From NCBI RefSeq assembly GCF_020037125.1, contig NZ_JAIQDG010000010.1:62001-126000 (forward strand): a stretch of DNA of 64,000 nt, read 5' to 3'. A program made the position numbers and the translations under genes. Positions 1 through 64,000 of this stretch are shown here, in pieces (positions within the stretch are counted from its first letter, which is position 1; every line of letters starts with the position of its first letter). This stretch comes from Myxococcus sp. RHSTA-1-4. Lineage in GTDB: Bacteria; Myxococcota; Myxococcia; Myxococcales; Myxococcaceae. The notes below the pieces were generated by a model that was given only the letters and a program-made list of their open reading frames with translations, searched no databases and had not been told where the DNA came from.

Positions 1-2
1 CC

Positions 3-143
<141 letters not shown>

Positions 144-167
144 CCTCCCGCGCGGTTTCGCCTCCAG

Positions 168-198
168 GGCCCGCCCCGTCTATCGGGGTGGGCCTTTC
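168..198 (+). terminator. Intrinsic terminator after atpG
   Basis: An 11-bp stem (168-178 with 184-194, one G-U pair) closes a 5-base loop and is followed by TTTC. It lies just after the atpG stop and before the prohibitin-like gene. Confidence 0.7.
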
Positions 199-249
199 GC
201 GTTTATGGTGTCCGGCCAGCGGGCGGGGGTGCCCGGGAGGTCAGGGGTC

Positions 250-1047
250 ATGAAGCAGCGACTGGTATGGGCAGTGCTGGGGCTGATGTGCATCACCGGC
301 TGTGCCTGTGAGACGGTGTCCAGCGGACACGGGGGCATCGGGTTCGACTCGTTCGGCCAGGGCACCCTGCGCGAGCCCTACGGAGAGGGGCTGCACATCC
401 TCCGGCCGGGCAAGTCGCTCATCGTCTATGACATGCGCGTCCAGGAGATGAAGGAGGAGCTGAGCGTCCTGTCCAACAACGGCCTGGACATCCGGGTGGA
501 CGCCAGCGTGCGCTACCGGCCGGACCCCTCGAAGCTCTTCGAGCTGCACACCCAGACGGGGCCCCGGTACGCGGACATCCTGGTGGGACCCATCGTCCGC
601 TCCGAGGCGCGCAAGGTCTTCGGCCGCTACGCGCCCGAGGAAATCTACTCGACCAAGCGCGAGCAGATCGAAAAGGAGATCTACGACGAGGTGCTGCGCG
701 CCCTGCAGGGCAAGCACGTCGTGGTGGAGGCCATCCTCGTCCGGGACGTCATCCTGCCCCAGGCCATCCGCGAGGCCATCGCCGACAAGCTGGCCGAGGA
801 GCAGCGGAGCCAGAAGATGCGCTTCACCCTGGAGAAGGAGCGCCAGGAGGCCGAGCGCAAGCAGATCGAGGCGGAGGGCATCGCCAAGTACCAGGGCATC
901 GTCCGCCAGGGGCTGACCGAGGAGTACCTGCGCTTCAAGGGCATAGAAGCCACGGAGCGGCTGGCCCAGAGCTCCAACGCCAAAATCATCGTGGTGGGCA
1001 GCCCCCAGAGCGGCCTGCCGTTGGTGTACCAGACGGACGGGAAGTAA
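250..1047 (+). CDS. Prohibitin-like (SPFH domain) lipoprotein
   Basis: A 265-aa protein whose N-terminus is a lipoprotein signal: a basic MKQR, a hydrophobic stretch and a lipobox ending ITGC, with Cys18 the likely acylated residue. An upstream in-frame GTG at 205 would add 15 residues, but the signal peptide favours ATG 250. The middle is an SPFH/prohibitin domain (the VRYRPDPSKL and VGPIVRSEARKVFGRY segments). It is followed by a charged coiled coil (EEQRSQKMRFTLEKERQEAE) and a segment ending IIVVGSPQSGLPLV. Prohibitin-family proteins form membrane-associated ring scaffolds; a lipid-anchored form probably sits at the inner or outer membrane. It lies between atpG and atpD but after a terminator, so it need not belong functionally to the ATP synthase. 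Family assignment is firm; role unknown. Confidence 0.85.
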   Translation: MKQRLVWAVLGLMCITGCACETVSSGHGGIGFDSFGQGTLREPYGEGLHILRPGKSLIVYDMRVQEMKEELSVLSNNGLDIRVDASVRYRPDPSKLFELHTQTGPRYADILVGPIVRSEARKVFGRYAPEEIYSTKREQIEKEIYDEVLRALQGKHVVVEAILVRDVILPQAIREAIADKLAEEQRSQKMRFTLEKERQEAERKQIEAEGIAKYQGIVRQGLTEEYLRFKGIEATERLAQSSNAKIIVVGSPQSGLPLVYQTDGK

Positions 1048-1123
1048 GAGGGTGGCGCCCGGCGGCTGGGTCCGCTAAGGCCGACTTAATCCAGAAGTGC
1101 CCGGGAGGCTTGACCCTACGGGA

Positions 1124-2662
<1,539 letters not shown>

Positions 2663-2693
2663 GTCGTTCCGCTTCGTCCTCCCAGAGGTGACC

Positions 2694-3263
2694 ATGCGTC
2701 GCCCCGCGCTTGCCCTGGCCCTGTTGCTCCTGGCGCTCCCCGCCCTGGCGGAGGAGCGCAAGGGGCGCTCCCGGGTGAGCGCGAACGGGCTCTACAGCGT
2801 GCGCCTCGTGGAGGAGGCCCCCGGGCGGTGCCGGCTGGAGGTGTCGAAGGAGAGCGGCCCCGTCTGGTCCGTCCCGCAGTGCCTGGGGACGGTGGACGAC
2901 TTCTACTTCGTCTCCAACGACGGCGAGCGCGTCTGGGTGGTGTGGCCGCTGGTGGAGAAGGGCAAGGCGCCGCCGCCGCCCCCGAAGAAGAAGGGGCAGA
3001 AGCAGCGCAAGCCCAAGGGGCCGCCGGCCTGGGCCAACGTCGCGGTGGCGGCGGAGTACGACAGCAAGGGCAACCGGCTCCAGGAGAAGCGGCTGACGGA
3101 GCTGCTCTCCACGCGGCAGCTCACCGAGGTGCGCCAGCTCACCCACCACTTCAAGTGGATGGAGGGCACGCTCGGCATCCCCGGCAAGGGGCCCCGGCTG
3201 ACGGATGCCGGGGTGGTGGAGTTCGAGCCGGTGGGCGGAACCACCCACCAGCTCACGTTCTGA
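2694..3263 (+). CDS. Small secreted protein of unknown function between atpD and atpC
   Basis: A 189-aa protein starting MRRPALALALLLLALPALA, a clear Sec signal peptide cleaved near ALA-EE. The mature part has a first beta-rich segment (LYSVRLVEEAPGRCRLEVSKE, then FYFVSNDGERVWVVWPL), a Pro/Lys-rich linker at about 94-113 (APPPPPKKKGQKQRKPKGPP) and a C-terminal part ending VEFEPVGGTTHQLTF. It has two cysteines (in GRCRL and PQCLG) that could form a disulfide. I do not recognise a family. It sits 31 bases after atpD and 21 bases before atpC on the same strand, so it is very probably cotranscribed with these ATP synthase genes. That need not mean a role in the enzyme, because it is exported. Confidence 0.75.
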   Translation: MRRPALALALLLLALPALAEERKGRSRVSANGLYSVRLVEEAPGRCRLEVSKESGPVWSVPQCLGTVDDFYFVSNDGERVWVVWPLVEKGKAPPPPPKKKGQKQRKPKGPPAWANVAVAAEYDSKGNRLQEKRLTELLSTRQLTEVRQLTHHFKWMEGTLGIPGKGPRLTDAGVVEFEPVGGTTHQLTF

Positions 3264-3284
3264 TGCGGTAGTTCGAGGAGTGTC

Positions 3285-3695
3285 ATGGCCAAGCTGACCG
3301 TGGAGATTGTCACCCCTGAGAAGCGCATCCTGTCGGTGCAGGCCGACGAGGCCGTCGTCCCCGGTGGCCGGGGCCTGTTCGGCGTGCGCCCGGGGCACAC
3401 CCCGTTCCTGTCGCTGATGGAGCCGGGCCCGCTGACGCTGATTGACGCTGGCCGGCGCGAGTCCTACTTCGTCGCGGGCGGCTTCGTGGAGGTGGGCAAC
3501 GACAAGGTGCTGGTGCTCGCCGACGCGGCCGAGCCCGTGGCCGGCATCGACGTGGAGGGCGCCCGCCGCCGCATGAACGAGGCGCAGGAGCGCATGAAGG
3601 GCATGTCCGCCGAGGACGCGCGCTTCGAGATTGAGCAGGCCACGGTGCGCCGCGAGGCGGCTCGCATCGGCGCCGCCGGCATGGGCCGCGGCTAG
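3285..3695 (+). CDS. atpC: ATP synthase F1 epsilon subunit
   Basis: A 136-aa protein with the epsilon N-terminal beta-sandwich (MAKLTVEIVTPEKRIL, then VVPGGRGLFGVRPGHTPFLS) and the C-terminal two-helix region (ARRRMNEAQERMKG and so on). Epsilon couples the gamma shaft to the c-ring and can inhibit ATP hydrolysis. The gene ends three bases before the convergent regulator gene on the other strand, which leaves no separate terminator space. Confidence 0.96.
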   Translation: MAKLTVEIVTPEKRILSVQADEAVVPGGRGLFGVRPGHTPFLSLMEPGPLTLIDAGRRESYFVAGGFVEVGNDKVLVLADAAEPVAGIDVEGARRRMNEAQERMKGMSAEDARFEIEQATVRREAARIGAAGMGRG

Positions 3696-3698
3696 GCC

Positions 3699-4376
3699 TC
3701 ACGGCCAGGACAGCCCCAGCTCCCGGTCGAAGCCGCGCCGGCCTTCCACGGTGAGCCGCACCCCGCGGCCCTCCGTCCGGCGCGCAATCCAGCGCAGCGC
3801 GAACAGGCGCTCCGCCAGCGCGGCGCCCAGGGCCCCACCCACGTGGGGCCGGCGCTCGCTCCAGTCCAGGCAGCGGCGCGCGAAGGCCCGGCGCCCCCGT
3901 GACAGGGGGCCCGCCTCCACGCCCAGCCGCGCCAGGAAGTGCTCCCCCTCCGGGGTGAGCGCCCACGTCTCCTCGGAAGCCTCCAGGTAGCCGCGCCGCT
4001 CCAGCGCATCCGCCAGGTCCACGCCGAGCCGTCCCGCCAGGTGGTCGTAGCAGGTCCGCGCGAAGCGCAGCGGCGACGGCACCTTCACGGGCGCGGGCCG
4101 CGTGGGCGCCAGCAGGCTCAGGGCCTCCAGCGCCCGCGCCACGTCCGGCCCCGCCAGGCGGTAGTAGCGGTGGCGGCCCTGCACCTCCACCCGCACCAGC
4201 CCGCCCTCGAGGAGCTGCCCCAGGTGGCCACTCACCGTCTGCGGCGTGAGGCCCACGTCGCGCGCCAGCTCGCCCGCGGTGCGCGCCGGGCCTTCCAGCA
4301 GGCGCGACAGCATGCCCGCGCGGGCGGGCTCGCCGATGAGGCGCGCGATGAGCGCGAGGTCGAGAGGGTGGGCCAT
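3699..4376 (-). CDS. ArsR-type winged-helix regulator
   Basis: A 225-aa protein with an N-terminal ArsR/SmtB winged helix. IARLIGEPARAGMLSRLLEG starts the domain, the recognition helix region is LTPQTVSGHLGQLLEGGLV and the wing is RVEVQGRHRYYRLAGP. No metal-binding Cys cluster is visible, so this looks like a non-metal member. The C-terminal 120 residues contain a region of the kind found in myxobacterial and actinobacterial ArsR proteins (FARTCYDHLAGRLGVDLADAL), then LSRGRRAFARRCLDWSERRPHVGGALG. ATG 4376 is chosen because it begins just before the domain; an in-frame start at 4430 would add 18 basic residues. It is divergent from the flavin-barrel gene at 4461, with a perfect palindrome between them. 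Confidence 0.88.
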   Translation of the reverse strand: MAHPLDLALIARLIGEPARAGMLSRLLEGPARTAGELARDVGLTPQTVSGHLGQLLEGGLVRVEVQGRHRYYRLAGPDVARALEALSLLAPTRPAPVKVPSPLRFARTCYDHLAGRLGVDLADALERRGYLEASEETWALTPEGEHFLARLGVEAGPLSRGRRAFARRCLDWSERRPHVGGALGAALAERLFALRWIARRTEGRGVRLTVEGRRGFDRELGLSWP

Positions 4377-4410
4377 GGCGGGAGTCTTCAGCTCTCGGGC
4401 GCGGGGACGT

Positions 4411-4426
4411 TTCGGCGCGCGCCGAA
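4411..4426. promoter_or_regulatory. Perfect 16-bp palindrome, probable ArsR operator
   Basis: TTCGGCGCGCGCCGAA is an uninterrupted perfect palindrome in the 84-bp space between the divergent regulator (start 4376) and the flavin-barrel gene (start 4461). ArsR-family dimers bind such 12-2-12 or shorter dyads, so it probably controls both genes. Binding is inferred from position only. Confidence 0.5.
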
Positions 4427-4460
4427 CCATTCCCCGGCGGGAGCCTCATAGGGAAGGGGC

Positions 4461-5090
4461 ATGAACGACCTGCCGAAGCACCGCGTGATTGCTCCCCGCA
4501 TCCTCTACTTCGGGACGCCGGTGGTCCTGCTGAGCACCGTGCAGCCCGACGGCTCGCCCAACCTCTCTCCGCTGTCATCCGCCTGGGCGCTGGATGACAG
4601 GCTGGTGCTGGGCATGGGACGGCTGGGGCAGGGGCTCGCCAACCTGGAGCGCACCCGGGAGGCCGTGGTGAACCTGCCCTCCGCCGCGCTCTGGCCCCAG
4701 GTGGAGCGGCTCGCCCCCACGACGGGCCGCTCGCCCGTGCCCGAGGTGAAGCGCGCCATGGGCTACGTCCACGAGCCGTGCAAGTTCGAGCGGGCGGGCC
4801 TCACCCCGCTGCCCTCGGACACCGTGGCCCCGCCGCGCGTGGCGGAGTGTCCGCTGCAGCTGGAGGCGGTGCTGCTCGACGTGCGCCCCGCCGCGGCCAC
4901 GCCCCAGCAGCCCGAGCCTGGCTTCTCCATCGTCGAGCTGCGTGTCACCCGCGTCCACGCGCACGAGGACGTCACCGTGCCCGGCACCCAGCACGTGGAC
5001 GTGGCGCGCTGGCAACCGCTCCTCTACGTGTTCCGCCACTACGCGGGCACGGGGCCCGGCCTGGGCCGCAACTTCCGCGCGGAGACCTGA
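4461..5090 (+). CDS. FMN-binding split-barrel (flavin reductase-like) protein
   Basis: A 209-aa protein with a flavin-reductase/pyridoxamine-oxidase-like split barrel. The N-terminal strand pair GTPVVLLSTVQPDGSPNLSP and the following SSAWALDDRLVLGMG are the typical FMN-binding core, and NLERTREAVVNLPS continues it. LYVFRHYAGTGPGLGRNFR closes the protein. Members are FMN-dependent oxidoreductases of diverse small-molecule substrates; the substrate cannot be read from sequence. It is divergent from the ArsR-type regulator and shares its palindrome, which suggests the regulator controls it. A hairpin followed by a T-rich run ends the unit. Confidence 0.8.
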   Translation: MNDLPKHRVIAPRILYFGTPVVLLSTVQPDGSPNLSPLSSAWALDDRLVLGMGRLGQGLANLERTREAVVNLPSAALWPQVERLAPTTGRSPVPEVKRAMGYVHEPCKFERAGLTPLPSDTVAPPRVAECPLQLEAVLLDVRPAAATPQQPEPGFSIVELRVTRVHAHEDVTVPGTQHVDVARWQPLLYVFRHYAGTGPGLGRNFRAET

Positions 5091-5094
5091 GGGG

Positions 5095-5117
5095 CGCGCA
5101 ATTCCTGCGCGTGTTTT
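5095..5117 (+). terminator. Intrinsic terminator after the flavin-barrel gene
   Basis: A 6-bp perfect stem (5095-5100 with 5106-5111), 5-base loop, then TGTTTT. A second G6/C6 hairpin follows at 5118-5133. It separates this unit from the haemoglobin operon. Confidence 0.55.
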
Positions 5118-5165
5118 GGGGGGCGGGCCCCCCATCCGGCTCCGATTGACGGCTCGGCATTTAAA

Positions 5166-5182
5166 CTGCATTCAGGATGCAG
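5166..5182. promoter_or_regulatory. Perfect dyad upstream of the haemoglobin operon, probable Rrf2/NsrR-type operator
   Basis: CTGCAT-TCAGG-ATGCAG is a perfect 6-bp inverted repeat with a 5-base spacer, 38 bases before the globin ATG, in an AT-richer patch. A TTGACG at 5146-5151 could be a -35 element, which would place the dyad over the -10 region. ATGCA-type half-sites are known from NsrR operators, and an Rrf2 regulator is the third gene of this operon. Confidence 0.55.
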
Positions 5183-5220
5183 CGTTAACCACGGCCCGAG
5201 CGGCCAAACGGAGTGACACG

Positions 5221-5601
5221 ATGAGCGATGCGGTGACGAAGAGCGTCTACGAGCAGATTGGTGGGGAGCCGGCGATGGCGGCGGCGGTGGAGGTCTTCTA
5301 CCGGAAGGTGCTTGCGGACGACCGTATCAGCCACTTCTTCGAGGACGTGGACATGGAGCGCCAGGCTGCGAAGCAGAAGGCGTTCCTCACCATGGTGACG
5401 GGCGGGCCGTCGAGCTACTCGGGCAAGGACATGCGTGCCGGGCATGCGCACCTGGTGAAGCAGGGGCTGAACGACATGCACTTCGACGCGGTGGCGGGCC
5501 ACCTGAAGGAGACGCTGGAGGAGCTGGGCGTGCCGGCGCCGCTGGTGGCGAAGGTGCTGGCCATCGCCGAGAGCGCTCGCGCGGACGTGCTCAACCGCTG
5601 A
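5221..5601 (+). CDS. Truncated haemoglobin, group 1-like
   Basis: A 126-aa 2-on-2 globin. YEQIGGEPAMAAAVEVFYRKVL is the A-B helix start, FFEDVDMERQAAKQKAFL covers the C/E region, and the proximal haem-ligating His lies in the segment RAGHAHLVKQGLNDMHFD. Truncated haemoglobins of this type bind O2 and NO and can act as NO dioxygenases when a reductase supplies electrons. The next gene, 15 bases downstream, is a ferredoxin-NAD(P)H-type reductase, so the two probably act as a split flavohaemoglobin. The start is the first ATG after the dyad; a longer upstream reading frame has no family support. Confidence 0.92.
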   Translation: MSDAVTKSVYEQIGGEPAMAAAVEVFYRKVLADDRISHFFEDVDMERQAAKQKAFLTMVTGGPSSYSGKDMRAGHAHLVKQGLNDMHFDAVAGHLKETLEELGVPAPLVAKVLAIAESARADVLNR

Positions 5602-5616
5602 GGGCCGGGGCGCGTC

Positions 5617-6621
5617 ATGGCGAAGGTCAAACACGAGTCGAGCTGGTACCCGCTGGAGCCGGGAGAGAGCGTACTGGAGGGGCTGCTGCGGCAGGGCGTG
5701 TCCGTCCCGAACTCCTGCCGCGCGGGTGCCTGCCAGTCCTGTCTGATGAAGGCGGTGGGCGGCGCGGTGCCGGAGGCCGCGCGGGTGGGGTTGAAGGACA
5801 CGCTCGTGGCCCAGGGCTACTTCCTCGCGTGCACGTGCCGGCTCCCGGAGGGCACGGAGCTGGAGGTGGCGGGCGCGGAGGGACTGCGCGTGCCGGCGCG
5901 CATCTCCGCGCTGTCGCCGCTGTCCCGGGACGTGCTGAAGGTGAGCCTCGTCACGGACGCGCCGCTGGACTACCGCGCCGGGCAGTATGTCTCGCTGGTG
6001 CGCGAGGACGGGCTTGCCCGCAGCTACTCCCTGGCGAGCCTGCCTCGCGAGGGAGTGCTGGAGCTGCACGTGCGGCTCATCACGGGCGGCGCGATGAGCG
6101 GCTGGCTGGCCAGCGAGGCCCGGCCGGGGGCGCGCGTCTTCCTCCAGGGCCCGGCGGGGAGCTGCTTCTACGTCCCTGGCCGTCCCGAGCAGCCGCTCCT
6201 GCTGGCGGGCACGGGCACGGGGCTGGCGCCGCTGTACGGCATCGTCCGTGACGCCCTGGAGGCGGGACATTCCGGACCCATCTGGCTCTTCCATGGGGCG
6301 CGGACACCGGCGGGCCTGTACCTCCGGGAGGAGCTGCGCGGGCTGGCCGAGCGCCACCCCCAGCTCCACTACCGGCCGTGTGTGTTGGAAGGGGGCACCC
6401 GGGACATCGCGGAGGGGCCGCTCGACGTGCTCATCCGCGCCGAGTGCCCGAAGCCGGTGGGCTGGCGCGCGTGGCTCTGCGGAGATCCACAGTTGGTGCT
6501 ATCCCTGCGGAAGAAGCTCTTCCTGTCCGGGCTCTCGCTGAAGGACCTCCACGCGGACTCCTTCCTGCCGAGCGTCCCCCAGGCGGGAGCCTCACCGACT
6601 GACACCGCCGGAGCCCGCTGA
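5617..6621 (+). CDS. 2Fe-2S ferredoxin / FAD-NAD(P)H oxidoreductase
   Basis: A 334-aa reductase. Residues 1-90 form a plant-type 2Fe-2S domain with ligands in SCRAGACQSC and the distal Cys in FLACTC. An FAD-binding barrel follows (RSYSLASLPREGVLELHVR) and then an NAD(P)-binding domain (LLAGTGTGLAPLYGIVRDAL). The domain order 2Fe-2S, FAD, NAD is that of oxygenase reductases such as benzoate 1,2-dioxygenase reductase. Placed between a truncated globin and an Rrf2 regulator, it is the likely electron donor for the globin. The stop is 2 bases before the regulator start. Confidence 0.92.
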   Translation: MAKVKHESSWYPLEPGESVLEGLLRQGVSVPNSCRAGACQSCLMKAVGGAVPEAARVGLKDTLVAQGYFLACTCRLPEGTELEVAGAEGLRVPARISALSPLSRDVLKVSLVTDAPLDYRAGQYVSLVREDGLARSYSLASLPREGVLELHVRLITGGAMSGWLASEARPGARVFLQGPAGSCFYVPGRPEQPLLLAGTGTGLAPLYGIVRDALEAGHSGPIWLFHGARTPAGLYLREELRGLAERHPQLHYRPCVLEGGTRDIAEGPLDVLIRAECPKPVGWRAWLCGDPQLVLSLRKKLFLSGLSLKDLHADSFLPSVPQAGASPTDTAGAR

Positions 6622-6623
6622 AC

Positions 6624-7070
6624 GTGCATCTCACCCTTCACGCCGACTACTCGCTGCGCGTCCTCCTGTACCTGGCCAGCCGTCCGGGCCGGGTCACCTC
6701 CACGCAGGAGATGGCGGACGCCTACGGCATCTCCAAGCACCACCTCGTACGGGTGGTGCAGACGCTGGCGGGGCAGGGGTACGTGGACGCGAAGGCGGGG
6801 CGCGCGGGGGGCGTGACGCTGGCGCGGCGGCCGGAGGACATCAACGTGGGGCGGGTGGTGCGCGCCGCCGAGCCGGACTTCCATGTGGTGGAGTGCTTCG
6901 ACCGCGAGCGCAACTCGTGCCCCATCGCGCCCGCGTGCAGCCTGAAGGGCATGCTGGCCGAGGCGAGCAACGCCTTCCTCTCCGTGCTGGACCGCTACAC
7001 GCTGGCGGACGTGCTGGACCGCTCCCGCACGGACCTGGCGGACCTCTTTCTTCCCGTCCGCGCGTCGTGA
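6624..7070 (+). CDS. Rrf2-family regulator, NsrR-like
   Basis: A 148-aa protein starting at GTG 6624 with the Rrf2 winged helix (MHLTLHADYSLRVLLYLASR, then ISKHHLVRVVQTLAGQGYV and the wing AGRAGGVTLAR). Three cysteines in ECFDRERNSC and PIAPACSL form the Fe-S ligand set seen in NsrR/IscR-type sensors, so the protein probably carries an NO-sensitive cluster. It starts two bases after the reductase and overlaps the next gene by 4 bases, so it is co-transcribed with its targets and probably autoregulated through the dyad at 5166-5182. NsrR is the best functional guess, based on gene neighbours. Confidence 0.88.
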   Translation: MHLTLHADYSLRVLLYLASRPGRVTSTQEMADAYGISKHHLVRVVQTLAGQGYVDAKAGRAGGVTLARRPEDINVGRVVRAAEPDFHVVECFDRERNSCPIAPACSLKGMLAEASNAFLSVLDRYTLADVLDRSRTDLADLFLPVRAS

Positions 7071-7327
7071 CGTCCGGCACGCTGGAGTTGTTCCACCGCA
7101 TCGCGGACCCGCCCTCCGCCGAGGCGCGGCGCTACATCGTCGACTACGCGCTGGAGGACCGCATCGCGTTCCGCAATGTGGAATTTCCAGAGGCGGCGGC
7201 GGACTGGAGGCGCCTGGGCGGCCACTCCACGCCCGCGCTATGGGACGGCACGCACCTGCACCAGGGCGCCCAGGCCGTGCTGGCGCGGTTGCAGGCCGTC
7301 GTCAACCTCGGACGCGACGGCGCGTGA
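7067..7327 (+). CDS. Small thioredoxin-fold (glutaredoxin/GST-N-like) protein
   Basis: An 86-aa protein from GTG 7067, overlapping the Rrf2 stop by four bases (GTGA). The layout LELFHRIADPPSAEARRYIVDYALEDRIAFRNVEF then GGHSTPALWDGTHLHQGAQAVLARL matches a thioredoxin fold: strand, helix, strand, a cis-Pro-like STPAL, then the last helix. The usual CxxC is absent, so it is unlikely to be a classical glutaredoxin. It is the last gene of the presumed NO-stress operon. Its 3' third is repeated, in decayed form, about 10.2 kb downstream on the far side of the accessory island. Confidence 0.7.
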   Translation: MTSGTLELFHRIADPPSAEARRYIVDYALEDRIAFRNVEFPEAAADWRRLGGHSTPALWDGTHLHQGAQAVLARLQAVVNLGRDGA

Positions 7328-7390
7328 CGGCCCGGCGCGTGTGCCGGCATCCGCGCGCCGCTGCCTCCTGTGTGTCCCTCGTGCGCCATG
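7224..7390. repeat. Left copy of the island-flanking direct repeat
   Basis: This stretch, the 3' end of the thioredoxin-fold gene plus 63 bases, aligns without gaps to 17391-17557 at about 77% identity by hand count. The best part (7311-7380) includes exact 20-base matches around the stop codon. The remaining 156 bases to the next gene (7391-7546) hold no gene I can support. Confidence 0.75.
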
Positions 7391-7546
7391 CACGGAGTGT
7401 TGATGGGGACCCATGCCCGAGTCGGGCAATGACTCCAACTGACGCAAGGGCCCGTGGGCGCACCAGCGCTGCCTTCATAGTAGATGGACAGCGCGAACCG
7501 CAGGACAGGCGCGACCCATTCACGCTCTACAGCCGCCCGTTTGGCA

Positions 7547-8269
7547 TCAAGACGTTCGCGGCTCCGAGAACCAAGCCGCGCGATCGATTGTTCCGCAATA
7601 GATGTAGTCGAGGCCGTTCCCATCGCCTTTGTCGACGGGGGTGAACATCGCGCCGTGCTCGTTCACATAGAAGCGGCCACCCTCATATCCGCGGATCGCT
7701 GCGACGGGTTCAACAGCCCGGCGTACAAGCGCGGAATTGCGCAGCACCTTGGAGAGCTGAACCTTCAAGGTCGTCATCGGGCGAACGGCCGGGGGATCTG
7801 AGTCGGTGAGGGCGGGCGTCTGGTAGTAGATGTCGCTTCCGCCGGCGGCGAGCACATATGGGACGCCAGGGCGCGGTCCGACCCATCGCTCTCCGGGCTT
7901 GAGTGACTGCCCGTCAGGTTGAACGGGGCGCGTCGACAGTGGAACTCCCTCGAAGTGGAAGGTCAGTTCACCATGCAGGTAGCCCGCGAAGTAGTAGTGC
8001 GATGTTCCGTCTGCGCTGTCCACGGGGACAATCACATGACGGTACTCGTTGACGTAGAATGCGCCACCTGGACCGTTGCCCAGTGCCTGCTTTATCCCGT
8101 TCACAAGCCCGGCGAGGTCGTCACGCGCGTCGTCGAGCGCGAGATAGCGCAGGCCGCTTCCAACCTCGTGCAGGACTGCAACCGTCCAGGCGCCTTCATG
8201 AAAGCGAACGCCGTATTTCGCCAACCGGCTGACGTTCTGTGGCCACACTCCACCATAGAGCTTCGGCAT
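7547..8269 (-). CDS. Helicase-associated repeat protein, smaller paralogue pair member 2 (unknown function)
   Basis: A 240-aa protein and the last gene of a three-gene operon. I prefer ATG 8269 (MPKLYGG) because an AGGAG lies 9 bases upstream; ATG 8287 would add six residues. It has two copies of one motif, GGAFYVNEYRHVIVPVD with DGTSHYYFAGYLHG (about 75-110) and GGRFYVNEHGAMFTPVD with DGNGLDYIYCGTID (about 199-232), separated by LKPGERWVGPRPG. It resembles the neighbouring 231-aa protein along its full length (KYGVRF/KSGFRF, LKPGERWVGP/LRPGDPWPGP, TDSDPP/WDSDPD). No signal peptide or membrane segment was seen. I recognise no family. G+C is lower than in the flanking chromosome, consistent with transfer. 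Confidence 0.7.
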   Translation of the reverse strand: MPKLYGGVWPQNVSRLAKYGVRFHEGAWTVAVLHEVGSGLRYLALDDARDDLAGLVNGIKQALGNGPGGAFYVNEYRHVIVPVDSADGTSHYYFAGYLHGELTFHFEGVPLSTRPVQPDGQSLKPGERWVGPRPGVPYVLAAGGSDIYYQTPALTDSDPPAVRPMTTLKVQLSKVLRNSALVRRAVEPVAAIRGYEGGRFYVNEHGAMFTPVDKGDGNGLDYIYCGTIDRAAWFSEPRTS

Positions 8270-8297
8270 TGTCGATTCTCCTGACATGGATACAAGC

Positions 8298-8993
8298 CTA
8301 TGTGATCACCCATCGAGCGTCGAATGGCCAGCGTGACACATCGATTCGCCCGATGTAGCGAGGGGCCCACACCGCGTCATCGTTATCCTCATGCATCGTG
8401 ATGACGGCGCCGCCGACTTGAACCCGCACCCGCGCACTGCTCATACCCGGCCGGGCCGTTCGAAATCCTGCTGCCAGGTCAGGGTCGGAGTCCCATACGG
8501 GCTGCGTCTGCACGAACCTTCCATTGGGGGCGGCAAGCTCCCATTCGCACTCCAGACGGCCGTCCGCGCCAATCTTACATTCAATGCCGGTCGTGCTCGG
8601 TCCGGGCCATGGGTCGCCGGGACGCAGGTTCTTCGTCTTCGATAGGTCGACGCGCACCCCATCAGGCCGCTCGACCACGATGGGGCCGTGAACATGCCCA
8701 ATCAGGTAGCGGATGCATTCCTGGTATGGAGCTGGGTCGGGTTTGACAACGCGGCCGTCGGGAAGGAGGAGCACGCGCCCGCTGCCCCAATGCCGCTGCA
8801 CGAGTTGCTCGACAGCGGTTACTCCGGGCGTGGACGCGACTGTCCAGAACTCCCGCGTGCTGGAGGTCTCGACCCACGCTCCAAGCCTCCCTCGACGGAA
8901 ACGGAATCCTGACTTCTGCGTTCCGCGCGCGACACTGTAGGGGCCGCGCCAGAGTGGGAATGGACTGGTGGCGGGGCTGAACGTGAGCACCAT
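8298..8993 (-). CDS. Helicase-associated repeat protein, paralogue pair member 1 (unknown function)
   Basis: A 231-aa protein starting at ATG 8993, two bases beyond the helicase stop, with a GGAG at a suitable distance. It shares its whole architecture with the next gene: a KSGFRFRRG strand, a helix followed by GSGRVLLLPDGRVVKPD and YLIGHVHG, the spacer LRPGDPWPGP, WDSDPD, and a C-terminal repeat ITMHEDNDD followed by YIGRIDVSRW. The paralogues probably arose by duplication and may form a heteromer or be alternative partners of the helicase. There is no catalytic motif I can name. Tight packing (10 bases to the following gene's outermost start) argues for one operon and coordinated stoichiometry. 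Confidence 0.7.
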   Translation of the reverse strand: MVLTFSPATSPFPLWRGPYSVARGTQKSGFRFRRGRLGAWVETSSTREFWTVASTPGVTAVEQLVQRHWGSGRVLLLPDGRVVKPDPAPYQECIRYLIGHVHGPIVVERPDGVRVDLSKTKNLRPGDPWPGPSTTGIECKIGADGRLECEWELAAPNGRFVQTQPVWDSDPDLAAGFRTARPGMSSARVRVQVGGAVITMHEDNDDAVWAPRYIGRIDVSRWPFDARWVIT

Positions 8994-8995
8994 TC

Positions 8996-11101
8996 TCAGA
9001 ACTCCAGTGGCTCGGCGGCCTCGTCAAAGTCGATTCGCCGTCCTCCAATTTCGACCCAGTATGCTACGTTGCCATCCCAGTAGATACTACTGACAGCCCT
9101 CGCCCCGTGCCCGCGAGCGGTTCGATCCGTCCAAGCGAGGAGTCTTTTCACTGTGTCCTCCGGCCCCTTCGCGAAATTCTCTCCATTGGCGCGAACCTGT
9201 GCGATGACGCGTCGGCCCGAGCGCGACCGGAGCAGGAGTTCGATGCGCTCCAACTGGCTCTCCTGCTGTTCGGGTATTCGAAGAGGTCCCACGTACCGCC
9301 ATTTGGCCCCGTCCTCCATGTCGTCATCGACACGAACGATGAGGTGCCCCCCGGGCGTGCAGCGCGCACGTCTGTGCTGGTTCTGTAGTATGTACTCGAC
9401 CATCTCCCGTGGGGCTGGCACGAGCTGGTTCGTTTCGAGCACTCGCAGGTTTCCGTCCTGATCGACCTTGAGGTCGATGCCGTGCGGACGGCCGGGGTAA
9501 CGGGCTCCCATGGAGAGCCCGGAAGCGTTCACCTGGGTCGACGGCGGTAGGTACCTTCGCGGCGAACTGCCCGTTTCACGAAGTCCCTCGGGCCATGCGC
9601 CCCCGGCGGGCGGCGTCCAGAGAAAGTAGCGGTTGACCGTCGCACCGACGACAGCGTTCCAGTCCACCTTCTCGTAGATCGACTCGTCCTCCGTCTGCTG
9701 AATATAGAGGATGTAGATTCGCGCCGTGCGGCCCGCTTGCTTTTTCCGGAGCAGGCGCCCGAGGCTCTGAATCCGCTGTCGGACCGAAGCGGTCGAAGCG
9801 ACGATGATCCCGACATCAGCGGAGGGGACGTTGAAGCCTTCGACGAGCGATTTGGCGCTGACCACGACGCGTGCGTTTCCCGCGCGGAAGGCCTCAATGC
9901 TCTCTCTCCGGAGCGTGGCTGGCAGCTTGCTGTGCTCGAGCACTGCGGGAAGGCCATCTTGTAGGACGTCAAGGAAGATGCGCTCCACTTCGCCAATGGC
10001 CTCGTGGAAGGTGATCGCACGAGTCTCGCGATCGGCCAACTCCGCGCCAAGAATCGCGCGCGTCGCCGAGAGGCGAGCCCGAGCACGATAGAGCAGCTGC
10101 TTGCGGCGGCCAGTCAACTGGACGAACTTCGCTGCGTTGCCGCCTTCACGTGCCGCCTGTGCCTGACACCATGCGAGGAAGCCAAGCTTCGACCGGCTCG
10201 TGCGGTATCCTCGCTCCAGGTCGGTGCGCAGGTCGGAGATTTCGCGGCTGAGTGATGCGTGCTCTTGTGCCTCCTTTGGCGCGAGTGGCAGGCCGATGTG
10301 CCACAGTTCGAACGGAGTCAGGAGCCCCGCATCGAGGCACTGCCTGAGTGCGAACTCGTAAATGATGGGGCCAAGTCCCTGGCCGACGGGGCTCTGTGCG
10401 TAGGCTTCGTCAGCCGGTACGGAAAGCTCGTCGTCCACGTCCTCGGGCGTCGCGGAGAGTCCCAGCGTAAAGGCCGGGTTCGACTCGAAAATGCGCCTGG
10501 CCTGCTCGGCGTTTGCTCGATGACACTCGTCCACGATGAGGAGGAGACGATTGCTCCATCCGGCTTGCCGCATGAGGGAGGGCAAGCGCTCACGTGCTGA
10601 ACTGAGCACGCACACGAGGATGCGGCGGTGTTCGAGCGGTGTCGGGTCATGGCCGCCACCCATCAGGCCGATGGCTGACTCTGGGAGGTTGCTCTTTCGA
10701 AGCTCCTCGGCCCATTGCAGCATCAGGGGAATCGTCGGTACGACGATTGCCACCCTGAGATCTGGCTGTTGGCGGTTGTGCAGTTCTTGGGCGGCAGCCA
10801 TCGCGAACAGGGTCTTACCGCCGCCCGTGGCAACCTTGATGGTCCCTCTGCCGCGTTCGAGCCACTTCGGGAGGCACTCGGCCTGCCAGTCATGGAGCGA
10901 CACATCAGTGGGTACGAGCCGCCAGACGGCGGGAACCACGGGCGCGGTTTGCTCTTCCTCCGTGGATTCGGCGTCATCAGCGGGTTCTGAGGACTGCTCG
11001 CTCGCGATGCGCTCGGCGATGGCCCGCCGCGCATGGAGTTGGAGCAGGTGAAGCTGGTCCTCTGCTGTGAAAACGGGCGGATGTTCGTCGGTCGCTTTCA
11101 C
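8996..11101 (-). CDS. Superfamily 2 DNA helicase/ATPase with novel C-terminal module
   Basis: A 701-aa protein starting at GTG 11101 with GAGGAG upstream. The SF2 core has Walker A ATGGGKT (91-97), the DECH box (191-194), SAT (216-218) and motif VI QRIQSLGRLLRKK (442-454), most like XPB/Rad25- and type III restriction-type translocases. Between the RecA lobes lies an insert rich in charged helices. The C-terminal 150 residues contain IDLKVDQDGNLRVLE and then, from about 584, GGHLIVRVDDD and WRYVGPLRI. This matches the HVIVPVD/YFAGYLHG motif repeated in the two downstream proteins. No nuclease motif was recognised. It is the first gene of the three-gene operon in the island; a defence or DNA-maintenance role is possible but unproven. 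Confidence 0.85.
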   Translation of the reverse strand: MKATDEHPPVFTAEDQLHLLQLHARRAIAERIASEQSSEPADDAESTEEEQTAPVVPAVWRLVPTDVSLHDWQAECLPKWLERGRGTIKVATGGGKTLFAMAAAQELHNRQQPDLRVAIVVPTIPLMLQWAEELRKSNLPESAIGLMGGGHDPTPLEHRRILVCVLSSARERLPSLMRQAGWSNRLLLIVDECHRANAEQARRIFESNPAFTLGLSATPEDVDDELSVPADEAYAQSPVGQGLGPIIYEFALRQCLDAGLLTPFELWHIGLPLAPKEAQEHASLSREISDLRTDLERGYRTSRSKLGFLAWCQAQAAREGGNAAKFVQLTGRRKQLLYRARARLSATRAILGAELADRETRAITFHEAIGEVERIFLDVLQDGLPAVLEHSKLPATLRRESIEAFRAGNARVVVSAKSLVEGFNVPSADVGIIVASTASVRQRIQSLGRLLRKKQAGRTARIYILYIQQTEDESIYEKVDWNAVVGATVNRYFLWTPPAGGAWPEGLRETGSSPRRYLPPSTQVNASGLSMGARYPGRPHGIDLKVDQDGNLRVLETNQLVPAPREMVEYILQNQHRRARCTPGGHLIVRVDDDMEDGAKWRYVGPLRIPEQQESQLERIELLLRSRSGRRVIAQVRANGENFAKGPEDTVKRLLAWTDRTARGHGARAVSSIYWDGNVAYWVEIGGRRIDFDEAAEPLEF

Positions 11102-11594
11102 GTGGGCGACTCCTCGGTGAGGAATGAGGTTCTCGCGGGGAGGGCTGCCTATCGAAGGCTGGATGCCCTGGCTTACCGCTAGGAGCAGACCCCGTCCAGC
11201 GCGGTTTCCCAGAAGCAGGAGGTCAGGACCACGCTGAGCGGCTCTGGATGGCGGTGCTGACGGTAGGCGCGGTTGACAGGCGAGGTTCGTTCGCGTCCCG
11301 CGAAATCGGCATCATGGACGGATTCCACTGTCCTTGATGCCGCTCGGGGCCAGTCATGGGCCGAAGCAATCGTCGGGGACTGGACCGTGCGACCCGTACC
11401 TCGCTCCTTTGCTGGCGTGGCCGAGGGGATGATGGCGTCCGGTGCGGTCGCCGGTAGGGGATGGATGACACGGCAGCGGGGTCGAAGCCCATCGCGCCTT
11501 CCTCTCCTCGTGTGGCCTGTGTTCGGTGCGAGCGGGATGGGTGAGGCGGACAAGGCGGGATGGGTGACGACCGTTTCTGGAGAGGACGCCCCGT
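11102..11594. other. Intergenic region without a supportable gene
   Basis: This 493-bp stretch separates the leftward helicase operon from the rightward effector cluster A, so promoters for both should lie here. The short reading frames in it have no recognisable motif or ribosome binding site. It may hold decayed sequence; nothing firmer can be said. Confidence 0.5.
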
Positions 11595-12119
11595 ATGGAC
11601 TCTCAGCGCTTCTGCTCCCCGCCGGGAGTCGTCTCCCTGGTGGGAGATGACGGACGCATCCACGGCTCCCGTACAGGCTGGGTGGTGGACTTGGACGCGG
11701 GCGGCACGCCTCGGGTGGATTTCGACGGCAACCCCGCGGATCATCCCGTGCCCGCCCTATGCGGAGCATTCGTGGACGACGCGGCCCTGGCGGAGGCGGT
11801 GCGCTCCCGACAGGGCGCGCTGCTCCTCTTCGAGGAGGGGGACCCCGGTCGGCCGGTGCTCGTCACCCTATTGCGGTCTCGCGAGCGCCAGCCCTACTTG
11901 GTGTCTCGGCGCGTGAACACCAGGGGTTCCGGCCCCCTGGAGGCGCGGGTGGACGGCCGGCGCGTGGTCATCGAGGCGGAGGACGAGTTGGAGTTGCGCT
12001 GTGGCGAGGCGCGCATCCTGCTGCGCCGCAACGGGCGGCTGCTGCTGGAGGGCTACCAGGTGGACTCCCGCTCGCGGGGCTTGCAGCGCCTCAAGGGCGG
12101 GAAGGTGGAGATCAACTGA
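11595..12119 (+). CDS. DUF6484-like protein, first gene of effector cluster A
   Basis: A 174-aa protein with a small beta-rich N-terminal domain (GVVSLVGDDGRIHG and WVVDLDAGGTPRVDFDGNP) and a C-terminal strand ladder ending LLEGYQVDSRSRGLQRLKGGKVEIN. The layout and the terminal VEIN resemble DUF6484 proteins, which accompany PAAR-like spike and HEAT-repeat genes in type VI effector loci. Its exact role is unknown; an adaptor or spike-associated job is inferred from context. The stop overlaps the start of the HEAT-repeat gene (TGATG), so the two are translationally coupled. Cluster B has no counterpart of this gene. Confidence 0.7.
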   Translation: MDSQRFCSPPGVVSLVGDDGRIHGSRTGWVVDLDAGGTPRVDFDGNPADHPVPALCGAFVDDAALAEAVRSRQGALLLFEEGDPGRPVLVTLLRSRERQPYLVSRRVNTRGSGPLEARVDGRRVVIEAEDELELRCGEARILLRRNGRLLLEGYQVDSRSRGLQRLKGGKVEIN

Positions 12120-13447
12120 TGCTGCGCGGGCGGTACGACGCCACCGTGCACCGGGGCGTGCTGGAGGACTGCCTGGACGAGGCGCGCTACGGGTGGCAGC
12201 AGCGCGGGGACTTCCTGTGCTCGGCGGAGCTGCGGCTTTCGGAAGTGGAGGACGTGCACGAGGAGCGGTTGCGCGCGTGCGTGGACGTGCTGGCGTGCGT
12301 GCCGCCACGCGAGGCCAGGTGCCTCCTGCGAAAGAACCTGACGGAGGACGACCGGGAGCGGGTGGCGGTGGCGAGCCTGGCGCTGCTGGCGCGGGGGGAG
12401 GAGGCGGAGACAGAGGCGGTGCTGGAGGAGCTGCGAGGGGGCGAGGAGCGGCGCGTGTGGGTGGGCGAGGCGCTGGAGGTAGCCGAGGGGACGGGCCTGG
12501 GCGCGAGGCTGGCCGCGTGGGTGGATGCGGAGGGCGAGGAGCCGGAGGTGCGGGCGGTGGTACTGGAGGCGCTGGCGGTGAGAGGCGAGTCGCCTGGCGC
12601 GGCGCGGCTGACGCGGGCCCTGGTGCACCCGGCGCCGGAGCTGCGGCGGGCGGCCCTGCGCGCGGCGCGGCGCTTTCCCAAGGAGGCGGAAGGGGCGCGG
12701 GTGCGGCAGGGGCTGGAGTCGGCGGCCCCCGAACTGCGCGCGGCGGCACTGGAGGCGGGACTGGTGCAGGGGCAGCATGCGGTGTGGCGCGCCTGCCAGG
12801 AAGCCGCCGAGGCACCGGACGTGGCGGGCCGCACGGCCCGGCTGCTGCTGGCGCTGGGCGGGGCCGCGCCGGACGTGGAGCGGCTGGCGCGGCTGGCGGA
12901 AGTGCCCATGCTGCGGCGAGACGCGCTCTGGGCGCTGGGCTTCTCCGGCTCGGCGTTGGCGGCCGAGGCGTGCCTGCCGTGGCTGTCCGACGCGTTGCTG
13001 GGCCCTCTGGCCGGTGAGGCCTTCAGCGCGGTGACGGGCCTGAGGCTGGAGGGGGACTACGGGCACCCGCGCCCCGCGGGCGTCGAGCTGCCTCCGCTGG
13101 AGGAGGACTTGGAGTTGTCGCTGCTGCCGGGGCCGGACGATGCGCTGCAGGTGCCCCACGCCCGGGAGGTGGAGCGCTGGTGGGCTGGGGCGCGCAAGGG
13201 CTTCGACTCGCGGGAGCGCTACCTGGGCGGAAGGCCATGCACGGAGGCGCGGCTGGTGCAGGCGCTGGACGAGGTGCCGATGCGCCGCCGGGGGCCGCTG
13301 CTGCTGGAGCTGGCCATTCGCACCCAGGGGGAGCACGCGGCGGACCCACGCGCCTGGGCACACGTGCAGCGGCGGCAGCTCGGGGGCGTACGCGAGTGGG
13401 CGGGAGACTCTCCCCTGCGCCCCTTCGGCGCATGGATGAACCGCTGA
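12119..13447 (+). CDS. HEAT-repeat protein, TIGR02270 family (cluster A)
   Basis: A 442-aa protein made almost entirely of alpha-helical HEAT-like repeats (for example AVVLEALAVRGESPGAARLTRALVHPAPELRRAALRAARRF). The C-terminal block has WWAGARKGFDSRERYLGGRP and LLLELAIRTQGEHAADPRAWAHVQRRQL. The paralogue at 54676-56013 matches along its length. TIGR02270-type proteins are conserved beside PAAR-like spike proteins in proteobacterial T6SS loci and probably act as chaperones or adaptors for effector loading. The ATG overlaps the preceding stop. There is no signal peptide, so it is cytoplasmic. Confidence 0.85.
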   Translation: MLRGRYDATVHRGVLEDCLDEARYGWQQRGDFLCSAELRLSEVEDVHEERLRACVDVLACVPPREARCLLRKNLTEDDRERVAVASLALLARGEEAETEAVLEELRGGEERRVWVGEALEVAEGTGLGARLAAWVDAEGEEPEVRAVVLEALAVRGESPGAARLTRALVHPAPELRRAALRAARRFPKEAEGARVRQGLESAAPELRAAALEAGLVQGQHAVWRACQEAAEAPDVAGRTARLLLALGGAAPDVERLARLAEVPMLRRDALWALGFSGSALAAEACLPWLSDALLGPLAGEAFSAVTGLRLEGDYGHPRPAGVELPPLEEDLELSLLPGPDDALQVPHAREVERWWAGARKGFDSRERYLGGRPCTEARLVQALDEVPMRRRGPLLLELAIRTQGEHAADPRAWAHVQRRQLGGVREWAGDSPLRPFGAWMNR

Positions 13448-13479
13448 GGACGTCCCGGAGTGGAGCGGAGGAGGCCGCC

Positions 13480-13950
13480 ATGGCGAAGAACACGGTGGGA
13501 GTGAACAAGCTGTCGGTGGTGACGAAGGACTCCGGCGGCACCACGGGGGCCTTTCCGGACGTGTGCAAGACGCCGAGCCCCGGCGGGCCGGTGCCCATTC
13601 CCTACCCCAACGTGGCGAAGTCCGCGGACACCGCGCAGGGGAGCAGGACGGTGCTGGTGGATGGCAACCCGGTGTGCCTGAAGGACTCGCACTTCAGCAC
13701 CAGCACCGGGGATGAGGCCGGCACGGCGGGCGGTGGGGTGGTGTCGGGGAAGACGAAGGGCAGGGCGGAGTTCGTCAACTACTCCTTCGACGTGAAGATT
13801 GAAGGGAAGAACGTGGCGCGGGCCTTCGACTTGATGCTGCACAACGACAAGAACACGCCGCCCTTTCCCCTGATGCAGCCACCGGTGGTGTCGCTGGGTG
13901 GGGCGGACGAGGACGTGTGCTGTCTGATGTGCAAGCAGAAGGTGGAGTAG
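13480..13950 (+). CDS. PAAR-like (DUF4150) spike protein, cluster A
   Basis: A 156-aa protein with the DUF4150/PAAR-like repeats: DVCKTPSPGGPVPIPYPNVAKS, then GNPVCLKDSHFSTSTGDEAGTAGGGVVSG and NTPPFPLMQPP. PAAR-like proteins cap the VgrG spike of the type VI secretion system and carry effectors, either fused or non-covalently. This one ends with CCLMCKQKVE just after the domain, so the toxin must be a separate protein, and the nuclease-like gene 25 bases downstream is the obvious cargo. It is strikingly similar to the copy at 54169-54633; long blocks such as FSTSTG.EAGTAGGGV and SGKTKG are shared. Confidence 0.9.
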   Translation: MAKNTVGVNKLSVVTKDSGGTTGAFPDVCKTPSPGGPVPIPYPNVAKSADTAQGSRTVLVDGNPVCLKDSHFSTSTGDEAGTAGGGVVSGKTKGRAEFVNYSFDVKIEGKNVARAFDLMLHNDKNTPPFPLMQPPVVSLGGADEDVCCLMCKQKVE

Positions 13951-13975
13951 CGCCCGGGCGGACAGGAGGAACAGC

Positions 13976-14863
13976 ATGGGCAAGCCGGCGGACGAGCACG
14001 TCACCCACCCGGACGGGACGATGCCGCACGAGGTGGTGCGGAAGAGCACCGAGGGAGGGGCGTGCCTCACGGGCCACGAGTCGACGTATACGGCCAACTC
14101 CTGCTCATACCGATGGCAGGCGCTGACGGAGTCGAAGAAGAGCCGCACGGCGCTGTACGACAAGACACCCGGTGCGGGGACGCGGACGAAGCCCGCACCG
14201 GAGGGCTTCCTGGCCACCTCGGCGTACCTGAGCCGGAGGGGCAACCGGGTGCCGGCGGAGTACGCGGCGCTGGTGCCGCTGCCGAAAGAGGGAGACTGGC
14301 ACCTGGACGGCCCCTCGCGCGGAGACATGAAGGACGGGGGAGGCCGGCCCATTCCGCGCGGAGAGAACTTCACGCGGCAGACGTGGCCCTACTGGAACAA
14401 CTCCCACCACCTGATTCCCAAGGGCCTCTTCAATGAGAGGATTGAGAGGATTCGGGACGCGGACTGCCGGACGCTGGTGCGGCTGGCGCTGCTGCGGGCG
14501 AAGTACAACATCAACCACCACGTCAACGTCATCATCCTGCCGCAGGACCTGGAGGTGGCGCGCGTGCTGGGGCTGCCGCGCCACCTCATCCTGGAGGACG
14601 GCTCGTGGGTGATTGAGGACTGCCCCAAGTTCAACCATGCCGCGTACAACATGAACGTCCGCAACCGGCTGGAACCCATCCTCGTCGAATGCAAGGAGGC
14701 GTGCGACGCCGAGCTGCGCAAGAACTGCGACACGTCCCAGTTCAAGCTCTCGAAGGAGGCGCTCGAAGAGTTGTCGGAAGAATGCTACCGGGCGGTGACG
14801 GAGTTCGGCACGGCCCATCCGGGCGCGCCCATCTCGGACATGCCGCCGCTCCGGCGTGAATAG
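13976..14863 (+). CDS. Probable HNH/AHH-type nuclease effector (toxin), cluster A
   Basis: A 295-aa protein with a conserved His-rich core: WNNSHHLIPKGLF (His144-His145), INHHVNVIILP (about 179-189), a histidine at 203 and FNHAAYNMNV (about 219-228). This arrangement is that of AHH/HNH (treble-clef, endonuclease VII-like) toxins used in contact-dependent killing by myxobacteria; the HH pair would bind metal and activate water. The N-terminal 130 residues carry four cysteines and have no recognised domain. It follows the PAAR-like gene and precedes an immunity gene, the standard effector layout. It differs strongly in sequence from the cluster B toxin but shares the HHL(I/L)P and N(V/I)I(I/F)LP motifs. 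Confidence 0.8.
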   Translation: MGKPADEHVTHPDGTMPHEVVRKSTEGGACLTGHESTYTANSCSYRWQALTESKKSRTALYDKTPGAGTRTKPAPEGFLATSAYLSRRGNRVPAEYAALVPLPKEGDWHLDGPSRGDMKDGGGRPIPRGENFTRQTWPYWNNSHHLIPKGLFNERIERIRDADCRTLVRLALLRAKYNINHHVNVIILPQDLEVARVLGLPRHLILEDGSWVIEDCPKFNHAAYNMNVRNRLEPILVECKEACDAELRKNCDTSQFKLSKEALEELSEECYRAVTEFGTAHPGAPISDMPPLRRE

Positions 14864-14873
14864 AGGAGCCATC

Positions 14874-15449
14874 ATGGACTACTTCAGCATCAACAAGAGC
14901 CCCACGGTGGACATGGGCTATTGCATCCTTGATGACGAACCCGAGGGCACCAATATGTACACGCACCGGATGGGGAAGGGCTACCCCATGGGTGACAAGT
15001 ACCCGGCGAATGCCGAGTGGCAGATGAGCGACGAGTTTCCCGGCCTCAAGCTGCCATCGCTCATCGCCAACACGGGCGCCTTTCTCGTGGTGGAGCGCAA
15101 GCTGAAGGAGGTGTTCGAGGGCACGGGGGTGCCCATGGAGTGCCTCCACTTCACGCTCCTGGACCACAAGGGGCGCGAGGCCAGCCGGGACTACTTCATC
15201 ATCAATCCCCTGGGCACCGTCGACTGCCTCCACCTGGAGAAGAGCGAGATTCGCTACTCGAAGGAGGTTCCAGGCGAAATCGTCCGGGTCCGCAAGCCCG
15301 TCCTCGACAGCAACAAGCTGCGCTCTGCGCCGGACTTCTTCCGCATCCAGGAGGACCCGTACGTCTACGTACTGAGCCACAAGCTGGTGGACGAGCTGCG
15401 CCAGCTCAACCCCACCAACGTCTACCTCACGAAGTTCGAGCAGGCATGA
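14874..15449 (+). CDS. Immunity protein, MXAN_0049/Imm11-like family (cluster A)
   Basis: A 191-aa acidic protein from ATG 14874 (GAGG just upstream, overlapping the toxin stop region). The conserved region is YFIINPLGTVDCLHLEKSEIRY, followed by VLDSNKLRSAPDFFRIQEDPYVYVLSHKLVDEL. The cluster B protein has YFIVNPVGTLECVAREKSRF and VLDESKIPPDARLFRLKEKS, so the two are homologous. The family's namesake, MXAN_0049 of M. xanthus, protects against a neighbouring nuclease toxin in kin discrimination. It lies 10 bases after the toxin and presumably binds and neutralises it in the cytoplasm. Its G+C is near 52% in places, well below the flanks. Confidence 0.85.
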   Translation: MDYFSINKSPTVDMGYCILDDEPEGTNMYTHRMGKGYPMGDKYPANAEWQMSDEFPGLKLPSLIANTGAFLVVERKLKEVFEGTGVPMECLHFTLLDHKGREASRDYFIINPLGTVDCLHLEKSEIRYSKEVPGEIVRVRKPVLDSNKLRSAPDFFRIQEDPYVYVLSHKLVDELRQLNPTNVYLTKFEQA

Positions 15450-15488
15450 GCCGGCCGGGTTCGCGCACATCGCAGGAGGTTTGCCCCC

Positions 15489-16289
15489 GTGGTGCAGACA
15501 CCGCTGCCGCTCGTCGAGAAGTCCTGCCTCCTGCAACTGGAGGAGGTGCTGCCCCGTGTCCTCGCCGGCCGCGTCACCCAGGTCCAGATGGTGGCCGTCT
15601 GTGCCCTCTACCGGCGCATGGGTATCGGCCACCTGTTCCTTACCGGCCTGCCCGACGGCTTCTTCGGCGAGCTGTCCCGCTCCGCGCGCGCCTTTCTCGC
15701 CTTTCTCCAGCGAAAGGACGACACGGCCAGGGTGACGAGCCAGTCCGAGCCCTTCTTCGACGCCGTGGTCTGCGGAGACGCCGAGGCTGAACAGGGCATC
15801 GCCCGCCACTCCCGCGCTTCCTGGCATGAAGGCGAGGAGTACGAGGACGACTTCCTCTACTTCCGCTTCCTCATGGAGCGCTTCACCCTCCAGTCGGCCG
15901 GGGCCGCCTGCGAGGCGCTGCTGGAGCGCCATGCCGCCGTGCTCGGAGACCGAGGGGACCCACGACTCGACGTGTGCCGTGCCCTGCTGGCGGGCGACGC
16001 CGGCCTCTTCGAGGAGGGCTTCGACCGCTTTCTCGATGCGCGCACCCTCATGATGCGCAAGAAGCTGGAGGCCGAGCGCGTTCACCCGGACGATGCCTCC
16101 ACCACCGCCCACCTCTCCGTGGAGGTGCTCGCCCTGCTGTGCTTCGCCGAGCGCGCGGGGCTCACTCCGGACGCGCACCTGTCGCTGGCCCCTTCCGTGG
16201 TCCGGCGCCGCCAGCGCGCGCGCCTGCCGCATCCGGACGCCTGGTGCCGCCCGCTGCTCGCCATGGATGGCGCGCGGAGGGCCCCGTGA
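15489..16289 (+). CDS. Imm49-family immunity protein (cluster A)
   Basis: A 266-aa, mostly helical protein from a GTG (15489; a second GTG follows at 15492). The segment EGEEYEDDFLYFRFLMERFTLQSAG, then DPRLDVCRALLAGDAGLFEEGFDRFLDAR and LSVEVLALLCFAERAGL, matches the cluster B protein (KGHEFEEDFLYARLLGLM, then FPRLAMCRALLAREQESFD). Imm49 proteins are all-alpha immunity proteins often found next to nuclease toxins. Having both an MXAN_0049-like protein and Imm49 after one toxin suggests either dual immunity or an orphan immunity gene kept from an earlier effector. Its stop overlaps the next start (GTGA). Confidence 0.8.
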   Translation: MVQTPLPLVEKSCLLQLEEVLPRVLAGRVTQVQMVAVCALYRRMGIGHLFLTGLPDGFFGELSRSARAFLAFLQRKDDTARVTSQSEPFFDAVVCGDAEAEQGIARHSRASWHEGEEYEDDFLYFRFLMERFTLQSAGAACEALLERHAAVLGDRGDPRLDVCRALLAGDAGLFEEGFDRFLDARTLMMRKKLEAERVHPDDASTTAHLSVEVLALLCFAERAGLTPDAHLSLAPSVVRRRQRARLPHPDAWCRPLLAMDGARRAP

Positions 16290-17383
16290 GGCTGGCGGTG
16301 ACGGGGCTGGGGCTGGTGACGGCCGTGGGCCATGGCGTGGTGGGCTCCTGCGCGGCGCTCCGTGCCGGCGCCTCGCGACCCCACCCGCTTCCTGGCTTCG
16401 TGACGGATGACGAGCCGGGAGAGTCCGTTCCAGTCACGGGCCACCCTGTCGTCCCCTTCGCCGAGGGCTTCTTCCAGACGGGGGCCTGGGTGCGGCTGGC
16501 TTCTGGCGCCTTCGAGGACCTGCTGCACGCGACGGAACTGCCCACCCACGTGGACTTCTGGCGCCGCACCTGCCTCATGGCCCTGGCGCCCCTGGTGGAC
16601 GAGGAGCGCTTCGGCTGGAGCCTCGCGAGCTGCCCGGAGGCGCTGCGGGACGCGTACGTACGGCCGCTGCTGTCCCTGATGGACGTGCCGCTGCCCGAGG
16701 AGAACGCTCGGGCACTCGCCCTGGGCAGCTGTGGCCTCGCCGAGGCGGCGACACAGGCCTGGGCGCTGCTGTCCGGGCGCCGCGTGGACCGGGTGCTGGT
16801 GCTCGCCGCCGACTCCTTCGTGGACCCGGTCTGCCTTGCCTGGCTCGCCCTCCATCGCCGCCTCAAGTCGCCCCAGCGGCAGGTGGGCCTCATGCCGGGT
16901 GAGGCCGGCGCCGCCCTGCTGGTGGAGACTCCCGGGGCGGCCCGCGCTCGCGCCGCCCCGGTGGCCGCGCACCTGGAGGCCGTGGCCGTCAGTCCCCACG
17001 ACATCTCCGCCGCTTCAGCCCTCGCGCACAGGGGGCGGGCGTTGGCGAATGCGGTGAAGCGCGTGCTGCCCGAGGGCGCCGCCCCGTTTCGAGGAGACGT
17101 GCTGGTGGACCTCAACGGCGAGGAGTGGAAGGCCCAGGTCTGGGGCCACGCCAACGTGCTGCTCCAGCAGGACGTGGACTTTCCGCGCTGCCGCCTCGTG
17201 TTGCCGGCCGACTCGCTGGGCGAAACGGGCGCGGCCAGCGCGCCGTTGGCCGTTGCCGCCGCCGCGTGGGGCTTCCGGCGGGGGCACGCCGCCGGCGAGC
17301 GCGCGTTGGTATGCTCCATCTCCGACGCGGGCCGGGTGTCCGCCCTCCTCCTTGGACGCGCCGACGCCCCGTCCGGGCCGTAG
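16286..17383 (+). CDS. Beta-ketoacyl synthase-like (thiolase-fold) protein, cluster A
   Basis: A 365-aa protein from GTG 16286. The start RLAVTGLGLVTAVGHG is a ketosynthase N-terminus, and LALGSCGLAEAATQAW (Cys149) is where a ketosynthase nucleophile would lie, followed by VDRVLVLAADSFVDP. At the usual histidine sites it reads DVLVDLNGEEWKA and SLGETGAASAPLAVA, so the catalytic HGTGT and GHTEAAAG histidines are replaced. Condensing activity is therefore doubtful. Near relatives occur inside myxobacterial effector clusters, here twice; a structural or effector-modifying role is inferred. It is the last gene of cluster A, directly followed by the right flank repeat. Confidence 0.8.
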   Translation: MRLAVTGLGLVTAVGHGVVGSCAALRAGASRPHPLPGFVTDDEPGESVPVTGHPVVPFAEGFFQTGAWVRLASGAFEDLLHATELPTHVDFWRRTCLMALAPLVDEERFGWSLASCPEALRDAYVRPLLSLMDVPLPEENARALALGSCGLAEAATQAWALLSGRRVDRVLVLAADSFVDPVCLAWLALHRRLKSPQRQVGLMPGEAGAALLVETPGAARARAAPVAAHLEAVAVSPHDISAASALAHRGRALANAVKRVLPEGAAPFRGDVLVDLNGEEWKAQVWGHANVLLQQDVDFPRCRLVLPADSLGETGAASAPLAVAAAAWGFRRGHAAGERALVCSISDAGRVSALLLGRADAPSGP

Positions 17384-17390
17384 CGCCGTC

Positions 17391-17557
17391 ATGCCCCACC
17401 CGTGCCGCGGGACGGCGCGTGCCCGCGCCAGGGCGCCCGGGCTGTACAGGCGCGCCCGCGGATCATCGTCAACTGGGGACGCGACGGCGCGTGACGAGCC
17501 GGAGTGTGTGCCGACATCCGCGCGCCGCTGCCACCTGCGCGTCCCTCGACCGTCATG
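17391..17557. repeat. Right copy of the island-flanking direct repeat (decayed 3' end of a thioredoxin-fold gene)
   Basis: It aligns without gaps to 7224-7390 (offset 10,167). Read in the frame of the left gene it gives QGARAVQARPRIIVNWGRDGA and a TGA at 17492-17494, exactly where the intact gene stops. There is no start or first half, so it is a gene remnant. It begins 7 bases after the last island gene. Confidence 0.75.
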
Positions 17558-17562
17558 TGCGC

Positions 17563-17574
17563 GGGGGGGGGGGG
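17563..17574 (+). repeat. Homopolymer of 12 G
   Basis: Twelve consecutive G lie just past the right flank repeat, in non-coding sequence. Such tracts slip readily. No promoter or reading frame depends on it visibly. Confidence 0.6.
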
Positions 17575-17896
17575 CCGGATCATCAGGAGTTGGACACGCG
17601 TGCAGGTGCGCGAATGCGCGCACGGCCCGAGGCTTGCCGCATGCGTGCTGGATGCGGTAGTCAGCCACCCCCCGCACGCGCGTGAGTGGTCGGGAGAGGG
17701 AGGGTGGACGGTGAAGACATCGTGCGTGTGGGTGTATGAGGCCGGAGCGCCGCTTCCGCGCTGCGCCACCAGTCCCGCCGCGCGCGCGTCAAGCCCCGGC
17801 ATGCTTCTTCCCCTCCTCGTTCGCGCGTGTTTCTCGCGTTTCGCGCGCTTCTCCCTGGCCGTCCGGGCCTGAGCCTCGGTTAATCTCCCCCACCCC
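17575..17896. other. Intergenic region without a supportable gene
   Basis: This 322-bp stretch separates the island edge from the ADP-ribosylglycohydrolase gene. No motif, RNA gene or family-like reading frame was recognised; the promoter of the downstream gene should be near its end. Confidence 0.45.
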
Positions 17897-18925
17897 ATGC
17901 CGCTGACTCCCGCCGAGCGCCAGGACAGGTTCCATGCGGCGTTCGTGGGGCTCGCCATCGGTGATGCGCTCGGCTTCCCGCTGCGCGGCATCCCGCCGGC
18001 GAGTCTCGCGCGGCTGCCCGGCCTGGCGGAGGACTTCGCGCCCCGTCCGCGCGGCAAGTTCGCCAAGGGCCAGTTCAGCGACGACACGCAGTTGTTGCTC
18101 GCCGCGGCGGAGAGTGTCATCCGCGAGGGCAAGGTGGACGGGCGCAGCGCGGCGGCGCACCTGGCGTGGCTGTGGCAGGAGGGCATCATCCTCCAGCCGC
18201 CCAGGAGCCTCGCGGACGCGCTGCAGCGGCTCGCGGGGGGCACGCCGTGGATGAGCGCGGGCGCGCCGCTGGGCACGCGGTGCCCGTCCGTGCTCAGCCG
18301 CGCGCTGGTGGTGGGGCTCTTCGAGAGTGGCCACCGCGCGCGCCTGCCGCACGACGCGGGCGTGCTCACCGTCATCACCCACAAGGACCCGGTCTGCGCC
18401 GCGTCGGCGGCCGCCTTCGCGCAGGCCGTCGCGCTGGGCATGGAGAAGGAGGCGCTGACGCCGGCCGCCTTCTGCGAGGAGCTGGCGCTGGCGGCGGCGG
18501 TGCACGACAAGGGGCTGGCGGAAGAGGTGCGGCACCTGCCACGCCTGTTGACGTGGGAGACCGCGCGAGCGCTGTCGCAGCTTCGAAAGGTGGGCGTGCC
18601 CCCCAGCGAGCTGCGGGGCGTGGACGGGCTGCCGCCGCACGTGGTGCCGGTGCTGCTCACCTCGCTGTACGCCGCCCTCAAGGTGCCGCACGACTTCCGC
18701 GAGGCGGTGGCCCTCACGCTGCGCTGCGGGGGCGAGGCGGACGTGGCCGCGGCGATTACGGGCGCCCTCATCGGCGCGCACCTGGGCACGCGCGCCATCC
18801 CCGCCCGCCTGCGCAAGCAGGTGCTGTACGCGGAGAACCTGGTGGACACCGCGGACCGCCTCTTCCGCGCCCGCCAGGTGCGCGAGACGCTGGCCACCGC
18901 GCTGGCCCACCAGCGCCGCCGCTGA
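17897..18925 (+). CDS. ADP-ribosylglycohydrolase-family protein
   Basis: A 342-aa protein with the family landmarks GLAIGDALGFPLRG near the N-terminus, KGQFSDDTQLLLAAAE (the DDT metal-binding site) and, near the C-terminus, LRCGGEADVAAAITGALIGAHLG. In classical members the last motif is GGDTDT, which supplies further Mg ligands; here it reads GGEADV, so catalysis may be altered. The family removes ADP-ribose from proteins or nucleic acids (DraG, ARH, ADPRH). There is no signal peptide. It is preceded by a long gap next to the island and followed by a 192-bp gap, so it is probably monocistronic. Confidence 0.85.
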   Translation: MPLTPAERQDRFHAAFVGLAIGDALGFPLRGIPPASLARLPGLAEDFAPRPRGKFAKGQFSDDTQLLLAAAESVIREGKVDGRSAAAHLAWLWQEGIILQPPRSLADALQRLAGGTPWMSAGAPLGTRCPSVLSRALVVGLFESGHRARLPHDAGVLTVITHKDPVCAASAAAFAQAVALGMEKEALTPAAFCEELALAAAVHDKGLAEEVRHLPRLLTWETARALSQLRKVGVPPSELRGVDGLPPHVVPVLLTSLYAALKVPHDFREAVALTLRCGGEADVAAAITGALIGAHLGTRAIPARLRKQVLYAENLVDTADRLFRARQVRETLATALAHQRRR

Positions 18926-19117
18926 AGCCGCCCCGCGTGCCTCGTGACGCCGGGGCCGTCCGGAGGGCGGGCGGGCGGGCGTGACGTGCCCCTTCCGCGG
19001 ACTTCTCCGGGCGATGCCTCCTGCCCACCTTGTGCGAAGGAGCGGGGCCGCATGCATGCCTGACGGGCGTGCGGGCGCTCGGCTGTCCCCGCGAAGCCAT
19101 CGCAGGAGGCGCACGTC

Positions 19118-19522
19118 GTGGACCTCGAATCGGAACGCCTGGAGCGAAGTCAGCTGGAGACGCTCTCCACGGCGGAGCTCATCCGGCACGCCCTGGACGA
19201 GTCCCGCATGCTGGTGCGAGCCGAGCTGCTGCACGCCAAGAAGGAGCTCCGCGAGGAGCTGAAGGCCGCGCGCACCGCCGGCATCCTCATTGGCGTGGGC
19301 GCGGTGCTGTCGCTCATCGCGCTGGCCTGCCTCTTCGTGGGCGCGGGGCTGGCGCTGCCGCTGGGCGAGCCCTGGGACGTGCTGGTGATGGGCGTGGCGG
19401 TGCTGGCCGTCGCCGGCCTCCTGCTGTTCCTGGGCGTCAAGCGGCTGCCGAAGAAGCCGCTGCCGCACACGCAGGAGCGGCTGAAGATGGACTATCAGCT
19501 CACGCGGGAGACGCTGCAATGA
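19118..19522 (+). CDS. Phage-holin-superfamily-like inner-membrane protein (DUF1469 type)
   Basis: A 134-aa protein starting at GTG 19118 with an AGGAGG-type site upstream. The N-terminal 55 residues form an amphipathic helix (LSTAELIRHALDESRMLVRAELLHAKKEL). Two transmembrane helices follow (AGILIGVGAVLSLIALACLF and VLVMGVAVLAVAGLLLFLG) and then a basic tail. This is the layout of the Phage_holin_3_6/DUF1469 family, small bacterial envelope proteins of unknown function; despite the name it is not in a prophage. It overlaps the next gene by 4 bases (ATGA), and this pairing with a DUF3618 protein is common. Confidence 0.8.
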   Translation: MDLESERLERSQLETLSTAELIRHALDESRMLVRAELLHAKKELREELKAARTAGILIGVGAVLSLIALACLFVGAGLALPLGEPWDVLVMGVAVLAVAGLLLFLGVKRLPKKPLPHTQERLKMDYQLTRETLQ

Positions 19523-20028
19523 ACGGCAACGGCCGCGACGGGAACGGAGCCGTGGGAATCGAACGGCACGCCGACCACCACATCACCCGGGGCATGGATG
19601 ACCGGAAGCAGGTGGAACAGACGGCGGACCGCATCCGCGACGAGCTGATGCTCACGCTGGAGGAGTTGGACCGCCGGCGGGAGCGCGCGCTCAGCGTGCG
19701 CTACCAGGCGGGGCAGCACAAGGACGCGCTGATTGCCGCGGGCGCCATCGCCGCGGTGGTCGTCGGGGCGGGCGTGGGCTACGCCATCTACCGTGCGCGC
19801 CACCAGGGGGAGCGGCTGCGCCGCCAGCGGCGCAGCGCCCTCAAGCGCGCCTGGGCGCATCCCGAGAGCGTGGCTTATGCCGCGAAGCAGCGCCCGCTGG
19901 GCGTGGAGCTGGGACGCAAGCTCGTGCTCATCTTCGCCACCACGCTCGCCTCCCGCATCGCGCGGAACTCCGTGCGCGCGCTGGTGCCGGCGCGCCAGGG
20001 TGAGAAGCCCGCTGAGGGTGTTCAGTAG
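19519..20028 (+). CDS. DUF3618-type membrane-associated protein
   Basis: A 169-aa protein. The central stretch VEQTADRIRDELMLTLEELDRRRERALSVRYQ resembles the DUF3618 helix, followed by a single transmembrane segment (ALIAAGAIAAVVVGAGVGYAIY) and a basic cytoplasmic tail with a second hydrophobic patch (KLVLIFATTLASRIARN). It is coupled by a 4-base overlap to the holin-like gene. Such pairs are thought to act in the cell envelope or stress response, but no mechanism is established. The gene ends 39 bases before cydA. Confidence 0.7.
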   Translation: MNGNGRDGNGAVGIERHADHHITRGMDDRKQVEQTADRIRDELMLTLEELDRRRERALSVRYQAGQHKDALIAAGAIAAVVVGAGVGYAIYRARHQGERLRRQRRSALKRAWAHPESVAYAAKQRPLGVELGRKLVLIFATTLASRIARNSVRALVPARQGEKPAEGVQ

Positions 20029-20067
20029 AAAACATAATTGCGATAAATCCGAGCATAAAGCAGCCTG

Positions 20068-21399
20068 ATGCTCATGACGGACCTGCTCTATGCGCGGGCG
20101 CAGATGGGCTTGTCGCTCGCCTTCCACATCGTCTTCGCGGCGGCGGGCGTGGCGCTGCCGCTGCTCATGGTGCTGAGCGACCTGAAGGCCCGGCGCACGG
20201 GGGACGCGGACTACCGGCTGCTGAGCGAGAAGCTGGCGAAGGGGACGGCCATCCTCTTCGCGGTGGGCGCGGTGTCCGGCACGGCGCTGTCCTTCGAGCT
20301 GGGCCTGCTGTGGCCCGAGTTCATGGGCCGGTACGGCGAGGTGATTGGCCTGCCCTTCAGCCTGGAGGGCGTGGCCTTCTTCACCGAGGCCATCTTCCTG
20401 GGCATCTATCTCTACGGGCGCGAGCGGGTGTCGCCGGGCCTGCACCTGTTCTCCGGCGTCATGGTGGCGGTGAGCGGCGCGATGAGCGCCTTCTTCGTCA
20501 CGCTGGTGAACACCTTCATGAACCACCCGTCGGGCTTCACACCCACGCCCGGTGGTCCGACGGACGTGCAGCCCCTGGTCGCCATGTTCAGCCCGGGCTG
20601 GCAGTACCAGACGGTGCACGTGCTGCTCTCCTGCTACCAGGCGAGCGCCTTCGCCATGGCGGGCATCCACGCCTTCGTGCTGCTGCGCCACCCGGGGGCG
20701 GCCTTCCACCGCAAGGCGCTGTCGGTGGCGCTGCCGCTGGCGTGTTTCACCGCGCTGCTGCAGCCGCTGGTGGGAGACCTCTCCGCGAAGCACGTGGCCC
20801 AGGCGCAGCCGGTGAAGCTGGCCGCCATGGAGGCCCAGTTCGAGACGGAGCGCGGCGCGCCGCTGCGGCTGGGCGGGCTGCCGGACGTGGAGACGGAGAG
20901 CGTGTCCTGGGGCCTGGAGATTCCGAAGGGGCTGTCCATCCTCGCCTTCGCGGACCCGGACGCGGAGGTGAAGGGGCTGAAGGAGTTCCCCCGCGACGAG
21001 TGGCCGCCGGTGAGCAAGGTGCACCTGTCCTTCCAGCTCATGGTGGGCACGGGCAGCCTCATGGCGCTGCTGGCGCTGGTGACGCTGGCGTACCGGGTCC
21101 GGAAGAAGGTGTGGCCGGACGGGCGGCGGATGATGTGGGCATGGCTCCTGACGGGGCCGCTCGGGGTGGTGGCGATGGAGGCCGGGTGGCTCGTCACCGA
21201 GTGGGGCCGGCAGCCGTGGATTGTCCGTGGCGTCATGCGCACGTCCGCCGCGGTGACACCGGTGCCGCACCTGTATGCGCCCTTCTGGACGTTCACCGCC
21301 GTGTATCTCTTCCTTGGAGCGACGGTGGTGTTCCTGATGGTGCGGCAGGTGGCGGGCACGCTTCCGGGCCGGAACGGAGGTAACTCCGATGTCCACTGA
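20068..21399 (+). CDS. cydA: Cytochrome bd-type quinol oxidase subunit I
   Basis: A 443-aa membrane protein. Visible haem ligands and proton-path residues are the N-terminal His in GLSLAFHIVFAAAG, the glutamates in FSLEGVAFFTEAIFLG, a second His in YQTVHVLLSCYQ, and the axial Met in KVHLSFQLMVGTGS. GWLVTEWGRQPW is the strongly conserved C-terminal motif. The soluble Q-loop is short, so this is the cyanide-insensitive-oxidase-like class. The enzyme oxidises ubiquinol or menaquinol and reduces O2 to water with high affinity and without proton pumping. It is preceded by an unusually AT-rich 39-bp stretch (20029-20067) that probably holds the promoter. Confidence 0.95.
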   Translation: MLMTDLLYARAQMGLSLAFHIVFAAAGVALPLLMVLSDLKARRTGDADYRLLSEKLAKGTAILFAVGAVSGTALSFELGLLWPEFMGRYGEVIGLPFSLEGVAFFTEAIFLGIYLYGRERVSPGLHLFSGVMVAVSGAMSAFFVTLVNTFMNHPSGFTPTPGGPTDVQPLVAMFSPGWQYQTVHVLLSCYQASAFAMAGIHAFVLLRHPGAAFHRKALSVALPLACFTALLQPLVGDLSAKHVAQAQPVKLAAMEAQFETERGAPLRLGGLPDVETESVSWGLEIPKGLSILAFADPDAEVKGLKEFPRDEWPPVSKVHLSFQLMVGTGSLMALLALVTLAYRVRKKVWPDGRRMMWAWLLTGPLGVVAMEAGWLVTEWGRQPWIVRGVMRTSAAVTPVPHLYAPFWTFTAVYLFLGATVVFLMVRQVAGTLPGRNGGNSDVH

Positions 21400-22408
21400 G
21401 GCGTTGATTGGCTTCGCGGTGGCGGGGACGTTCGTCCTCTATGCGCTCTTCGGCGGCGCGGACTTCGGCGGCGGCGTCTGGGATTTGCTGGCCTCCGGTC
21501 CTCGCAAGAAGGAGCAGCGCGCGCTCATCGCCCATGCGCTGGGCCCGGTGTGGGAGGTGAATCACATCTGGCTCATCGTCGGCCTGGTGCTGACGTTCTC
21601 CGGCTTCCCGCGCGCCTTCGCGGTGCTGACGGTGGCGCTGCACGTGCCGCTGACGCTGCTGCTGCTGGGCATCGTCTTCCGGGGCGCGGCCTTCACCTTC
21701 CGCACGTATGACACGCGCGGGGACGCGGTGCAGCGCAAGTGGGGGCTCGTCTTCAGCGTGGCGAGCGTCATCGCACCGCTGTTGCTGGGCATGTGCGTGG
21801 GCGCGGTGGTGAGCGGCGGCATCCGCGTGGAGGGCCACGCGGTGGTGAGCGGCTTCTTCGCGCCGTGGCTCACGCCCTTCGCCTGGGCGGTGGGCGTGCT
21901 GGCGCTGTGCCTCTTCGCCTTCCTGGCGGCGGTGTACCTCTCCCACGAGTCTCCCACGCCGGAGCTGCGCGAGGACTTCCGGCGGCGCGCGCTGGGCTCC
22001 GGGGTGGCCGTCTTCGCCACGGCCTTCGTCGTGCTGCTGCTGGCGCGCGAGGGCGCGCCCCGGGTGTGGCAGGGCCTGTTGCTCTCGCCCTTCGCGCTGC
22101 TCCTGCACGCGGGCACCGCGGTGGCGGCGGTGGCGGCCTTCGCCCTCTTGTGGACGCGGCGCTTCAAGTGGGCGCGGGTGGCGGCGGCCACGCAGGTGGG
22201 CTTCATCATCCTCGGGTGGGCGGCCTCGCAGCACCCGTACCTGGTGGTTCCGGACGTCACCCTGAGCAGCGCGGCGGCGAGCCCCACCGCGCAGCGCATG
22301 CTGCTGGTGGCGCTGGTGGTGGGCGCGCTCGCCGTGCTGCCCACGCTGGTGTTCTTCTACCGCGTCTTCCGGCCCGGCCCCTTCGCGTCCCCTGGCGAGG
22401 GCAAGTGA
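21389..22408 (+). CDS. cydB: Cytochrome bd-type quinol oxidase subunit II
   Basis: A 339-aa, eight- to nine-helix membrane protein. LYALFGGADFGGGVWDLLA and GPVWEVNHIWLIVGLVLTF are the CydB signatures, FRGAAFTFRTYD follows, and PTLVFFYRVFRP closes the protein. It overlaps cydA by 11 bases, so translation is coupled. CydB forms the heterodimer with CydA. No CydX-like small subunit reading frame was seen after it; the neighbouring antiporter gene converges 15 bases beyond the stop. Confidence 0.95.
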   Translation: MSTEALIGFAVAGTFVLYALFGGADFGGGVWDLLASGPRKKEQRALIAHALGPVWEVNHIWLIVGLVLTFSGFPRAFAVLTVALHVPLTLLLLGIVFRGAAFTFRTYDTRGDAVQRKWGLVFSVASVIAPLLLGMCVGAVVSGGIRVEGHAVVSGFFAPWLTPFAWAVGVLALCLFAFLAAVYLSHESPTPELREDFRRRALGSGVAVFATAFVVLLLAREGAPRVWQGLLLSPFALLLHAGTAVAAVAAFALLWTRRFKWARVAAATQVGFIILGWAASQHPYLVVPDVTLSSAAASPTAQRMLLVALVVGALAVLPTLVFFYRVFRPGPFASPGEGK

Positions 22409-22423
22409 AGGGCGGGTGGGGCG

Positions 22424-23440
22424 CTACATGGCGGGCAGGGTGAGCCCCCGCCAGAGCTGGTAGCCGATGATGGACAGGTAGACGAGCACCAGCAGCGCAC
22501 CCTCGGACCGGGTAATCGTCCAGTCGAAGGTGACGCTCACCGGAAAGAGCAGCAGGGTGAGCGCACCCAGCGCCAGGAGCGCGGACAGGCCTCCCACGGG
22601 CAGGGGCACCGTGGCCATCATCGCCACCACCCCGAGGATGAAGAGCAGGTTGAAGAGGTTGGAGCCCAGCACGTTGCCCAGGGCGATGTCGGACTGGCCG
22701 CGACGGAGGGCGGCCAGGCTCGTCACCAGCTCCGGCAGGGTGGTGGCCAGCGACACCACCGTCAGCCCGATGACCTGGGCGGACAGGCCCGCGAGGGTGG
22801 CCACCCGCACCGCGCCCGTCTCCGTCAGCTTTCCGCCCGCCGCCAGCAGCACCAGCCCGCCGAGCAGCAGCCCGACGGACCTGCGCGTGGACAGCAGGGG
22901 CTCCGCGCGCACGGCCTCCTTCAGCTCTCCCGTCAGCTCCCAGCCCACCTCCGCGGGCCGGCGGGCTGCCCGCAGCAGCACGCCCAGGTAGGCGGCGAAG
23001 CCGGCCAGCAGCAGCGCCCCGTCCAGGCGGGACAGGCCCGGCGGGCTCCCCGGCGGGCCGAAGGTGCCCGGTAGCAGCATGAGGGTGACGAGCAGCAGCA
23101 CCGCGCCCAGCAGCATGGGCAGCTCGCGCCGCAGCAGCGAGGACTGCACCTTCACCGGCCTGAGCACCGCGGACAGTCCCAGGATGAGCCCCGCGTTGGC
23201 CAGGCTCGAGCCCACCATGTTGCCGAAGCTCAGCGCCGTGTCCCCGGTGAGCGCCACCACCACGTTGAGCGCCAGCTCCGGCGCGGACGTGCCGAACGCG
23301 ACGATGGTCAGCCCGATGGTGAGGGCCGGAACGCCCCGCCGCTCCGCCAGGGCGACCGCGCCGCTGACCAGCCAATCCCCTCCCGCCACCAGCAGTGTGA
23401 TGCCTCCCACCAGCATCGACAGTGACAGGAAAAGTTCCAT
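22424..23440 (-). CDS. Ca2+/Na+ antiporter (CaCA superfamily)
   Basis: A 338-aa membrane protein with two inverted alpha-repeats: IVAFGTSAPELALNVVVAL with GNMVGSSLANAGLILGLSA, then SLATTLPELVTSLAAL with GNVLGSNLFNLLFILGVVAMM. These conserved acidic and GSN motifs bind Ca2+ and Na+ in the YrbG/CaCA family. It exchanges calcium for sodium or protons across the inner membrane. ATG 23440 (MELFLSLSML) is preferred because it begins the first helix; the 16-residue extension from an upstream start is hydrophilic and basic. Confidence 0.93.
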   Translation of the reverse strand: MELFLSLSMLVGGITLLVAGGDWLVSGAVALAERRGVPALTIGLTIVAFGTSAPELALNVVVALTGDTALSFGNMVGSSLANAGLILGLSAVLRPVKVQSSLLRRELPMLLGAVLLLVTLMLLPGTFGPPGSPPGLSRLDGALLLAGFAAYLGVLLRAARRPAEVGWELTGELKEAVRAEPLLSTRRSVGLLLGGLVLLAAGGKLTETGAVRVATLAGLSAQVIGLTVVSLATTLPELVTSLAALRRGQSDIALGNVLGSNLFNLLFILGVVAMMATVPLPVGGLSALLALGALTLLLFPVSVTFDWTITRSEGALLVLVYLSIIGYQLWRGLTLPAM

Positions 23441-23756
23441 GGCCGTGGAGCCTACATGGTCGCAGCCATGCCGCGTGCGTCTTCTCACAGGGTGTGAATC
23501 ATGTGTCGCGCTTCACTCCGGGATGGTGACAGTTTTTTCCGGGTTGCAGAAGGGCGGTGCGTTTTTTGTGTGAGTCTTTGAATGGGGTGTGACGGCGCGT
23601 GACGGCGTCCAGGCCGCGTGAAATCTCGGGTCTCCGAGCGGAAGAGGTGGCTGGTGATGCGTGTGTGAGGTCGTTGTCACACGCAAGGAATTGAGCCCTT
23701 CGCGTTGGAAAGGCAGACAGAGAGCGTACCGCTACTGCTTTCTCGGAGGTCGCCGC
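23441..23756. other. Divergent intergenic region with a 7-bp inverted repeat
   Basis: This 316-bp region lies between divergent genes. It contains GCGTGTG (23659-23665) and its reverse complement (23678-23684) around a 12-base loop, plus two T6 runs near 23533-23572. A promoter for the beta-propeller gene is expected; none fits a consensus well. Confidence 0.4.
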
Positions 23757-26531
23757 ATGGGTGTCTTCACGCGTGCCGTCGTGCTGTTGAGTCTCCTCGC
23801 GGTCCTGGCTCCAGTTCCGTCCGTCGCCTCGCCTTCCTTCGTGAACTGGGAGGACCCGCACGTCCACCCGATGGACATGACGCCGGACGGCACGCGCCTG
23901 CTGGCGGTCAACACGGCGGACAACCGGCTGCTGGTGTTCGACCTCACGTCGCGGCGCGCGCCGGAGCTGGTGGCCTCCATCCCCGTGGGGCTGGACCCGG
24001 TGTCCGTGCGCGCGCGGAGCAACACCGAGGCCTGGGTGGTGAACCACATCTCGGACAGCGTCAGCATCGTCGACCTGCGGCACGGCCACGTGCGCGCCAC
24101 CCTCCAGACGGACGACGAGCCCGCGGACGTCGTCTTCGCGGGCCACCCGCGGCGGGCCTTCATCACCTGCTCGCAGGTCAACCGGGTGATGGTGGTGGAC
24201 CCCGCGCGCCTGGGCGCCGAGCCCCGCCGCATCTCCCTGAAGGGCGAGGACCCGCGCGCCCTCGCCGTCAGCGCCGACGGCCGCTTCGTCTACGCCGCCA
24301 TCTTCGAGTCCGGCAACGGCAGCACCCTCATCGGCGGTGGCTCGACCATTCCGGACGCGTTCCCTCCCAATGGCGCGGGGGATGCGCGCGGTCCGTATGG
24401 CGGCGTCAACCCGCCGCCCAACCGGGGCAACTCCTTCGTGCCGGCGCTCAACCCGGCCAACCCGGCGGCGCCGCCCGTGGGCCTCATCGTGAAGAAGGAC
24501 GCCCGGGGCCGGTGGATGGACGACAACCAGGGGGACTGGACGGAGTTGGTGAGCGGCGCGCACGCCTCCGCGTCGGGCCGGCTCACGGGGTGGGACTTGC
24601 CGGACCGCGACCTGGCCATCATCGACACCGCCAGCCTGGAGGTCTCCTACGCCACGCGGCTGATGAACCTGAACATGGCGCTGGCCGTCCACCCCTCGGG
24701 CGCCGTCACCGTGGTGGGCACGGACGCCACCAACGAGGTGCGCTTCGAGCCCAACCTCAACGGCCGCTTCCTGCGCGTGCTGATGGCGGTGGTGGACCCG
24801 CGGCGGCCCGGCACTCGCGCGGTGCACGACCTCAACCCGCACCTGGACTACCGCACGCCCACGGTGTCACGGGCCCTGCGCGAGCTGTCCGTGGGCGACC
24901 CGCGCGGCATCACCTGGGACGCCACGGGCACCCGGGCGTACGTGACGGGCATGGGCTCCAACAACGTGGTGGTGGTGGGCCCGGGCGGCGCGCGCATCGC
25001 GCAGGTGCCGGTGGGCGAGGGGCCCACGGGCATCGTCTTCGACGGAGCGAGGCGTCGCGTCTACGTGCTCAACCGCTTCGGCGCCAGCCTCTCCGTGCTC
25101 GGCACGGACCGCCTCCGCGAGCTGGCGCGGGTGCCGTTCTTCGACCCGTCTCCCGCCGCCATCAAGGCCGGCCGCAAGCACCTGTATGACACGCACAAGA
25201 CGTCCGGCCTGGGCCACCTCTCCTGCGCGTCGTGCCACGTGGATGCGCGCATGGACAAGCTGGCGTGGGATTTGGGCGACCCGTCCGGGACGGTGAAGGC
25301 GCTGGACGGGCAGAACCTGGGCATGGGCCTGCCGATGCCGCCCTTCGAGTCGTGGCACCCGATGAAGGGCCCCATGACGACGCAGACGCTCCAGGACATC
25401 ATCGGCAAGGAGCCGCTGCACTGGCGCGGCGACCGCACGAGCCTGGAGGAGTTCAACCCGGCCTACGAGCACCTGCAAGGCGACGACGCCCAGCTCACCC
25501 CGGAGGAGATGGGCGAGCTGCGCGCCTTCCTCTCGACGCTGACCTTCCCGCCCAACCCGTTCCGCGGCCTGGACAACTCGCTGCCGCGGAACCTGCCGCT
25601 GCCGGGCCACTACACCACCGGCCGCTTCGCGCCCGCCGGCCAGCCGCTGCCCAACGGCGACGCCGTCAGCGGCATGGCGCTGTTCCGCCCGCCGCGGCTG
25701 CTTGCCCAGGGGCTGTTCGCCTGCAACACCTGCCACACCTTCCCCTCGGGCATGGCCACCAACATGCAGTGGAACGGCGCCATGTGGATGGACCTGCCGC
25801 GCGGCGACAAGGGCGAGTACCACCACGCGCTCGTCTCCACCGACGGCAGCAGCAACGTCACCCTCAAGGTGCCGCAGCTGCGCAACCTCTACGAGAAGGT
25901 GGGCCTGGAGCTGACGCAGAAGGAGAGCCTCACGGGCTTCGGCTTCATCCACGACGGCAGCGTGGACTCGATTGCACGCTTCATCACCGAGCCCGTCTTC
26001 AATCCCGCCAGTGACCAGGAGGTCGCCGACCTGGTGGCGCTGCTGTTGTCCTTCTCCGGCGGGGACCTGCCGCGCGGCTCGCCCACGGAGCTCTTCCTTC
26101 CTCCCGGGCCCGGCAGCCAGGACTCGCACGCGGCGGTGGGGCAGCAGGTGACGCTGGGAGGGGCGGGGCCCACGCCCGCGCAGCTCGGCCGCGCCCTGCT
26201 CTTCATGTCCCTGGCGGAGCAGGGCCGGGTGGGCCTCGTGGTGAAGGGGCGGCAGCGCGGCGAGGCTCGTGGCTACACCTACGTGAAGGGCGGCGTCTTC
26301 CAGTCGGACCGGGCCTCGGAGAAGGTGAGCGCGTACGTGCTGCTGGCCCGCGCCCGGGCCGGCAGCGAGCTGACGTACACCGTGGTCCCCGCCGGCACCG
26401 AGTGGCGCATCGGCGTGGACCAGGACGAGGACGGCGCGTACGACCGCGATGAGCTGGACCGGGGCCGGCGCCCGGATGCCCTGCGCGACGAGGTGGAGTT
26501 GACGGCGAGTGTTGATGAGGTGACGCGGTAG
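23757..26531 (+). CDS. Secreted YVTN-type beta-propeller with two cytochrome c haem sites
   Basis: A 924-aa exported protein: signal peptide MGVFTRAVVLLSLLAVLAP, then a seven-bladed-propeller-like half with repeated (V/L)NTADNRLLVFD, VVNHISDSVSIVD and YVLNRFGASLSVL blades. Two c-type haem motifs follow, CASCH (about residue 489) and CNTCH (about 660), with surrounding LFACNTCHTFPSGM and a di-haem-peroxidase-like fold. The C-terminal 150 residues include SLAEQGRVGLVVKGR and end in EVDEVTR. Similar proteins are periplasmic or surface electron-transfer proteins; the donor and substrate are unknown. The start is preceded by TCGGAGG at a good distance. It is followed by a strong hairpin. Confidence 0.85.
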   Translation: MGVFTRAVVLLSLLAVLAPVPSVASPSFVNWEDPHVHPMDMTPDGTRLLAVNTADNRLLVFDLTSRRAPELVASIPVGLDPVSVRARSNTEAWVVNHISDSVSIVDLRHGHVRATLQTDDEPADVVFAGHPRRAFITCSQVNRVMVVDPARLGAEPRRISLKGEDPRALAVSADGRFVYAAIFESGNGSTLIGGGSTIPDAFPPNGAGDARGPYGGVNPPPNRGNSFVPALNPANPAAPPVGLIVKKDARGRWMDDNQGDWTELVSGAHASASGRLTGWDLPDRDLAIIDTASLEVSYATRLMNLNMALAVHPSGAVTVVGTDATNEVRFEPNLNGRFLRVLMAVVDPRRPGTRAVHDLNPHLDYRTPTVSRALRELSVGDPRGITWDATGTRAYVTGMGSNNVVVVGPGGARIAQVPVGEGPTGIVFDGARRRVYVLNRFGASLSVLGTDRLRELARVPFFDPSPAAIKAGRKHLYDTHKTSGLGHLSCASCHVDARMDKLAWDLGDPSGTVKALDGQNLGMGLPMPPFESWHPMKGPMTTQTLQDIIGKEPLHWRGDRTSLEEFNPAYEHLQGDDAQLTPEEMGELRAFLSTLTFPPNPFRGLDNSLPRNLPLPGHYTTGRFAPAGQPLPNGDAVSGMALFRPPRLLAQGLFACNTCHTFPSGMATNMQWNGAMWMDLPRGDKGEYHHALVSTDGSSNVTLKVPQLRNLYEKVGLELTQKESLTGFGFIHDGSVDSIARFITEPVFNPASDQEVADLVALLLSFSGGDLPRGSPTELFLPPGPGSQDSHAAVGQQVTLGGAGPTPAQLGRALLFMSLAEQGRVGLVVKGRQRGEARGYTYVKGGVFQSDRASEKVSAYVLLARARAGSELTYTVVPAGTEWRIGVDQDEDGAYDRDELDRGRRPDALRDEVELTASVDEVTR

Positions 26532-26553
26532 CGCGTGGCTGCCCGCTCCGCGC

Positions 26554-26574
26554 GGGCCCCGGTCTCCGGGGCCC
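26554..26574 (+). terminator. Hairpin after the propeller gene
   Basis: A perfect 9-bp stem (26554-26562 with 26566-26574) around three bases, 22 bases past the stop. There is no T-tract, so termination efficiency is uncertain. Confidence 0.45.
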
Positions 26575-26691
26575 CGCCGCCCGGTGTGGGAGGCTCACGG
26601 ACACGTCGTGGCACCGCTCCCCGGGAGGGGTTGCGCGCGGGGAGCCAGGGCGATACGTCAACCGTGGGTTTCTTCAGGGCGCGGAGGACGC

Positions 26692-27156
26692 GTGAACTGC
26701 CGCTTCACCATGGCCGCACACATGCTGGGAATGCTGGCCTGCTCCGAGCGTGAGGACCGCGGCTCGGTGACGTCCGAGAGCATGGCCCGCAGCATCCAGA
26801 CGAACCCGGTGGTGGTGCGACGGCTGCTGAGGGACCTGGCACGCGCGGGGCTGGTGGAGACGAAGCGCGGCGTGGGCGGCGGGGTGACGCTGGCACGTGA
26901 GCCGGAGCACATCACCCTACGCGACGTGTACGAGGCGGTGGAGGAGGACGCGGAGCTGCTCGGCCGCTACCCCTCCGGGCCCAGCCCTTCCTGCGAAATC
27001 GCCCCGCTGGTGGCCGAATACCTGGAGGGCGTGGTGGGACGCGCGGAGCGGGCCTTCAAGGAGAGCCTGGAGGCCACCACGGTAGCGCAGATGTCTCGCG
27101 AGGTGGCCAACTACGCCCGGCGCAAGCGCCCCCGCCGCCGCGCGTCAGGTGCCTGA
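26692..27156 (+). CDS. Rrf2-family regulator without the Fe-S cysteine set
   Basis: A 154-aa protein from GTG 26692 with GGAGGA upstream. CRFTMAAHMLGMLACSE opens the winged helix, SIQTNPVVVRRLLRDLARAGLV is the recognition region and GVGGGVTLAREPEHITLRDVYEAVEE the wing. Only one Cys (PSCEIAPL) lies where NsrR/IscR members have three, so an Fe-S cluster is unlikely; it resembles YwnA-type members. It is 109 bases upstream of the DoxX-like gene, which it may regulate together with itself. Confidence 0.85.
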   Translation: MNCRFTMAAHMLGMLACSEREDRGSVTSESMARSIQTNPVVVRRLLRDLARAGLVETKRGVGGGVTLAREPEHITLRDVYEAVEEDAELLGRYPSGPSPSCEIAPLVAEYLEGVVGRAERAFKESLEATTVAQMSREVANYARRKRPRRRASGA

Positions 27157-27265
27157 GCCCGGGTCCGGCACACCCCGTTTGCCTGGGTGGATTCGACATT
27201 CCTAAGGTTCCGGCGGGGGGGCTGCCCCCGCAGCCCGTGAAGTCCACGGAGGCAGAGGAGCCAAC

Positions 27266-27670
27266 ATGTCGAAGCAGAAGATTGCCTATTGGGTGGTGAC
27301 GGGCCTGGTGTCCCTGTCGATGTCGGCCTCGGCCATCATGTACCTCATGGGCGCACCGCCGGTGGTGGCGGCCTTCCAGCACCTGGGCTACCCGGACTAC
27401 TTCCGGATGATGCTGGGCATCGCGAAGCTGCTGGGCGTGGTGGCGCTGTGGGCGCCGGTGCCGCGCTTCCTTCGCGAGTGGGCCTATGCGGGCTTCGTCA
27501 TCGACTGCATCGCGGCGGCGGTGTCCCACACGGCGATGGGCGACCCGCTGATGGCCTCCCTCAACCCCGTCATCGTGCTGGGCCTGATGCTCACCTCGCA
27601 CCAGCTCTGGCACCGCCTCTCCGCGGCCAGCGCCGAGCCCCAGGCGGCAACGCGTCCCGCCGGCGCCTGA
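27266..27670 (+). CDS. DoxX-like small membrane protein
   Basis: A 134-aa, four-helix membrane protein (IAYWVVTGLVSLSMSASAIMYL, FRMMLGIAKLLGVVALW, WAYAGFVIDCIAAAVSHTAM, LNPVIVLGLMLTSH). The segment GYPDYFRMMLGIAKLLG is typical of the DoxX-like family PF13564. Functions reported for the family concern thiol and redox homeostasis; no substrate can be assigned here. A possible promoter (TTGCCT at 27179, 17-base spacer, CTAAGG) lies upstream. It converges with the WGR gene. Confidence 0.82.
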   Translation: MSKQKIAYWVVTGLVSLSMSASAIMYLMGAPPVVAAFQHLGYPDYFRMMLGIAKLLGVVALWAPVPRFLREWAYAGFVIDCIAAAVSHTAMGDPLMASLNPVIVLGLMLTSHQLWHRLSAASAEPQAATRPAGA

Positions 27671-27684
27671 GGACGGACGCCTCT

Positions 27685-28206
27685 TTACGAATGGGCGGGG
27701 GCCGGGGGCCAGACGGCTCGCGGCTCCTCGTCCCCCCGCGCCAGCAGGACGGTGGCGCCCTCGAGCAGGTCCTCCGAGTCCAGCGCCTCCACCACGGTGT
27801 GCACGCCGGCGTCCGCGTCCATCACCCGGCAGTGCACGCGCAGGCGCTGCTCCCGGAGCTCGCCGCCCTCCACCTCGCCATTGCCCGTCCAGCCGAGCGC
27901 GTCCGTGAGCAGCTCCTCCACGGCCACGCGCTTCTCCAGGTCATGGCCGGAGCCCTTGCCCTGCACGGCGTACTGGACGATGAGGGCCACCATGGCGTCC
28001 GGGTCGGGCTCGTCATAGCCCTGGTCCACCAGGGGACCGGCGGCCTCGGCGATGGCCATGTCCGGGTCCTCGTCCGGGGGCACGGGCTGCTCCTTCTGCT
28101 CGCCCGTCTGTCCCACGGTGCCCCAGTGCACGGTGAGCGTGCCCTCGTGGACCCAGGCCTCCCAGTAGCGGAGGCTGTCGCCTTCCTTCTTGTAGAGCTT
28201 CAGCAC
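27685..28206 (-). CDS. Stand-alone WGR-domain protein
   Basis: A 173-aa protein. The WGR core YWEAWVHEGTLTVHWGTVGQTGE is at about residues 15-37 and is followed by charged, acidic sequence ending in VVEALDSEDLLEGATVLLARGDEEP. WGR domains bind nucleic acids in PARPs and in bacterial polyADP-ribose-related proteins. I prefer GTG 28206 (MLKLYKKEGD) because the domain begins there and a GAGG lies upstream; GTG 28242 would add 12 residues. No catalytic domain is visible. Role unknown. Confidence 0.72.
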   Translation of the reverse strand: MLKLYKKEGDSLRYWEAWVHEGTLTVHWGTVGQTGEQKEQPVPPDEDPDMAIAEAAGPLVDQGYDEPDPDAMVALIVQYAVQGKGSGHDLEKRVAVEELLTDALGWTGNGEVEGGELREQRLRVHCRVMDADAGVHTVVEALDSEDLLEGATVLLARGDEEPRAVWPPAPAHS

Positions 28207-28263
28207 GCGTGACGCCTCGTTCGGAGGCGCCCTGCATAACACGGCGCGCGCGGGGCATTCCGG

Positions 28264-29037
28264 TCAGAAGGCACGGCCCTGTCCTCCATCCACCGGCAGG
28301 GTGGCGCCCGTCACCCAGCGGGCGCGCTCCGAGCACAGGAAGGTGACGACGTCCGCCACCTCCTCCGGGGTGCCGAAGCGGCCCCAGGGCAGCTCGTCGC
28401 GCACGAGCTTCGCCACCTTCTCCGGGTCCGCCTTCTGGCGTTTGTCCCAGCTTCCGCCGGGGAAGAGGATGGAGCCGGGCGCCACGCCATTCACGCGGAT
28501 GCGGTGTCGCGCCAGGTCCACCGCCATCTCCTTGGTGAGCGCGGTAAGGCCGGCCTTGGCGGTGGTGTAGGGCGCGCTGGTGGCGTACTCGCGGCCGTAG
28601 ATGGAGTTGATGTGGATGATGCAGCCGCCTCCTCCGCGCGCGCGCATCACCTCCACCGCGCGCTGGCTGCACCACACCGCGGACATGAGGTTGCGGTCCA
28701 TGACGGAGGCCCACTGCTCCACGGTGGCCGCGTCGAACGCGCCCGCGCCGCCGCTGCCGCCCACGTTGTTGACGAGGATGTCCAGCGTGCCGAAGGCCCG
28801 CACCGCCGCGTCCACCGCCTCCACCGCGCCGGCCCGCGTGGCCACGTCGGTGACGGCGGTGGCCACCTCGGCCCCCGCCGCGCGCAGCTCCGCCGCGGTG
28901 GCCTCCAGCACCTCCGCGCCGCGAGCGGTGAGCAGGACTCGCGCGCCCTCGCGAGCGAGCGCCGTGGCGATGGCCCGGCCAATGCCCCGGCTGCTGCCGG
29001 TGACGAGGGCCGCTTTTCCTCTGAGCTCCAGGTCCAT
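28264..29037 (-). CDS. Short-chain dehydrogenase/reductase (SDR)
   Basis: A 257-aa classical SDR. The dinucleotide-binding loop is TGSSRGIGRAIA, then LVNNVGGSGG, the catalytic Ser in INSIYGREYA, and YTTAK (Tyr and Lys of the YxxxK motif). RVNGVAPGSILFPGG and VTGATLPVDGGQ complete the family signature. It oxidises or reduces an unknown small alcohol or ketone with NAD(P)H. The start ATG 29037 opens the first beta strand. It is divergent from the Fur-boxed siderophore-locus gene and probably unrelated to it. Confidence 0.92.
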   Translation of the reverse strand: MDLELRGKAALVTGSSRGIGRAIATALAREGARVLLTARGAEVLEATAAELRAAGAEVATAVTDVATRAGAVEAVDAAVRAFGTLDILVNNVGGSGGAGAFDAATVEQWASVMDRNLMSAVWCSQRAVEVMRARGGGGCIIHINSIYGREYATSAPYTTAKAGLTALTKEMAVDLARHRIRVNGVAPGSILFPGGSWDKRQKADPEKVAKLVRDELPWGRFGTPEEVADVVTFLCSERARWVTGATLPVDGGQGRAF

Positions 29038-29133
29038 GGGCGCGCGTTCTACCTCTTCGGACCACCGCCGCGTTCGCCGAGACGCGCACGGCCCTGGAGT
29101 CCACAACAGCCGCGTCAAGAAGCGGCAACTCCC

Positions 29134-29178
29134 TTGACATCCGGGCGTTTGAGGACTTTGAATATGACACTCATTATC
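29134..29178 (+). promoter_or_regulatory. Promoter with overlapping Fur box upstream of the siderophore locus
   Basis: TTGACA at 29134-29139 and TTGAAT at 29158-29163 (18-base spacer) form a plausible sigma-70 promoter. GAATATGACACTCATTATC at 29160-29178 matches the 19-bp Fur consensus at 15 of 19 positions by hand count and overlaps the -10 element. Iron-dependent repression is the direct expectation. Confidence 0.72.
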
Positions 29179-29196
29179 AACTTCGGAGACGACTGG

Positions 29197-30426
29197 ATGG
29201 CGAGGCACGTGAAGCTGTCGGGCAGGGGCTGCATCACCGGAGGTCTCGTGGCCTGCGCCGCGCTCCTCGGCGTGGCGTGTGGCGAGGATGGCCCCCCCGG
29301 TCCGACAGAGCCGGCCACCCAGCCGCAATACCTCATCCACTCGGCGGTCCAGACGGATGGCACCCGGATGAACTACTTCACCCTGGTCGACTCGCTCGAC
29401 CAGGCCACGCAGCTCGACTACTCGAAGTCACTCGAGCTGCCGGGCCGGCCGCGCCTCTATGCGGCGCAGGGCATCGGCTTCTTCGCCATTGGAGGAGGGG
29501 AGGCGCCCACCATCACCCGCTATGAGCTGAAGGACGGGCGGCTGGTGGCGGGCAGCAGCATCTCGCTGCAGGCGCAGGGCGTGCGCGCGATGGGCGCCCA
29601 GGCCGTGCTCTTCGTCAGTGCGACGAAGGCCTACTACAAGGACGACGCCCAGGCTCAAATCATCGTCTGGAACCCGACGGAGATGGCCATCGAGAAGACG
29701 CTCCCACTGCCCAGGGAGCTGGTCAAGCAGGGCTATGTCACCAGCCTGAGCCAGTGGGCCAGCCGCGCGGGCGAGGCCTACTTCACGGTGGGGTGGACCA
29801 CTCCCACGTATGACCGCGTCCTTCCGGGCACCGTGCTGGTGCGGCTCGACACGGCGACGGACGAGCTGACGCAGGTCCCCGACGAGCGCTGCCGCGACAT
29901 CAACAAGACGGCGCGGCTGGGCGACACGCTCTACTTCTTCAGCGGCGTCATCAACGGCCTGGGCCACACGGCCTACGGCGCCGAGAATGGCGGCCAGCAG
30001 GACTGCATCCTGCGCATCTCCCCGGGCCAGCGGACGTTCGACGCGGACTACGTCGGCACCGTCGCCCCGGCGCTCGGGGACAACAAGGTCGGCACCGTCA
30101 TCGCGGTGACGGAGGACGGCAAGGCCTGGGTCCAGGCCGCCGACACCACCATCACCCCCAGCGCGCCCGGTACGACCTACAGCGAGTGGTACAGCAAGGG
30201 CTGGAGCTGGTGGAGCCTGCCCCTGGAGAGCCTCTCCAATCCCGTGCGCGTGGAGGGCTCGCCCGGCGCGTACAGCGGCTTCGCCGCGAGCACCGGCGCC
30301 AGCTTCTTCGTCAGCCAGAGCGCGGCGGACTACTCCGTGTCCACCCTGATGGAGCTGAGCTCCGGTACGCCGAAGGCCGGTGTGTCCTTCCCCGGCTTCG
30401 TGCTCGACGTGGCGCGAATCAACTAG
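29197..30426 (+). CDS. Fur-regulated lipoprotein of unknown function, siderophore locus
   Basis: A 409-aa protein starting at ATG 29197, 10 bases after CGGAG. An earlier ATG at 29165 lies inside the Fur box and is less likely. The N-terminus has a signal with ALLGVACGED, where Cys would be lipidated, so it is probably anchored in the outer or inner membrane. The rest is beta-rich with aromatic repeats (YFTLVDSLDQ, LYAAQGIGFFAIGGGE, VTSLSQWASRAGEAYFTVGW, DTLYFFSGVING), suggesting a beta-propeller. Propeller lipoproteins accompany siderophore receptors in several groups, and this context supports a siderophore-binding or surface-handling role, but I cannot assign a named family. It ends with a strong hairpin. 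Confidence 0.7.
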   Translation: MARHVKLSGRGCITGGLVACAALLGVACGEDGPPGPTEPATQPQYLIHSAVQTDGTRMNYFTLVDSLDQATQLDYSKSLELPGRPRLYAAQGIGFFAIGGGEAPTITRYELKDGRLVAGSSISLQAQGVRAMGAQAVLFVSATKAYYKDDAQAQIIVWNPTEMAIEKTLPLPRELVKQGYVTSLSQWASRAGEAYFTVGWTTPTYDRVLPGTVLVRLDTATDELTQVPDERCRDINKTARLGDTLYFFSGVINGLGHTAYGAENGGQQDCILRISPGQRTFDADYVGTVAPALGDNKVGTVIAVTEDGKAWVQAADTTITPSAPGTTYSEWYSKGWSWWSLPLESLSNPVRVEGSPGAYSGFAASTGASFFVSQSAADYSVSTLMELSSGTPKAGVSFPGFVLDVARIN

Positions 30427-30441
30427 CACTTCCCGAGGGAC

Positions 30442-30465
30442 GCCGCGGGCCCCCGGGCCCGCGGC
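30442..30465 (+). terminator. Hairpin terminator after the siderophore lipoprotein
   Basis: A perfect 10-bp stem (30442-30451 with 30456-30465), 4-base loop, followed by CCCCTTCCC. It separates the lipoprotein unit from the biosynthetic operon, which has its own Fur-like box. Confidence 0.55.
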
Positions 30466-30559
30466 CCCTTCCCATCCTCACCGCAGGAGCAGGGCAGCGC
30501 AGCCGCGGCTCCTTTTCCGCGAACGCGCCGTGTCCAGGGCCGTCGTGTGTCCTGGAGTT

Positions 30560-30578
30560 GAGATTGAGTATCAGTATC
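30560..30578 (+). promoter_or_regulatory. Fur box upstream of the siderophore biosynthesis operon
   Basis: GAGATTGAGTATCAGTATC matches the Fur consensus at 14 of 19 positions by hand count and lies 26 bases before the decarboxylase ATG, in an AT-rich patch. It supports iron repression of the six-gene operon. Confidence 0.6.
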
Positions 30579-30603
30579 GAATTCAAAATTGGAGGCAACG
30601 TAC

Positions 30604-32169
30604 ATGCAGGCAGAAACTGAGGAAGCGAAGCGGGGGCCGGATGTGACGCCCCGCTGGCCCCGCCGCCCGTCATCGGTGCTGGCGGGCTCTCGCGAGGGAC
30701 TGGCCGCGGTGTCCGCCGCGCTGACGGGGGCGGTGGGCGGCGCGCTGGCCGCGGCCCGGTGGCCCCATGGCCCCCTGCGGGCCGGCACTCCGGCGGAGGT
30801 CCTGGCCGCCGCCACGGCGGCGCTGGGGGTGAGTGGCATCCCCGAGGCGGGCATGGGCGCCGAGGCCGCGCTGGCCCGGCTGGGCCGGGTGCTGGTGGAG
30901 CACGGACTCCACCTGTCGCACCCGCATGCGGTGGCGCACCTCCAGCCGCCGCCGCTGGCGGTCGCGGTGGCCGCGGATGCACTGGCCAGCGCGAGCAATG
31001 CCTCACTGGACACGTACGACTCGGGGCCTTCGGCCATCGCCGTGGAGCGCTGGCTCATCGGCGGGCTCGTGGCGCTGGCCGGGCTCGGGCGTAGGGCCGA
31101 CGGGGTGCTCACCCCCGGGGGCTCCATGTCCAACCTGCTGGGCCTGCTGCTGGCGCGGGACGCGGCCGCGCTGCGCCGTGGCATCGACGCCCGCCGGGAG
31201 GGCGTGGGCGCGCTGTCGAAACCCGTCGTCTTCTGCTCGGAGCTGGCGCACTTCTCGGTGCACCGTGCCTGCGCGGCGCTCGGCCTGGGGGAGGGGGCGG
31301 TGCGGGCCGTGCCCACCGACTCGCGCCGCCGGATGGTGCCCGAGGCGCTGGACGCCATGCTGCGCGAGCTGGGGCCGGAGCACACCCCGCTGGCCATCGT
31401 CGCCACGGCGGGGACGACGGACTTCGGCTCCATCGACCCGCTGCCGCGCATCGCGGCGATTGCCGCCGAGCACGGCGTCTGGCTGCACGTCGACGCGGCA
31501 TACGGCTTCGGAGCGCTGTTCTCCGAGCGGCTCGCGGGCCGGCTGGCCGGCCTGGAGCGGGCGGACTCCATCACGCTGGATTTGCACAAGCTGGGCTGGC
31601 AGCCGGCGGCGACCAGCGTGCTGCTGGTCTCCGACGCGAGCGCCTTCACCGCGCTGGAGCGCGAGGTCGCCTACCTCAACCCGGGTGACGACGCGGACGC
31701 GGGTTATGACGGGCTGCTCGGCCGCAGCCTGCAGACCACCCGCAGGCCGGACGCGGTGAAGGTCGCCGCCACGCTGCTGGCGCACGGGCGCCGGGGCCTG
31801 GGCGACATGGTGGACACCTGCCACGACCTGGCCCGGCACGCCGAGCAGCGCATCGCGGCCGAGTCCGAGCTGGAGCTGGTGTCCCCCGCCGAGCTGACGA
31901 CCGTCGTGTTCCGCTACCGCCACGGCGGCGACGCCGCGAGCGAGGACGAGACGAACGGCGCGCTCCGCCGCCGGCTGATGGAGACCGGGGCCGCGCTGAT
32001 TGGCCGCACCTCGGTCCGCCTGGACGGGCCCGATTCGCCGGAGCGGGTGTGCCTCAAGTTCACCCTGCTCAACCCCACCACCACGCCCGGGGACATCGAC
32101 GCCCTCGTGGATGCCGTGCTCGAGGCGGGCCGCGCCTGCACGTCCCGTCTCCAGAAGGGGGCCGCATGA
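30604..32169 (+). CDS. PLP-dependent diamine-forming decarboxylase (group II), siderophore locus
   Basis: A 521-aa group II PLP decarboxylase. The substrate/PLP region HVDAAYGFGALFSE and the Schiff-base lysine in SITLDLHKLGWQPAATS are visible; VLTPGGSMSNLLGLLLARD is the cofactor loop. In hydroxamate siderophore loci this enzyme makes the diamine, for example 1,3-diaminopropane from 2,4-diaminobutyrate (RhbB-type) or cadaverine from lysine (DesA-type). The substrate cannot be fixed from sequence. GGAGG precedes ATG 30604 and a Fur box lies before it. It is the first gene of a run with 4-base overlaps. No 2,4-diaminobutyrate aminotransferase is encoded here. Confidence 0.88.
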   Translation: MQAETEEAKRGPDVTPRWPRRPSSVLAGSREGLAAVSAALTGAVGGALAAARWPHGPLRAGTPAEVLAAATAALGVSGIPEAGMGAEAALARLGRVLVEHGLHLSHPHAVAHLQPPPLAVAVAADALASASNASLDTYDSGPSAIAVERWLIGGLVALAGLGRRADGVLTPGGSMSNLLGLLLARDAAALRRGIDARREGVGALSKPVVFCSELAHFSVHRACAALGLGEGAVRAVPTDSRRRMVPEALDAMLRELGPEHTPLAIVATAGTTDFGSIDPLPRIAAIAAEHGVWLHVDAAYGFGALFSERLAGRLAGLERADSITLDLHKLGWQPAATSVLLVSDASAFTALEREVAYLNPGDDADAGYDGLLGRSLQTTRRPDAVKVAATLLAHGRRGLGDMVDTCHDLARHAEQRIAAESELELVSPAELTTVVFRYRHGGDAASEDETNGALRRRLMETGAALIGRTSVRLDGPDSPERVCLKFTLLNPTTTPGDIDALVDAVLEAGRACTSRLQKGAA

Positions 32170-33950
32170 GCGCCGCCGCCCTTCCCCTGTACGAGGCCTT
32201 CGGCACGGACCCGCTGAACGACGCGGACGCGCGCCGCGTGGCGGAGCACGCCCACCTGGAGGCGTTGCTGCGCTGCTGGCTCGTGGAGACCCGGGCGCCG
32301 GTTCGCCCCGGGCCGCTGCGCGTCGTGTTGCCGAGCACGGGGCTCGCCCTGCTCACGGAAGTGACTCACTGCTCGCCGAGCGGGTGGCACCGCTTCGGCC
32401 CGGTGCTCCTGGAGGGGCCGGGCGGAGCGTCTGCCGCTGACTCCGTGCTCGCCGTGGCGCTGGTGGCCCACGAGGCCGCGCAGCGTGGAGGCGCGCGCCG
32501 TGGTGGCGTTCCCGCGGGCGCGGTGGCCGACCTGGTCGAGCGCACGGCGGAGTCGGTGCGCCGGGTGGCGGACTTCGTGGCCCACCGCCGCGCGCACCCG
32601 ATGCCCCCGCCGCCGGTGGACGGCTTCCTCGCGGCGGAGCAGGCGCTGGTCCTCGGACACCTGAACCACCCGGCGCCCAAGAGCCGGGATGGGCTCTCCA
32701 CCTCCGACACCGCGGAGTTCTCCCCGGAGCTCCGGGGCTCGTTCCGGCTGCACTGGTTCGCCGCGGACCCCTCGGTGGTGTCGCATGACGCGGTCCGTGG
32801 CGCTCCCTCGCTCTCCGGACGTGACACGGTGGCGCTGCTGGCGGACCTGGCGGAGCGGCCCCGGGAAGGAGGCCGGGTGCTGGTGCCCGCGCACCCGTGG
32901 CAGGCGAGAGACCTGCTGCGGCGGCCGAGAATCGCCGCGCTGGTCGAGGCGGGCCTGCTGACGCCGCTGGGGGAGAGTGGTCCGCGCTGGTGGGCCACCT
33001 CCAGCGTGCGCACCGTCTACCGGCCGGATGTGCCGGTGATGCTGAAGCTGTCGCTGGGGCTGCGGCTGACCAACTCCCGCCGCGAGTCCACGCGCACGGA
33101 GCTGCGGCGCGGGCTGGAAATCAACCGGCTGTTGGACGCCGGCTACGCGCGGGAGACCTACGCCGCCCACCCGGGTTTCTCCATCGTGAGGGACCCCGCG
33201 TGGCTGGCGGTGGACGAGCCCTCGCGGCCCGAGGGCCCGGACGTGACGGGCCTGGACGTGGCGGTGCGGGAGGTGCCTCCCGGCATCGCCGACCTGCGCT
33301 GCCTGGTGGGGCTGGTGGCGCCTCGTCCGGGGCTGGGCCGCAGCCTGCTGGGAGCGATGGTGGCCGGGCTTGGCGCGGGCGCCGCCGAGCAGTGGGTGGC
33401 CGACTACACGGACAGGGTGCTGGTGCCCATGCTGCACCTGTACGCGGCCACCGGCATCGGTCTCGAGGCGCACCAGCAGAACACCCTGGTCCGGCTCGAT
33501 GCCCGGGGCCGCGTCACCGGCGCGGCCTTCCGGGACAACCAGGGCTACTACCTCGCGGCGTCCCATCTGCCACGGCTGCTCGGGCGGCTGGGCGCGGACA
33601 CCTCGACGCTGGCCGTGGTGGACGACGCCATCGTCGACGAGCGGCTCTCCTACTACCTGCTGCGCAACCAGGCGCTCTCGGTCATCGGGTGCCTCGGGGT
33701 GGACGGGCTGGGGGAGGAGCGCCGGCTGCTGGCCGTCATGGCCGGGCGGCTGCGCGAGGCGCTTCCGTCGCTGGCCGCCGCGGGACCGGACGGAGACCGG
33801 CTGGCCCGCAGGTGGCTGGAGGCCGACATCCTGCCCACGAAGAGCAACCTGCTCACCCGGCTGCACGGCATCGACGAGGTGCTCGCGCCGCTGGATGCGC
33901 AGTCGGTGTACCTCGACGCGCCCAATCCCCTGCGCGAGGTGGCGCGATGA
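32166..33950 (+). CDS. IucA/IucC-family NIS siderophore synthetase, first copy
   Basis: A 594-aa protein that overlaps the decarboxylase stop (ATGA). Conserved NIS motifs are HPAPKSRDG (about 171-179), VLVPAHPWQARDLL, SSVRTVYRPDVPVMLKLSLGLRLTNSRRE and IGLEAHQQNTLVRLD. Members adenylate a carboxylate such as citrate and join it to an amine or hydroxylamine. With the second synthetase at 37553 it probably builds a citrate-dihydroxamate in two steps, as RhbC and RhbF do for rhizobactin 1021. Cytoplasmic. Confidence 0.92.
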   Translation: MSAAALPLYEAFGTDPLNDADARRVAEHAHLEALLRCWLVETRAPVRPGPLRVVLPSTGLALLTEVTHCSPSGWHRFGPVLLEGPGGASAADSVLAVALVAHEAAQRGGARRGGVPAGAVADLVERTAESVRRVADFVAHRRAHPMPPPPVDGFLAAEQALVLGHLNHPAPKSRDGLSTSDTAEFSPELRGSFRLHWFAADPSVVSHDAVRGAPSLSGRDTVALLADLAERPREGGRVLVPAHPWQARDLLRRPRIAALVEAGLLTPLGESGPRWWATSSVRTVYRPDVPVMLKLSLGLRLTNSRRESTRTELRRGLEINRLLDAGYARETYAAHPGFSIVRDPAWLAVDEPSRPEGPDVTGLDVAVREVPPGIADLRCLVGLVAPRPGLGRSLLGAMVAGLGAGAAEQWVADYTDRVLVPMLHLYAATGIGLEAHQQNTLVRLDARGRVTGAAFRDNQGYYLAASHLPRLLGRLGADTSTLAVVDDAIVDERLSYYLLRNQALSVIGCLGVDGLGEERRLLAVMAGRLREALPSLAAAGPDGDRLARRWLEADILPTKSNLLTRLHGIDEVLAPLDAQSVYLDAPNPLREVAR

Positions 33951-34534
33951 TGGCCGAGCCGCGAGGAGACGTCGCGGGCGGCGGCGTGCCGGCGCCCCCG
34001 GTGCCACGGGTCCGTGCGCCGTGGTCCATCCGGCCCGCGCGCGCCGCCGAGGACCTGGAGCGGGTGCGGCTGTGGATGCAGGCCCCGCATGTGGCCGCGT
34101 TCTGGAATCAGGCCTGGACCGCGGAGCGCTGGCGGGCCGAGCTGGAGCGGCAGCTGGGCGGAGTCCACTCGCTGCCGTGCATGCTCGACTTCGAGGGCGT
34201 GCCGCTGGCGTACCTGGAGGTGTACCGGGTGGTGCGCGACCGGCTGGCCGGGCACTACCCGGAGCGGCCACGCGACCTGGGTGTGCACGTGGCCATCGGC
34301 GACCTTGGCCGCACCGGCCGCGGCCTGGGCCGGGCGCTGCTGCGCGAGGTGGCCGAGGGGCTGCTCGCCGCGGACCCGCTCTGCACCCGCGTTGTCGCGG
34401 AGCCTGACTCGCGCAACGCCCCGTCGCTGCGCGCCTTCACCGCCGCCGGCTTCCGGACCGTCGGCCCCATCACCCTGCCGGACAAGAACGCGACGCTTCT
34501 CATCTACCCCCGCTCCGAGGAGGACCTCCCGTGA
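33947..34534 (+). CDS. GNAT acetyltransferase of siderophore biosynthesis
   Basis: A 195-aa protein starting at ATG 33947, overlapping the previous stop (a second ATG follows at once). It has the IucB/RhbD-type GNAT fold: WMQAPHVAAFWNQAWTAERWRAEL, then VPLAYLEVYRVVRDRLAGHY, the acetyl-CoA loop GRTGRGLGRALLREVA, and PDSRNAPSLRAFTAAGFR. It should acetylate the N-hydroxy-diamine to form the hydroxamate. Length and position match RhbD (196 aa). It lies between the first synthetase and the hydroxylase. Confidence 0.9.
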   Translation: MMAEPRGDVAGGGVPAPPVPRVRAPWSIRPARAAEDLERVRLWMQAPHVAAFWNQAWTAERWRAELERQLGGVHSLPCMLDFEGVPLAYLEVYRVVRDRLAGHYPERPRDLGVHVAIGDLGRTGRGLGRALLREVAEGLLAADPLCTRVVAEPDSRNAPSLRAFTAAGFRTVGPITLPDKNATLLIYPRSEEDLP

Positions 34535-35961
34535 ACACCCTTTCCCCTGATGCTTCCCCCCTGTACTCCGAGCACGACGTGGTGGCGATCGGCTGCGGGC
34601 CGTTCAACCTCGGCCTGGCTGCGCTCGCGTCCACGGTGGAGGGGCTCGACCTGGTCGTGCTCGATGCCCGGCCGGAGCTGCGCTGGCACCCGGGCCTGAT
34701 GTTCGACGACGCCAAGTTCCAGCTCAGCTTCCTCGCCGACCTGGTCACCATGGTCGCGCCCACGCACCCGCTGTCGTTCCTGGAGTACCTGCGCGCCGCG
34801 GACCGGCTCTACCCGTTCTACATCCGCGAGCGCTTCCACCCGACCCGCCGCGAGTACGAGGACTACCTGCGCTGGGCCGTCTCGAAGCTCTCCTCGTTGC
34901 GCTTCTCGCACCAGGTCGAGGAGATGGACTGGGACGCGGGGCGCCAGCGCTTCATCCTGAAGGTGCTGCGTGGCGACGGGCGCCGGCTGGTCATGGCGGC
35001 CCGCGACGTCGTCATCGGCATCGGCACCGAGCCGGCGCTGCCCGCGGCGCTGGCCGCGCTTCCCTCGGGGAAGCGGCTCCACACCGGCGAGTACCTGCAC
35101 CGGCTGCCCGACGTGGAGGCCGCGCGGCACGTGACGGTGGTCGGCTCCGGGCAGTCGGGCGCCGAGGTGGTCCTGGACCTCTTGCAGCGCAACCTCGACG
35201 GTGGGGGCGCGGTGAGCTGGCTGACGCGGACGGTGTCGTTCGCGCCGCTGGACTACACCAAGCTGACGCTGGAGATGACCACGCCGGCCTACGTCCGGTA
35301 CTTCCACACGCTGCCGCAGCCGACCAAGGACCGGCTCGTCGCCGAGCAGTGGCGGCACTACAAGGGCATCTCCACGGAGACGCTGGAGCAACTGCATGAC
35401 TTGCTCTACCAGCGGGAGCTGGAGCAGGGCCTGTCCGACGTGGAGCTGCGCTGCGGCGTCGCGGTGGAGGCCTCTTCCGTGGACGGCGAGGGCGAGGTGG
35501 TGCTGCGCTGCCGGCACCTCGACACCGGAGCGACGTTCGAGCACGTGACGGACCTCGTCGTCGCGGCCACGGGCTACCAGCAGCGGTCGCCGCGCTTCCT
35601 GCGGCCCATGGATGGCCTGATGCGCTGGGACGCGCAGGGCCGCTACAAGGTCCGGCTGGACTACTCGGTGGAGCTGGCGCCCGAGGTGAGCGGGCGCATC
35701 TTCGTCACCCACGCCGACCTGCACAGCCATGGCGTCGCCGCGCCCGACCTGGGTGTGTCCCCATACCGCAACGCCACCATCCTCAACACCATCACCGGGC
35801 GCGAGGTGTACGCGCTGCCCCAGCGCACCGCGTTCGCCAGCTTCGGGGTCCCGGAGGCCGAGGCACGCCCTCGTGTCCGGGAGGCGCAGCGGGTCGCCAC
35901 GCCGGTGGTGCATGACGATGCGGGGCGGGCCCTCGTCGCGCGCGCTCCGGAGGCCAGGTGA
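34531..35961 (+). CDS. FAD-dependent diamine/lysine/ornithine N-monooxygenase
   Basis: A 476-aa protein of the SidA/IucD/PvdA family from GTG 34531. The FAD site is VVAIGCGPFNLGLAAL, the NADPH site VVGSGQSGAEVVLDLL, and VAATGYQQRSPRF is the C-terminal signature. It adds a hydroxyl group to the primary amine of a diamine using O2 and NADPH, the step before acetylation. The neighbouring decarboxylase suggests a free diamine as substrate rather than lysine itself. It overlaps its neighbours by 4 bases on both sides. Confidence 0.93.
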   Translation: MNTLSPDASPLYSEHDVVAIGCGPFNLGLAALASTVEGLDLVVLDARPELRWHPGLMFDDAKFQLSFLADLVTMVAPTHPLSFLEYLRAADRLYPFYIRERFHPTRREYEDYLRWAVSKLSSLRFSHQVEEMDWDAGRQRFILKVLRGDGRRLVMAARDVVIGIGTEPALPAALAALPSGKRLHTGEYLHRLPDVEAARHVTVVGSGQSGAEVVLDLLQRNLDGGGAVSWLTRTVSFAPLDYTKLTLEMTTPAYVRYFHTLPQPTKDRLVAEQWRHYKGISTETLEQLHDLLYQRELEQGLSDVELRCGVAVEASSVDGEGEVVLRCRHLDTGATFEHVTDLVVAATGYQQRSPRFLRPMDGLMRWDAQGRYKVRLDYSVELAPEVSGRIFVTHADLHSHGVAAPDLGVSPYRNATILNTITGREVYALPQRTAFASFGVPEAEARPRVREAQRVATPVVHDDAGRALVARAPEAR

Positions 35962-37556
35962 GCGCTCACTCCCAAGCTGGCGCCATCGCCGGGAACGAGC
36001 GAGGCGTGCCGGTTCTCCCTCCACCACGCACTGACGCCCGCCGGGCGGCCCGGTGGACGTTCGCGCTGGTGAGTGCGGGCGGGGTGGTGATGACGCTGGA
36101 CGTGACGGTGGTGAACGTCGCGCTGGCGGCCATCGCGAAGGACCTGGGGGCCGGGCTGCACCAGGTGCAGTGGACGGTCTCCGCGTACTCGCTCGCGTTC
36201 GGCGCCCTGCTGCTCACCGCGGGCGCGCTGTCGGACCGGATTGGCCGCCGGAGCGTCTTCGTCGCGGGCATCGCGCTCTTCACCCTGGCCTCGGCGCTGT
36301 GCGGTCTGGCTCCGAACGCCAGCACACTGGTCGCGGCCCGGGTGGCGCAGGGGCTCGGCGGCTCCATGGTGTTCGCTCCCGCGCTCGCCCTCATCGCCGC
36401 CGTGTACGACGAGGGCGCCGCGCGCCAGCGTGCCATCGCCACCTATGCGGCCATTGCCTCCGCCGCGGGCGCGCTCGGGCCGGTGGTGGGGGGACTGCTC
36501 GTCGAGTGGGTCGGCTGGCGATGGATCTTCCTCGTCAACGTGCCCATCGGCGTGGCGGTCGTCCTCGGCGCGCTGACCCGGATGCCCGCCCTCACGCCTC
36601 TGAACACGGCCCGCGGTCTCGACCCGCTGGGCGCGCTCCTCGCCATCGGTGTGCTGCTGTCGCTGCACTACCCCCTGGTGATGGGGCCGGATGCCGGCTG
36701 GGGCTCACCCCAGGTGCTCGTCCCCGCGTGCGCGGGCGCCGTGCTCCTCGTGGCGCTCGTCGCGAGCCAGCGGCGGCCCGGCGCCATGCTGGACCTGGAG
36801 TTGTTGCGCATCCCCGCGCTCTCCGGAGCCGCGGTGCTCGGGTTCCTCGCCCGCATGTCGAGCCTGGGCGTGCTCGTCTTCACCACCCTGTGGTTGCAAG
36901 GGGCCTCCGGAGGCTCACCGCTCGAGGTGGGGCTGCGGTTGCTGCCTCTGACGGGGAGCCTGCTCGTCGTGGGCCTGTTCACGGCGCGGCTGCAGGCGCG
37001 CTTCTCCGCCGCGGGGCTCGTGGCCAGCGGCTTCGCCTTCCAGGGGCTGGGGCTGCTGGCCCTCGGCGCGGCCGCGCATCAGGGGCAGTGGGCCTTGAGC
37101 TTCGCGGGGCTGGTGCTGCTGGGCACGGGTGGCGCCATCCTCTTCCCTCCGCTGATGGGCGTGGCGGTGGGCGTGGTGCCCGCCGGACGCGCGGGCATGG
37201 CCTCGGGGCTGACCAACGCCTGTTATCCCCTGGGCACCGCCACGGGGGTGGCGGCCTTCGGCGCCGTGTTCTCCTCGCGGCTCGGCGCCAGTCTCGCGGC
37301 GGGTCCGTTGCCCGCCGAAGCAGTCCGTCACACTCGCGCGGCGGTGGAGACCGGGCAGTTCGGTCTCGTCGAGCCCGCGCTCAGGCCGCTCGCACACGCG
37401 GCCTTCGCCAACGCCTACCTGGCGGTGTGCCTCGCCGCCTCGGTGGTGTGCCTGCTGGGGGCCGTGCTCGCCCTCCGCGTCCTGCCGAACCCGGCGGCCC
37501 GGGCCTCGCGCCCGTCCGTCCGTGAGCATTCCCTTTCCTTGAAGGAGTCACCGTGA
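35958..37556 (+). CDS. MFS drug/siderophore exporter, DHA2-type (14 helices)
   Basis: A 532-aa transporter from GTG 35958. Motif A reads GALSDRIGRRSVF, motif C-like GPVVGGLLVEWVGWRWIFLVN follows, and 13-14 hydrophobic helices can be counted. Length and WRWIFLVNVPIG identify the EmrB/QacA (DHA2) group. Embedded between the hydroxylase and second synthetase, with start and stop overlapping both, it is the obvious siderophore exporter across the inner membrane. The rhizobactin operon lacks an MFS gene at this point, so the order is distinctive. Confidence 0.9.
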   Translation: MSAHSQAGAIAGNERGVPVLPPPRTDARRAARWTFALVSAGGVVMTLDVTVVNVALAAIAKDLGAGLHQVQWTVSAYSLAFGALLLTAGALSDRIGRRSVFVAGIALFTLASALCGLAPNASTLVAARVAQGLGGSMVFAPALALIAAVYDEGAARQRAIATYAAIASAAGALGPVVGGLLVEWVGWRWIFLVNVPIGVAVVLGALTRMPALTPLNTARGLDPLGALLAIGVLLSLHYPLVMGPDAGWGSPQVLVPACAGAVLLVALVASQRRPGAMLDLELLRIPALSGAAVLGFLARMSSLGVLVFTTLWLQGASGGSPLEVGLRLLPLTGSLLVVGLFTARLQARFSAAGLVASGFAFQGLGLLALGAAAHQGQWALSFAGLVLLGTGGAILFPPLMGVAVGVVPAGRAGMASGLTNACYPLGTATGVAAFGAVFSSRLGASLAAGPLPAEAVRHTRAAVETGQFGLVEPALRPLAHAAFANAYLAVCLAASVVCLLGAVLALRVLPNPAARASRPSVREHSLSLKESP

Positions 37557-39445
37557 AGTCCCGAAACGAAGCACTCGACATGAGTCCCTCCGTCACCGTC
37601 CTCCCCACCCTCGTCGAATCCGGCGGCGCGGCCCCCGACGCGGGCCGCGACCACCCGGTGCCCACCCTTCCGGAGGTGGGCCCCACCGCGTGGCGCGAGG
37701 CCAACCGGCGGCTGCTGGCCAAGGCGCTCGGGGAGTGGTGCTTCGAGCAGATGCTCACGCCCATCGCCGACGGCGAGGGCCGTTACCGGGTCGACCTCGG
37801 GAGCGGCACCTCCTACCGGTTCGCCGCGCGGCCGGGGGCCTTCGGCTGGATGCGGGTGGACCCCGACTCCATCACCCGGAGCGCCACCAGCATGCTCGGC
37901 AACAGCATCGCCGAGCCGGCGTGGGATGCGTTGCAGTTCCTGACGGACGCCGCCTCCACGCTGGGCACGGACCCGTCGACGCTGGCCACGTACTTCAATG
38001 AGCTGTCGTCCACGCTGGCGGTGGATGCCGCGCGCATCGCGCACGGGGGGCACTCCGTCGCGGAGCTGCGCGCCCTGGGCCACACGGAGCTGGAGTGCCA
38101 CATGACGGGGCACAACTGGCTGGTGGCGAACAAGGGCCGGGTCAACTTCTCCGCGTCCGACGTGCGCCGCTACGCGCCGGAGGCCCGCCAGCCGGTGCGG
38201 CTGAAGTGGGTGGCCGTGCACCGCGGGCTGGCGGAGTTCCGGGGCACGTCGCACCTGTCCGAGCGCGACATTCTCGCGCGTGAGCTGGACGAGGCGGCGC
38301 GCGGCCGGTTCACCCACGTGCTTACCTCCGCGGGACTCGCCCCGGACGCCTTCGTGTGGATGCCCGTGCACCCGTGGCAGTGGGACCATGCGGTGCAGGT
38401 GCTGCACGCCGCGGACGTGGCCCAGCGGCGCATCGTGCCCCTGGGGGAGAGCCCCGACCTGTACCTGCCGGGCCAGTCCATCCGGACCATGGCCAACGTG
38501 ACGAGCCCCGGCCGCTACGACGTGAAGCTGCCGCTGAAGATTCTCAACACGCTGGTCTGGCGTGGGATTCCGCCGCACTGCACCCTCGGCGCGCCCGTCG
38601 TCACCCAGTGGCTCCAGTGCCTCCTGGACAGCGACCCGTTCCTCGCGGAGGAGTGCCGCACGGTGTTCCTCGGCGAGGTCGCCTCGGTGACGGTGCGGCA
38701 CCCGTATCTCTCGAAGGTGGCGGACGTGCCGTACCAGCACCTGGAGACGCTGGGCTGCATCTGGCGCGAGCCTGTCGCCGCGCGCCAGGGCTCCGAGGAG
38801 CGGGTGCGCACCTTCGCCTCGCTGCTGCACGTGGACGGCAAGGGCGCGGCGTTCGTCGCGGAGCTGGTCCGCGCTTCGGGCCTGAGCGCGGAGGCGTGGC
38901 TGCAGCACCTCTTCGACACGCTGCTCATCCCGCTGATGCACGTGCTGTATCGCTACGGCATCACCTTCAACCCGCATGGGCAGAACACGCTGCTGGGGTT
39001 CGATGAGAACGACGTCCCCCGCCGGCTGTACCTGAAGGACTTCGTCGACGACGTGTGCGTGTCCTTCACCGACGTGCCGGAGCGGGGCCCGGAGCCGGAC
39101 GGGCATGACCATGTGCTGCCGCGCAAGCACCCCTCGGTCATCCGCCAGCACGTGGTGGACCAGGTCTTCGTGGGGCACTTCCGCTACCTGGCGCCGCTGT
39201 GCGCCGAGCAGCTCGGCCTTCCGGAGCAGGCGTTCTGGAAGCAGGTCCGGCGGACCATCCTCGCCTTCCACCAGCGGTTCCCCGAGCTGCGTGAGCGCTT
39301 CTCCGAGTACGACCTGCTCACTCCCGAGATTCCGCGGTACGCGCTCAACCGGGACCGGCTCGTGGTCACCCGCTACACCGACCGGGCCCTGCGCCACGCG
39401 CTGTATCCGAACGGGACGCTTCCCAACCCGCTCGCGAACGACTGA
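37553..39445 (+). CDS. IucA/IucC-family NIS siderophore synthetase, second copy
   Basis: A 630-aa protein from GTG 37553 (GAAGGA upstream; ATG 37580 is an alternative). Motifs: MTGHNWLVANKGRVNFS, VWMPVHPWQWDHAVQV, SIRTMANVTSPGRYDVKLPLKI, ITFNPHGQNTLLGFDEND and YLKDFVDDVCVS. This is the IucC/RhbF/AlcC-like group that completes the siderophore by a second amide or by cyclisation. Two unequal NIS synthetases plus GNAT plus hydroxylase indicate a citrate-based hydroxamate of the schizokinen/rhizobactin/aerobactin kind. It ends 13 bases before a strong hairpin. Confidence 0.93.
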   Translation: MKSRNEALDMSPSVTVLPTLVESGGAAPDAGRDHPVPTLPEVGPTAWREANRRLLAKALGEWCFEQMLTPIADGEGRYRVDLGSGTSYRFAARPGAFGWMRVDPDSITRSATSMLGNSIAEPAWDALQFLTDAASTLGTDPSTLATYFNELSSTLAVDAARIAHGGHSVAELRALGHTELECHMTGHNWLVANKGRVNFSASDVRRYAPEARQPVRLKWVAVHRGLAEFRGTSHLSERDILARELDEAARGRFTHVLTSAGLAPDAFVWMPVHPWQWDHAVQVLHAADVAQRRIVPLGESPDLYLPGQSIRTMANVTSPGRYDVKLPLKILNTLVWRGIPPHCTLGAPVVTQWLQCLLDSDPFLAEECRTVFLGEVASVTVRHPYLSKVADVPYQHLETLGCIWREPVAARQGSEERVRTFASLLHVDGKGAAFVAELVRASGLSAEAWLQHLFDTLLIPLMHVLYRYGITFNPHGQNTLLGFDENDVPRRLYLKDFVDDVCVSFTDVPERGPEPDGHDHVLPRKHPSVIRQHVVDQVFVGHFRYLAPLCAEQLGLPEQAFWKQVRRTILAFHQRFPELRERFSEYDLLTPEIPRYALNRDRLVVTRYTDRALRHALYPNGTLPNPLAND

Positions 39446-39457
39446 CGCGTGGCCTCT

Positions 39458-39484
39458 TCCCCCGCGTAACCCACGCGCGGGGGA
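39458..39484. terminator. Hairpin between convergent siderophore units
   Basis: A perfect 9-bp stem (39458-39466 with 39476-39484) between the end of the biosynthetic operon and the convergent PepSY gene. It could serve both strands; no clear T-tract. Confidence 0.5.
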
Positions 39485-39501
39485 GGGGCAGTGGGCGGCG
39501 A

Positions 39502-40683
39502 CTACCCCTTGGATGCGCCCGTTGCCGGCACTGGCCGGGGCACGGGCTCGGGCCGGGTGGCGGGCTGGGCGCGCCGCCGGGTGCGCCGCAGCCACAGCAG
39601 CGTCCCGGTGAGGCTGAGCATCGGAACACCGATCCCCGCGAGCACATACAGAAGCTTCACCGGAAGCCCGCCCCAGTGCCCCTGGTGGAGCGGAAAGGCG
39701 AGCGCGTTGAGCTTCTCTCCCACGGGCAGCGTCTCCGGGCGCCGGACCTCGAGCACGCCGAGGTTGCTCGCATCCAGGACGACGGCGCTCGCGTACCGGC
39801 CGTAGAGCTTCGTCTCCTGGGTGTGGCGTCCGAGGATGACGAAGCGGTCCGACGGCAGGGCACGCAGCTCCATCCAGCTCGGCTCGAAGCCGGGGAGGGC
39901 GCGCCGCGCGGCCGCGAGCGCCTCGTCGTAGGAGTGGGCGCTGCGAGGCGCGGGCCCCGTGGGCGCGGGCCGTCCATCAGGCCGCTTCCAGAAGTCCGCG
40001 GTGAAGGTGGCGCGCAGCATCCACAGCCCGCTCACCGCGAGCACCAGGTTGAGCACGAGCGTCCACGCGCCCACCAGCCGGTGCAGCGAGGCGAATCGCG
40101 CCGCCCAGCTCTTGCGGCGCAGCGGCTCGCGCAGCGTGAACGCGCGCGCGAGCTGCTTGCGGTACACGAACGTCCCCGTCAGCACGGAGAGCGCGAGGAG
40201 GATGGAGGCCAGCACGACGACGAGCTGGCCGACCTGCCCCGCAGTGAGCTGGTAGTGGAGCAGGTAGGTCCAGCTCACCGGGTCTTCGAGGAAGCGCGTG
40301 TGTCCCGAGCCCCAGATGCGGGTGCCTCGCAGCGCTCCGGTGTACGGGTCGACCAGCGCGATGAGCGCGGGCCCACCCCGGGGCCCCACGGCCTGGATGG
40401 CGAGCGAGCGGGGCTCACCCGGAGGAGGTACGCGGAGGCCGCGCACGCGCGCCTCCGGGAAGGCACGCTGCGCGGTCTCGATGGCCCGCTGATACGACAG
40501 CTCCCCGTCGCCCGGATGGACCTCGAAGAGGCGGGGGAAGAGCGCGGCGTCGAGCTCCTGGTGGAAGACGAGCACGGCCCCGCTCAGCCCGACCACGACG
40601 AAGACCAGCGCGCCCAGCAGGCCCGACCACGAATGGATGCGCATCGCCAGGCGCGTGAGGTTGACGCGAGGGGCTGGAGGCAT
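39502..40683 (-). CDS. PepSY-type membrane protein, probable ferric-siderophore reductase
   Basis: A 393-aa protein with four transmembrane helices (WSGLLGALVFVVVGLSGAVL, VGQLVVVLASILLALSVLTG, LVGAWTLVLNLVLAVSGLWML and LLYVLAGIGVPMLSLTG). His residues near the helix ends (RIHSWSG, LLHYQ, SLHRLVG, PLHQGHWG) may ligate haem. PepSY_TM proteins (PiuB/FoxB/FsrB types) lie beside TonB receptors and reduce ferric siderophores in the periplasm or inner membrane. It starts two bases after the receptor stop, so the pair is one operon. The likely job is iron release after uptake. Confidence 0.88.
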   Translation of the reverse strand: MPPAPRVNLTRLAMRIHSWSGLLGALVFVVVGLSGAVLVFHQELDAALFPRLFEVHPGDGELSYQRAIETAQRAFPEARVRGLRVPPPGEPRSLAIQAVGPRGGPALIALVDPYTGALRGTRIWGSGHTRFLEDPVSWTYLLHYQLTAGQVGQLVVVLASILLALSVLTGTFVYRKQLARAFTLREPLRRKSWAARFASLHRLVGAWTLVLNLVLAVSGLWMLRATFTADFWKRPDGRPAPTGPAPRSAHSYDEALAAARRALPGFEPSWMELRALPSDRFVILGRHTQETKLYGRYASAVVLDASNLGVLEVRRPETLPVGEKLNALAFPLHQGHWGGLPVKLLYVLAGIGVPMLSLTGTLLWLRRTRRRAQPATRPEPVPRPVPATGASKG

Positions 40684-40685
40684 GG

Positions 40686-43130
40686 TCAGAGCTCCATGTT
40701 GAGCTTGAAGAAGAAGGCGCGGCCCGGGCGCTGGGCGCCGAAGAAGTCGTAGGTCTTCGCGTTGGTGAGGTTCTGCGCCTCGAGTGTGCCGCTGAGCGCG
40801 GGGCGCACCGGCAGCGCGTAGGTGAGGGCGAGCGAGTGGGTGAGCTGCGCGGGCACCTTCTGCTTGTCCTCGCGCAGCCCCTGGCTCTCCCAGCCGCGGA
40901 AGAAGCCGTGCACGTAGCGCGAGGTGGCGCTCAGCGAGGCCTCGTCCCCGTCGCGAAGGAGCGACGTGCGCCGCAGCCGGGCGGTGAGGTTCGCGAAGAG
41001 CCAGGGCCGGTTGGGGATGCGGTCCCCCTCATAGCTGCCGTAGGCGCCCTCGCCGGAGGCGTTGCGGAAGTCCTGCCAGGTGGTGTTGGCGTCCACCAAC
41101 AGCCACCCACCCGGCACCGTCCACCCCGCCGCGGCCTCCACGCCGAGCGAGCGCGCCGCGTAGACGTTGGCGAAGGTGTACACGCTGTCATTGCCCAGCA
41201 GCACGATGAGCTGGTCCGCGAGCCGGGCGAAGCCGCCCACGCTGCCGCGGAAGCTCCCCAGCGCGGTGTCCAGGTCGCGCAGCTCCAGCTCCACGTTCGC
41301 GTTGTGGCTCGTCTCGGGCTGGAGCCCCAGGTTGGCGAGGACGAGCACCCCGTCCCCGAAGAACTCGTCCGGCCCGGGAATCCGGGTGGCGTACTCATAC
41401 GACGCCTTGGCCAGCAGCCCGTGCGGCAGCAGCAGCCGCGCGCTGGTGCCCACCCCCACGTGCTCGCTCGACTGGTCCCTCCGCCGGGACACGTCCCCGG
41501 AGAGCACCTCCTCGGACCGGGCGCGCAGCAGGTAGCTCTTCACGAAGGTGACGTTCTCCAGCCGTCCGTCCCACAGCCGCAGCTCGTGCTCGAGGCCGCT
41601 CACCAGGGTGAACAGGTCGCGCTGGGCTTGCAGCGGGTCCCTCAGTCCCGTGTCCCGGAGCAGGCGGTCCTCACCCTGGCGCGTCACGAAGGTGGGCGCG
41701 AGCGACAGCCGCAGGCTCTGGGTGCCGGTGAAAGACCACGCCGCATGCAGGCGCGCGAGCGTGCTGTGCTGCTGGATGAGGCGGTCGGTGGGCGTGGTGC
41801 CCAGCTCGCCGGGCTGGAGCCGCTCGAGCACCTGATTGCCGTACCAGTCATAGACGAACGCCGCCGTGTCGCGGAACCCGGTGTCCCGGCGGCTGTACCC
41901 CGCCGTCCCGTCCAGCCGCAGCTTCCCGGACAGGAGCTCCGGGGACGTCCAGCCCAGCAGCGCTCCATACGTCGCCTCCGTGGAGAGGGCCTCGCCGTAG
42001 GGCACCGTCATCACCACGTTGTGCTGGAGCTCCTTCCGCGCGCGGGTGCCGGACACGCGCAGCGAGAGGCGCTCCGCGAAGGGCCGGTCCGCGACACCCA
42101 CCTCCAGGCCCGCGCCGAGCGCGCGGTAGCCGTCATGGAAGCGCGGGACGCGCGCGGGGCCGAGCCGCCCCTGGGCGTCGGGCACCTCCACGTCCACCCG
42201 GTAGTCGTTGCGGGCGAGGTCCCCGAAGGCATGGCCCTTGATGAAGACGCCTCCCTCGCTGAACCGGTGGCGGCCCGCGAGCGCGCCGCGCCAGGTGCCG
42301 AACGAGCCGGCCTGGAGCGAGGCGGAGGCGCCGCTCGGCTCATCGCCGTCGGAGGAGACGAGGTTGACGGCGCCCCCGAGCGCATCCGCTCCGAAGCGCA
42401 CCGGCACCACGCCCCGGTACACCTCCACGCGCTCGAGCAGGTTCACCGGCACGTTGGCCAGCTCCAGCCCGAAGCCGGCCAGCTCCAGCGGCACGCCGTC
42501 CAGGAAGAAGCGCACCTGCTCACCGGTGAAGCCATTGAGGGACAAGCGGCTCGCGGAGCCGAGCCCTCCGGTCCGCTGGACGCTCACGCCCGCGTTGCGG
42601 CTGAGCACCTCGCCGAGGTCCGCGGTCTGCTGACGCGCCTGCTCCAGCTCCACCACGTGCACCGCCTCGGCGGAGGCCTTGCGCTCCTCGGCCTGCGTCA
42701 GCTTCCGGCCCTCCACCTCGATGGTGGTCTCCAGCGCTTCGCCCGGCACGAGCTCCGCGTGCAGCGGCGTGCGCTGCCCGGGCGACACCTGGACGCGGTA
42801 GCCAGCGGGCTCGCAGCCGGGGACGTAGGTGTGCACCTCGTACGTGCCGGGCGCGAGCCCCTCGACGAGGAAGCGCCCCGTGGAGTCCAGCTTCACCGGC
42901 CGCATCTGCCCACCCGCGTCGAGCAGCAGCTCGGCCTGGGCCAGCACGGCACCGGGACACGGAGTCACCCGTCCCTCGATGCCACCGGCCGCGCTGGCCG
43001 GCGCCGGCGCGGGTTGGAAAGCGGCGGGCTGGGCGGCGGCGGCCCCGGCCAGGAGCAGCAGCAGCAGGCCCCAGGCGGGTGTCAGCCGGCCGGGTGTCTG
43101 TTGCTTTCTGACTTCGATTTGCAAAATCAC
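40686..43130 (-). CDS. TonB-dependent outer-membrane siderophore receptor
   Basis: About 814 aa. The N-terminal signal helix is AWGLLLLLLAGAAAAQ. A carboxypeptidase-regulatory-like beta domain follows (GGIEGRVTPCPGAVLAQAEL and LVEGLAPGTYEVHTYVPGC). Next comes the plug (ADLGEVLSRNAGVSVQRTGGLGSASRLSLNGF, then VEVYRGVVPVRFGADALGGAVNLVSS) and the barrel ending FFFKLNMEL. The start is uncertain: GTG 43130, GTG 43136 or TTG 43124 all lie just before the signal, and none has a strong ribosome site. A weak Fur-like sequence overlaps them (43110-43128). It imports the ferric siderophore made by this locus, energised by TonB. Confidence 0.88.
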   Translation of the reverse strand: MILQIEVRKQQTPGRLTPAWGLLLLLLAGAAAAQPAAFQPAPAPASAAGGIEGRVTPCPGAVLAQAELLLDAGGQMRPVKLDSTGRFLVEGLAPGTYEVHTYVPGCEPAGYRVQVSPGQRTPLHAELVPGEALETTIEVEGRKLTQAEERKASAEAVHVVELEQARQQTADLGEVLSRNAGVSVQRTGGLGSASRLSLNGFTGEQVRFFLDGVPLELAGFGLELANVPVNLLERVEVYRGVVPVRFGADALGGAVNLVSSDGDEPSGASASLQAGSFGTWRGALAGRHRFSEGGVFIKGHAFGDLARNDYRVDVEVPDAQGRLGPARVPRFHDGYRALGAGLEVGVADRPFAERLSLRVSGTRARKELQHNVVMTVPYGEALSTEATYGALLGWTSPELLSGKLRLDGTAGYSRRDTGFRDTAAFVYDWYGNQVLERLQPGELGTTPTDRLIQQHSTLARLHAAWSFTGTQSLRLSLAPTFVTRQGEDRLLRDTGLRDPLQAQRDLFTLVSGLEHELRLWDGRLENVTFVKSYLLRARSEEVLSGDVSRRRDQSSEHVGVGTSARLLLPHGLLAKASYEYATRIPGPDEFFGDGVLVLANLGLQPETSHNANVELELRDLDTALGSFRGSVGGFARLADQLIVLLGNDSVYTFANVYAARSLGVEAAAGWTVPGGWLLVDANTTWQDFRNASGEGAYGSYEGDRIPNRPWLFANLTARLRRTSLLRDGDEASLSATSRYVHGFFRGWESQGLREDKQKVPAQLTHSLALTYALPVRPALSGTLEAQNLTNAKTYDFFGAQRPGRAFFFKLNMEL

Positions 43131-43249
43131 CGGCACGAGTCGGCATGTACTCGACCGGGAAAGCAGCGTCAAACCTGGCGCACGGGGGCGCCGCCCGGTG
43201 GACAACGCCACCGGGGCAGATGTGCGCACATCGCCGCAGGGTGGCCCAC

Positions 43250-43381
43250 GCCGGACCGGGGCTGGTGGTCCACAAGGACCTGCAGAAGAGCCCGCGCGTG
43301 CGCGCCGCCTCGGACTGGCTGGCGGAGCTGTGCCGGAAGGAACGCGCGGGGCTCGCGGGCACCGAGGATGGGACGGGCTGA
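43250..43381 (+). pseudogene. C-terminal remnant of a LysR-type regulator
   Basis: The frame reads AGPGLVVHKDLQKSPRVRA then ASDWLAELCRKERAGLAG before a TGA at 43379. This is the usual end of a LysR effector domain (VVH.DL...PRVRA...D.LAE). Everything N-terminal, including the helix-turn-helix, is missing. It lies directly upstream of the receptor promoter region, suggesting deletion when the siderophore locus arrived. Confidence 0.6.
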
Positions 43382-43458
43382 CCGTGGCGGGCACCCCGCC
43401 CGCGTGGGTCGCCGCGCGCCTCGTGCAGGGCGTGCGGCGGCAACCCGGCCGACGACCC

Positions 43459-45048
43459 TCACTTCACGCGGTAGCGCGCCTCCGCCGGGCCAGGCCCTCC
43501 GGAGCGCAGCACGCCGCGGTCCGGGTTGGCGGCCAGGTGCTCCAGCACCTTGAACACCGTCTCCACCTCGTCCGGCAGGCCGATGTCCGCGGCGAGCTGC
43601 TCGGCGGAGCGGGCCTCCGCGCCGGCCTCGCCCAGGCGCTTCGTCACCTTGCGCTGCAGGTCCAGCACCGCGCCCGCCGCCTTCTTGCCGGCCTCCACGC
43701 CCGGCTGGTGGTACGCGTTGATGTTCACCAGGCTGGCGTAGAAGCCCACCGCGCGCTCATACAGGGCAATCAGCGCGCCCACCGTGCGCGCGCTCACGTC
43801 CGGCACGGTGAGGGTGATGGACTCGCGGCCCTTCTCGTACAGCGCGCGGCGCGTGCCGAGCAGGAAGCCCAGCAGGTAGTCGCCGCTGGTGACGCCGGGC
43901 TCCACCTCGAAGGAAGCGGCCGGGCGGTCCTTCAGCACCTCGATGAAGGTGACGAAGAAGTTGAGCACGCCCTCGCGGAGCTGCTGCACGTATGCGTGCT
44001 GGTCCGTGGAGCCCTTGTTCCCGTAGACGGCGATGCCCTGGTTCACCACCTTGCCGCCCAGGTCCAGCTCCTTGCCCAGCGACTCCATGACGAGCTGCTG
44101 CAGGTAGCGCGACATCAAGAGCAGCCGGTCCTTGTACGGCAGGATGACCATGTCCTTCGTGCCGCGCCCGCCGCCCGCGTGGTGCCACATCAGCGCCAGC
44201 AGCGCGGCCGGGTTCTTCAGCGCGTCCCGTTGCCGCGTCGCCGCGTCCATCTCCCGCGCGCCCCGCAGCATGCCGTCGATGTCCAGGCCCTGGAGCCGCG
44301 CGGGCAGCAGGCCCACCGCCGACATCACCGACGTGCGCCCGCCGACCCAGTCCCACATGGGGAAGGTGCGCAGCCAGCCCTGCTTGCGCGCGTGGGTGTC
44401 CAGCTCGCTGCCGGCCCCGGTGATGGCCACCGCGTGCTTGCTGAAGTCGAGCCCCTTCGCCTGGTACGCGCGCTCGGCCTCCAGCATGCCGTTGCGCGTC
44501 TCCTTGGTGCCACCCGACTTGCTGATGACCAGCGTCAGCGTCTCCGCCAACCTGTCACCGAGCTGCGCCACCACCCGGTCCATGCCGTCCGGGTCGGTGT
44601 TGTCGAAGAAGGACACCTGCATCGCGTCGGCGTGGGTGCCCAGCGCGTCCGCCACGAGCTGCGGCCCCAGCGCCGAGCCGCCGATGCCCACCAGCAGCAG
44701 GTGCGTGAAGCGCTGCGCCTTCTGCGGCTTCACCCGGCCGGCATGCACGTCCGCCGCGAAGGCGTGGACGGCCGCCACCGTGTCGGTGATGTCCTTCTGG
44801 AGTCCGGGCTCCGGCGCCAGCTCGGGGGCGCGCAGCCAGTAGTGGCCCACCTTGCGCTTCTCGTCCGGGTTGGCGATGGCGCCCTTCTCCAGCGCCTCCA
44901 TGTCCGTGAAGGCCCTCTCCATGAGCGGGCGCATCCGCTCCAGGAAGTCCGCCGGGAAGTGCATGCGCGAGACGTCGAGCGTGAACCCCACGGAAGGGAC
45001 GACGCACAGGTAACGCTGGTACCGCTCCCACAACTCACGCTCGGTCAT
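43459..45048 (-). CDS. pgi: Glucose-6-phosphate isomerase
   Basis: A 529-aa protein that interconverts glucose-6-phosphate and fructose-6-phosphate. The sugar-phosphate (SIS) domain shows [23 protein letters not shown], the second subdomain [18 protein letters not shown], and the catalytic region [20 protein letters not shown], with [17 protein letters not shown] near the C-terminus. It is the long bacterial form without a fused transaldolase. The start ATG opens the conserved N-terminal helix. It appears to be monocistronic and unrelated to its neighbours. Confidence 0.97.
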
Positions 45049-45180
45049 GGCTCCTCCTGGCCCTCGGGTGCACGTGTGAAAAGTGCCGTGTGGCTTAGCG
45101 CCTCCGCCGACGGGTGGGAAGCCGCACGCGAGGGCCTGGAGGCGACGGGCCCCAGCGAGGCCCGATGCTCAACACCCGGG

Positions 45181-46074
45181 CTATGCCGAGGGCCGGGCCG
45201 GCTCCGGCTCTGGAGCCGCGGGCGGCGGCAGCGGCTCCGGCTTCCAGGCCGGGTTGCGGAAGACGTAGCCCAGCCGCTGCCGCAGCGGGCCCGGCTTCAT
45301 CGCGTCACGGGCGATGGCCGCGAACTCGTGGAAGGCGATGCGCACCGGGTTGTACGTCTGGATGTTCTTCGTCAGGCCGTACACGGGCTTCTCGCCCTCG
45401 GGCTCGAAGGTGCCGAAGAGCCGGTCCCAGATGATGAGGATGCCCGCGTAGTTCTTGTCGAGGTAGCGCGGGTTGGAGGCATGGTGCACGCGGTGGTGCG
45501 AGGGCGTGTTCAGCACCCACTCCAGCGGGCGCGGCAGCCGGCCGATGGCCTCGGTGTGAATCCAGTACTGGTAGAGCAGGCTGATGGACTGCTGCACGAC
45601 AATCATCACCGGGTGGAAGCCCAGGAGCGCCAGCGGTGCCCAGAATGCCCAGCCCGTCGGCGTGGTCCACGTCTGCCGCAGCGCCGTGGAGAGGTTGTAG
45701 TGCTGGCTGGAGTGGTGCACCACGTGGGACGCCCAGAAGAAGCGGCTCTCGTGGTGGACGCGGTGGAACCCGTAGTAGCAGAGGTCCTCCGTGAAGAAGA
45801 GCAGCACCCAGGCCCACGGGGCCGAGCCCATCCGCAGCGGCGTCAATTCGTAGAGCGCGAGGTAGCCGGCGAAGGCCACGCCCTTCCACACGAGGTTGAC
45901 GGCCACGTTGCCCAGTCCCATGGAGAGGCTGGCGAGCGTGTCCTTCCAGGTGTGGCCCTTCAGGGGACGGCCCTCGTCCCGCAACTTCTTCACCCAGAGC
46001 GCCTCGGCGATGACCGTGATGACGAAGACGGGAATGGCGGGGGTGATGAGGTCGGGGATGCGGGCTGCGTCCAT
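45181..46074 (-). CDS. Sterol-desaturase/fatty-acid-hydroxylase-family membrane enzyme
   Basis: A 297-aa integral membrane protein. Three histidine boxes bind a di-iron centre: HRVHH, HVVHHSSQHYN and HRVHHASN, with further helices on either side. The family hydroxylates or desaturates lipids. It starts 10 bases after the stop of the upstream TetR gene, so the two form an operon; its own substrate is probably the pathway the regulator senses. The C-terminus is Pro/Glu-rich and variable. Confidence 0.9.
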   Translation of the reverse strand: MDAARIPDLITPAIPVFVITVIAEALWVKKLRDEGRPLKGHTWKDTLASLSMGLGNVAVNLVWKGVAFAGYLALYELTPLRMGSAPWAWVLLFFTEDLCYYGFHRVHHESRFFWASHVVHHSSQHYNLSTALRQTWTTPTGWAFWAPLALLGFHPVMIVVQQSISLLYQYWIHTEAIGRLPRPLEWVLNTPSHHRVHHASNPRYLDKNYAGILIIWDRLFGTFEPEGEKPVYGLTKNIQTYNPVRIAFHEFAAIARDAMKPGPLRQRLGYVFRNPAWKPEPLPPPAAPEPEPARPSA

Positions 46075-46084
46075 GACGAGCCTC

Positions 46085-46750
46085 CTATGGACGGGAGCGG
46101 CGGCGAGGCCGCTCCAGGGTGGGTGAGAACGCGGAGCGCATGAAGCGTGTCAGGGTGTCCAGCATCCGGCGGTGGGCCGGGTCATTGGGGCGGGCGCTGC
46201 CGCCGACGACGGCGCCCTGCACCGCGTCCAGCGCCAGCTCCACCACGTCGTCGAAGTCCGGGTACGCGGCGGCCGCCTCCGGGAACAGCTCTCGCGCCAC
46301 CCGGTGCAGGTTCGCCCGGTGGGGGCCGTCCACCGCTTCCAGCGCCGCCCGCAGCTCCGGGTTGGTGCGCGCCGCGACGTACAGCTCGATGGCCGCCTGC
46401 AGCTCCGGGCGCTGGTAGGCGGCCCACAGCATGTCCACCGCCGTGGCGACGCGGTCCTTGTTCGACGGCCTCGCTCCGACTCCCGCCAGGTAGTCCTGGA
46501 TGATGCGAGGGAAGAGGTGCTCCACCGCCGCGGCCAGCAGTTCCTCCTTGGTATCGAAGTGCGTGAAGAGCGCGCCCTGGGACAGGCCGGCCCGCTTCGC
46601 CACGTCCACCGTGGTCAGCCGTGCATGGCCCAACTCCACCAGTGCCTCGATGGTGGCGTCCAGCAGCTTGCGTCGCGTCGTCTCGCGCCGCTCCTGCTGC
46701 GTGCGGCGGGGCGGGCGTGTCCCTTCGGAAGGGGCGGTCTTCGGGGTCAT
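46085..46750 (-). CDS. TetR-family regulator
   Basis: A 221-aa protein. The helix-turn-helix region TTRRKLLDATIEALVELGHARLTTVDVAKRAGLSQGALFTHFDTKEEL is a textbook TetR domain, and the C-terminal ligand domain has LWAAYQRPELQAAIELYVAART, of the TetR_C_11-like kind. It is upstream of the sterol-desaturase-like gene and divergent from a hydrolase, with a perfect operator-like dyad 31 bases before its start. It probably represses itself and the hydroxylase in response to a lipid-like ligand. Confidence 0.93.
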   Translation of the reverse strand: MTPKTAPSEGTRPPRRTQQERRETTRRKLLDATIEALVELGHARLTTVDVAKRAGLSQGALFTHFDTKEELLAAAVEHLFPRIIQDYLAGVGARPSNKDRVATAVDMLWAAYQRPELQAAIELYVAARTNPELRAALEAVDGPHRANLHRVARELFPEAAAAYPDFDDVVELALDAVQGAVVGGSARPNDPAHRRMLDTLTRFMRSAFSPTLERPRRRSRP

Positions 46751-46780
46751 CTCGTGGAAATCATAACGCCGAAGTTAACA

Positions 46781-46794
46781 AGTGACCAGTCACT
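46781..46794. promoter_or_regulatory. Perfect dyad, probable TetR operator
   Basis: AGTGAC-CA-GTCACT is a perfect 6-bp inverted repeat with a 2-base spacer, 31 bases upstream of the TetR start. The TGACNNGTCA core is common in operators of lipid-responsive TetR regulators. Confidence 0.62.
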
Positions 46795-46905
46795 AAGTTT
46801 GGGGCGGGCAGGAGGCCTGGGGCAGGGCAGGCCGGGTGGCGGCCGCCCAAGGGCGTTTCCGGACCGTTCGGCCGTGGGGCTCCACGCCGTGCCGCCCGAG
46901 CCGCC

Positions 46906-48036
46906 ATGCTCGGCGCCATGGCCCACTCCTCCTCCGTGTCCGTGACGCAGCACGCGCCCGGCGCCACCGTGCCCGCGGCGGCGGCCTCGCGGCGCGGGGG
47001 CTGGTCCGCGTTCGCCCTGGGGCTCGTCGTCGCCCCCGTGGCCCTGCTCCTGCTGGTCGCCGCGGCCCGCATCGGCGCCTCGCCGTCGGGGTGGGGGTAC
47101 GCCGTGGGCCTTTCGCTCGTGGGCGCCGGGCTCCTCTCCCGGCCCTGGCGGCGGAGACGAGGACTGACGCGGGCCGGACTCGGGCTCGTGCTGTGTGTCG
47201 CCGCCGCCCGGCTGGTGCTCGCGGATGGCACCCTCCTGGAGACGCCGCGCCTGCCGGACGGTGGGCACCGGTGGGTGAACCGAATCGTCGCGGAGCGGGA
47301 CGGAACGCTGCTCGCGGCGCACGCGCTGGTGCTCTCCGGTGGCGTGCCGCGCTCGGACGCGCGTGACTTCATCCCGGCGCTGGAAGCGGCCTTCGACCGG
47401 ATGGACGCCGCCGAGGGTGCGCTCGCCACACCCGCGGTCGCCACGTACCTGGGCCTTCAGTCTCCGAAGTCCTTCGACACGCTGGTCATCCCTCCGCCAG
47501 GAAGCGCCACGCCGGAGACGGCCATCGTCTTCCTCCACGGCCATGCGGGCAACTTCGCCGTGTATTGCTGGCAGATGGCGCGGGCGGCCCAGGCCATCTC
47601 CGCGCTCACCGTCTGCCCCTCGGTGGGTCCCGCCGGAGACTGGTGGTCATCCCGGGGAGAGCGCACGCTGGAGGCCACGCTGGACTGGCTCGCCAGCCGG
47701 GGTGTCCGCCGCGTCTATCTCGGCGGTCTCTCCAACGGAGGCGCGGGTGCCAGCGTCCTCGTGAGCCGGGTGTCCCATCCCCGCCTCGAGCTGCGGGGAC
47801 TGGTGCTCGTCTCCGGGGCCATATCCCAGGCCCCCGCACCGTCCGTCCCCACGCTGCTGGTGCAGGGGCGCCATGACTCCATGATGCCCACTCGCTCCAT
47901 GCGCGCCTTCGCGGAGCGCCTGGGCCGGAGCGCGACCTATGTGGAGCTGGACAGCGGGCACTTCGCCTTCCTCGACCGCCATGCCGAGTGCGAGCGCGCC
48001 ATCGCCACGTGGCTTCGCGAGCGTGAGCGGGAGTGA
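46906..48036 (+). CDS. Membrane-anchored alpha/beta hydrolase
   Basis: A 376-aa protein with two or three N-terminal membrane segments (FALGLVVAPVALLLLVAAA, WGYAVGLSLVGAGLL, LGLVLCVAAARLVLA). An alpha/beta-hydrolase domain follows: the oxyanion loop TAIVFLHGHAGNF, the nucleophile elbow YLGGLSNGGAG (Ser), LLVQGRHDSMMP (Asp) and LDSGHFAFLD (His). The triad is complete, so it is probably an active esterase or thioesterase with an unknown lipid or polymer substrate. ATG 46906 and ATG 46918 are both possible. It is divergent from the TetR gene and could share its operator region. Confidence 0.82.
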   Translation: MLGAMAHSSSVSVTQHAPGATVPAAAASRRGGWSAFALGLVVAPVALLLLVAAARIGASPSGWGYAVGLSLVGAGLLSRPWRRRRGLTRAGLGLVLCVAAARLVLADGTLLETPRLPDGGHRWVNRIVAERDGTLLAAHALVLSGGVPRSDARDFIPALEAAFDRMDAAEGALATPAVATYLGLQSPKSFDTLVIPPPGSATPETAIVFLHGHAGNFAVYCWQMARAAQAISALTVCPSVGPAGDWWSSRGERTLEATLDWLASRGVRRVYLGGLSNGGAGASVLVSRVSHPRLELRGLVLVSGAISQAPAPSVPTLLVQGRHDSMMPTRSMRAFAERLGRSATYVELDSGHFAFLDRHAECERAIATWLRERERE

Positions 48037-48389
48037 GCGGGGAGGGGAGCCGCGCCACGGCGCCACCGCTTCCCTCGCCGTCGGCTGAGCGGCCAGCGCG
48101 CCGTCTCCCTCCATGGGAGCATCACGGCCAGGCTGGCCGCACGTGTGAGTGCCGGTGCTCCCCGTGCGGAAGTGGGGGCCGAGGCAGGCGCGTTACGGCA
48201 GGCCGTCGAGCAGTCGGGCAACCGGGGGCTCCATCCCCACCGGCGCGTTCTCTCCTCTGACTTCATGCGCTCATCCCTTCAGGGAGGAGAGCGGCGCACA
48301 GCACCCCCGGTCGCGGGGCGCTCGGGCCTGGAACAAAATGGCCTGGGAAATACCGCAGCCACTTGCCCCCGTTTCCACGCCGCCCCGAT
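48037..48389. other. Intergenic region without a supportable gene
   Basis: 353 bp between the hydrolase and the peptidase. No RNA gene, repeat or protein-like frame was recognised. A promoter for the M23 gene is expected near the AT-richer 48330-48360 stretch. Confidence 0.45.
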
Positions 48390-49181
48390 ATGAACCTTTC
48401 CGCTCTCTTCCTTGGTTCTCTCCTGGCTTCGGCCCCCGCGGTTCCCTCCTCGACTGCCTCCCATCCGGGCAACGTGCCGGAGGTGGGTGTTCCCTTCGCC
48501 TGTGGCCGCATCCACACGGTGAGCCAGGGACACGACACGGGCAGCCATCAGCACAACGACACCTACGCGTGGGACTTCCGCATGCCGGACGGCACTCCCA
48601 TCGTCGCCGCTCGCGACGGTGTGGTGCGTCTGGCGCGCGGTGACAGCACCAAGGGCGGCTGCGACGAGAAGTTCGCGCCGTACGCGAACTACGTCGTCAT
48701 CTCCCACGGAGACGGGCTGGAGACGCAGTACCTGCACTTCAGCGCGGTGGTGGTGAAGCCGGGCGATACCGTGAAGGAGGGCCAGCTCATCGGCTTCTCC
48801 GGTTCCACGGGCTGGGCCTGCGGCGCGCACCTGCATTTCAAGGTGGCGCGGGAGGTGGGCAAGGGCTGGAACAACCCCTCCGTGCCGGCGCGCATCGCCG
48901 GCTACGGCGACCCGGTGCGAGACACCCGCGTGTCCGCGCCCATCTGCAAGGACTCGGGCTCGCAGACCCTCATGGCCAACAACGAGGGCACACACGCGCC
49001 GGGCCAGCCGGTGGTGTCCATGTCACCTGAGCGCCAGGAGGCGCCGCGCGGCCTCCCGCCCGGGGCGGAGTCCATCATCAACGGCCTCCACCAGCCTCCC
49101 GCCCAGGGCGGCCAGGGCCTCGACGAAACGCGCGCGCCCCGCGGCGCCCGCACGGCGAGCGGCCCCAGCGAGACTCGCTGA
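48390..49181 (+). CDS. Secreted M23-family metallopeptidase
   Basis: A 263-aa exported protein (signal MNLSALFLGSLLASAPAVPS). The M23 zinc-site pattern is visible: HQHNDTYAWDFRMPDGTPI, then LETQYLHFSAV and GAHLHFKVAR. It should cleave peptidoglycan or peptide bonds in Gly-rich substrates outside the cell. The last 50 or so residues (from about SPERQEAPRG) are low-complexity and encoded antisense to the 3' end of the convergent GTPase gene, suggesting a lost original stop and read-through extension. Confidence 0.85.
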   Translation: MNLSALFLGSLLASAPAVPSSTASHPGNVPEVGVPFACGRIHTVSQGHDTGSHQHNDTYAWDFRMPDGTPIVAARDGVVRLARGDSTKGGCDEKFAPYANYVVISHGDGLETQYLHFSAVVVKPGDTVKEGQLIGFSGSTGWACGAHLHFKVAREVGKGWNNPSVPARIAGYGDPVRDTRVSAPICKDSGSQTLMANNEGTHAPGQPVVSMSPERQEAPRGLPPGAESIINGLHQPPAQGGQGLDETRAPRGARTASGPSETR

Positions 49182-50720
49182 CGCCAGCAGCGCGCCCGCC
49201 CCGGCGAGCAGCACGAAGAGGGCCCCCGCGTTGACGAAGTACTCCAGCGGCAACAGGGGGCCTTCCACGTAGGCACGCACCACGCGATAGCCCACGTGTC
49301 CCAGCAGCCCCAGCAGGGGCAGGTTGATGAGCGGCAGCACCAGCCAGCGCGCCACGCGCCACCAGCCCGACACCGCCTCCGCCACGCCGGTGGTGGCGGT
49401 GTAGCGCCAGGCCGCCGCGCGCGCCGCCCGCACCGCGTCCAGCAGCGCGTCCACGTCCGGCACTCCCAGCAGCGCCGGGTCCAGGCCTCCGGCCCGCACC
49501 ACGCTGCGCGCCTCCGCCAGCGCCGTGCGCGCGGCGGACTCCACGCCGAAGTCGTCCTCGAAGGGCTCCACCACCGCGGCCTCCGCGGCCCGCGCGCGCG
49601 TGCGGCCGCGCACCACGTCCACCACCGTGGAGGTCGCCGCGACGGCCAGGCCCGCCGGCAGGCTGGCCCGCCCCACCAGGGCCGCCGCGCCCAGCCCGCT
49701 CGCGCCCCACAGCGACAGCCGCAGGCCCCACGCCGCGGGTCCCCAGAAGCGCCCTCCGGCCTGACGCCGCACCTCGGCCGCGAGGTGGCCGTGCGCCAGG
49801 TGCAGCCGCCCGTCGAAGTCCGTGCGCAGTCCCTCCGCCGCCTTCTCCAGCCCGGAGCCCAGCGCGTCGCGGGTGCGCGACAGCAGTGCCTCCGTCTCCT
49901 TCAGCGCTGCGTCCACGCGCGAGGACACCTCCTCCAGCGCTCCCAGCGCGTTGGTGCGCCGCACGCGCGCGGCCACCGCCTGGGTGGCCAGCCCGCGCAG
50001 GTGGAAGAGGAGGGCGCCGAACTCGCCGGACACGTCCCGGCCGTCCTTCGCCGCCAGCGCGCTGATGGCGAAGACGGGCACGTCCTCCTGGGCCAGCCCG
50101 TACTGCTCGGAGGCCACGCGGCGCACCTGTGTCTTCAGCGTCTCGCGCGACTCCGGGGACAGCTCGTCCGCGAAGTTGAGGATGAAGACGAGCGCGCGGC
50201 GGCGGGCGAACTCCGTGAGGAACTCCACCTGCGAGGCCTCCGCCACGCTGCCCCGGTGCATCACCACCAGCGCCACGTCCGCGCGCTCCAGCGCGGCGCG
50301 CGCCACGTCCCGGTGGGTGGTGGCCACGCTGTTGAGGTCCGGCGTGTCGATGAACACCTGGCCGCTCCACAGGCCCTGCGGGCCGGGCGCGTACCTCATG
50401 ACTCGCGCGCCCGTCTGGGCCAGCGCGTCCGCGGCGGCGCCGTCCGGGGCGAACACGGTGGCGGCGGTGCTGGTGGGACGGTCCACGCCCTCACGCGACA
50501 GGGGCTGGCCGGCCAGGGCGTTGAGGAGGGTGGACTTGCCCGCGCCGGTGGCGCCCACCAGCGCCACGGCCAGCGGCGCGTCCTTGCGCGCCACGCCGCG
50601 CGCGTAGTCGTCCACGAGCCGCTCCAGGCGCGCCGCGTGCGGTTGCAGCGCCGGCAGCTCGAGGGCGGTCTTCAAGAGGGAGCGAAGGGCTTCAGGGTCG
50701 GGAAGGCTCGTCTCGTCCAC
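49023..50720 (-). CDS. Dynamin/EngA-like GTPase with C-terminal membrane helices
   Basis: A 565-aa protein from GTG 50720. The P-loop is GATGAGKSTLLNAL, switch II is FIDTPDLNS, and FILNFADELS supplies the guanine-recognition region. A helical middle carries ALKETEALLSRTRDALG. Two hydrophobic stretches near the C-terminus (LVLPLINLPLLGLLGHVGYR, YFVNAGALFVLLAGAGALLASASL) anchor it to the membrane. The layout resembles YcjX/DUF-type and dynamin-like bacterial GTPases, but no exact family is certain. It overlaps the convergent M23 gene by 159 bp. Confidence 0.8.
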   Translation of the reverse strand: MDETSLPDPEALRSLLKTALELPALQPHAARLERLVDDYARGVARKDAPLAVALVGATGAGKSTLLNALAGQPLSREGVDRPTSTAATVFAPDGAAADALAQTGARVMRYAPGPQGLWSGQVFIDTPDLNSVATTHRDVARAALERADVALVVMHRGSVAEASQVEFLTEFARRRALVFILNFADELSPESRETLKTQVRRVASEQYGLAQEDVPVFAISALAAKDGRDVSGEFGALLFHLRGLATQAVAARVRRTNALGALEEVSSRVDAALKETEALLSRTRDALGSGLEKAAEGLRTDFDGRLHLAHGHLAAEVRRQAGGRFWGPAAWGLRLSLWGASGLGAAALVGRASLPAGLAVAATSTVVDVVRGRTRARAAEAAVVEPFEDDFGVESAARTALAEARSVVRAGGLDPALLGVPDVDALLDAVRAARAAAWRYTATTGVAEAVSGWWRVARWLVLPLINLPLLGLLGHVGYRVVRAYVEGPLLPLEYFVNAGALFVLLAGAGALLASASLAGAARRAGAAGRARFVEALAALGGRLVEAVDDGLRPGREAARRLLALR

Positions 50721-50806
50721 GCGGGGACAGAGCCTCTCCCGGCTGTGTCCGGGTGGCCACCGAGAAGATGCACGGAGGGTGCGCCAGCGTGCACTTTCCC
50801 GGGCCT

Positions 50807-51568
50807 TCAGCGGGGCCGGGCGAGGCCGGGCAGGAAGAGGTAGTCGGATTGCACCGAGAGCCCCCGGTGCTCGGCGAGACGCAGGAGCGACAGGCCCTCC
50901 ACGAAGATGAAGGGCTCCGTGTCCGCCTCCTCGTCCCTGGGGGTGAAGGAACTTGCCTGCGCGCGGAAGTGGCGGTCTCGCTCCTCCAGGAGCGCCTGGA
51001 GGGCGGCGTCGAAGGACTCCTGCTCGCGTGCCAGGAGGGCCCGGCACATGGCGAGCCGGGGGAAGTCCTGGCCGTCCATGATTCGCTCCAGGGACTCCAG
51101 CAGGGGCTCCACGCGGCCGGGCGCCGTGTCGTCTCCGGTGGCCATGAGGCCCAGCAGGCGCGCGTAGAGGAAGTCCTCCTCGAACTCGTGGCCCTTCACG
51201 AGCGTGTCCGTGGACAGGTGGACGATGTCGCGGGCCAGTTCGTCCGCTCCGGAAGCCAGTGCGTCGCAGAGCGGCCCGTAGTGGCCCGTGGCGGTGAAGC
51301 GGTTGAAGGGGCGCCGTGCACCCGTCGCCCACTGGAGCAGCCGGCGGCGGGCCTCACCGGAGCGCGCAAGACGCTCGCGGAAGGTGGCCCCGTCCGCGTA
51401 CGCGAGCAGCCGGGCAATGGCGGCGGCGCGGGTGTAGCGCGAGAGGTGGAAGAAGATACGCTCGATTTCCTCGGGAGGCCGGCTGCCCTGTGACAGCTCC
51501 TCCTCCAGCAACGCGGCCTTGGCGCTCGCGGATGTCTCGAGCGCGCGCATGTTCGGGGCGTTCATCAT
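50807..51568 (-). CDS. Imm49-family immunity protein (cluster B)
   Basis: A 253-aa, all-alpha protein homologous to the cluster A Imm49 protein (15489). Shared elements include KGHEFEEDFLYARLLGLM, FPRLAMCRALLA, and FIFVEGLSLLRLAEHRGL near the C-terminus. A second Met follows immediately (51565). A GAGGTG precedes it. As the last gene of cluster B it is 28 bases after the MXAN_0049-like gene; dual immunity to the upstream toxin is a reasonable inference. Confidence 0.8.
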   Translation of the reverse strand: MMNAPNMRALETSASAKAALLEEELSQGSRPPEEIERIFFHLSRYTRAAAIARLLAYADGATFRERLARSGEARRRLLQWATGARRPFNRFTATGHYGPLCDALASGADELARDIVHLSTDTLVKGHEFEEDFLYARLLGLMATGDDTAPGRVEPLLESLERIMDGQDFPRLAMCRALLAREQESFDAALQALLEERDRHFRAQASSFTPRDEEADTEPFIFVEGLSLLRLAEHRGLSVQSDYLFLPGLARPR

Positions 51569-51596
51569 TCACCTCCATCGAGCAGGGGCGGCATCT

Positions 51597-52202
51597 TCAA
51601 TCGGTCCGGAACTCGGCCCCGTAGTCTTCGATGTTCTGGAAGATCATCCCGTCGCACCCAGCGCGCAGGATGTCCTTGCCGAGGTCTTCGCGGACGATGA
51701 AGAGGTTGCTCTTCTCCTTGAGCCGGAAGAGCCTGGCGTCGGGAGGAATCTTCGATTCGTCCAATACCAGATTGTGGAAGTGGAAGACCTGATCGGGGCG
51801 GATCTCCGAGCACCAGAACCTGGACTTCTCCCGAGCCACGCACTCCAGCGTGCCGACAGGGTTGACGATGAAATAGGGCTCTTGGACGAAACGGCCTCGC
51901 TGGTTGCGGATGCGTACAGGCAGGAATTCAATGGCCGCACCGGATTTCTCTTCCAGCACACCCTTGAGCTTTTCGGAAACGATGAGGAGATGCAGTGTGT
52001 TGGGAATGGAGTCTGTCAGCTTGATGCCGCGCGAGTCATCGAGCTGGAATACGGTGTCCGTCGGGAACCATGACTTCACCGATACACCTTCGTGCAGTAG
52101 ATAGGATTCCATGCAGTGCATCAGGAAGTCCGAATCCTTCGTGATCCATGCGAATGAATCGTCCTCATCGTCGTTGACCCAGGGGTAGAATTTCACGCGC
52201 AT
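51597..52202 (-). CDS. Immunity protein, MXAN_0049/Imm11-like family (cluster B)
   Basis: A 201-aa acidic protein from ATG 52202 with AAGGAGG six bases upstream. The core YFIVNPVGTLECVAREKSRFW and LDESKIPPDARLFRLKEKS aligns with the cluster A protein. An upstream in-frame extension to 52760 is antisense to the toxin gene region and is not supported. G+C falls to about 48% locally (52081-52140), the lowest seen in the window, pointing to recent transfer with its toxin. Confidence 0.85.
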   Translation of the reverse strand: MRVKFYPWVNDDEDDSFAWITKDSDFLMHCMESYLLHEGVSVKSWFPTDTVFQLDDSRGIKLTDSIPNTLHLLIVSEKLKGVLEEKSGAAIEFLPVRIRNQRGRFVQEPYFIVNPVGTLECVAREKSRFWCSEIRPDQVFHFHNLVLDESKIPPDARLFRLKEKSNLFIVREDLGKDILRAGCDGMIFQNIEDYGAEFRTD

Positions 52203-52240
52203 TCCTCCTTGACGTTGAATTGCAGTTGAGGTGCGGCAGT

Positions 52241-53050
52241 TCAGAGGCTGAGTTTTCCTTTGGGGGGCTTGATTTTGATGAGTGCGTTGATGCTCGCTCC
52301 GGCATCCAGCGGTCGGCTCTCGCCGAACCTCACGACATACCCCCAATACACGTCCTGAAGCTTGAATAGCGTGCGAGGAATGGACTCCGGAGGCTTCCAG
52401 CCTTCGCATATCTTGCCGAGTTGGCCGCGCACCAGTCGCTTCACGTCCGCGCAGTCCGTCTTCACCTGAGCGGTGTAGTCCTGGTGGAAGTCGTAGTGGC
52501 AGGGCAGTCGGTGCACGTTGCAGTAGCGCAGGGCTTGATTCTGCCACGCCTCCTTGTGCTGCCGTCGTGCGTCCTCGCCCAGCCCCTTCCACACCTCGAA
52601 GCCGGACCTGTTGCCACGCTTGAGCAGGTACACCGCCACCACATGCGAGAAACCCGGCAGGAAGATGATGTTCTTGCCGTTGTTCACGTCGTAGAGCACG
52701 CGCTTGAGGATTTCCAACTCTTCGTCGGTGAACACCTCGCCTGGGATGAACACCTCGCACGGCAGCAGGTGGTGGCCGATGTTGGAGTAGGGCCTCAGCC
52801 CGTTGATGAAGTAGTCGAAGTGGTAGAGGGCTGCGTGCGCAGGGGAGTGCTTGGGCACGCCCTTGTCGCGTGGGGCCACGTCGTAGAACTTCAAGTATTC
52901 GAGAATCTTCGCGTCGTTGTCGTAGACGCGCTGGCGCCGCCCGGCGTTGGCCTTCAGCTCGGCCCGGCCGTTGTCCAGGTACGTGTTCGGGTTGCGCCCC
53001 AGCACCGCGATGACGGGCATGCTGTTGAGGATGTGGGAGTCGTCTGCCAT
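52241..53050 (-). CDS. Probable AHH/HNH-type nuclease effector (toxin), cluster B
   Basis: A 269-aa protein from ATG 53050. The core NIGHHLLPCEVF (His93-His94), NNGKNIIFLP (123-132) and HYDFHQDYTAQV (His185, His189) has the same order of motifs as the cluster A toxin (HHLIPKGLF, NVIILP, NHAAY). Its other regions (VLGRNPNTYLDNGRAELKAN, RNRSGFEVWKG) differ. A DNase or RNase toxin delivered by the T6SS is inferred. Upstream of it lies the ketosynthase-like gene, downstream the two immunity genes. Confidence 0.75.
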   Translation of the reverse strand: MADDSHILNSMPVIAVLGRNPNTYLDNGRAELKANAGRRQRVYDNDAKILEYLKFYDVAPRDKGVPKHSPAHAALYHFDYFINGLRPYSNIGHHLLPCEVFIPGEVFTDEELEILKRVLYDVNNGKNIIFLPGFSHVVAVYLLKRGNRSGFEVWKGLGEDARRQHKEAWQNQALRYCNVHRLPCHYDFHQDYTAQVKTDCADVKRLVRGQLGKICEGWKPPESIPRTLFKLQDVYWGYVVRFGESRPLDAGASINALIKIKPPKGKLSL

Positions 53051-53069
53051 GACATGAGCCTCCGGCACT

Positions 53070-54155
53070 TCACGCGTTGCCCAGGCGGATGGCGGCCGCC
53101 CGGCCCGATTCGGAAAGGGAGAGGACGAGCGCCTGTCCCTCGGGGTTGTGGCCCCAGACGAAGGCCCCCACCGCCACGCCCAGGGCCAGGGGAGCGCTCG
53201 CCGCGCCCGTCTCGCCCAGACACTCCGCGGGCAACGTGGCGCGGCAGCGCTCGAAGTCCACGTGCTCGCGCGTGAGGAACATCTGCGCGTGGCCCCACGC
53301 CTGGGCTCGCCATGCCTCGCCGTTGAGATCCAGGAGCACGTCCCCCACGAAGGGCCGCTGCTCCGGGAGCACACGACGGACGACCTCGGCCAGGGCGCGA
53401 CCGAGCTCCTCGGGTGTTGATGGCGCCCCTTGCTCCCGCGACTCCGACAAGGCCACGGCGAGCACCCGGCCGCCTCGCGCCGCGCACCGGCCGCGCGCCA
53501 CGGTGCCGGCTTCCACCAGCACGGCCGCGCCCGCTTCGCCTGGCATCGTGCCCATGGGGCCGAGCGCGCCCTTCAGCCGTCCCTGACCGCACAGCCACGA
53601 GAGGCTTTCCGCGTCCAGGTACGAGTCAGCGGCCAGCACCACCACCCGGTCTACCCGGCGCGCGGCCATATCTTCTCCAGCGCGCTGAACGGCTTCGGCC
53701 AGGGCGCAGTGCCCCAGCCCCAGCACCCGCATATGTCCCGGCGCCCACGGAATGCGCAGGGCCTCCACCACCGGCCGGGCGTACAGCCGTTCCCAGGCAT
53801 CGGGCGCTTCGTCCAGCAACTCCGAGAAGCGCTCCGTGTCGGCGGCGGGGCCCAGCAGCGTCAGGCCCGTGCGGCGCCAGAAGTCCTCGTCCGTGGCGGG
53901 CGGCAGCTCCGCGCCGTGCACCAGGTCCGCGAAGGCGCCCAGCGCCAGCCGCACCCAGGCGCCCGGCCCGGTGAAGCCCTCCGCGAAGCCCGTCACGGGG
54001 TAGCCCACCACGGCCGCTTCTCCACCCTCGCCGTCCACCACGCGAAAGGTGGGGTGCGTGTGCGGACGGTCCATGTCCGCGCGCAGGGCGGCGAGGGTGC
54101 CCACCGCGCCATAACCCACCGCCGTCATCATTCCCAATCCCGTCACCGCGAGCAT
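53070..54155 (-). CDS. Beta-ketoacyl synthase-like (thiolase-fold) protein, cluster B
   Basis: A 361-aa paralogue of the cluster A protein at 16286. LAVTGLGMMTAVGYGAVGT opens the fold, LGLGHCALAEAVQRAG carries Cys150 and DRVVVLAADSYLD follows. DVLLDLNGEAWRAQAWGH and ECLGETGAASAPLALG again replace the ketosynthase histidine motifs. Conservation of the altered site in both copies suggests a defined but different function. Here the gene lies between the PAAR-like and toxin genes, whereas in cluster A it is last. Confidence 0.8.
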   Translation of the reverse strand: MLAVTGLGMMTAVGYGAVGTLAALRADMDRPHTHPTFRVVDGEGGEAAVVGYPVTGFAEGFTGPGAWVRLALGAFADLVHGAELPPATDEDFWRRTGLTLLGPAADTERFSELLDEAPDAWERLYARPVVEALRIPWAPGHMRVLGLGHCALAEAVQRAGEDMAARRVDRVVVLAADSYLDAESLSWLCGQGRLKGALGPMGTMPGEAGAAVLVEAGTVARGRCAARGGRVLAVALSESREQGAPSTPEELGRALAEVVRRVLPEQRPFVGDVLLDLNGEAWRAQAWGHAQMFLTREHVDFERCRATLPAECLGETGAASAPLALGVAVGAFVWGHNPEGQALVLSLSESGRAAAIRLGNA

Positions 54156-54168
54156 TCGCGAGTGCCTC

Positions 54169-54633
54169 CTACGGCTTCTTCCCGCAGCACAGGCACGTCA
54201 CCTTGTCCGGGGGCACGCCCACGGCCACCAGGGGCGGCTGCACGAGGGGAAAGGGCGGCGTGTTCTTGTTGTTGTGGGTCATCAAGTCGAGGGCCCGCGC
54301 CACGCCCTTGCCCTCCACCTTCACGTCGAACGAGTAGGTGGCGAACTCGGCCTTGCCCTTCGTCTTTCCCGAGAAGACGCCTCCCCCTGCCGTGCCCGCC
54401 TCGTTTCCCGTGCTGGTGGAGAAGGTGGAGTCCTTCACGCAGAGGGGATTGCCCTCCACCTCCACCGTCTTCGCCGTTCCGGCCGCGTCCGAGGACTTCG
54501 CCACGTTCGGGTACGGAACGGGCACGGGCCCGGCGGGGCTCGGTGTCTTGCACACGTCAGGAAAGGCGACGGTGGTGCCACCCGAGTCCTTGTGCACCAG
54601 GCTGCGGCCATTGGCTCCAACGCTGTTGCTCAT
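54169..54633 (-). CDS. PAAR-like (DUF4150) spike protein, cluster B
   Basis: A 154-aa protein with AAGGAG before the ATG. It shares DVCKTPSPAGPVPVPYPNVAKS, KDSTFSTSTGNEAGTAGGG, SGKTKGKAEF and NTPPFPLVQPP with the cluster A PAAR-like protein. It ends with CLCCGKKP. It would sit at the tip of the T6SS spike and recruit the separate toxin. I see no fused toxin. Confidence 0.9.
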   Translation of the reverse strand: MSNSVGANGRSLVHKDSGGTTVAFPDVCKTPSPAGPVPVPYPNVAKSSDAAGTAKTVEVEGNPLCVKDSTFSTSTGNEAGTAGGGVFSGKTKGKAEFATYSFDVKVEGKGVARALDLMTHNNKNTPPFPLVQPPLVAVGVPPDKVTCLCCGKKP

Positions 54634-54675
54634 GCGCTGCTCCTTCCGGGGGCTGCCGGTGCTTCAACGATTCAT

Positions 54676-56013
54676 TCAGGAGGCCAGGGCGTGCATCCGC
54701 ATCCGGGCCTCCCACGCGCGCGCAGCCTGGAGTTGGACGTGCTGCACGGTGGCCCAGGTGCGCGTCTCCACGCCGAGCGCGCCCCCGGTTCGCAGCGTCA
54801 GTTCCAGGGCCAGCGGTCCCCGTCGGCGCATGGGGGCCGTTTCCAGCGCATCGAGCAGCCGCGCCGCCGTGTATGGATGGCCCCCGAGGTAGCGCTTGCT
54901 CGTATCGAAGTCCTCGCGGTTCTCGGCCCACCAGCGCTCCACTTCGGACGCCACCGGCACGGGCAGGTCGTTGTCGGGGCCCGGCCACTCCGGGGTGCGC
55001 TCGTCCGTGGGGAGTGCTTCGTCCTCCTCTCCGTCTTCCCGCTTGCGCACGGTGCGGCCCTCCAGCTTCAGCCCCGTCACGGATGAGAAGGCTTCGGCTG
55101 CCAGAGGCCCCAGGCTGGCGTCGTCCAGCCATGGCACGCAGGCCTCGACCGCCGACACTCGACCGGAGAAGCCCAGTGCCCAGAGTGTGTCCGCGCGCAG
55201 GGCTGGTTGGGCGAGCAGGGGCACCAGCCGCTCCACGTCGGTCGCCTCGCCTCCAAGCGCCACCAGGAGCCGTGCGGTGCGTCCAGCCACGTCCGGTGCC
55301 CTCGTCGCTTCGCGGCATGCGCGCCACATCGTGCGCGGGTTCTGTATGAGTCCCGCCACCAGCGCCGCCGCTCGCTGTTCCGGTGCCGCCGAGTCCAATC
55401 CGCGTGAAGCTCCCGCCGCGTTGGCCTCCTGGGGGAAGCGCCGCGCCGCGTGCAACGCCGCCATCCTCAACTCGGGCCTGGGGTGGGCCAGGGCGCGTAC
55501 CAGGACCTCCGCGCCGGGCGATTCGCCGCGCACCGTCAGCGCGTGAAGCACGGCCGCCGCCACGTCCGGATTCACTTCGCGCCCCATCAGGGGCAGCAGG
55601 TGCGCGGCGAGCCCGGGCCGTTCGCTCAGCTCCAGCGCGCGGGCCACCGCCATGCGCTGCGACTCATCCCCGTGCTGAAGGACGTCCAGCACGGCCGCCA
55701 CGTCGTCGTCCGTGCCCCGGGCCAGCAGCACCCACGCGGCCACCCACGACTTCTCCGCGTCCTCCTCCTCGATACTGGGGCGGGCCATGCGCGCGAGCAC
55801 CTCGGGTCCGCCCGCTTCCAGCACGCCCAGGTACGCACGGAGCCGCTTCTCCGGCCCGTGCATCACCTCCGCCAGCGTGTAGCGGGGAGAGAAGAGGGCA
55901 TGCTCCCATTGCGTCATCAGGAAGCAGGCGTCCGAGGATGCATCCTCCAGCACCTCGAGGTGCAGCCGCGCGTCCGGCCGGCACAGCAGCGGATTCAACC
56001 CGCGTGAGGTCAT
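54676..56013 (-). CDS. HEAT-repeat protein, TIGR02270 family (cluster B)
   Basis: A 445-aa protein from ATG 56013 with GGAGGAG upstream; a longer frame to 56097 adds 28 low-complexity residues. Repeats such as LTVRGESPGAEVLVRALAHPRPELRMAALHAARRF align with the cluster A protein. The C-terminal WWAENREDFDTSKRYLGGHP block is also shared. It is the first gene of cluster B, with 42 bases before the PAAR-like gene. No DUF6484 gene precedes it. Confidence 0.85.
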   Translation of the reverse strand: MTSRGLNPLLCRPDARLHLEVLEDASSDACFLMTQWEHALFSPRYTLAEVMHGPEKRLRAYLGVLEAGGPEVLARMARPSIEEEDAEKSWVAAWVLLARGTDDDVAAVLDVLQHGDESQRMAVARALELSERPGLAAHLLPLMGREVNPDVAAAVLHALTVRGESPGAEVLVRALAHPRPELRMAALHAARRFPQEANAAGASRGLDSAAPEQRAAALVAGLIQNPRTMWRACREATRAPDVAGRTARLLVALGGEATDVERLVPLLAQPALRADTLWALGFSGRVSAVEACVPWLDDASLGPLAAEAFSSVTGLKLEGRTVRKREDGEEDEALPTDERTPEWPGPDNDLPVPVASEVERWWAENREDFDTSKRYLGGHPYTAARLLDALETAPMRRRGPLALELTLRTGGALGVETRTWATVQHVQLQAARAWEARMRMHALAS

Positions 56014-56365
56014 GGCTCCTCCGGCCTGGATGGGAGGAGCCCGCGTCCCATGAAGGCGTGACGGAGGAGCAAACGCGCCCGATGGCGGCGTGACCATGGG
56101 GCAAGGGGCTTGCCAGGGTGTTCATGGGATAACAGGACCGCGAGTCATGACGGAGCGCGCGTCCATCGTTCCAGCGCGGAGCCCCTGCCGCGCTACATCC
56201 AGATGCGCTTGGGAACCAGGGTCGACGGCGACCGGTGCGCCCGGGCAGGCGCCCTGCCTGGAGGGCTCGTCCGCAAGGCTGCTTCCGGGAATGCAACAGG
56301 GCGTCGCCCTTGACGGTGCGCGTTGTGGCGGCGTGGAAGGCGGGAGGAGTAGAAGCGGGGCCACC
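56014..56365. other. Divergent intergenic region without a supportable gene
   Basis: 352 bp between cluster B and the amidinotransferase-fold gene. A TTGACG near 56308 could be a -35 for the rightward gene. No DUF6484 remnant, RNA gene or repeat was recognised. Confidence 0.4.
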
Positions 56366-57262
56366 ATGGACCTCTTCCTCATGTCGCCCCCGGGGCGCGG
56401 CTGGGCCCTGCGTGGTCGGAGCAACTTCCGCAGCCGCGAGGCCCCGCAGGTGGATGCGCGCCAGGCCCGGCGCGAGTGGCTGGCGCTGGCGCGGGAAATC
56501 GAAGCGCGCGGTGGCACGGTGGTGGCGCTGCCGTCCCCGTCGGAGCTGCTGACGGGCATGCCCTACGCCGCGGAATGCGGGCAGGTGATACCGCGCGAGG
56601 GCGCGCCGCCGCTGTTCCTGCTGCCCCGGATGATGAGCGCGCACCGGCAGGCCGAGCGCGAGTACTGGGCACCCCTGGCCCGGAGCCTGGGCATGGAGGT
56701 GGTGGACCCGGGCGTGGGCATATGGGAGGCGCATGGCGACGTGGCCACCTTCGACGGCGCCACGCTGCTGTTCTGGGGCGGGCGCACCACGCTCGACGGC
56801 CTGGAGGCCGCGGCGCGGTACTTCCCCGGTGAGGTGGTCCGCGTGCAGGTCCGCGAGCCCGCCTTCCACGGCAACATGGCGGTGCTCCCGCTTCCCGCGG
56901 TGGACCGGATGCTGGTGTGCCCGGAGGTCATCGCCCCGGACTCGTACGCGCGCCTGCGCGAGCGGTTCGGCGAGCACCGGCTGCTCGTGGTGACGGAGGA
57001 CGAAATCAAGCGCTACGCCACCAACGGGCTGCCGGTGGGGCGCGACCTGCTGGCGCCCTCGGTGGTGCCGGAGGCGGTGCGCGCGCGGGTGGAGGCGCTG
57101 GGCATGCGCGTGGTGCCGCTCACCATGCGCGAGCTGTGCGAGAAGGGCGGTGGCTCGTCGCGGTGCCTCGTGTCGCGCGCGGAGGTGGGCGCGGGGGCGG
57201 TGCGGATTCCGGACGCGTACCGGCTGGCGGCCGTGGCGAAGGACATCGAAGCCGATGCGTGA
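56366..57262 (+). CDS. Amidinotransferase-fold hydrolase (dimethylargininase/arginine deiminase-like)
   Basis: A 298-aa protein with the pentein fold. The substrate-binding IWEAHGDVATFDG, the catalytic His in EPAFHGNMAVLPLP and the nucleophile Cys in GGGSSRCLVSRAEV are present. Such enzymes hydrolyse guanidines: dimethylarginine, arginine or agmatine. Which one cannot be told. The next gene overlaps its stop by 8 bases. ATG 56366 is the first in-frame Met of the fold; longer frames upstream lack support. Confidence 0.83.
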   Translation: MDLFLMSPPGRGWALRGRSNFRSREAPQVDARQARREWLALAREIEARGGTVVALPSPSELLTGMPYAAECGQVIPREGAPPLFLLPRMMSAHRQAEREYWAPLARSLGMEVVDPGVGIWEAHGDVATFDGATLLFWGGRTTLDGLEAAARYFPGEVVRVQVREPAFHGNMAVLPLPAVDRMLVCPEVIAPDSYARLRERFGEHRLLVVTEDEIKRYATNGLPVGRDLLAPSVVPEAVRARVEALGMRVVPLTMRELCEKGGGSSRCLVSRAEVGAGAVRIPDAYRLAAVAKDIEADA

Positions 57263-58064
57263 CGGGGGCGCGCTGGCCCGGGGCGCGGAGGACTTCTTCG
57301 CGCGGCACCCGGGTATGTCGCTGGTGGCGCTGGGCTCGGGCGCACACGCGGACTCGCTGGACCTGGCGCCGCTGGGGCTGCCGGTGCGGTACCTGCCCGC
57401 GGAGCGGAACCTGGACCTGGCGGCGCAGTACCTCGTGTTGAACCAGCTCGCCTTCGGTGGCATCGGCGTGCCGCGCTGGGTGCTGTCGGATTTGTACCTG
57501 CTGCCGGGGGCCATCGGCCTCCTGCGGTGCCCGGCGCGCATGGTGAAGCCGGCGGTGCGCGAGCGGCTGGGGCTGGCCGACGAGGACCCGGCCATCGGCG
57601 CGGCGTACTACGCGGCGCCCTCGGTGACGCCGGGCCTGTTCATCGGCGTGTCGCTGCTGAGCTTCCTGCCGGGCACCGGGGCCGCGCCGTGGGTGAAGGC
57701 GCTCACGCTGGGCATGCTGCGCGCGCGCCGGCTGCGTGGCGTGGCCCAGTGGGACAACCCGAGCGTCCGCGTCCACGCGCGGCTGGGGCCGCTGCGCCTG
57801 GTGGGCCGGGTGCCCGGGGGGCACGAGTACGGTGAGCGCTCGTTCGTCTACGAGACGGACCTGTCGGACAGCGCGCGCGTGGCGGAGGCGATGGAGCGGC
57901 GGCTGTCCCTGGAGCCCACGCGGCGGGTGCCCGTCACGGACCTGTCCACGCTGAGCGGGCTGCTGGACCGCGCCGAAGCGGGGGAGGTGCTGCACCTCGT
58001 CCCGCCCGGGCAGGACGCGGGGCACGTGCTGGTGCGCGAAGGTGCCCTCGACGGCTCACGGTGA
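57255..58064 (+). CDS. Conserved protein of unknown function coupled to the amidinotransferase-fold gene
   Basis: A 269-aa protein whose ATG lies within the previous gene's end. Features are FFARHPGMSLVALGSGAHADSL, LNQLAFGGIGVPRWVLSDLYLLPG, TPGLFIGVSLLSFLPGTG (a hydrophobic stretch), VRVHARLGPLRLVGRVPGGHEYGERSFVYE and a C-terminal VLHLVPPGQDAGHVLV. I recognise no family. The tight overlap suggests it works with the guanidine hydrolase, or is at least expressed with it. It converges with the MBL-fold gene, overlapping by 9 bases. Confidence 0.65.
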   Translation: MRDGGALARGAEDFFARHPGMSLVALGSGAHADSLDLAPLGLPVRYLPAERNLDLAAQYLVLNQLAFGGIGVPRWVLSDLYLLPGAIGLLRCPARMVKPAVRERLGLADEDPAIGAAYYAAPSVTPGLFIGVSLLSFLPGTGAAPWVKALTLGMLRARRLRGVAQWDNPSVRVHARLGPLRLVGRVPGGHEYGERSFVYETDLSDSARVAEAMERRLSLEPTRRVPVTDLSTLSGLLDRAEAGEVLHLVPPGQDAGHVLVREGALDGSR

Positions 58065-58709
58065 AGGCGCGGCGGGGGACTCCATGTCCTCCTCCAGCGC
58101 GCGCCGCAGCGCGGAGGCACCATCGTTGATGATGGGCGCGCCGTGCGAGAAGCACACCGTCTGCACCGGCAGGTGGTCCAGGATGCGCTGGATGCTGTGC
58201 CGTGTGCGGAGGGGTTCGTCCTGGTACTCGCTGGGGACGAACCGCGGCGTGCCTCGGCCCTCGTGCGTCAGCAGGTCCGAGATGAAGGCCACGGCGCGCG
58301 GGTGCTGCTGCATCCACAGCGTGTACATGGCCTCCGTGGGCCCGGGCGTGTGGAAGGAGACGAGCCCCGCCGGCAGCGTGGAGCCCGCCCCGTAGGAGAA
58401 GTCCGGCTCCTCCTCCAGCCCCTGTGCGCCCTCGGGCGCCCATACCGGAACGCCGAAGGCCTTGCGGAAGCGCCAGGCCGAGCGCTGGTGGTTGCCGGCC
58501 GTCAGGACGATGGCGGAGATGTTCCCCAGCCTGCGCAGCGCCGCCTCGTCCACGGGCAGCGGGTCGATGAGGACGACGGCACCGTCATCGTCCACCACCG
58601 CGTAGGCGTCACTGCGTCCGCCGCCGATGCGGTCGTCGGAGAGGGTCCAGTGGTGGATGCCGGGCACCACCTCGACCACCCGCTTTGCCTTCCCCTTGGG
58701 CTCGCTCAT
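58056..58709 (-). CDS. MBL-fold protein lacking the full HxHxDH motif
   Basis: A 217-aa protein. The metallo-beta-lactamase-like layout is clear (VVEVVPGIHHWTL, DAYAVVDDDGAVVLIDPLP, then SAIVLTAGNHQRSAWRF). The zinc motif HxHxDH is replaced by NHQRSA. VCFSHGAPIINDG near the C-terminus retains one His. The lost ligands suggest a non-catalytic or altered-metal member. Start ATG 58709. Confidence 0.75.
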   Translation of the reverse strand: MSEPKGKAKRVVEVVPGIHHWTLSDDRIGGGRSDAYAVVDDDGAVVLIDPLPVDEAALRRLGNISAIVLTAGNHQRSAWRFRKAFGVPVWAPEGAQGLEEEPDFSYGAGSTLPAGLVSFHTPGPTEAMYTLWMQQHPRAVAFISDLLTHEGRGTPRFVPSEYQDEPLRTRHSIQRILDHLPVQTVCFSHGAPIINDGASALRRALEEDMESPAAPSP

Positions 58710-58855
58710 GCGGTGAAACGTAGGCACCGCGCGCCTGGGGCACGTGGCCCCGCGGGCTGGAAGTCTGGCTCGCTCGCCGGGCCTCTTGCTCCACGAGCGG
58801 CCGGCCGGGAGGAGTCCGGGCGGCCATGGCCCGGTGGCGCGCACACCCTTCCTCC

Positions 58856-60760
58856 ATGGTGGAGAGACTCAGGTTCGGGGTGGCGCAACGGCCGCTCGTG
58901 CTCTTCGACGGGGACTGTGGCTTCTGCCGCCGGTGGGTGGCGCGCTGGCGGCTGAGCACGGAGGGGCGCGTCCGCTTCGTGCCGGGCCGCTGGTGGCACC
59001 GCTGGCTGCTCGGCATCCGCGAGGCGGACATGCGGCGGGCCATGCAGTTGGTGGAGCCTTCCGGGCGTGTGTCGCGGGGCGCGGAGGCGGTCTTCCGGGC
59101 GCTCGCCTGGTCGCCCCGGAGGGGCACGCGCATGGCGGCGCGTCTGGGGCTGCTGCCCGGCGTGCTGCACGTGGCCCGGGGCGTCTACGCGGTGATTGCC
59201 CACAACCGGCGCGGGGCGTCGCGCGTGGACCGGTGGCTCTTCGGCCGCGCCGTGGTGCCACATGAGTACCGGCTGGTGCGCTGGGCCTTCCTCCGGCTGA
59301 TGGGCGGCACGTTCCTCGTCGCCTTCACCTCGCTGGGGCGTCAGGTGCTCGGGCTCTACGGGAAGCGCGGCATCCGTCCGGTGCACGAGCGGCTGGAGGC
59401 GCACAAGGCGGTGGAGCCGGGCTGGGAGCGCGTCTGGACGACGCCCACGGTGTTCTGGCTGGGCGCGTCCGATGCCGCGCTGGTGCGCGGGTGCCGGGCG
59501 GGGCAGCTCCTGTCGCTGGCGCTGCTCTTCAACGTCGCGCCCCGGCTGAGTGTGTCGCTGCTGTGGGGGCTGTACCTCTCCTATGTGTCGGTGGGCCGCG
59601 AGTTCCTCTCCTTCCAGTGGGACGTGCTGCTGCTGGAGATGGGGCTGCTGTCGGCGCTCACCGCGCCCGGAGGACCGAGGCCGGGCCTGGGCCGTGACGC
59701 GCCCTCCGCGCTGGACGTGTTCCTCTTCCGGCTGCTCGTGTTCCGGCTCTACTTCGGCTCCGGCGTCAGCAAGCTCCAGTCGGGGGACGAGACGTGGCGC
59801 GAGCTGAGGGCGATGGACCACTACTACGAGACGGCGCCGCTGCCCACGCGCGGGGGCTGGCACGCGCACCACCTGCCCCCGTGGTTCCAGCGCGCCTCCA
59901 CCGCGGCGACGCTCGGGCTGGAGGCGGGAGGGGCCTTCCTCACCTTCGCGCCCCGGCGGGTGCGGCAGCTCGCCTTCTGGGCCCTCGCGGGGCTGCAAGG
60001 CACCATCGGCGCCACGGGCAACTACGGCTTCTTCAACCTCCAGTCGCTGGTGCTGGGGCTGTGGCTGCTGGACGACGCGGCGTTGCGGCGCGTGCTTCCG
60101 CTGGAGGCGGAGCAACCCGCCCGTCCGCGTCCGTGGTGGCGCACGGCGGTGTCCGCGGTGACGGCCGCGCCGCTGGTGGTGCTCGGCGCGTCCGAGGTGC
60201 TCCGGCGCTTCGACTGGTGGCCGCGGAAGCCGGAGCGCCTCATGGGCATGCTGGGGTGGCTGGACTCACGCGCGCGCCCGCTGCGCTCGGTGAATCCCTA
60301 CGGCTTGTTCTCGGTGATGACGGTGGAGCGGCCGGAAATCCTCGTGGAGGGCTCCGACGACGGCGAGCACTGGAAGGAATATTCGTTCCGCTACAAGGTG
60401 GGCGACCCGAAGCGCCCCCCGAGGCAGGTGGCGCCGCACCAGCCTCGGCTGGACTGGCAGATGTGGTTCGCCGCGCTCGGCTCGCCGCCGAACTGGTTCA
60501 TCGTCTTCCTGGCCCGGTTGCTGGAGGGCTCGCCCGAGGTGCTGAAGCTGCTCGAGCGCAATCCGTTCCCGGACAAGCCGCCGCGCATGGTCCGCGCCGT
60601 GCTCTACGACTACCGGATGTCGAGCCCGGAGGAGCGGCGGCGCACCGGCGACTGGTGGCGGCGGGAGTGGCTGGGGCTCTACGTGCCGCCGCTGGCCCTG
60701 GCGCCCGAGCCCCGGCCGGAGGGGCAGGGCCCCGAGCTGCACTGGGAGTCCCAGCCGTAG
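58856..60760 (+). CDS. DCC-type thiol-disulfide domain fused to a lipase-maturation-factor-like membrane domain
   Basis: A 634-aa protein. Residues 1-110 form a DCC (DUF393) thioredoxin-like domain with FDGDCGFCRRWV (CxxC at 21-24). The rest is a multi-helix membrane domain resembling lipase maturation factor (LMF1): REFLSFQWDVLLLEMGLLSAL, FRLYFGSGVSKLQSGDETWREL, TGNYGFFNLQSLVLGLWLLDD and WKEYSFRYKVGDPKRPPRQVAPH. LMF proteins fold lipases; the DCC domain could form or shuffle disulfides. ATG 58856 is preferred to 58826. Confidence 0.82.
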   Translation: MVERLRFGVAQRPLVLFDGDCGFCRRWVARWRLSTEGRVRFVPGRWWHRWLLGIREADMRRAMQLVEPSGRVSRGAEAVFRALAWSPRRGTRMAARLGLLPGVLHVARGVYAVIAHNRRGASRVDRWLFGRAVVPHEYRLVRWAFLRLMGGTFLVAFTSLGRQVLGLYGKRGIRPVHERLEAHKAVEPGWERVWTTPTVFWLGASDAALVRGCRAGQLLSLALLFNVAPRLSVSLLWGLYLSYVSVGREFLSFQWDVLLLEMGLLSALTAPGGPRPGLGRDAPSALDVFLFRLLVFRLYFGSGVSKLQSGDETWRELRAMDHYYETAPLPTRGGWHAHHLPPWFQRASTAATLGLEAGGAFLTFAPRRVRQLAFWALAGLQGTIGATGNYGFFNLQSLVLGLWLLDDAALRRVLPLEAEQPARPRPWWRTAVSAVTAAPLVVLGASEVLRRFDWWPRKPERLMGMLGWLDSRARPLRSVNPYGLFSVMTVERPEILVEGSDDGEHWKEYSFRYKVGDPKRPPRQVAPHQPRLDWQMWFAALGSPPNWFIVFLARLLEGSPEVLKLLERNPFPDKPPRMVRAVLYDYRMSSPEERRRTGDWWRREWLGLYVPPLALAPEPRPEGQGPELHWESQP

Positions 60761-60768
60761 CCGGGGGG

Positions 60769-60789
60769 AGGCGGTTTGGGTTCCCGCCT
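60769..60789 (+). terminator. Hairpin after the DCC-LMF gene
   Basis: A perfect 6-bp stem (60769-60774 with 60784-60789) with a 9-base loop, followed by GTCTGTCTGTC. Weak terminator candidate. Confidence 0.35.
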
Positions 60790-60941
60790 GTCTGTCTGTC
60801 GGACCGGCGGGCAGCGGCGGGGCGCCCAGGGGGGACGGTGCACGGAGCGGCAGGCGTGCGGTCGTGGACGGCTGCGGGCCCTTTTCGCTCCGGGGCGGTC
60901 GCGCGGCGTTGGTATGGTTGCCGCTCTCCCCCTGGTCCGCC

Positions 60942-61772
60942 GTGAAGACGCGCCTTCCTTCCCGTTCCGTCCTTGTCCTCGTCCTCGGGCTGCTGAGTGC
61001 CTGCGGGCCTACTCCGACCTCGATGACCATCGAGCCGCTGGAGACGAAGTACCTGCGGACTCCGGGGCAGAACATCAAGCTGCGGTACGAGGTCCTCGAT
61101 GACGAGGGCAAGCGGATGTCCGAGCCGAAGCTGCGGTGGACGAGCTCCGCGACGGACGTGGCGCTCGTGCAGGACGGCGTGGTGACGGTGCGCAAGTCCG
61201 GGAAGACCACCATCGGCGTGACGGGCGGCAAGGTGCGCACGGCGATTCCGCTGGACCTCACCATCCTCAACACGCTCGACGTGAGGGCGCCGGGCGCGGA
61301 CTTCATGGAGGTGGGCCGCGTCATCAAGCTGCGCGTGGTGGCGCGCAACGAGCAGGGCGAGTCCATTCCCGACGCGGCGCCCGCGTTCCGTACCTCGGAC
61401 GAGACGGTGGTGCGGGTGGAGGACGGTCAGCTCGTGGCCGGGCATCCCGGTGTGGCCACCGTCACCGCCACCCTGGGGCACCTCAGCCGCGCCATCGCCG
61501 TGCAGGTGGTGCCGGCGGACTTCGTGCGCCTGGGACTCAACCTCACGCACCATGTCTTCCAGCGCCCGGGCCAGTCGGTGCAGCTCCAGGCCCGTGCCTT
61601 CAACCGCAATGGCGCGGTGCTGGAGAGCGTGCCGCTGGAGTGGTTCACCTCGGACGCCTCCGTGGTGACCGTGTCGCCCGAGGGCCGCGTGACGGCGGTG
61701 GGCACCGGCCGCGCCGTGGTGTCCGTCGTCGCCGGGCGGCGGCGCACGGCCGCGGAGTTCGTCGTTCCGTAG
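60942..61772 (+). CDS. Ig-like (Big_2) domain lipoprotein
   Basis: A 276-aa protein from GTG 60942 with the lipobox LLSAC. It contains at least three bacterial Ig-like repeats, seen in VALVQDGVVTVRKSGKTTIGVTG, VVRVEDGQLVAGHPGVATVTATLG and VVTVSPEGRVTAVGTGRAVVSVVAG. Such domains mediate adhesion or act as structural modules at the surface. It converges with the kinase gene, nine bases apart. Confidence 0.83.
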   Translation: MKTRLPSRSVLVLVLGLLSACGPTPTSMTIEPLETKYLRTPGQNIKLRYEVLDDEGKRMSEPKLRWTSSATDVALVQDGVVTVRKSGKTTIGVTGGKVRTAIPLDLTILNTLDVRAPGADFMEVGRVIKLRVVARNEQGESIPDAAPAFRTSDETVVRVEDGQLVAGHPGVATVTATLGHLSRAIAVQVVPADFVRLGLNLTHHVFQRPGQSVQLQARAFNRNGAVLESVPLEWFTSDASVVTVSPEGRVTAVGTGRAVVSVVAGRRRTAAEFVVP

Positions 61773-61781
61773 CGGAGGCCC

Positions 61782-62996
61782 TCAATACTCTTTCCGCAGG
61801 TGCGGGGCATGGCCGCGCGGCAGAAGGGGCTGAGGAAGGAAGGGCGGGCTGGTGACGGCGGGGGTGAAGCCCGGCCGCGCGATATGCTCGAGCATCGCGC
61901 ACAACGTATCCGCCAGGGCAAAGCGCTCCGAGGGGTCTTCCGAGAGGCAGCACCCGATGACCATCGCGAACCTGGGGTCGATTCCCGGGACGAGGTCCGA
62001 AATCAGCGCCCCCATGCCGACCCCATCATCGAGGCTGATGGCCACGGGGGAGGGCACCCATCCGGTACAAAGTTCGAACAGCAGGAGCCCGAGCGCATAG
62101 AGGTCGCTCTGCGCGGTCGCTGGTGCGCCAAGCCGAATCTCAGGGGCCATGTAGCGCGGAGTCCCGACGACGCCAGGCACCGCCAATGGGGGGGCGCGCT
62201 CCGGGCCCACGAACGAGGCGAGGCCGAAGTCGAGCAGTTTGACCGTGCCGTCGGGCTCCAGGATGGCGTTGCCCGGCTTGAGGTCGCGGTGGAGCACACC
62301 GCACTGATGCGCGGCATGCAGGCCACGAGAGAGCCCCACGGCGATGTCGAGCACGCGCTGCCAGGGGAGCGGAGGCCGCAGCTCCGCGAGGCTCTTCCCG
62401 TCGACATACTCGTACACGAGATAGGGCCGCCCATCGACCTCGCCACTCCGGAACATGGTCACCACGTTCGGGTGCTTGATGCGAGCGATGGCGCACGCCT
62501 CGATGGCGAAGCTCGCAAGCGTCCCCACATCGGGTTGGAGCGCGACGCAGAGTTTCAGTGCCACCCAGCGGTCCAGCGAGGTGTCGCGCGCGAGGTAGAC
62601 GGCCCCCATGCCGCCCCGCCCCAACAGCCTCACCAATCTGAACTCGTCCAGCTCCAGGGGCGGCTTCCAGGTGGCGAATGGCCGTGCCGCCGTCCATTCC
62701 GAATTCGACGCGCGCCCCGCCTGCATGGTGGCCACTGACGAGGCACGTCCTTGACGCGCATCGCTGCGCACGGCCGCGACCAGGAGTTCACGGCACGCGG
62801 AGCACTCGGCGGCATGGCGATGGACGACGGAATTCGCCGCCGTCTCCAACCGGCCCTCGAGCAGCGCGACCACGTCTTCATCGCACAGGCAGCTTGATGG
62901 CAATTTCGTGCCCCCCTCGGAACACCCTGAGTGAAGACTCTCACAAAACGCGAGCCATACGGAGAGAACTGGATGCCGCCGCGGCGTGGCCACCAC
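61782..62996 (-). CDS. Serine/threonine protein kinase with N-terminal zinc finger
   Basis: A 404-aa protein. An N-terminal HAAECSACRELL (HxxxCxxC) is a putative anti-sigma-factor-type zinc finger. The kinase has LLGRGGMGAVYLARD, the VALKL lysine, VLHRDLKPGNAIL, DFGLAS (DFG) and MAPEIRLG, all catalytic residues intact. The C-terminus is short and without membrane segments, so this is a soluble kinase. The start is uncertain (GTG 62996 or later). It is divergent from a sigma-factor gene; the zinc finger suggests kinase and sigma act together. Confidence 0.88.
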   Translation of the reverse strand: MVATPRRHPVLSVWLAFCESLHSGCSEGGTKLPSSCLCDEDVVALLEGRLETAANSVVHRHAAECSACRELLVAAVRSDARQGRASSVATMQAGRASNSEWTAARPFATWKPPLELDEFRLVRLLGRGGMGAVYLARDTSLDRWVALKLCVALQPDVGTLASFAIEACAIARIKHPNVVTMFRSGEVDGRPYLVYEYVDGKSLAELRPPLPWQRVLDIAVGLSRGLHAAHQCGVLHRDLKPGNAILEPDGTVKLLDFGLASFVGPERAPPLAVPGVVGTPRYMAPEIRLGAPATAQSDLYALGLLLFELCTGWVPSPVAISLDDGVGMGALISDLVPGIDPRFAMVIGCCLSEDPSERFALADTLCAMLEHIARPGFTPAVTSPPFLPQPLLPRGHAPHLRKEY

Positions 62997-63074
62997 CTTG
63001 TGTCAGACCTCTGTGCGATTAAGCTGTAAAAATCGGCTTCTTGGATAATATGGGGTACTCAGAGGGAGGGGGGC

Positions 63075-63962
63075 TTGGCATTCGCACCGACATTCCTCGC
63101 ACACACGGGCTGGCACGTCGAAGGGGCCGCGGACCTCGAATGCCTCGAGCGCCTGCTCCTGCGCTTCTGGCGGGAGGGCCGTGACCAATGGCCAGATATC
63201 CCCCTCTCGTCCGACGCGTTCGTTTGTCATCTCGCCGCACATTCCCCGAGGCTGGAGCCAGGGGACGACTTCGAGCGCCTCCTTGCCCAGCTCGTCCCGG
63301 GAGACCTCTACCTCGCCTGCGCTTGCGCCAGGGGCATTCCCGCCGCGCTCTCCGCCTTCGAGCGGCACCACATCGCGGACGTCCCGGCAACGCTCGCGCA
63401 CATGAAGCTCCCCGAGGCAGTGGTCGATGACATCCGTCAGCAGGTGCGCGAGCGGCTGCTGGTGCGCACCGACGAGGCGCCGAAGATAGAGGAGTACTCG
63501 GGCCGTGGTCCTCTCAGCAACTGGGTGCGGGTCGTGTCGCTGCGCACGGCCCTGAGCCTGCTGCGTACGACGCGCGAGGAGGGCTCGGTGAGCGACGCCA
63601 TCCTGGACCTGCTGCCCGACCCCGACGGGAATCCCGAAACAGAGGCCATCCAGCGGCGCTACCAGGACGAGTTCCGTCAGGCGATGGAAGATGCCTTCGC
63701 GGCGCTGCCCAGCAGGCAGAAGTACCTGCTCCGCCTCCACTTCGTGGATCGCCTGTCGACCACGAGGATTGGCGCCCTCTTCAACGTCAACCAATCCACC
63801 GCATCCAGGTGGCTGCGGACCGCGCAGCAGGAAGTTCACGACGCGACCCGGCGCATTCTCAAGGAGCGCCTGGACCTCTCCTCCCGGGAGTTCACGAGCG
63901 TCCTCCGCGCCGTCGAGAGCCAGCTCGACCTCAGCATCAGCCGCATCCTCGCCGAGGGTTGA
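63075..63962 (+). CDS. Sigma-70-family RNA polymerase sigma factor (Myxococcales type)
   Basis: A 295-aa protein from TTG 63075, preceded by AGGGAGGGGG. Region 2-like helices precede LSNWVRVVSLRTALSLLRTTREEG. Region 4 is FAALPSRQKYLLRLHFVDRLSTTRIGALFNVNQSTASRWLRTAQQEV, with a clear helix-turn-helix. It resembles the Myxococcales-specific sigma-70 group that accompanies kinases. The AT-rich gap upstream (about 63010-63060) probably contains the promoter. It is divergent from the kinase. Confidence 0.87.
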   Translation: MAFAPTFLAHTGWHVEGAADLECLERLLLRFWREGRDQWPDIPLSSDAFVCHLAAHSPRLEPGDDFERLLAQLVPGDLYLACACARGIPAALSAFERHHIADVPATLAHMKLPEAVVDDIRQQVRERLLVRTDEAPKIEEYSGRGPLSNWVRVVSLRTALSLLRTTREEGSVSDAILDLLPDPDGNPETEAIQRRYQDEFRQAMEDAFAALPSRQKYLLRLHFVDRLSTTRIGALFNVNQSTASRWLRTAQQEVHDATRRILKERLDLSSREFTSVLRAVESQLDLSISRILAEG

Positions 63963-64000
63963 CACTGGCGTTCGCCACGAAAGCCTGTCACAGCGTCAGG

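Follow-up and report, generated by a model that had tools for sequence, protein, structure and literature searches.

Relatives of XPB are known for a role in DNA repair, and the hallmarks of XPB are its RED and thumb motifs together with a damage-recognition domain. Among antiphage systems, MADS (methylation-associated defence system) is made up of a cluster of the genes mad1 to mad8, and Hma of the helicase HmaA (a Swi2/Snf2 enzyme with a C-terminal NO VEIN domain), the methylase HmaB and the ATPase HmaC, the latter system having been renamed BREX-related (BR) according to the consulted part of its description (PMC12839542). The phosphorothioate-linked PbeABCD system has been reported with modification genes or alone, including solitary pbeAC, and stops viral replication without DNA cleavage, as stated in the consulted sections of the original work (PMC6459918). 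In archaea XPB acts with a nuclease partner, Bax1, as described in the portions considered of two papers (PMC7293015, PMC7672443). Here a three-gene locus of Myxococcus sp. RHSTA-1-4 is described that resembles each of these in part, and that probably serves, judging from its genomic context, as a so far undescribed component of bacterial defence against viruses.

The locus lies in a stretch of 64,000 nucleotides (the window). Its three open reading frames, for a helicase and two smaller proteins named B and A, occupy the minus strand at 7547-11101, where the original prediction had placed them, and the tight spacing and lower G+C that it had noted are both present. Helicase and B are separated by 2 bp, and B and A by 28 bp if A starts at its second ATG (8269, giving 240 residues), which has the sequence AGGAGA just 5' of it, or by 10 bp if it starts at the first (8287, giving 246 residues). 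The G+C content is 0.635 in the helicase gene, 0.645 in B and 0.617 in A, compared to 0.709 in the window.

Table. Position and basis of the features described (coordinates in the window).
Feature	Coordinates	Strand	Description and basis
Helicase gene	8996..11101	-	ORF, 701 aa, GTG start; SF2 (XPB/PbeA-like) by Pfam, PADLOC and solved-chain matches
Helicase motif I, TGGGKT	10811..10828	-	Residues 92-97; sequence motif
Helicase motif II, DECH	10520..10531	-	Residues 191-194; sequence motif
Helicase tail unit H1	9275..9523	-	About residues 527-609; hhalign and model
Helicase tail unit H2	9005..9256	-	About residues 616-699; model topology, hhalign with B2 81%
Protein B	8298..8993	-	ORF, 231 aa, with two units (about 8631-8993 and 8301-8630); family-level hhalign with A 99%
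Protein A	7547..8269	-	ORF, 240 aa (246 aa with start at 8287); AlphaFold model
Unit A1 of protein A	7928..8263	-	Contains GGAFYVNE hairpin; AlphaFold and hhalign
Unit A2 of protein A	7556..7909	-	Contains GGRFYVNE hairpin; AlphaFold and hhalign
Insertion with trio and toxin/immunity cargo cluster	about 7391..17408		Missing in all 14 genus relatives compared
Left copy of imperfect direct repeat	7242..7390	+	149 bp, 80% identical
Right copy of imperfect direct repeat	17409..17557	+	149 bp, 80% identical

The helicase core is not an orphan, its nearest named relatives being PbeA, TIGR04095 and the XPB helicases. Two RecA-like domains with motifs I, II, III and VI (TGGGKT, DECH, SATP and QRIQSLGR) are present, as in SF2 enzymes, and Pfam recognizes ResIII (1e-24) and Helicase_C (4e-12). 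The best named match of the core is PbeA in PADLOC (8.7e-55), TIGR04095 follows at 3.3e-40, a score under the cut-off of that family, and the closest solved chains are those of archaeal XPB/Rad25 (E 6e-26). The locus is also similar to PbeABCD in that the helicase is accompanied by small proteins with no assigned function. However, the window helicase lacks the N-terminal PLD/HKD nuclease domain carried by PbeA (no Pfam PLDc was found and the PbeA profile aligns only from position 210 of 672), the partners carry another domain that is found also in the helicase tail, and neither pbeB, pbeC nor pbeD was recognized beside the helicase, A and B matching no PADLOC model. With archaeal XPB-Bax1 the locus shares an XPB-like SF2 motor with a dedicated partner, whereas Bax1 is a nuclease and the partners in the trio appear to be built like the helicase's own tail; no nuclease domain was recognized in the helicase, A or B.

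That one module is common to the three proteins was borne out by the profile comparison which the original prediction had called for, although its description as a short motif has to be revised, as the GGxFYVNE motif constitutes the second half of a unit of about 100 residues with three strands, a helix and three further strands (bbb-alpha-bbb). A and B each hold two copies, as does the helicase tail, whose second copy is weak by sequence. The family profiles were matched by hhalign at 99.2% for A and B (E 7e-20), 95.2% for B and the tail (E 3e-8) and 91.2% for A and the tail (E 1e-6), the A alignment being built without locus L085 (stretch of N in A). Because hhalign E-values refer to a single comparison, significance was assessed by column shuffles, and none of 200 reached the score observed in any of the three pairs. 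Smaller alignments without genome G074 gave 98.7, 91.3 and 67.7% for the same pairs, and helicase segments inside residues 1-500 did not match, only those reaching the tail doing so. Comparing unit with unit (30 shuffles per pair), the A1-B2 score was reached once and those of the 14 remaining pairs never; unit H2 was matched to B2 at 81%, but to A1, A2, B1 and H1 at 5, 1, 9 and 6.5%, respectively. The A profile alone recovers B in G074 (4.8e-17), G197 (2.8e-15) and G196 (3e-10) and weakly finds the helicase ORF of G195 (0.0019), and at E <= 0.01 it reaches neither B of the window nor B of G193. The Asn-Glu turn of the hairpin is present in 11/11 copies of A1, 10/11 of A2, 3/5 of B1, 0/5 of B2 and 0/11 of either helicase unit, and identity to the window copy is 0.33-0.59 for A and 0.16-0.46 for the tail. 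Altogether, the profile comparisons show homologous units in A, B and the helicase tail.

This unit is an unnamed domain, covered by no family in the libraries searched. Proteins A and B of the window had no match in Pfam, NCBIfam or PADLOC, no covering family was found for A plus two members of B in Pfam, PHROGs, PADLOC and the PDB sequences, nor for the helicase tail in Pfam and the PDB sequences, and searches with the unit produced isolated weak matches only, the best being DUF6717 (E 0.01) in one of 12 members. Related folds had been anticipated for A and the helicase tail, and AlphaFold models (pLDDT 88 and pTM 0.86 for A; pLDDT 84 and pTM 0.51 for the tail) predict the same unit topology in both. 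When the whole models were used as queries, the 50 Foldseek matches listed for each (of 393 and 537) were all PCNA/sliding-clamp entries, with E >= 0.012, TM 0.12-0.24 and rmsd 15-21 A, and a viral PCNA was the top-ranked match in BFVD. By VIA the A model had no match with Z >= 2 among 989 chains, and clamps reach at most Z 3.1 with the tail model. In view of the poor superposition and the low VIA scores of A, a sliding-clamp fold is retained for A and the tail only within the clamp reading considered last, and neither a known nor a new fold is assigned to them.

In all 11 distinct loci, distributed over several phyla, A is immediately preceded by a helicase ORF, and B is present in five of them; therefore, the core consists of helicase and A, so that the expected conservation of the trio holds for these two genes with B as an optional member. 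Loci L077 and L086, though binned to different phyla, have 3446 bp in common without mismatch and were thus counted as one. The collection scan behind ten of the loci used exact peptide patterns and therefore undercounts them. Distances between A proteins follow those between helicase cores (r 0.80 for 10 loci, L085 and L086 being left aside; reached by none of 5000 permutations). When the 15 best candidates of each of 193 related genomes were scored, the tail profile was found in G000 and G074 only, both of which have A; helicase matches at E <= 1e-20 occur in 74 of the 193, these two included, and almost every row spans about residues 65-480. Matches to A at E <= 0.1 were obtained in 22 of these genomes, falling below 1e-5 only in G000 and G074, and matches to B in 15, that of G092 (1.9e-5) coming from a frame of 86 aa interrupted by three stops; the weak A and B matches were set aside as chance or remnants. 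In drawn sets of 297, 345 and 350 genomes the seed genome, itself in each set, was the only hit, and no relatives of A were detected on plasmids (three A queries), in phages (one A query) or on viral contigs (one exact pattern). The full helicase matched 80 plasmid records, every one at less than 80% coverage, the matches ending at residue 595 or earlier among the 20 listed. Locus L079 is surrounded by housekeeping-like genes.

In the window the trio is part of an insertion of about 10 kb, extra with respect to every genus relative compared, which agrees with the island location and the horizontal movement proposed in the original prediction. The insertion also contains a toxin cargo (Tox-PAAR-like, AHH nuclease, Imm11 and Imm49). 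The trio is flanked by Rrf2/redox genes and, at its opposite end, by a DUF6484 gene; no modification gene was recognized directly beside it, and DndD, the only phosphorothioate gene sought, had no match in this genome (G000).

The defence link that had been suggested is backed by context evidence from MADS-like and Hma clusters. In G074 and G197 the trio relatives are the final three genes of colinear 16-gene clusters that are MADS-like. The G074 cluster has PADLOC matches to mad2 (9.5e-21), mad5 (2.6e-24), mad6 (9.4e-48) and mad8 (8.6e-28), of which the mad model is best-scoring only for the kinase (mad6), the methylase, specificity and HerA proteins scoring higher with the general MTase_I, Specificity_I and HerA models; mad1, mad3, mad4 and mad7 had no match among the 10 G074 proteins scanned. 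The kinase of G197 matches mad6 (2.1e-51), being the only gene scanned there, and the others were compared with G074. A MADS-like cluster without the trio occurs in G009. The window copy differs from MADS in that no mad gene, and so no mad1-mad8 cluster, was recognized among the flanking genes scanned with Pfam, PADLOC gave no mad match for A or B, and no mad model appears among the 25 helicase matches listed of 47. In L086/L077 the trio sits within an Hma system as an added part, with HmaA and HmaB (E 0 each) on its two sides, and these short contigs showed no HmaC; none of HmaA, HmaB and HmaC was recognized beside the window copy. The trio is undescribed in the consulted parts of two papers on Hma/BREX-related systems (PMC12839542, PMC8565338). 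Some genomes, then, add the module to modification-based systems, and elsewhere, as in the window, the module is alone. Since relatives of the trio occur inside known antiphage clusters, it is to defence that the trio probably belongs.

Based on this evidence, a mobile antiphage module in which partner proteins assemble on a DNA-translocating helicase through like units seems to us somewhat better than an even bet. The XPB/PbeA-type SF2 enzyme would move along or open double-stranded DNA, and A (and B) would assemble on it, like unit contacting like unit, to form a multi-unit collar next to the motor; this collar may recognize or grip target DNA and license the enzyme to block or unwind DNA that invades the cell. 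Retention of the Asn-Glu hairpin turn in A, but not in the helicase copy, suggests that the surface for recognition (or catalysis) is on A and that the helicase copy is the docking scaffold. Where present, the modification-based systems (MADS-like, Hma) would supply self/non-self discrimination. The locus thereby defines a domain unit that has no name as yet, together with a module of helicase and partners. This module recurs en bloc in different modification-based defence clusters, at least two of them, and also alone, and it supplies a candidate effector for MADS-like clusters. If the partners do assemble through tail-like units, this would be a simple rule by which a small family can arise with, and control, a DNA motor.

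Other explanations share part of this evidence. An XPB-like helicase with damage-recognition accessories, serving DNA repair and no defence system, is what the closest solved structures (archaeal XPB/Rad25, E 6e-26) and the pairing of archaeal XPB with the nuclease Bax1, as given in the consulted portions of PMC7293015 and PMC7672443, would lead one to expect; we consider it unlikely, as the occurrence is patchy (two of 193 related genomes, the seed only in the 297, 345 and 350 drawn), the insertion here and the placement inside Hma and MADS-like clusters are unlike repair, and a nuclease partner was not recognized. Homology to the helicase's own tail and operon coupling would also fit competition for one surface, A and B keeping the helicase inactive until they are removed on infection, in the manner of an antitoxin or a dominant-negative protein. 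This inhibitor model appears unlikely: conservation is higher in A (0.33-0.59) than in the tail (0.16-0.46), and A keeps the Asn-Glu turn that the tail lacks, both of which point to A having a function of its own.

That the trio protects or serves the toxin cargo could be supposed from their common insertion of about 10 kb, yet it lies on the opposite strand across a 493-bp gap with a G+C of 0.633 against 0.708 for the cargo, and no such toxins were recognized beside it in the other loci read by eye or in the scanned neighbours, making this most unlikely. Chance or composition as the source of the similarity between tail and small proteins would agree with the low pairwise identity and the weak pairing of H2 with A1, A2, B1 and H1; it is extremely improbable in view of the 0/200 shuffles in three comparisons, the restriction of the match to helicase segments reaching the tail and the same predicted topology of A and tail. 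Finally, a helicase with a built-in clamp, in which the six units of tail, A and B form a heterotrimeric ring round DNA that tethers the motor to invading DNA, is very unlikely; if true, duplication of a single unit of the helicase tail would have given rise, within phage defence, to a clamp-like architecture. Three chains with two units each are the arrangement of PCNA or 9-1-1, and in loci with A only, two copies of A would complete such a ring.

The SF2 helicase (XPB/PbeA-like) and the two small proteins encoded with it, A and B, were originally predicted to have one module in common, and profile comparisons by hhalign upheld this view. Based on families assembled from the window, related loci and genome G074 (A, n = 11; B, n = 5; helicase tail, n = 11), A matched B at 99.2% (E 7e-20), B matched the tail at 95.2% (E 3e-8) and A matched the tail at 91.2% (E 1e-6), with 0/200 column shuffles reaching the score in each case; smaller alignments gave 98.7, 91.3 and 67.7%, respectively. 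A control with real protein sequence used windows of 200 residues taken along the helicase (10-row alignment): only segments extending into the tail matched (451-650 and 501-700, scoring 95% against B and 66-68% against A), and the seven segments entirely inside residues 1-500 gave ≤0.4%.

The shared unit is repeated in A (A1/A2), B (B1/B2) and the tail (H1/H2). Half-by-half comparison by hhalign gave strong matches for A1-B1 (97.7%), A2-B2 (97.5%), B2-H1 (96.8%), A1-A2 (96.6%), A2-H1 (92.2%), A2-B1 (91.7%), A1-H1 (83.5%) and B2-H2 (81%), and weak ones for B1-B2 (41%), B1-H1 (21%), B1-H2 (9%), H1-H2 (6.5%), A1-H2 (5%), A1-B2 (2%) and A2-H2 (1%). This pattern ties H1 firmly to the units of A and B, and the membership of H2 rests on its match to B2 and on topology. 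Searching whole genomes with the A profile alone recovered the B proteins of G074, G197 and G196, as well as a weak match to a helicase ORF in G195; at E ≤ 0.01, B of the window's genome (G000) and of G193 were not found.

Structure prediction of the single proteins points in the same direction, as the modeled A (12-row AlphaFold alignment; mean pLDDT 88.1, pTM 0.86) contains two units, each of three strands, a helix and three strands, and the modeled tail (residues 505-701 alone, 10 rows; pLDDT 84.4, pTM 0.51) shows the same order of elements, the first half of H1 being shorter. In the model of A, a hairpin carries the conserved GGxFYxNE, with the Asn-Glu turns between strands 75-79/84-90 and 204-208/213-219. 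Asn-Glu occupies this turn in 11/11 A1, 10/11 A2 (one has Asn-Asp) and 3/5 B1 units, in none of the five B2 units and in neither unit of the 11 helicases. From this distribution we infer that A carries the active or recognizing surface. The turn may have a catalytic role. When PDB was searched by Foldseek, neither model had a match at E ≤ 0.001; the 50 matches listed were PCNA/sliding-clamp entries for both (TM 0.12-0.24). All the PDB matches listed for these separately predicted models (A, 7547-8287; tail, 8996-9589) were sliding clamps, with low scores and poor superposition. With VIA, A had no match at Z ≥ 2 and the best match of the tail was an ABC-transporter-type chain (Z 4.2), and a BFVD search also gave weak matches.

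The three genes are separated by 2 bp (helicase-B) and 28 bp (B-A), and an upstream ATG at 8287 would extend A to 246 aa. The helicase contains the motifs TGGGKT, DECH, SATP and QRIQSLGR, matches ResIII and Helicase_C in Pfam and, with a score below the family cut-off, TIGR04095; archaeal XPB/Rad25 are the nearest solved chains. No match for A or B was detected in Pfam, NCBIfam or PADLOC.

Features of the helicase set, the insertion and a related locus (window positions unless another locus is named)
Feature	Position	Strand	Remarks
Helicase, 701 aa	8996-11101	minus	ORF; first in gene order
Protein B, 231 aa	8298-8993	minus	ORF; GGAG before its ATG
Protein A, 240 aa	7547-8269	minus	ORF; AGGAGA before ATG at 8269
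Direct repeat copies	7242-7390 and 17409-17557
Composite insertion, about 10 kb	7391-17408		direct-repeat-bounded; at 3' end of conserved small gene after Rrf2
Toxin/immunity cargo	11595-16289		DUF6484, HEAT-like, Tox-PAAR-like, AHH nuclease, Imm11, Imm49; beside trio
Macro-domain gene	L082 8945-9481		Micromonospora okii; downstream of helicase + A pair

An exact-pattern scan of species genomes yielded 10 loci. Adding the window and G074, and treating L077/L086 as a single locus because they share 3446 identical bases, gives 11 distinct loci. These are labeled Chloroflexi (2), Lentisphaeria (1), Acidobacteriaceae (2), Actinobacteria (3; two Micromonospora and IMCC26207) and Armatimonadetes/Alphaproteobacteria (1), the window's own group, myxobacterium-like by its genome size, G+C and gene content, contributing 2/11. 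The 3446-bp stretch without mismatches in L077 and L086, from bins labeled Armatimonadetes and Alphaproteobacteria, reflects either mobile DNA or a binning error. The set is conserved elsewhere, with helicase + A as its core: in 11/11 loci the ORF immediately upstream of A encodes a helicase, and B occurs in five (window, L077, L080, L081, G074). A second A-like gene is present in L078, and neither B nor a second A-like gene was found in 5/11 loci (ORF lists; whole genomes by A profile). Distances of A and of the helicase core are correlated (r 0.80, 10 loci; permutations 0/5000). Among 193 related genomes, A (below 1e-5) and the tail profile (E ≤ 0.01) were detected only in G000, which has one copy of A, and G074; the seed was the sole copy in drawn samples of 297, 345 and 350 genomes, and the plasmids, phages and viral contigs searched contained none.

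A PADLOC-family gene lies within about 5 kb in 6/11 loci, an association and not a statistic; PADLOC scanning covered neighbors in all loci but L079, L083, L085 and the window, and the two neighbors scanned in L078 gave no match. In L086/L077 the trio is flanked by HmaA and HmaB of the Hma (helicase, methylase, ATPase) system. Genes for an RtcR-like CARF protein and for PDC-S26 lie downstream in L080; the context of L082 includes a type IV-like helicase-nuclease together with a macro domain, and that of L084 an HKD+Snf2 gene.

In G074 (L087 + L045) the trio closes a 16-gene run: a sigma-54 activator with an N-terminal part that is CARF-like by eye, an HsdS-like/histidine-kinase fusion and a protein that by eye is response-regulator-like (genes 1-3); an N6 methylase (4), unknowns (5, 6), a protein of 1388 aa that by eye resembles a P-loop ATPase and has no match in Pfam (7), and further unknowns (8, 9); HsdS, HerA, a 199-aa protein, a Ser/Thr kinase with TPRs, helicase, B and A (10-16). 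The likeness to MADS (methylation-associated defense system) comes from four proteins matching mad2, mad5, mad6 and mad8 in PADLOC; of these, mad6 alone is the top-scoring model for the protein it matches, and the general MTase_I, Specificity_I and HerA models outscore the other three. Homologs of 16/16 G074 genes occur in the same order in G197 (Acidobacteriaceae; L140 + L081), with best pieces 30-74% identical and one additional 151-aa ORF. This cluster, colinear in two phyla and including a methylase of type I, a pair of HsdS-like proteins and a 1.4-kaa ATPase-like protein, appears to be an expanded relative of MADS that has regulators of its own. A related MADS-like cluster in G009 (L151 10481 to L152 8199), with homologs of eight of the 16 genes, lacks the trio, and in its place the kinase is followed by a 460-aa ORF; a serine-recombinase-like gene (by eye) is located nearby.

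Helicase-centered, modification-linked defense is a known kind of system, from which the trio differs by its unnamed domain. The best PADLOC family of the helicase is PbeA (8.7e-55), a likeness to the phosphorothioate-linked PbeABCD system. In the best-supported reading, the helicase would be a dsDNA motor whose tail serves as a tandem docking domain, and A and B would be free-standing subunits of the same make. In MADS-like and Hma clusters, modification enzymes would mark self, and DNA lacking the mark would be the substrate of the trio. Its mode of action may be like that reported for PbeABCD, a system said to stop viral replication without cutting (PMC6459918); whether PbeABCD cuts is disputed (PMC10853773). 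No nuclease was recognized in the trio, making DNA blocking or unwinding the default mode of action. We infer that the trio forms a complex and has a defense role. In the literature searched (PbeABCD, MADS, DISARM/ARMADA, Hma, XPB-Bax1), neither the helicase-partner set nor the unit is described in the portions available (PMC10853773, PMC12904381, PMC12707154, PMC12839542, PMC12458937, PMC12926258, PMC8565338, PMC6459918).

The proposed island location of the trio was confirmed by comparing the window with 14 of 26 genus relatives with the flanking Rrf2 gene: trio and toxin genes were absent from the stretches taken in 14/14, the window having about 10 kb extra. In 12/14 the sequence jumps from about 7391 directly to 17390-17409, with departure points that differ (7403 in L126, 7370 in L139); L131 and L137 leave at 7327 and resume at 17477 and 17506, respectively, L131 with about 3 kb of other DNA in between. 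At the junction there is a direct repeat of 149 bp, imperfect with 80% identity, and no integrase was recognized among the ORFs read. The island looks composite because the G+C of the toxin/immunity cargo (0.708) exceeds that of the trio (0.633). An ADP-ribosylglycohydrolase gene (17897-18925) lies just outside the insertion, and a local G+C minimum (0.593) is found at 52001-53000, away from the trio.
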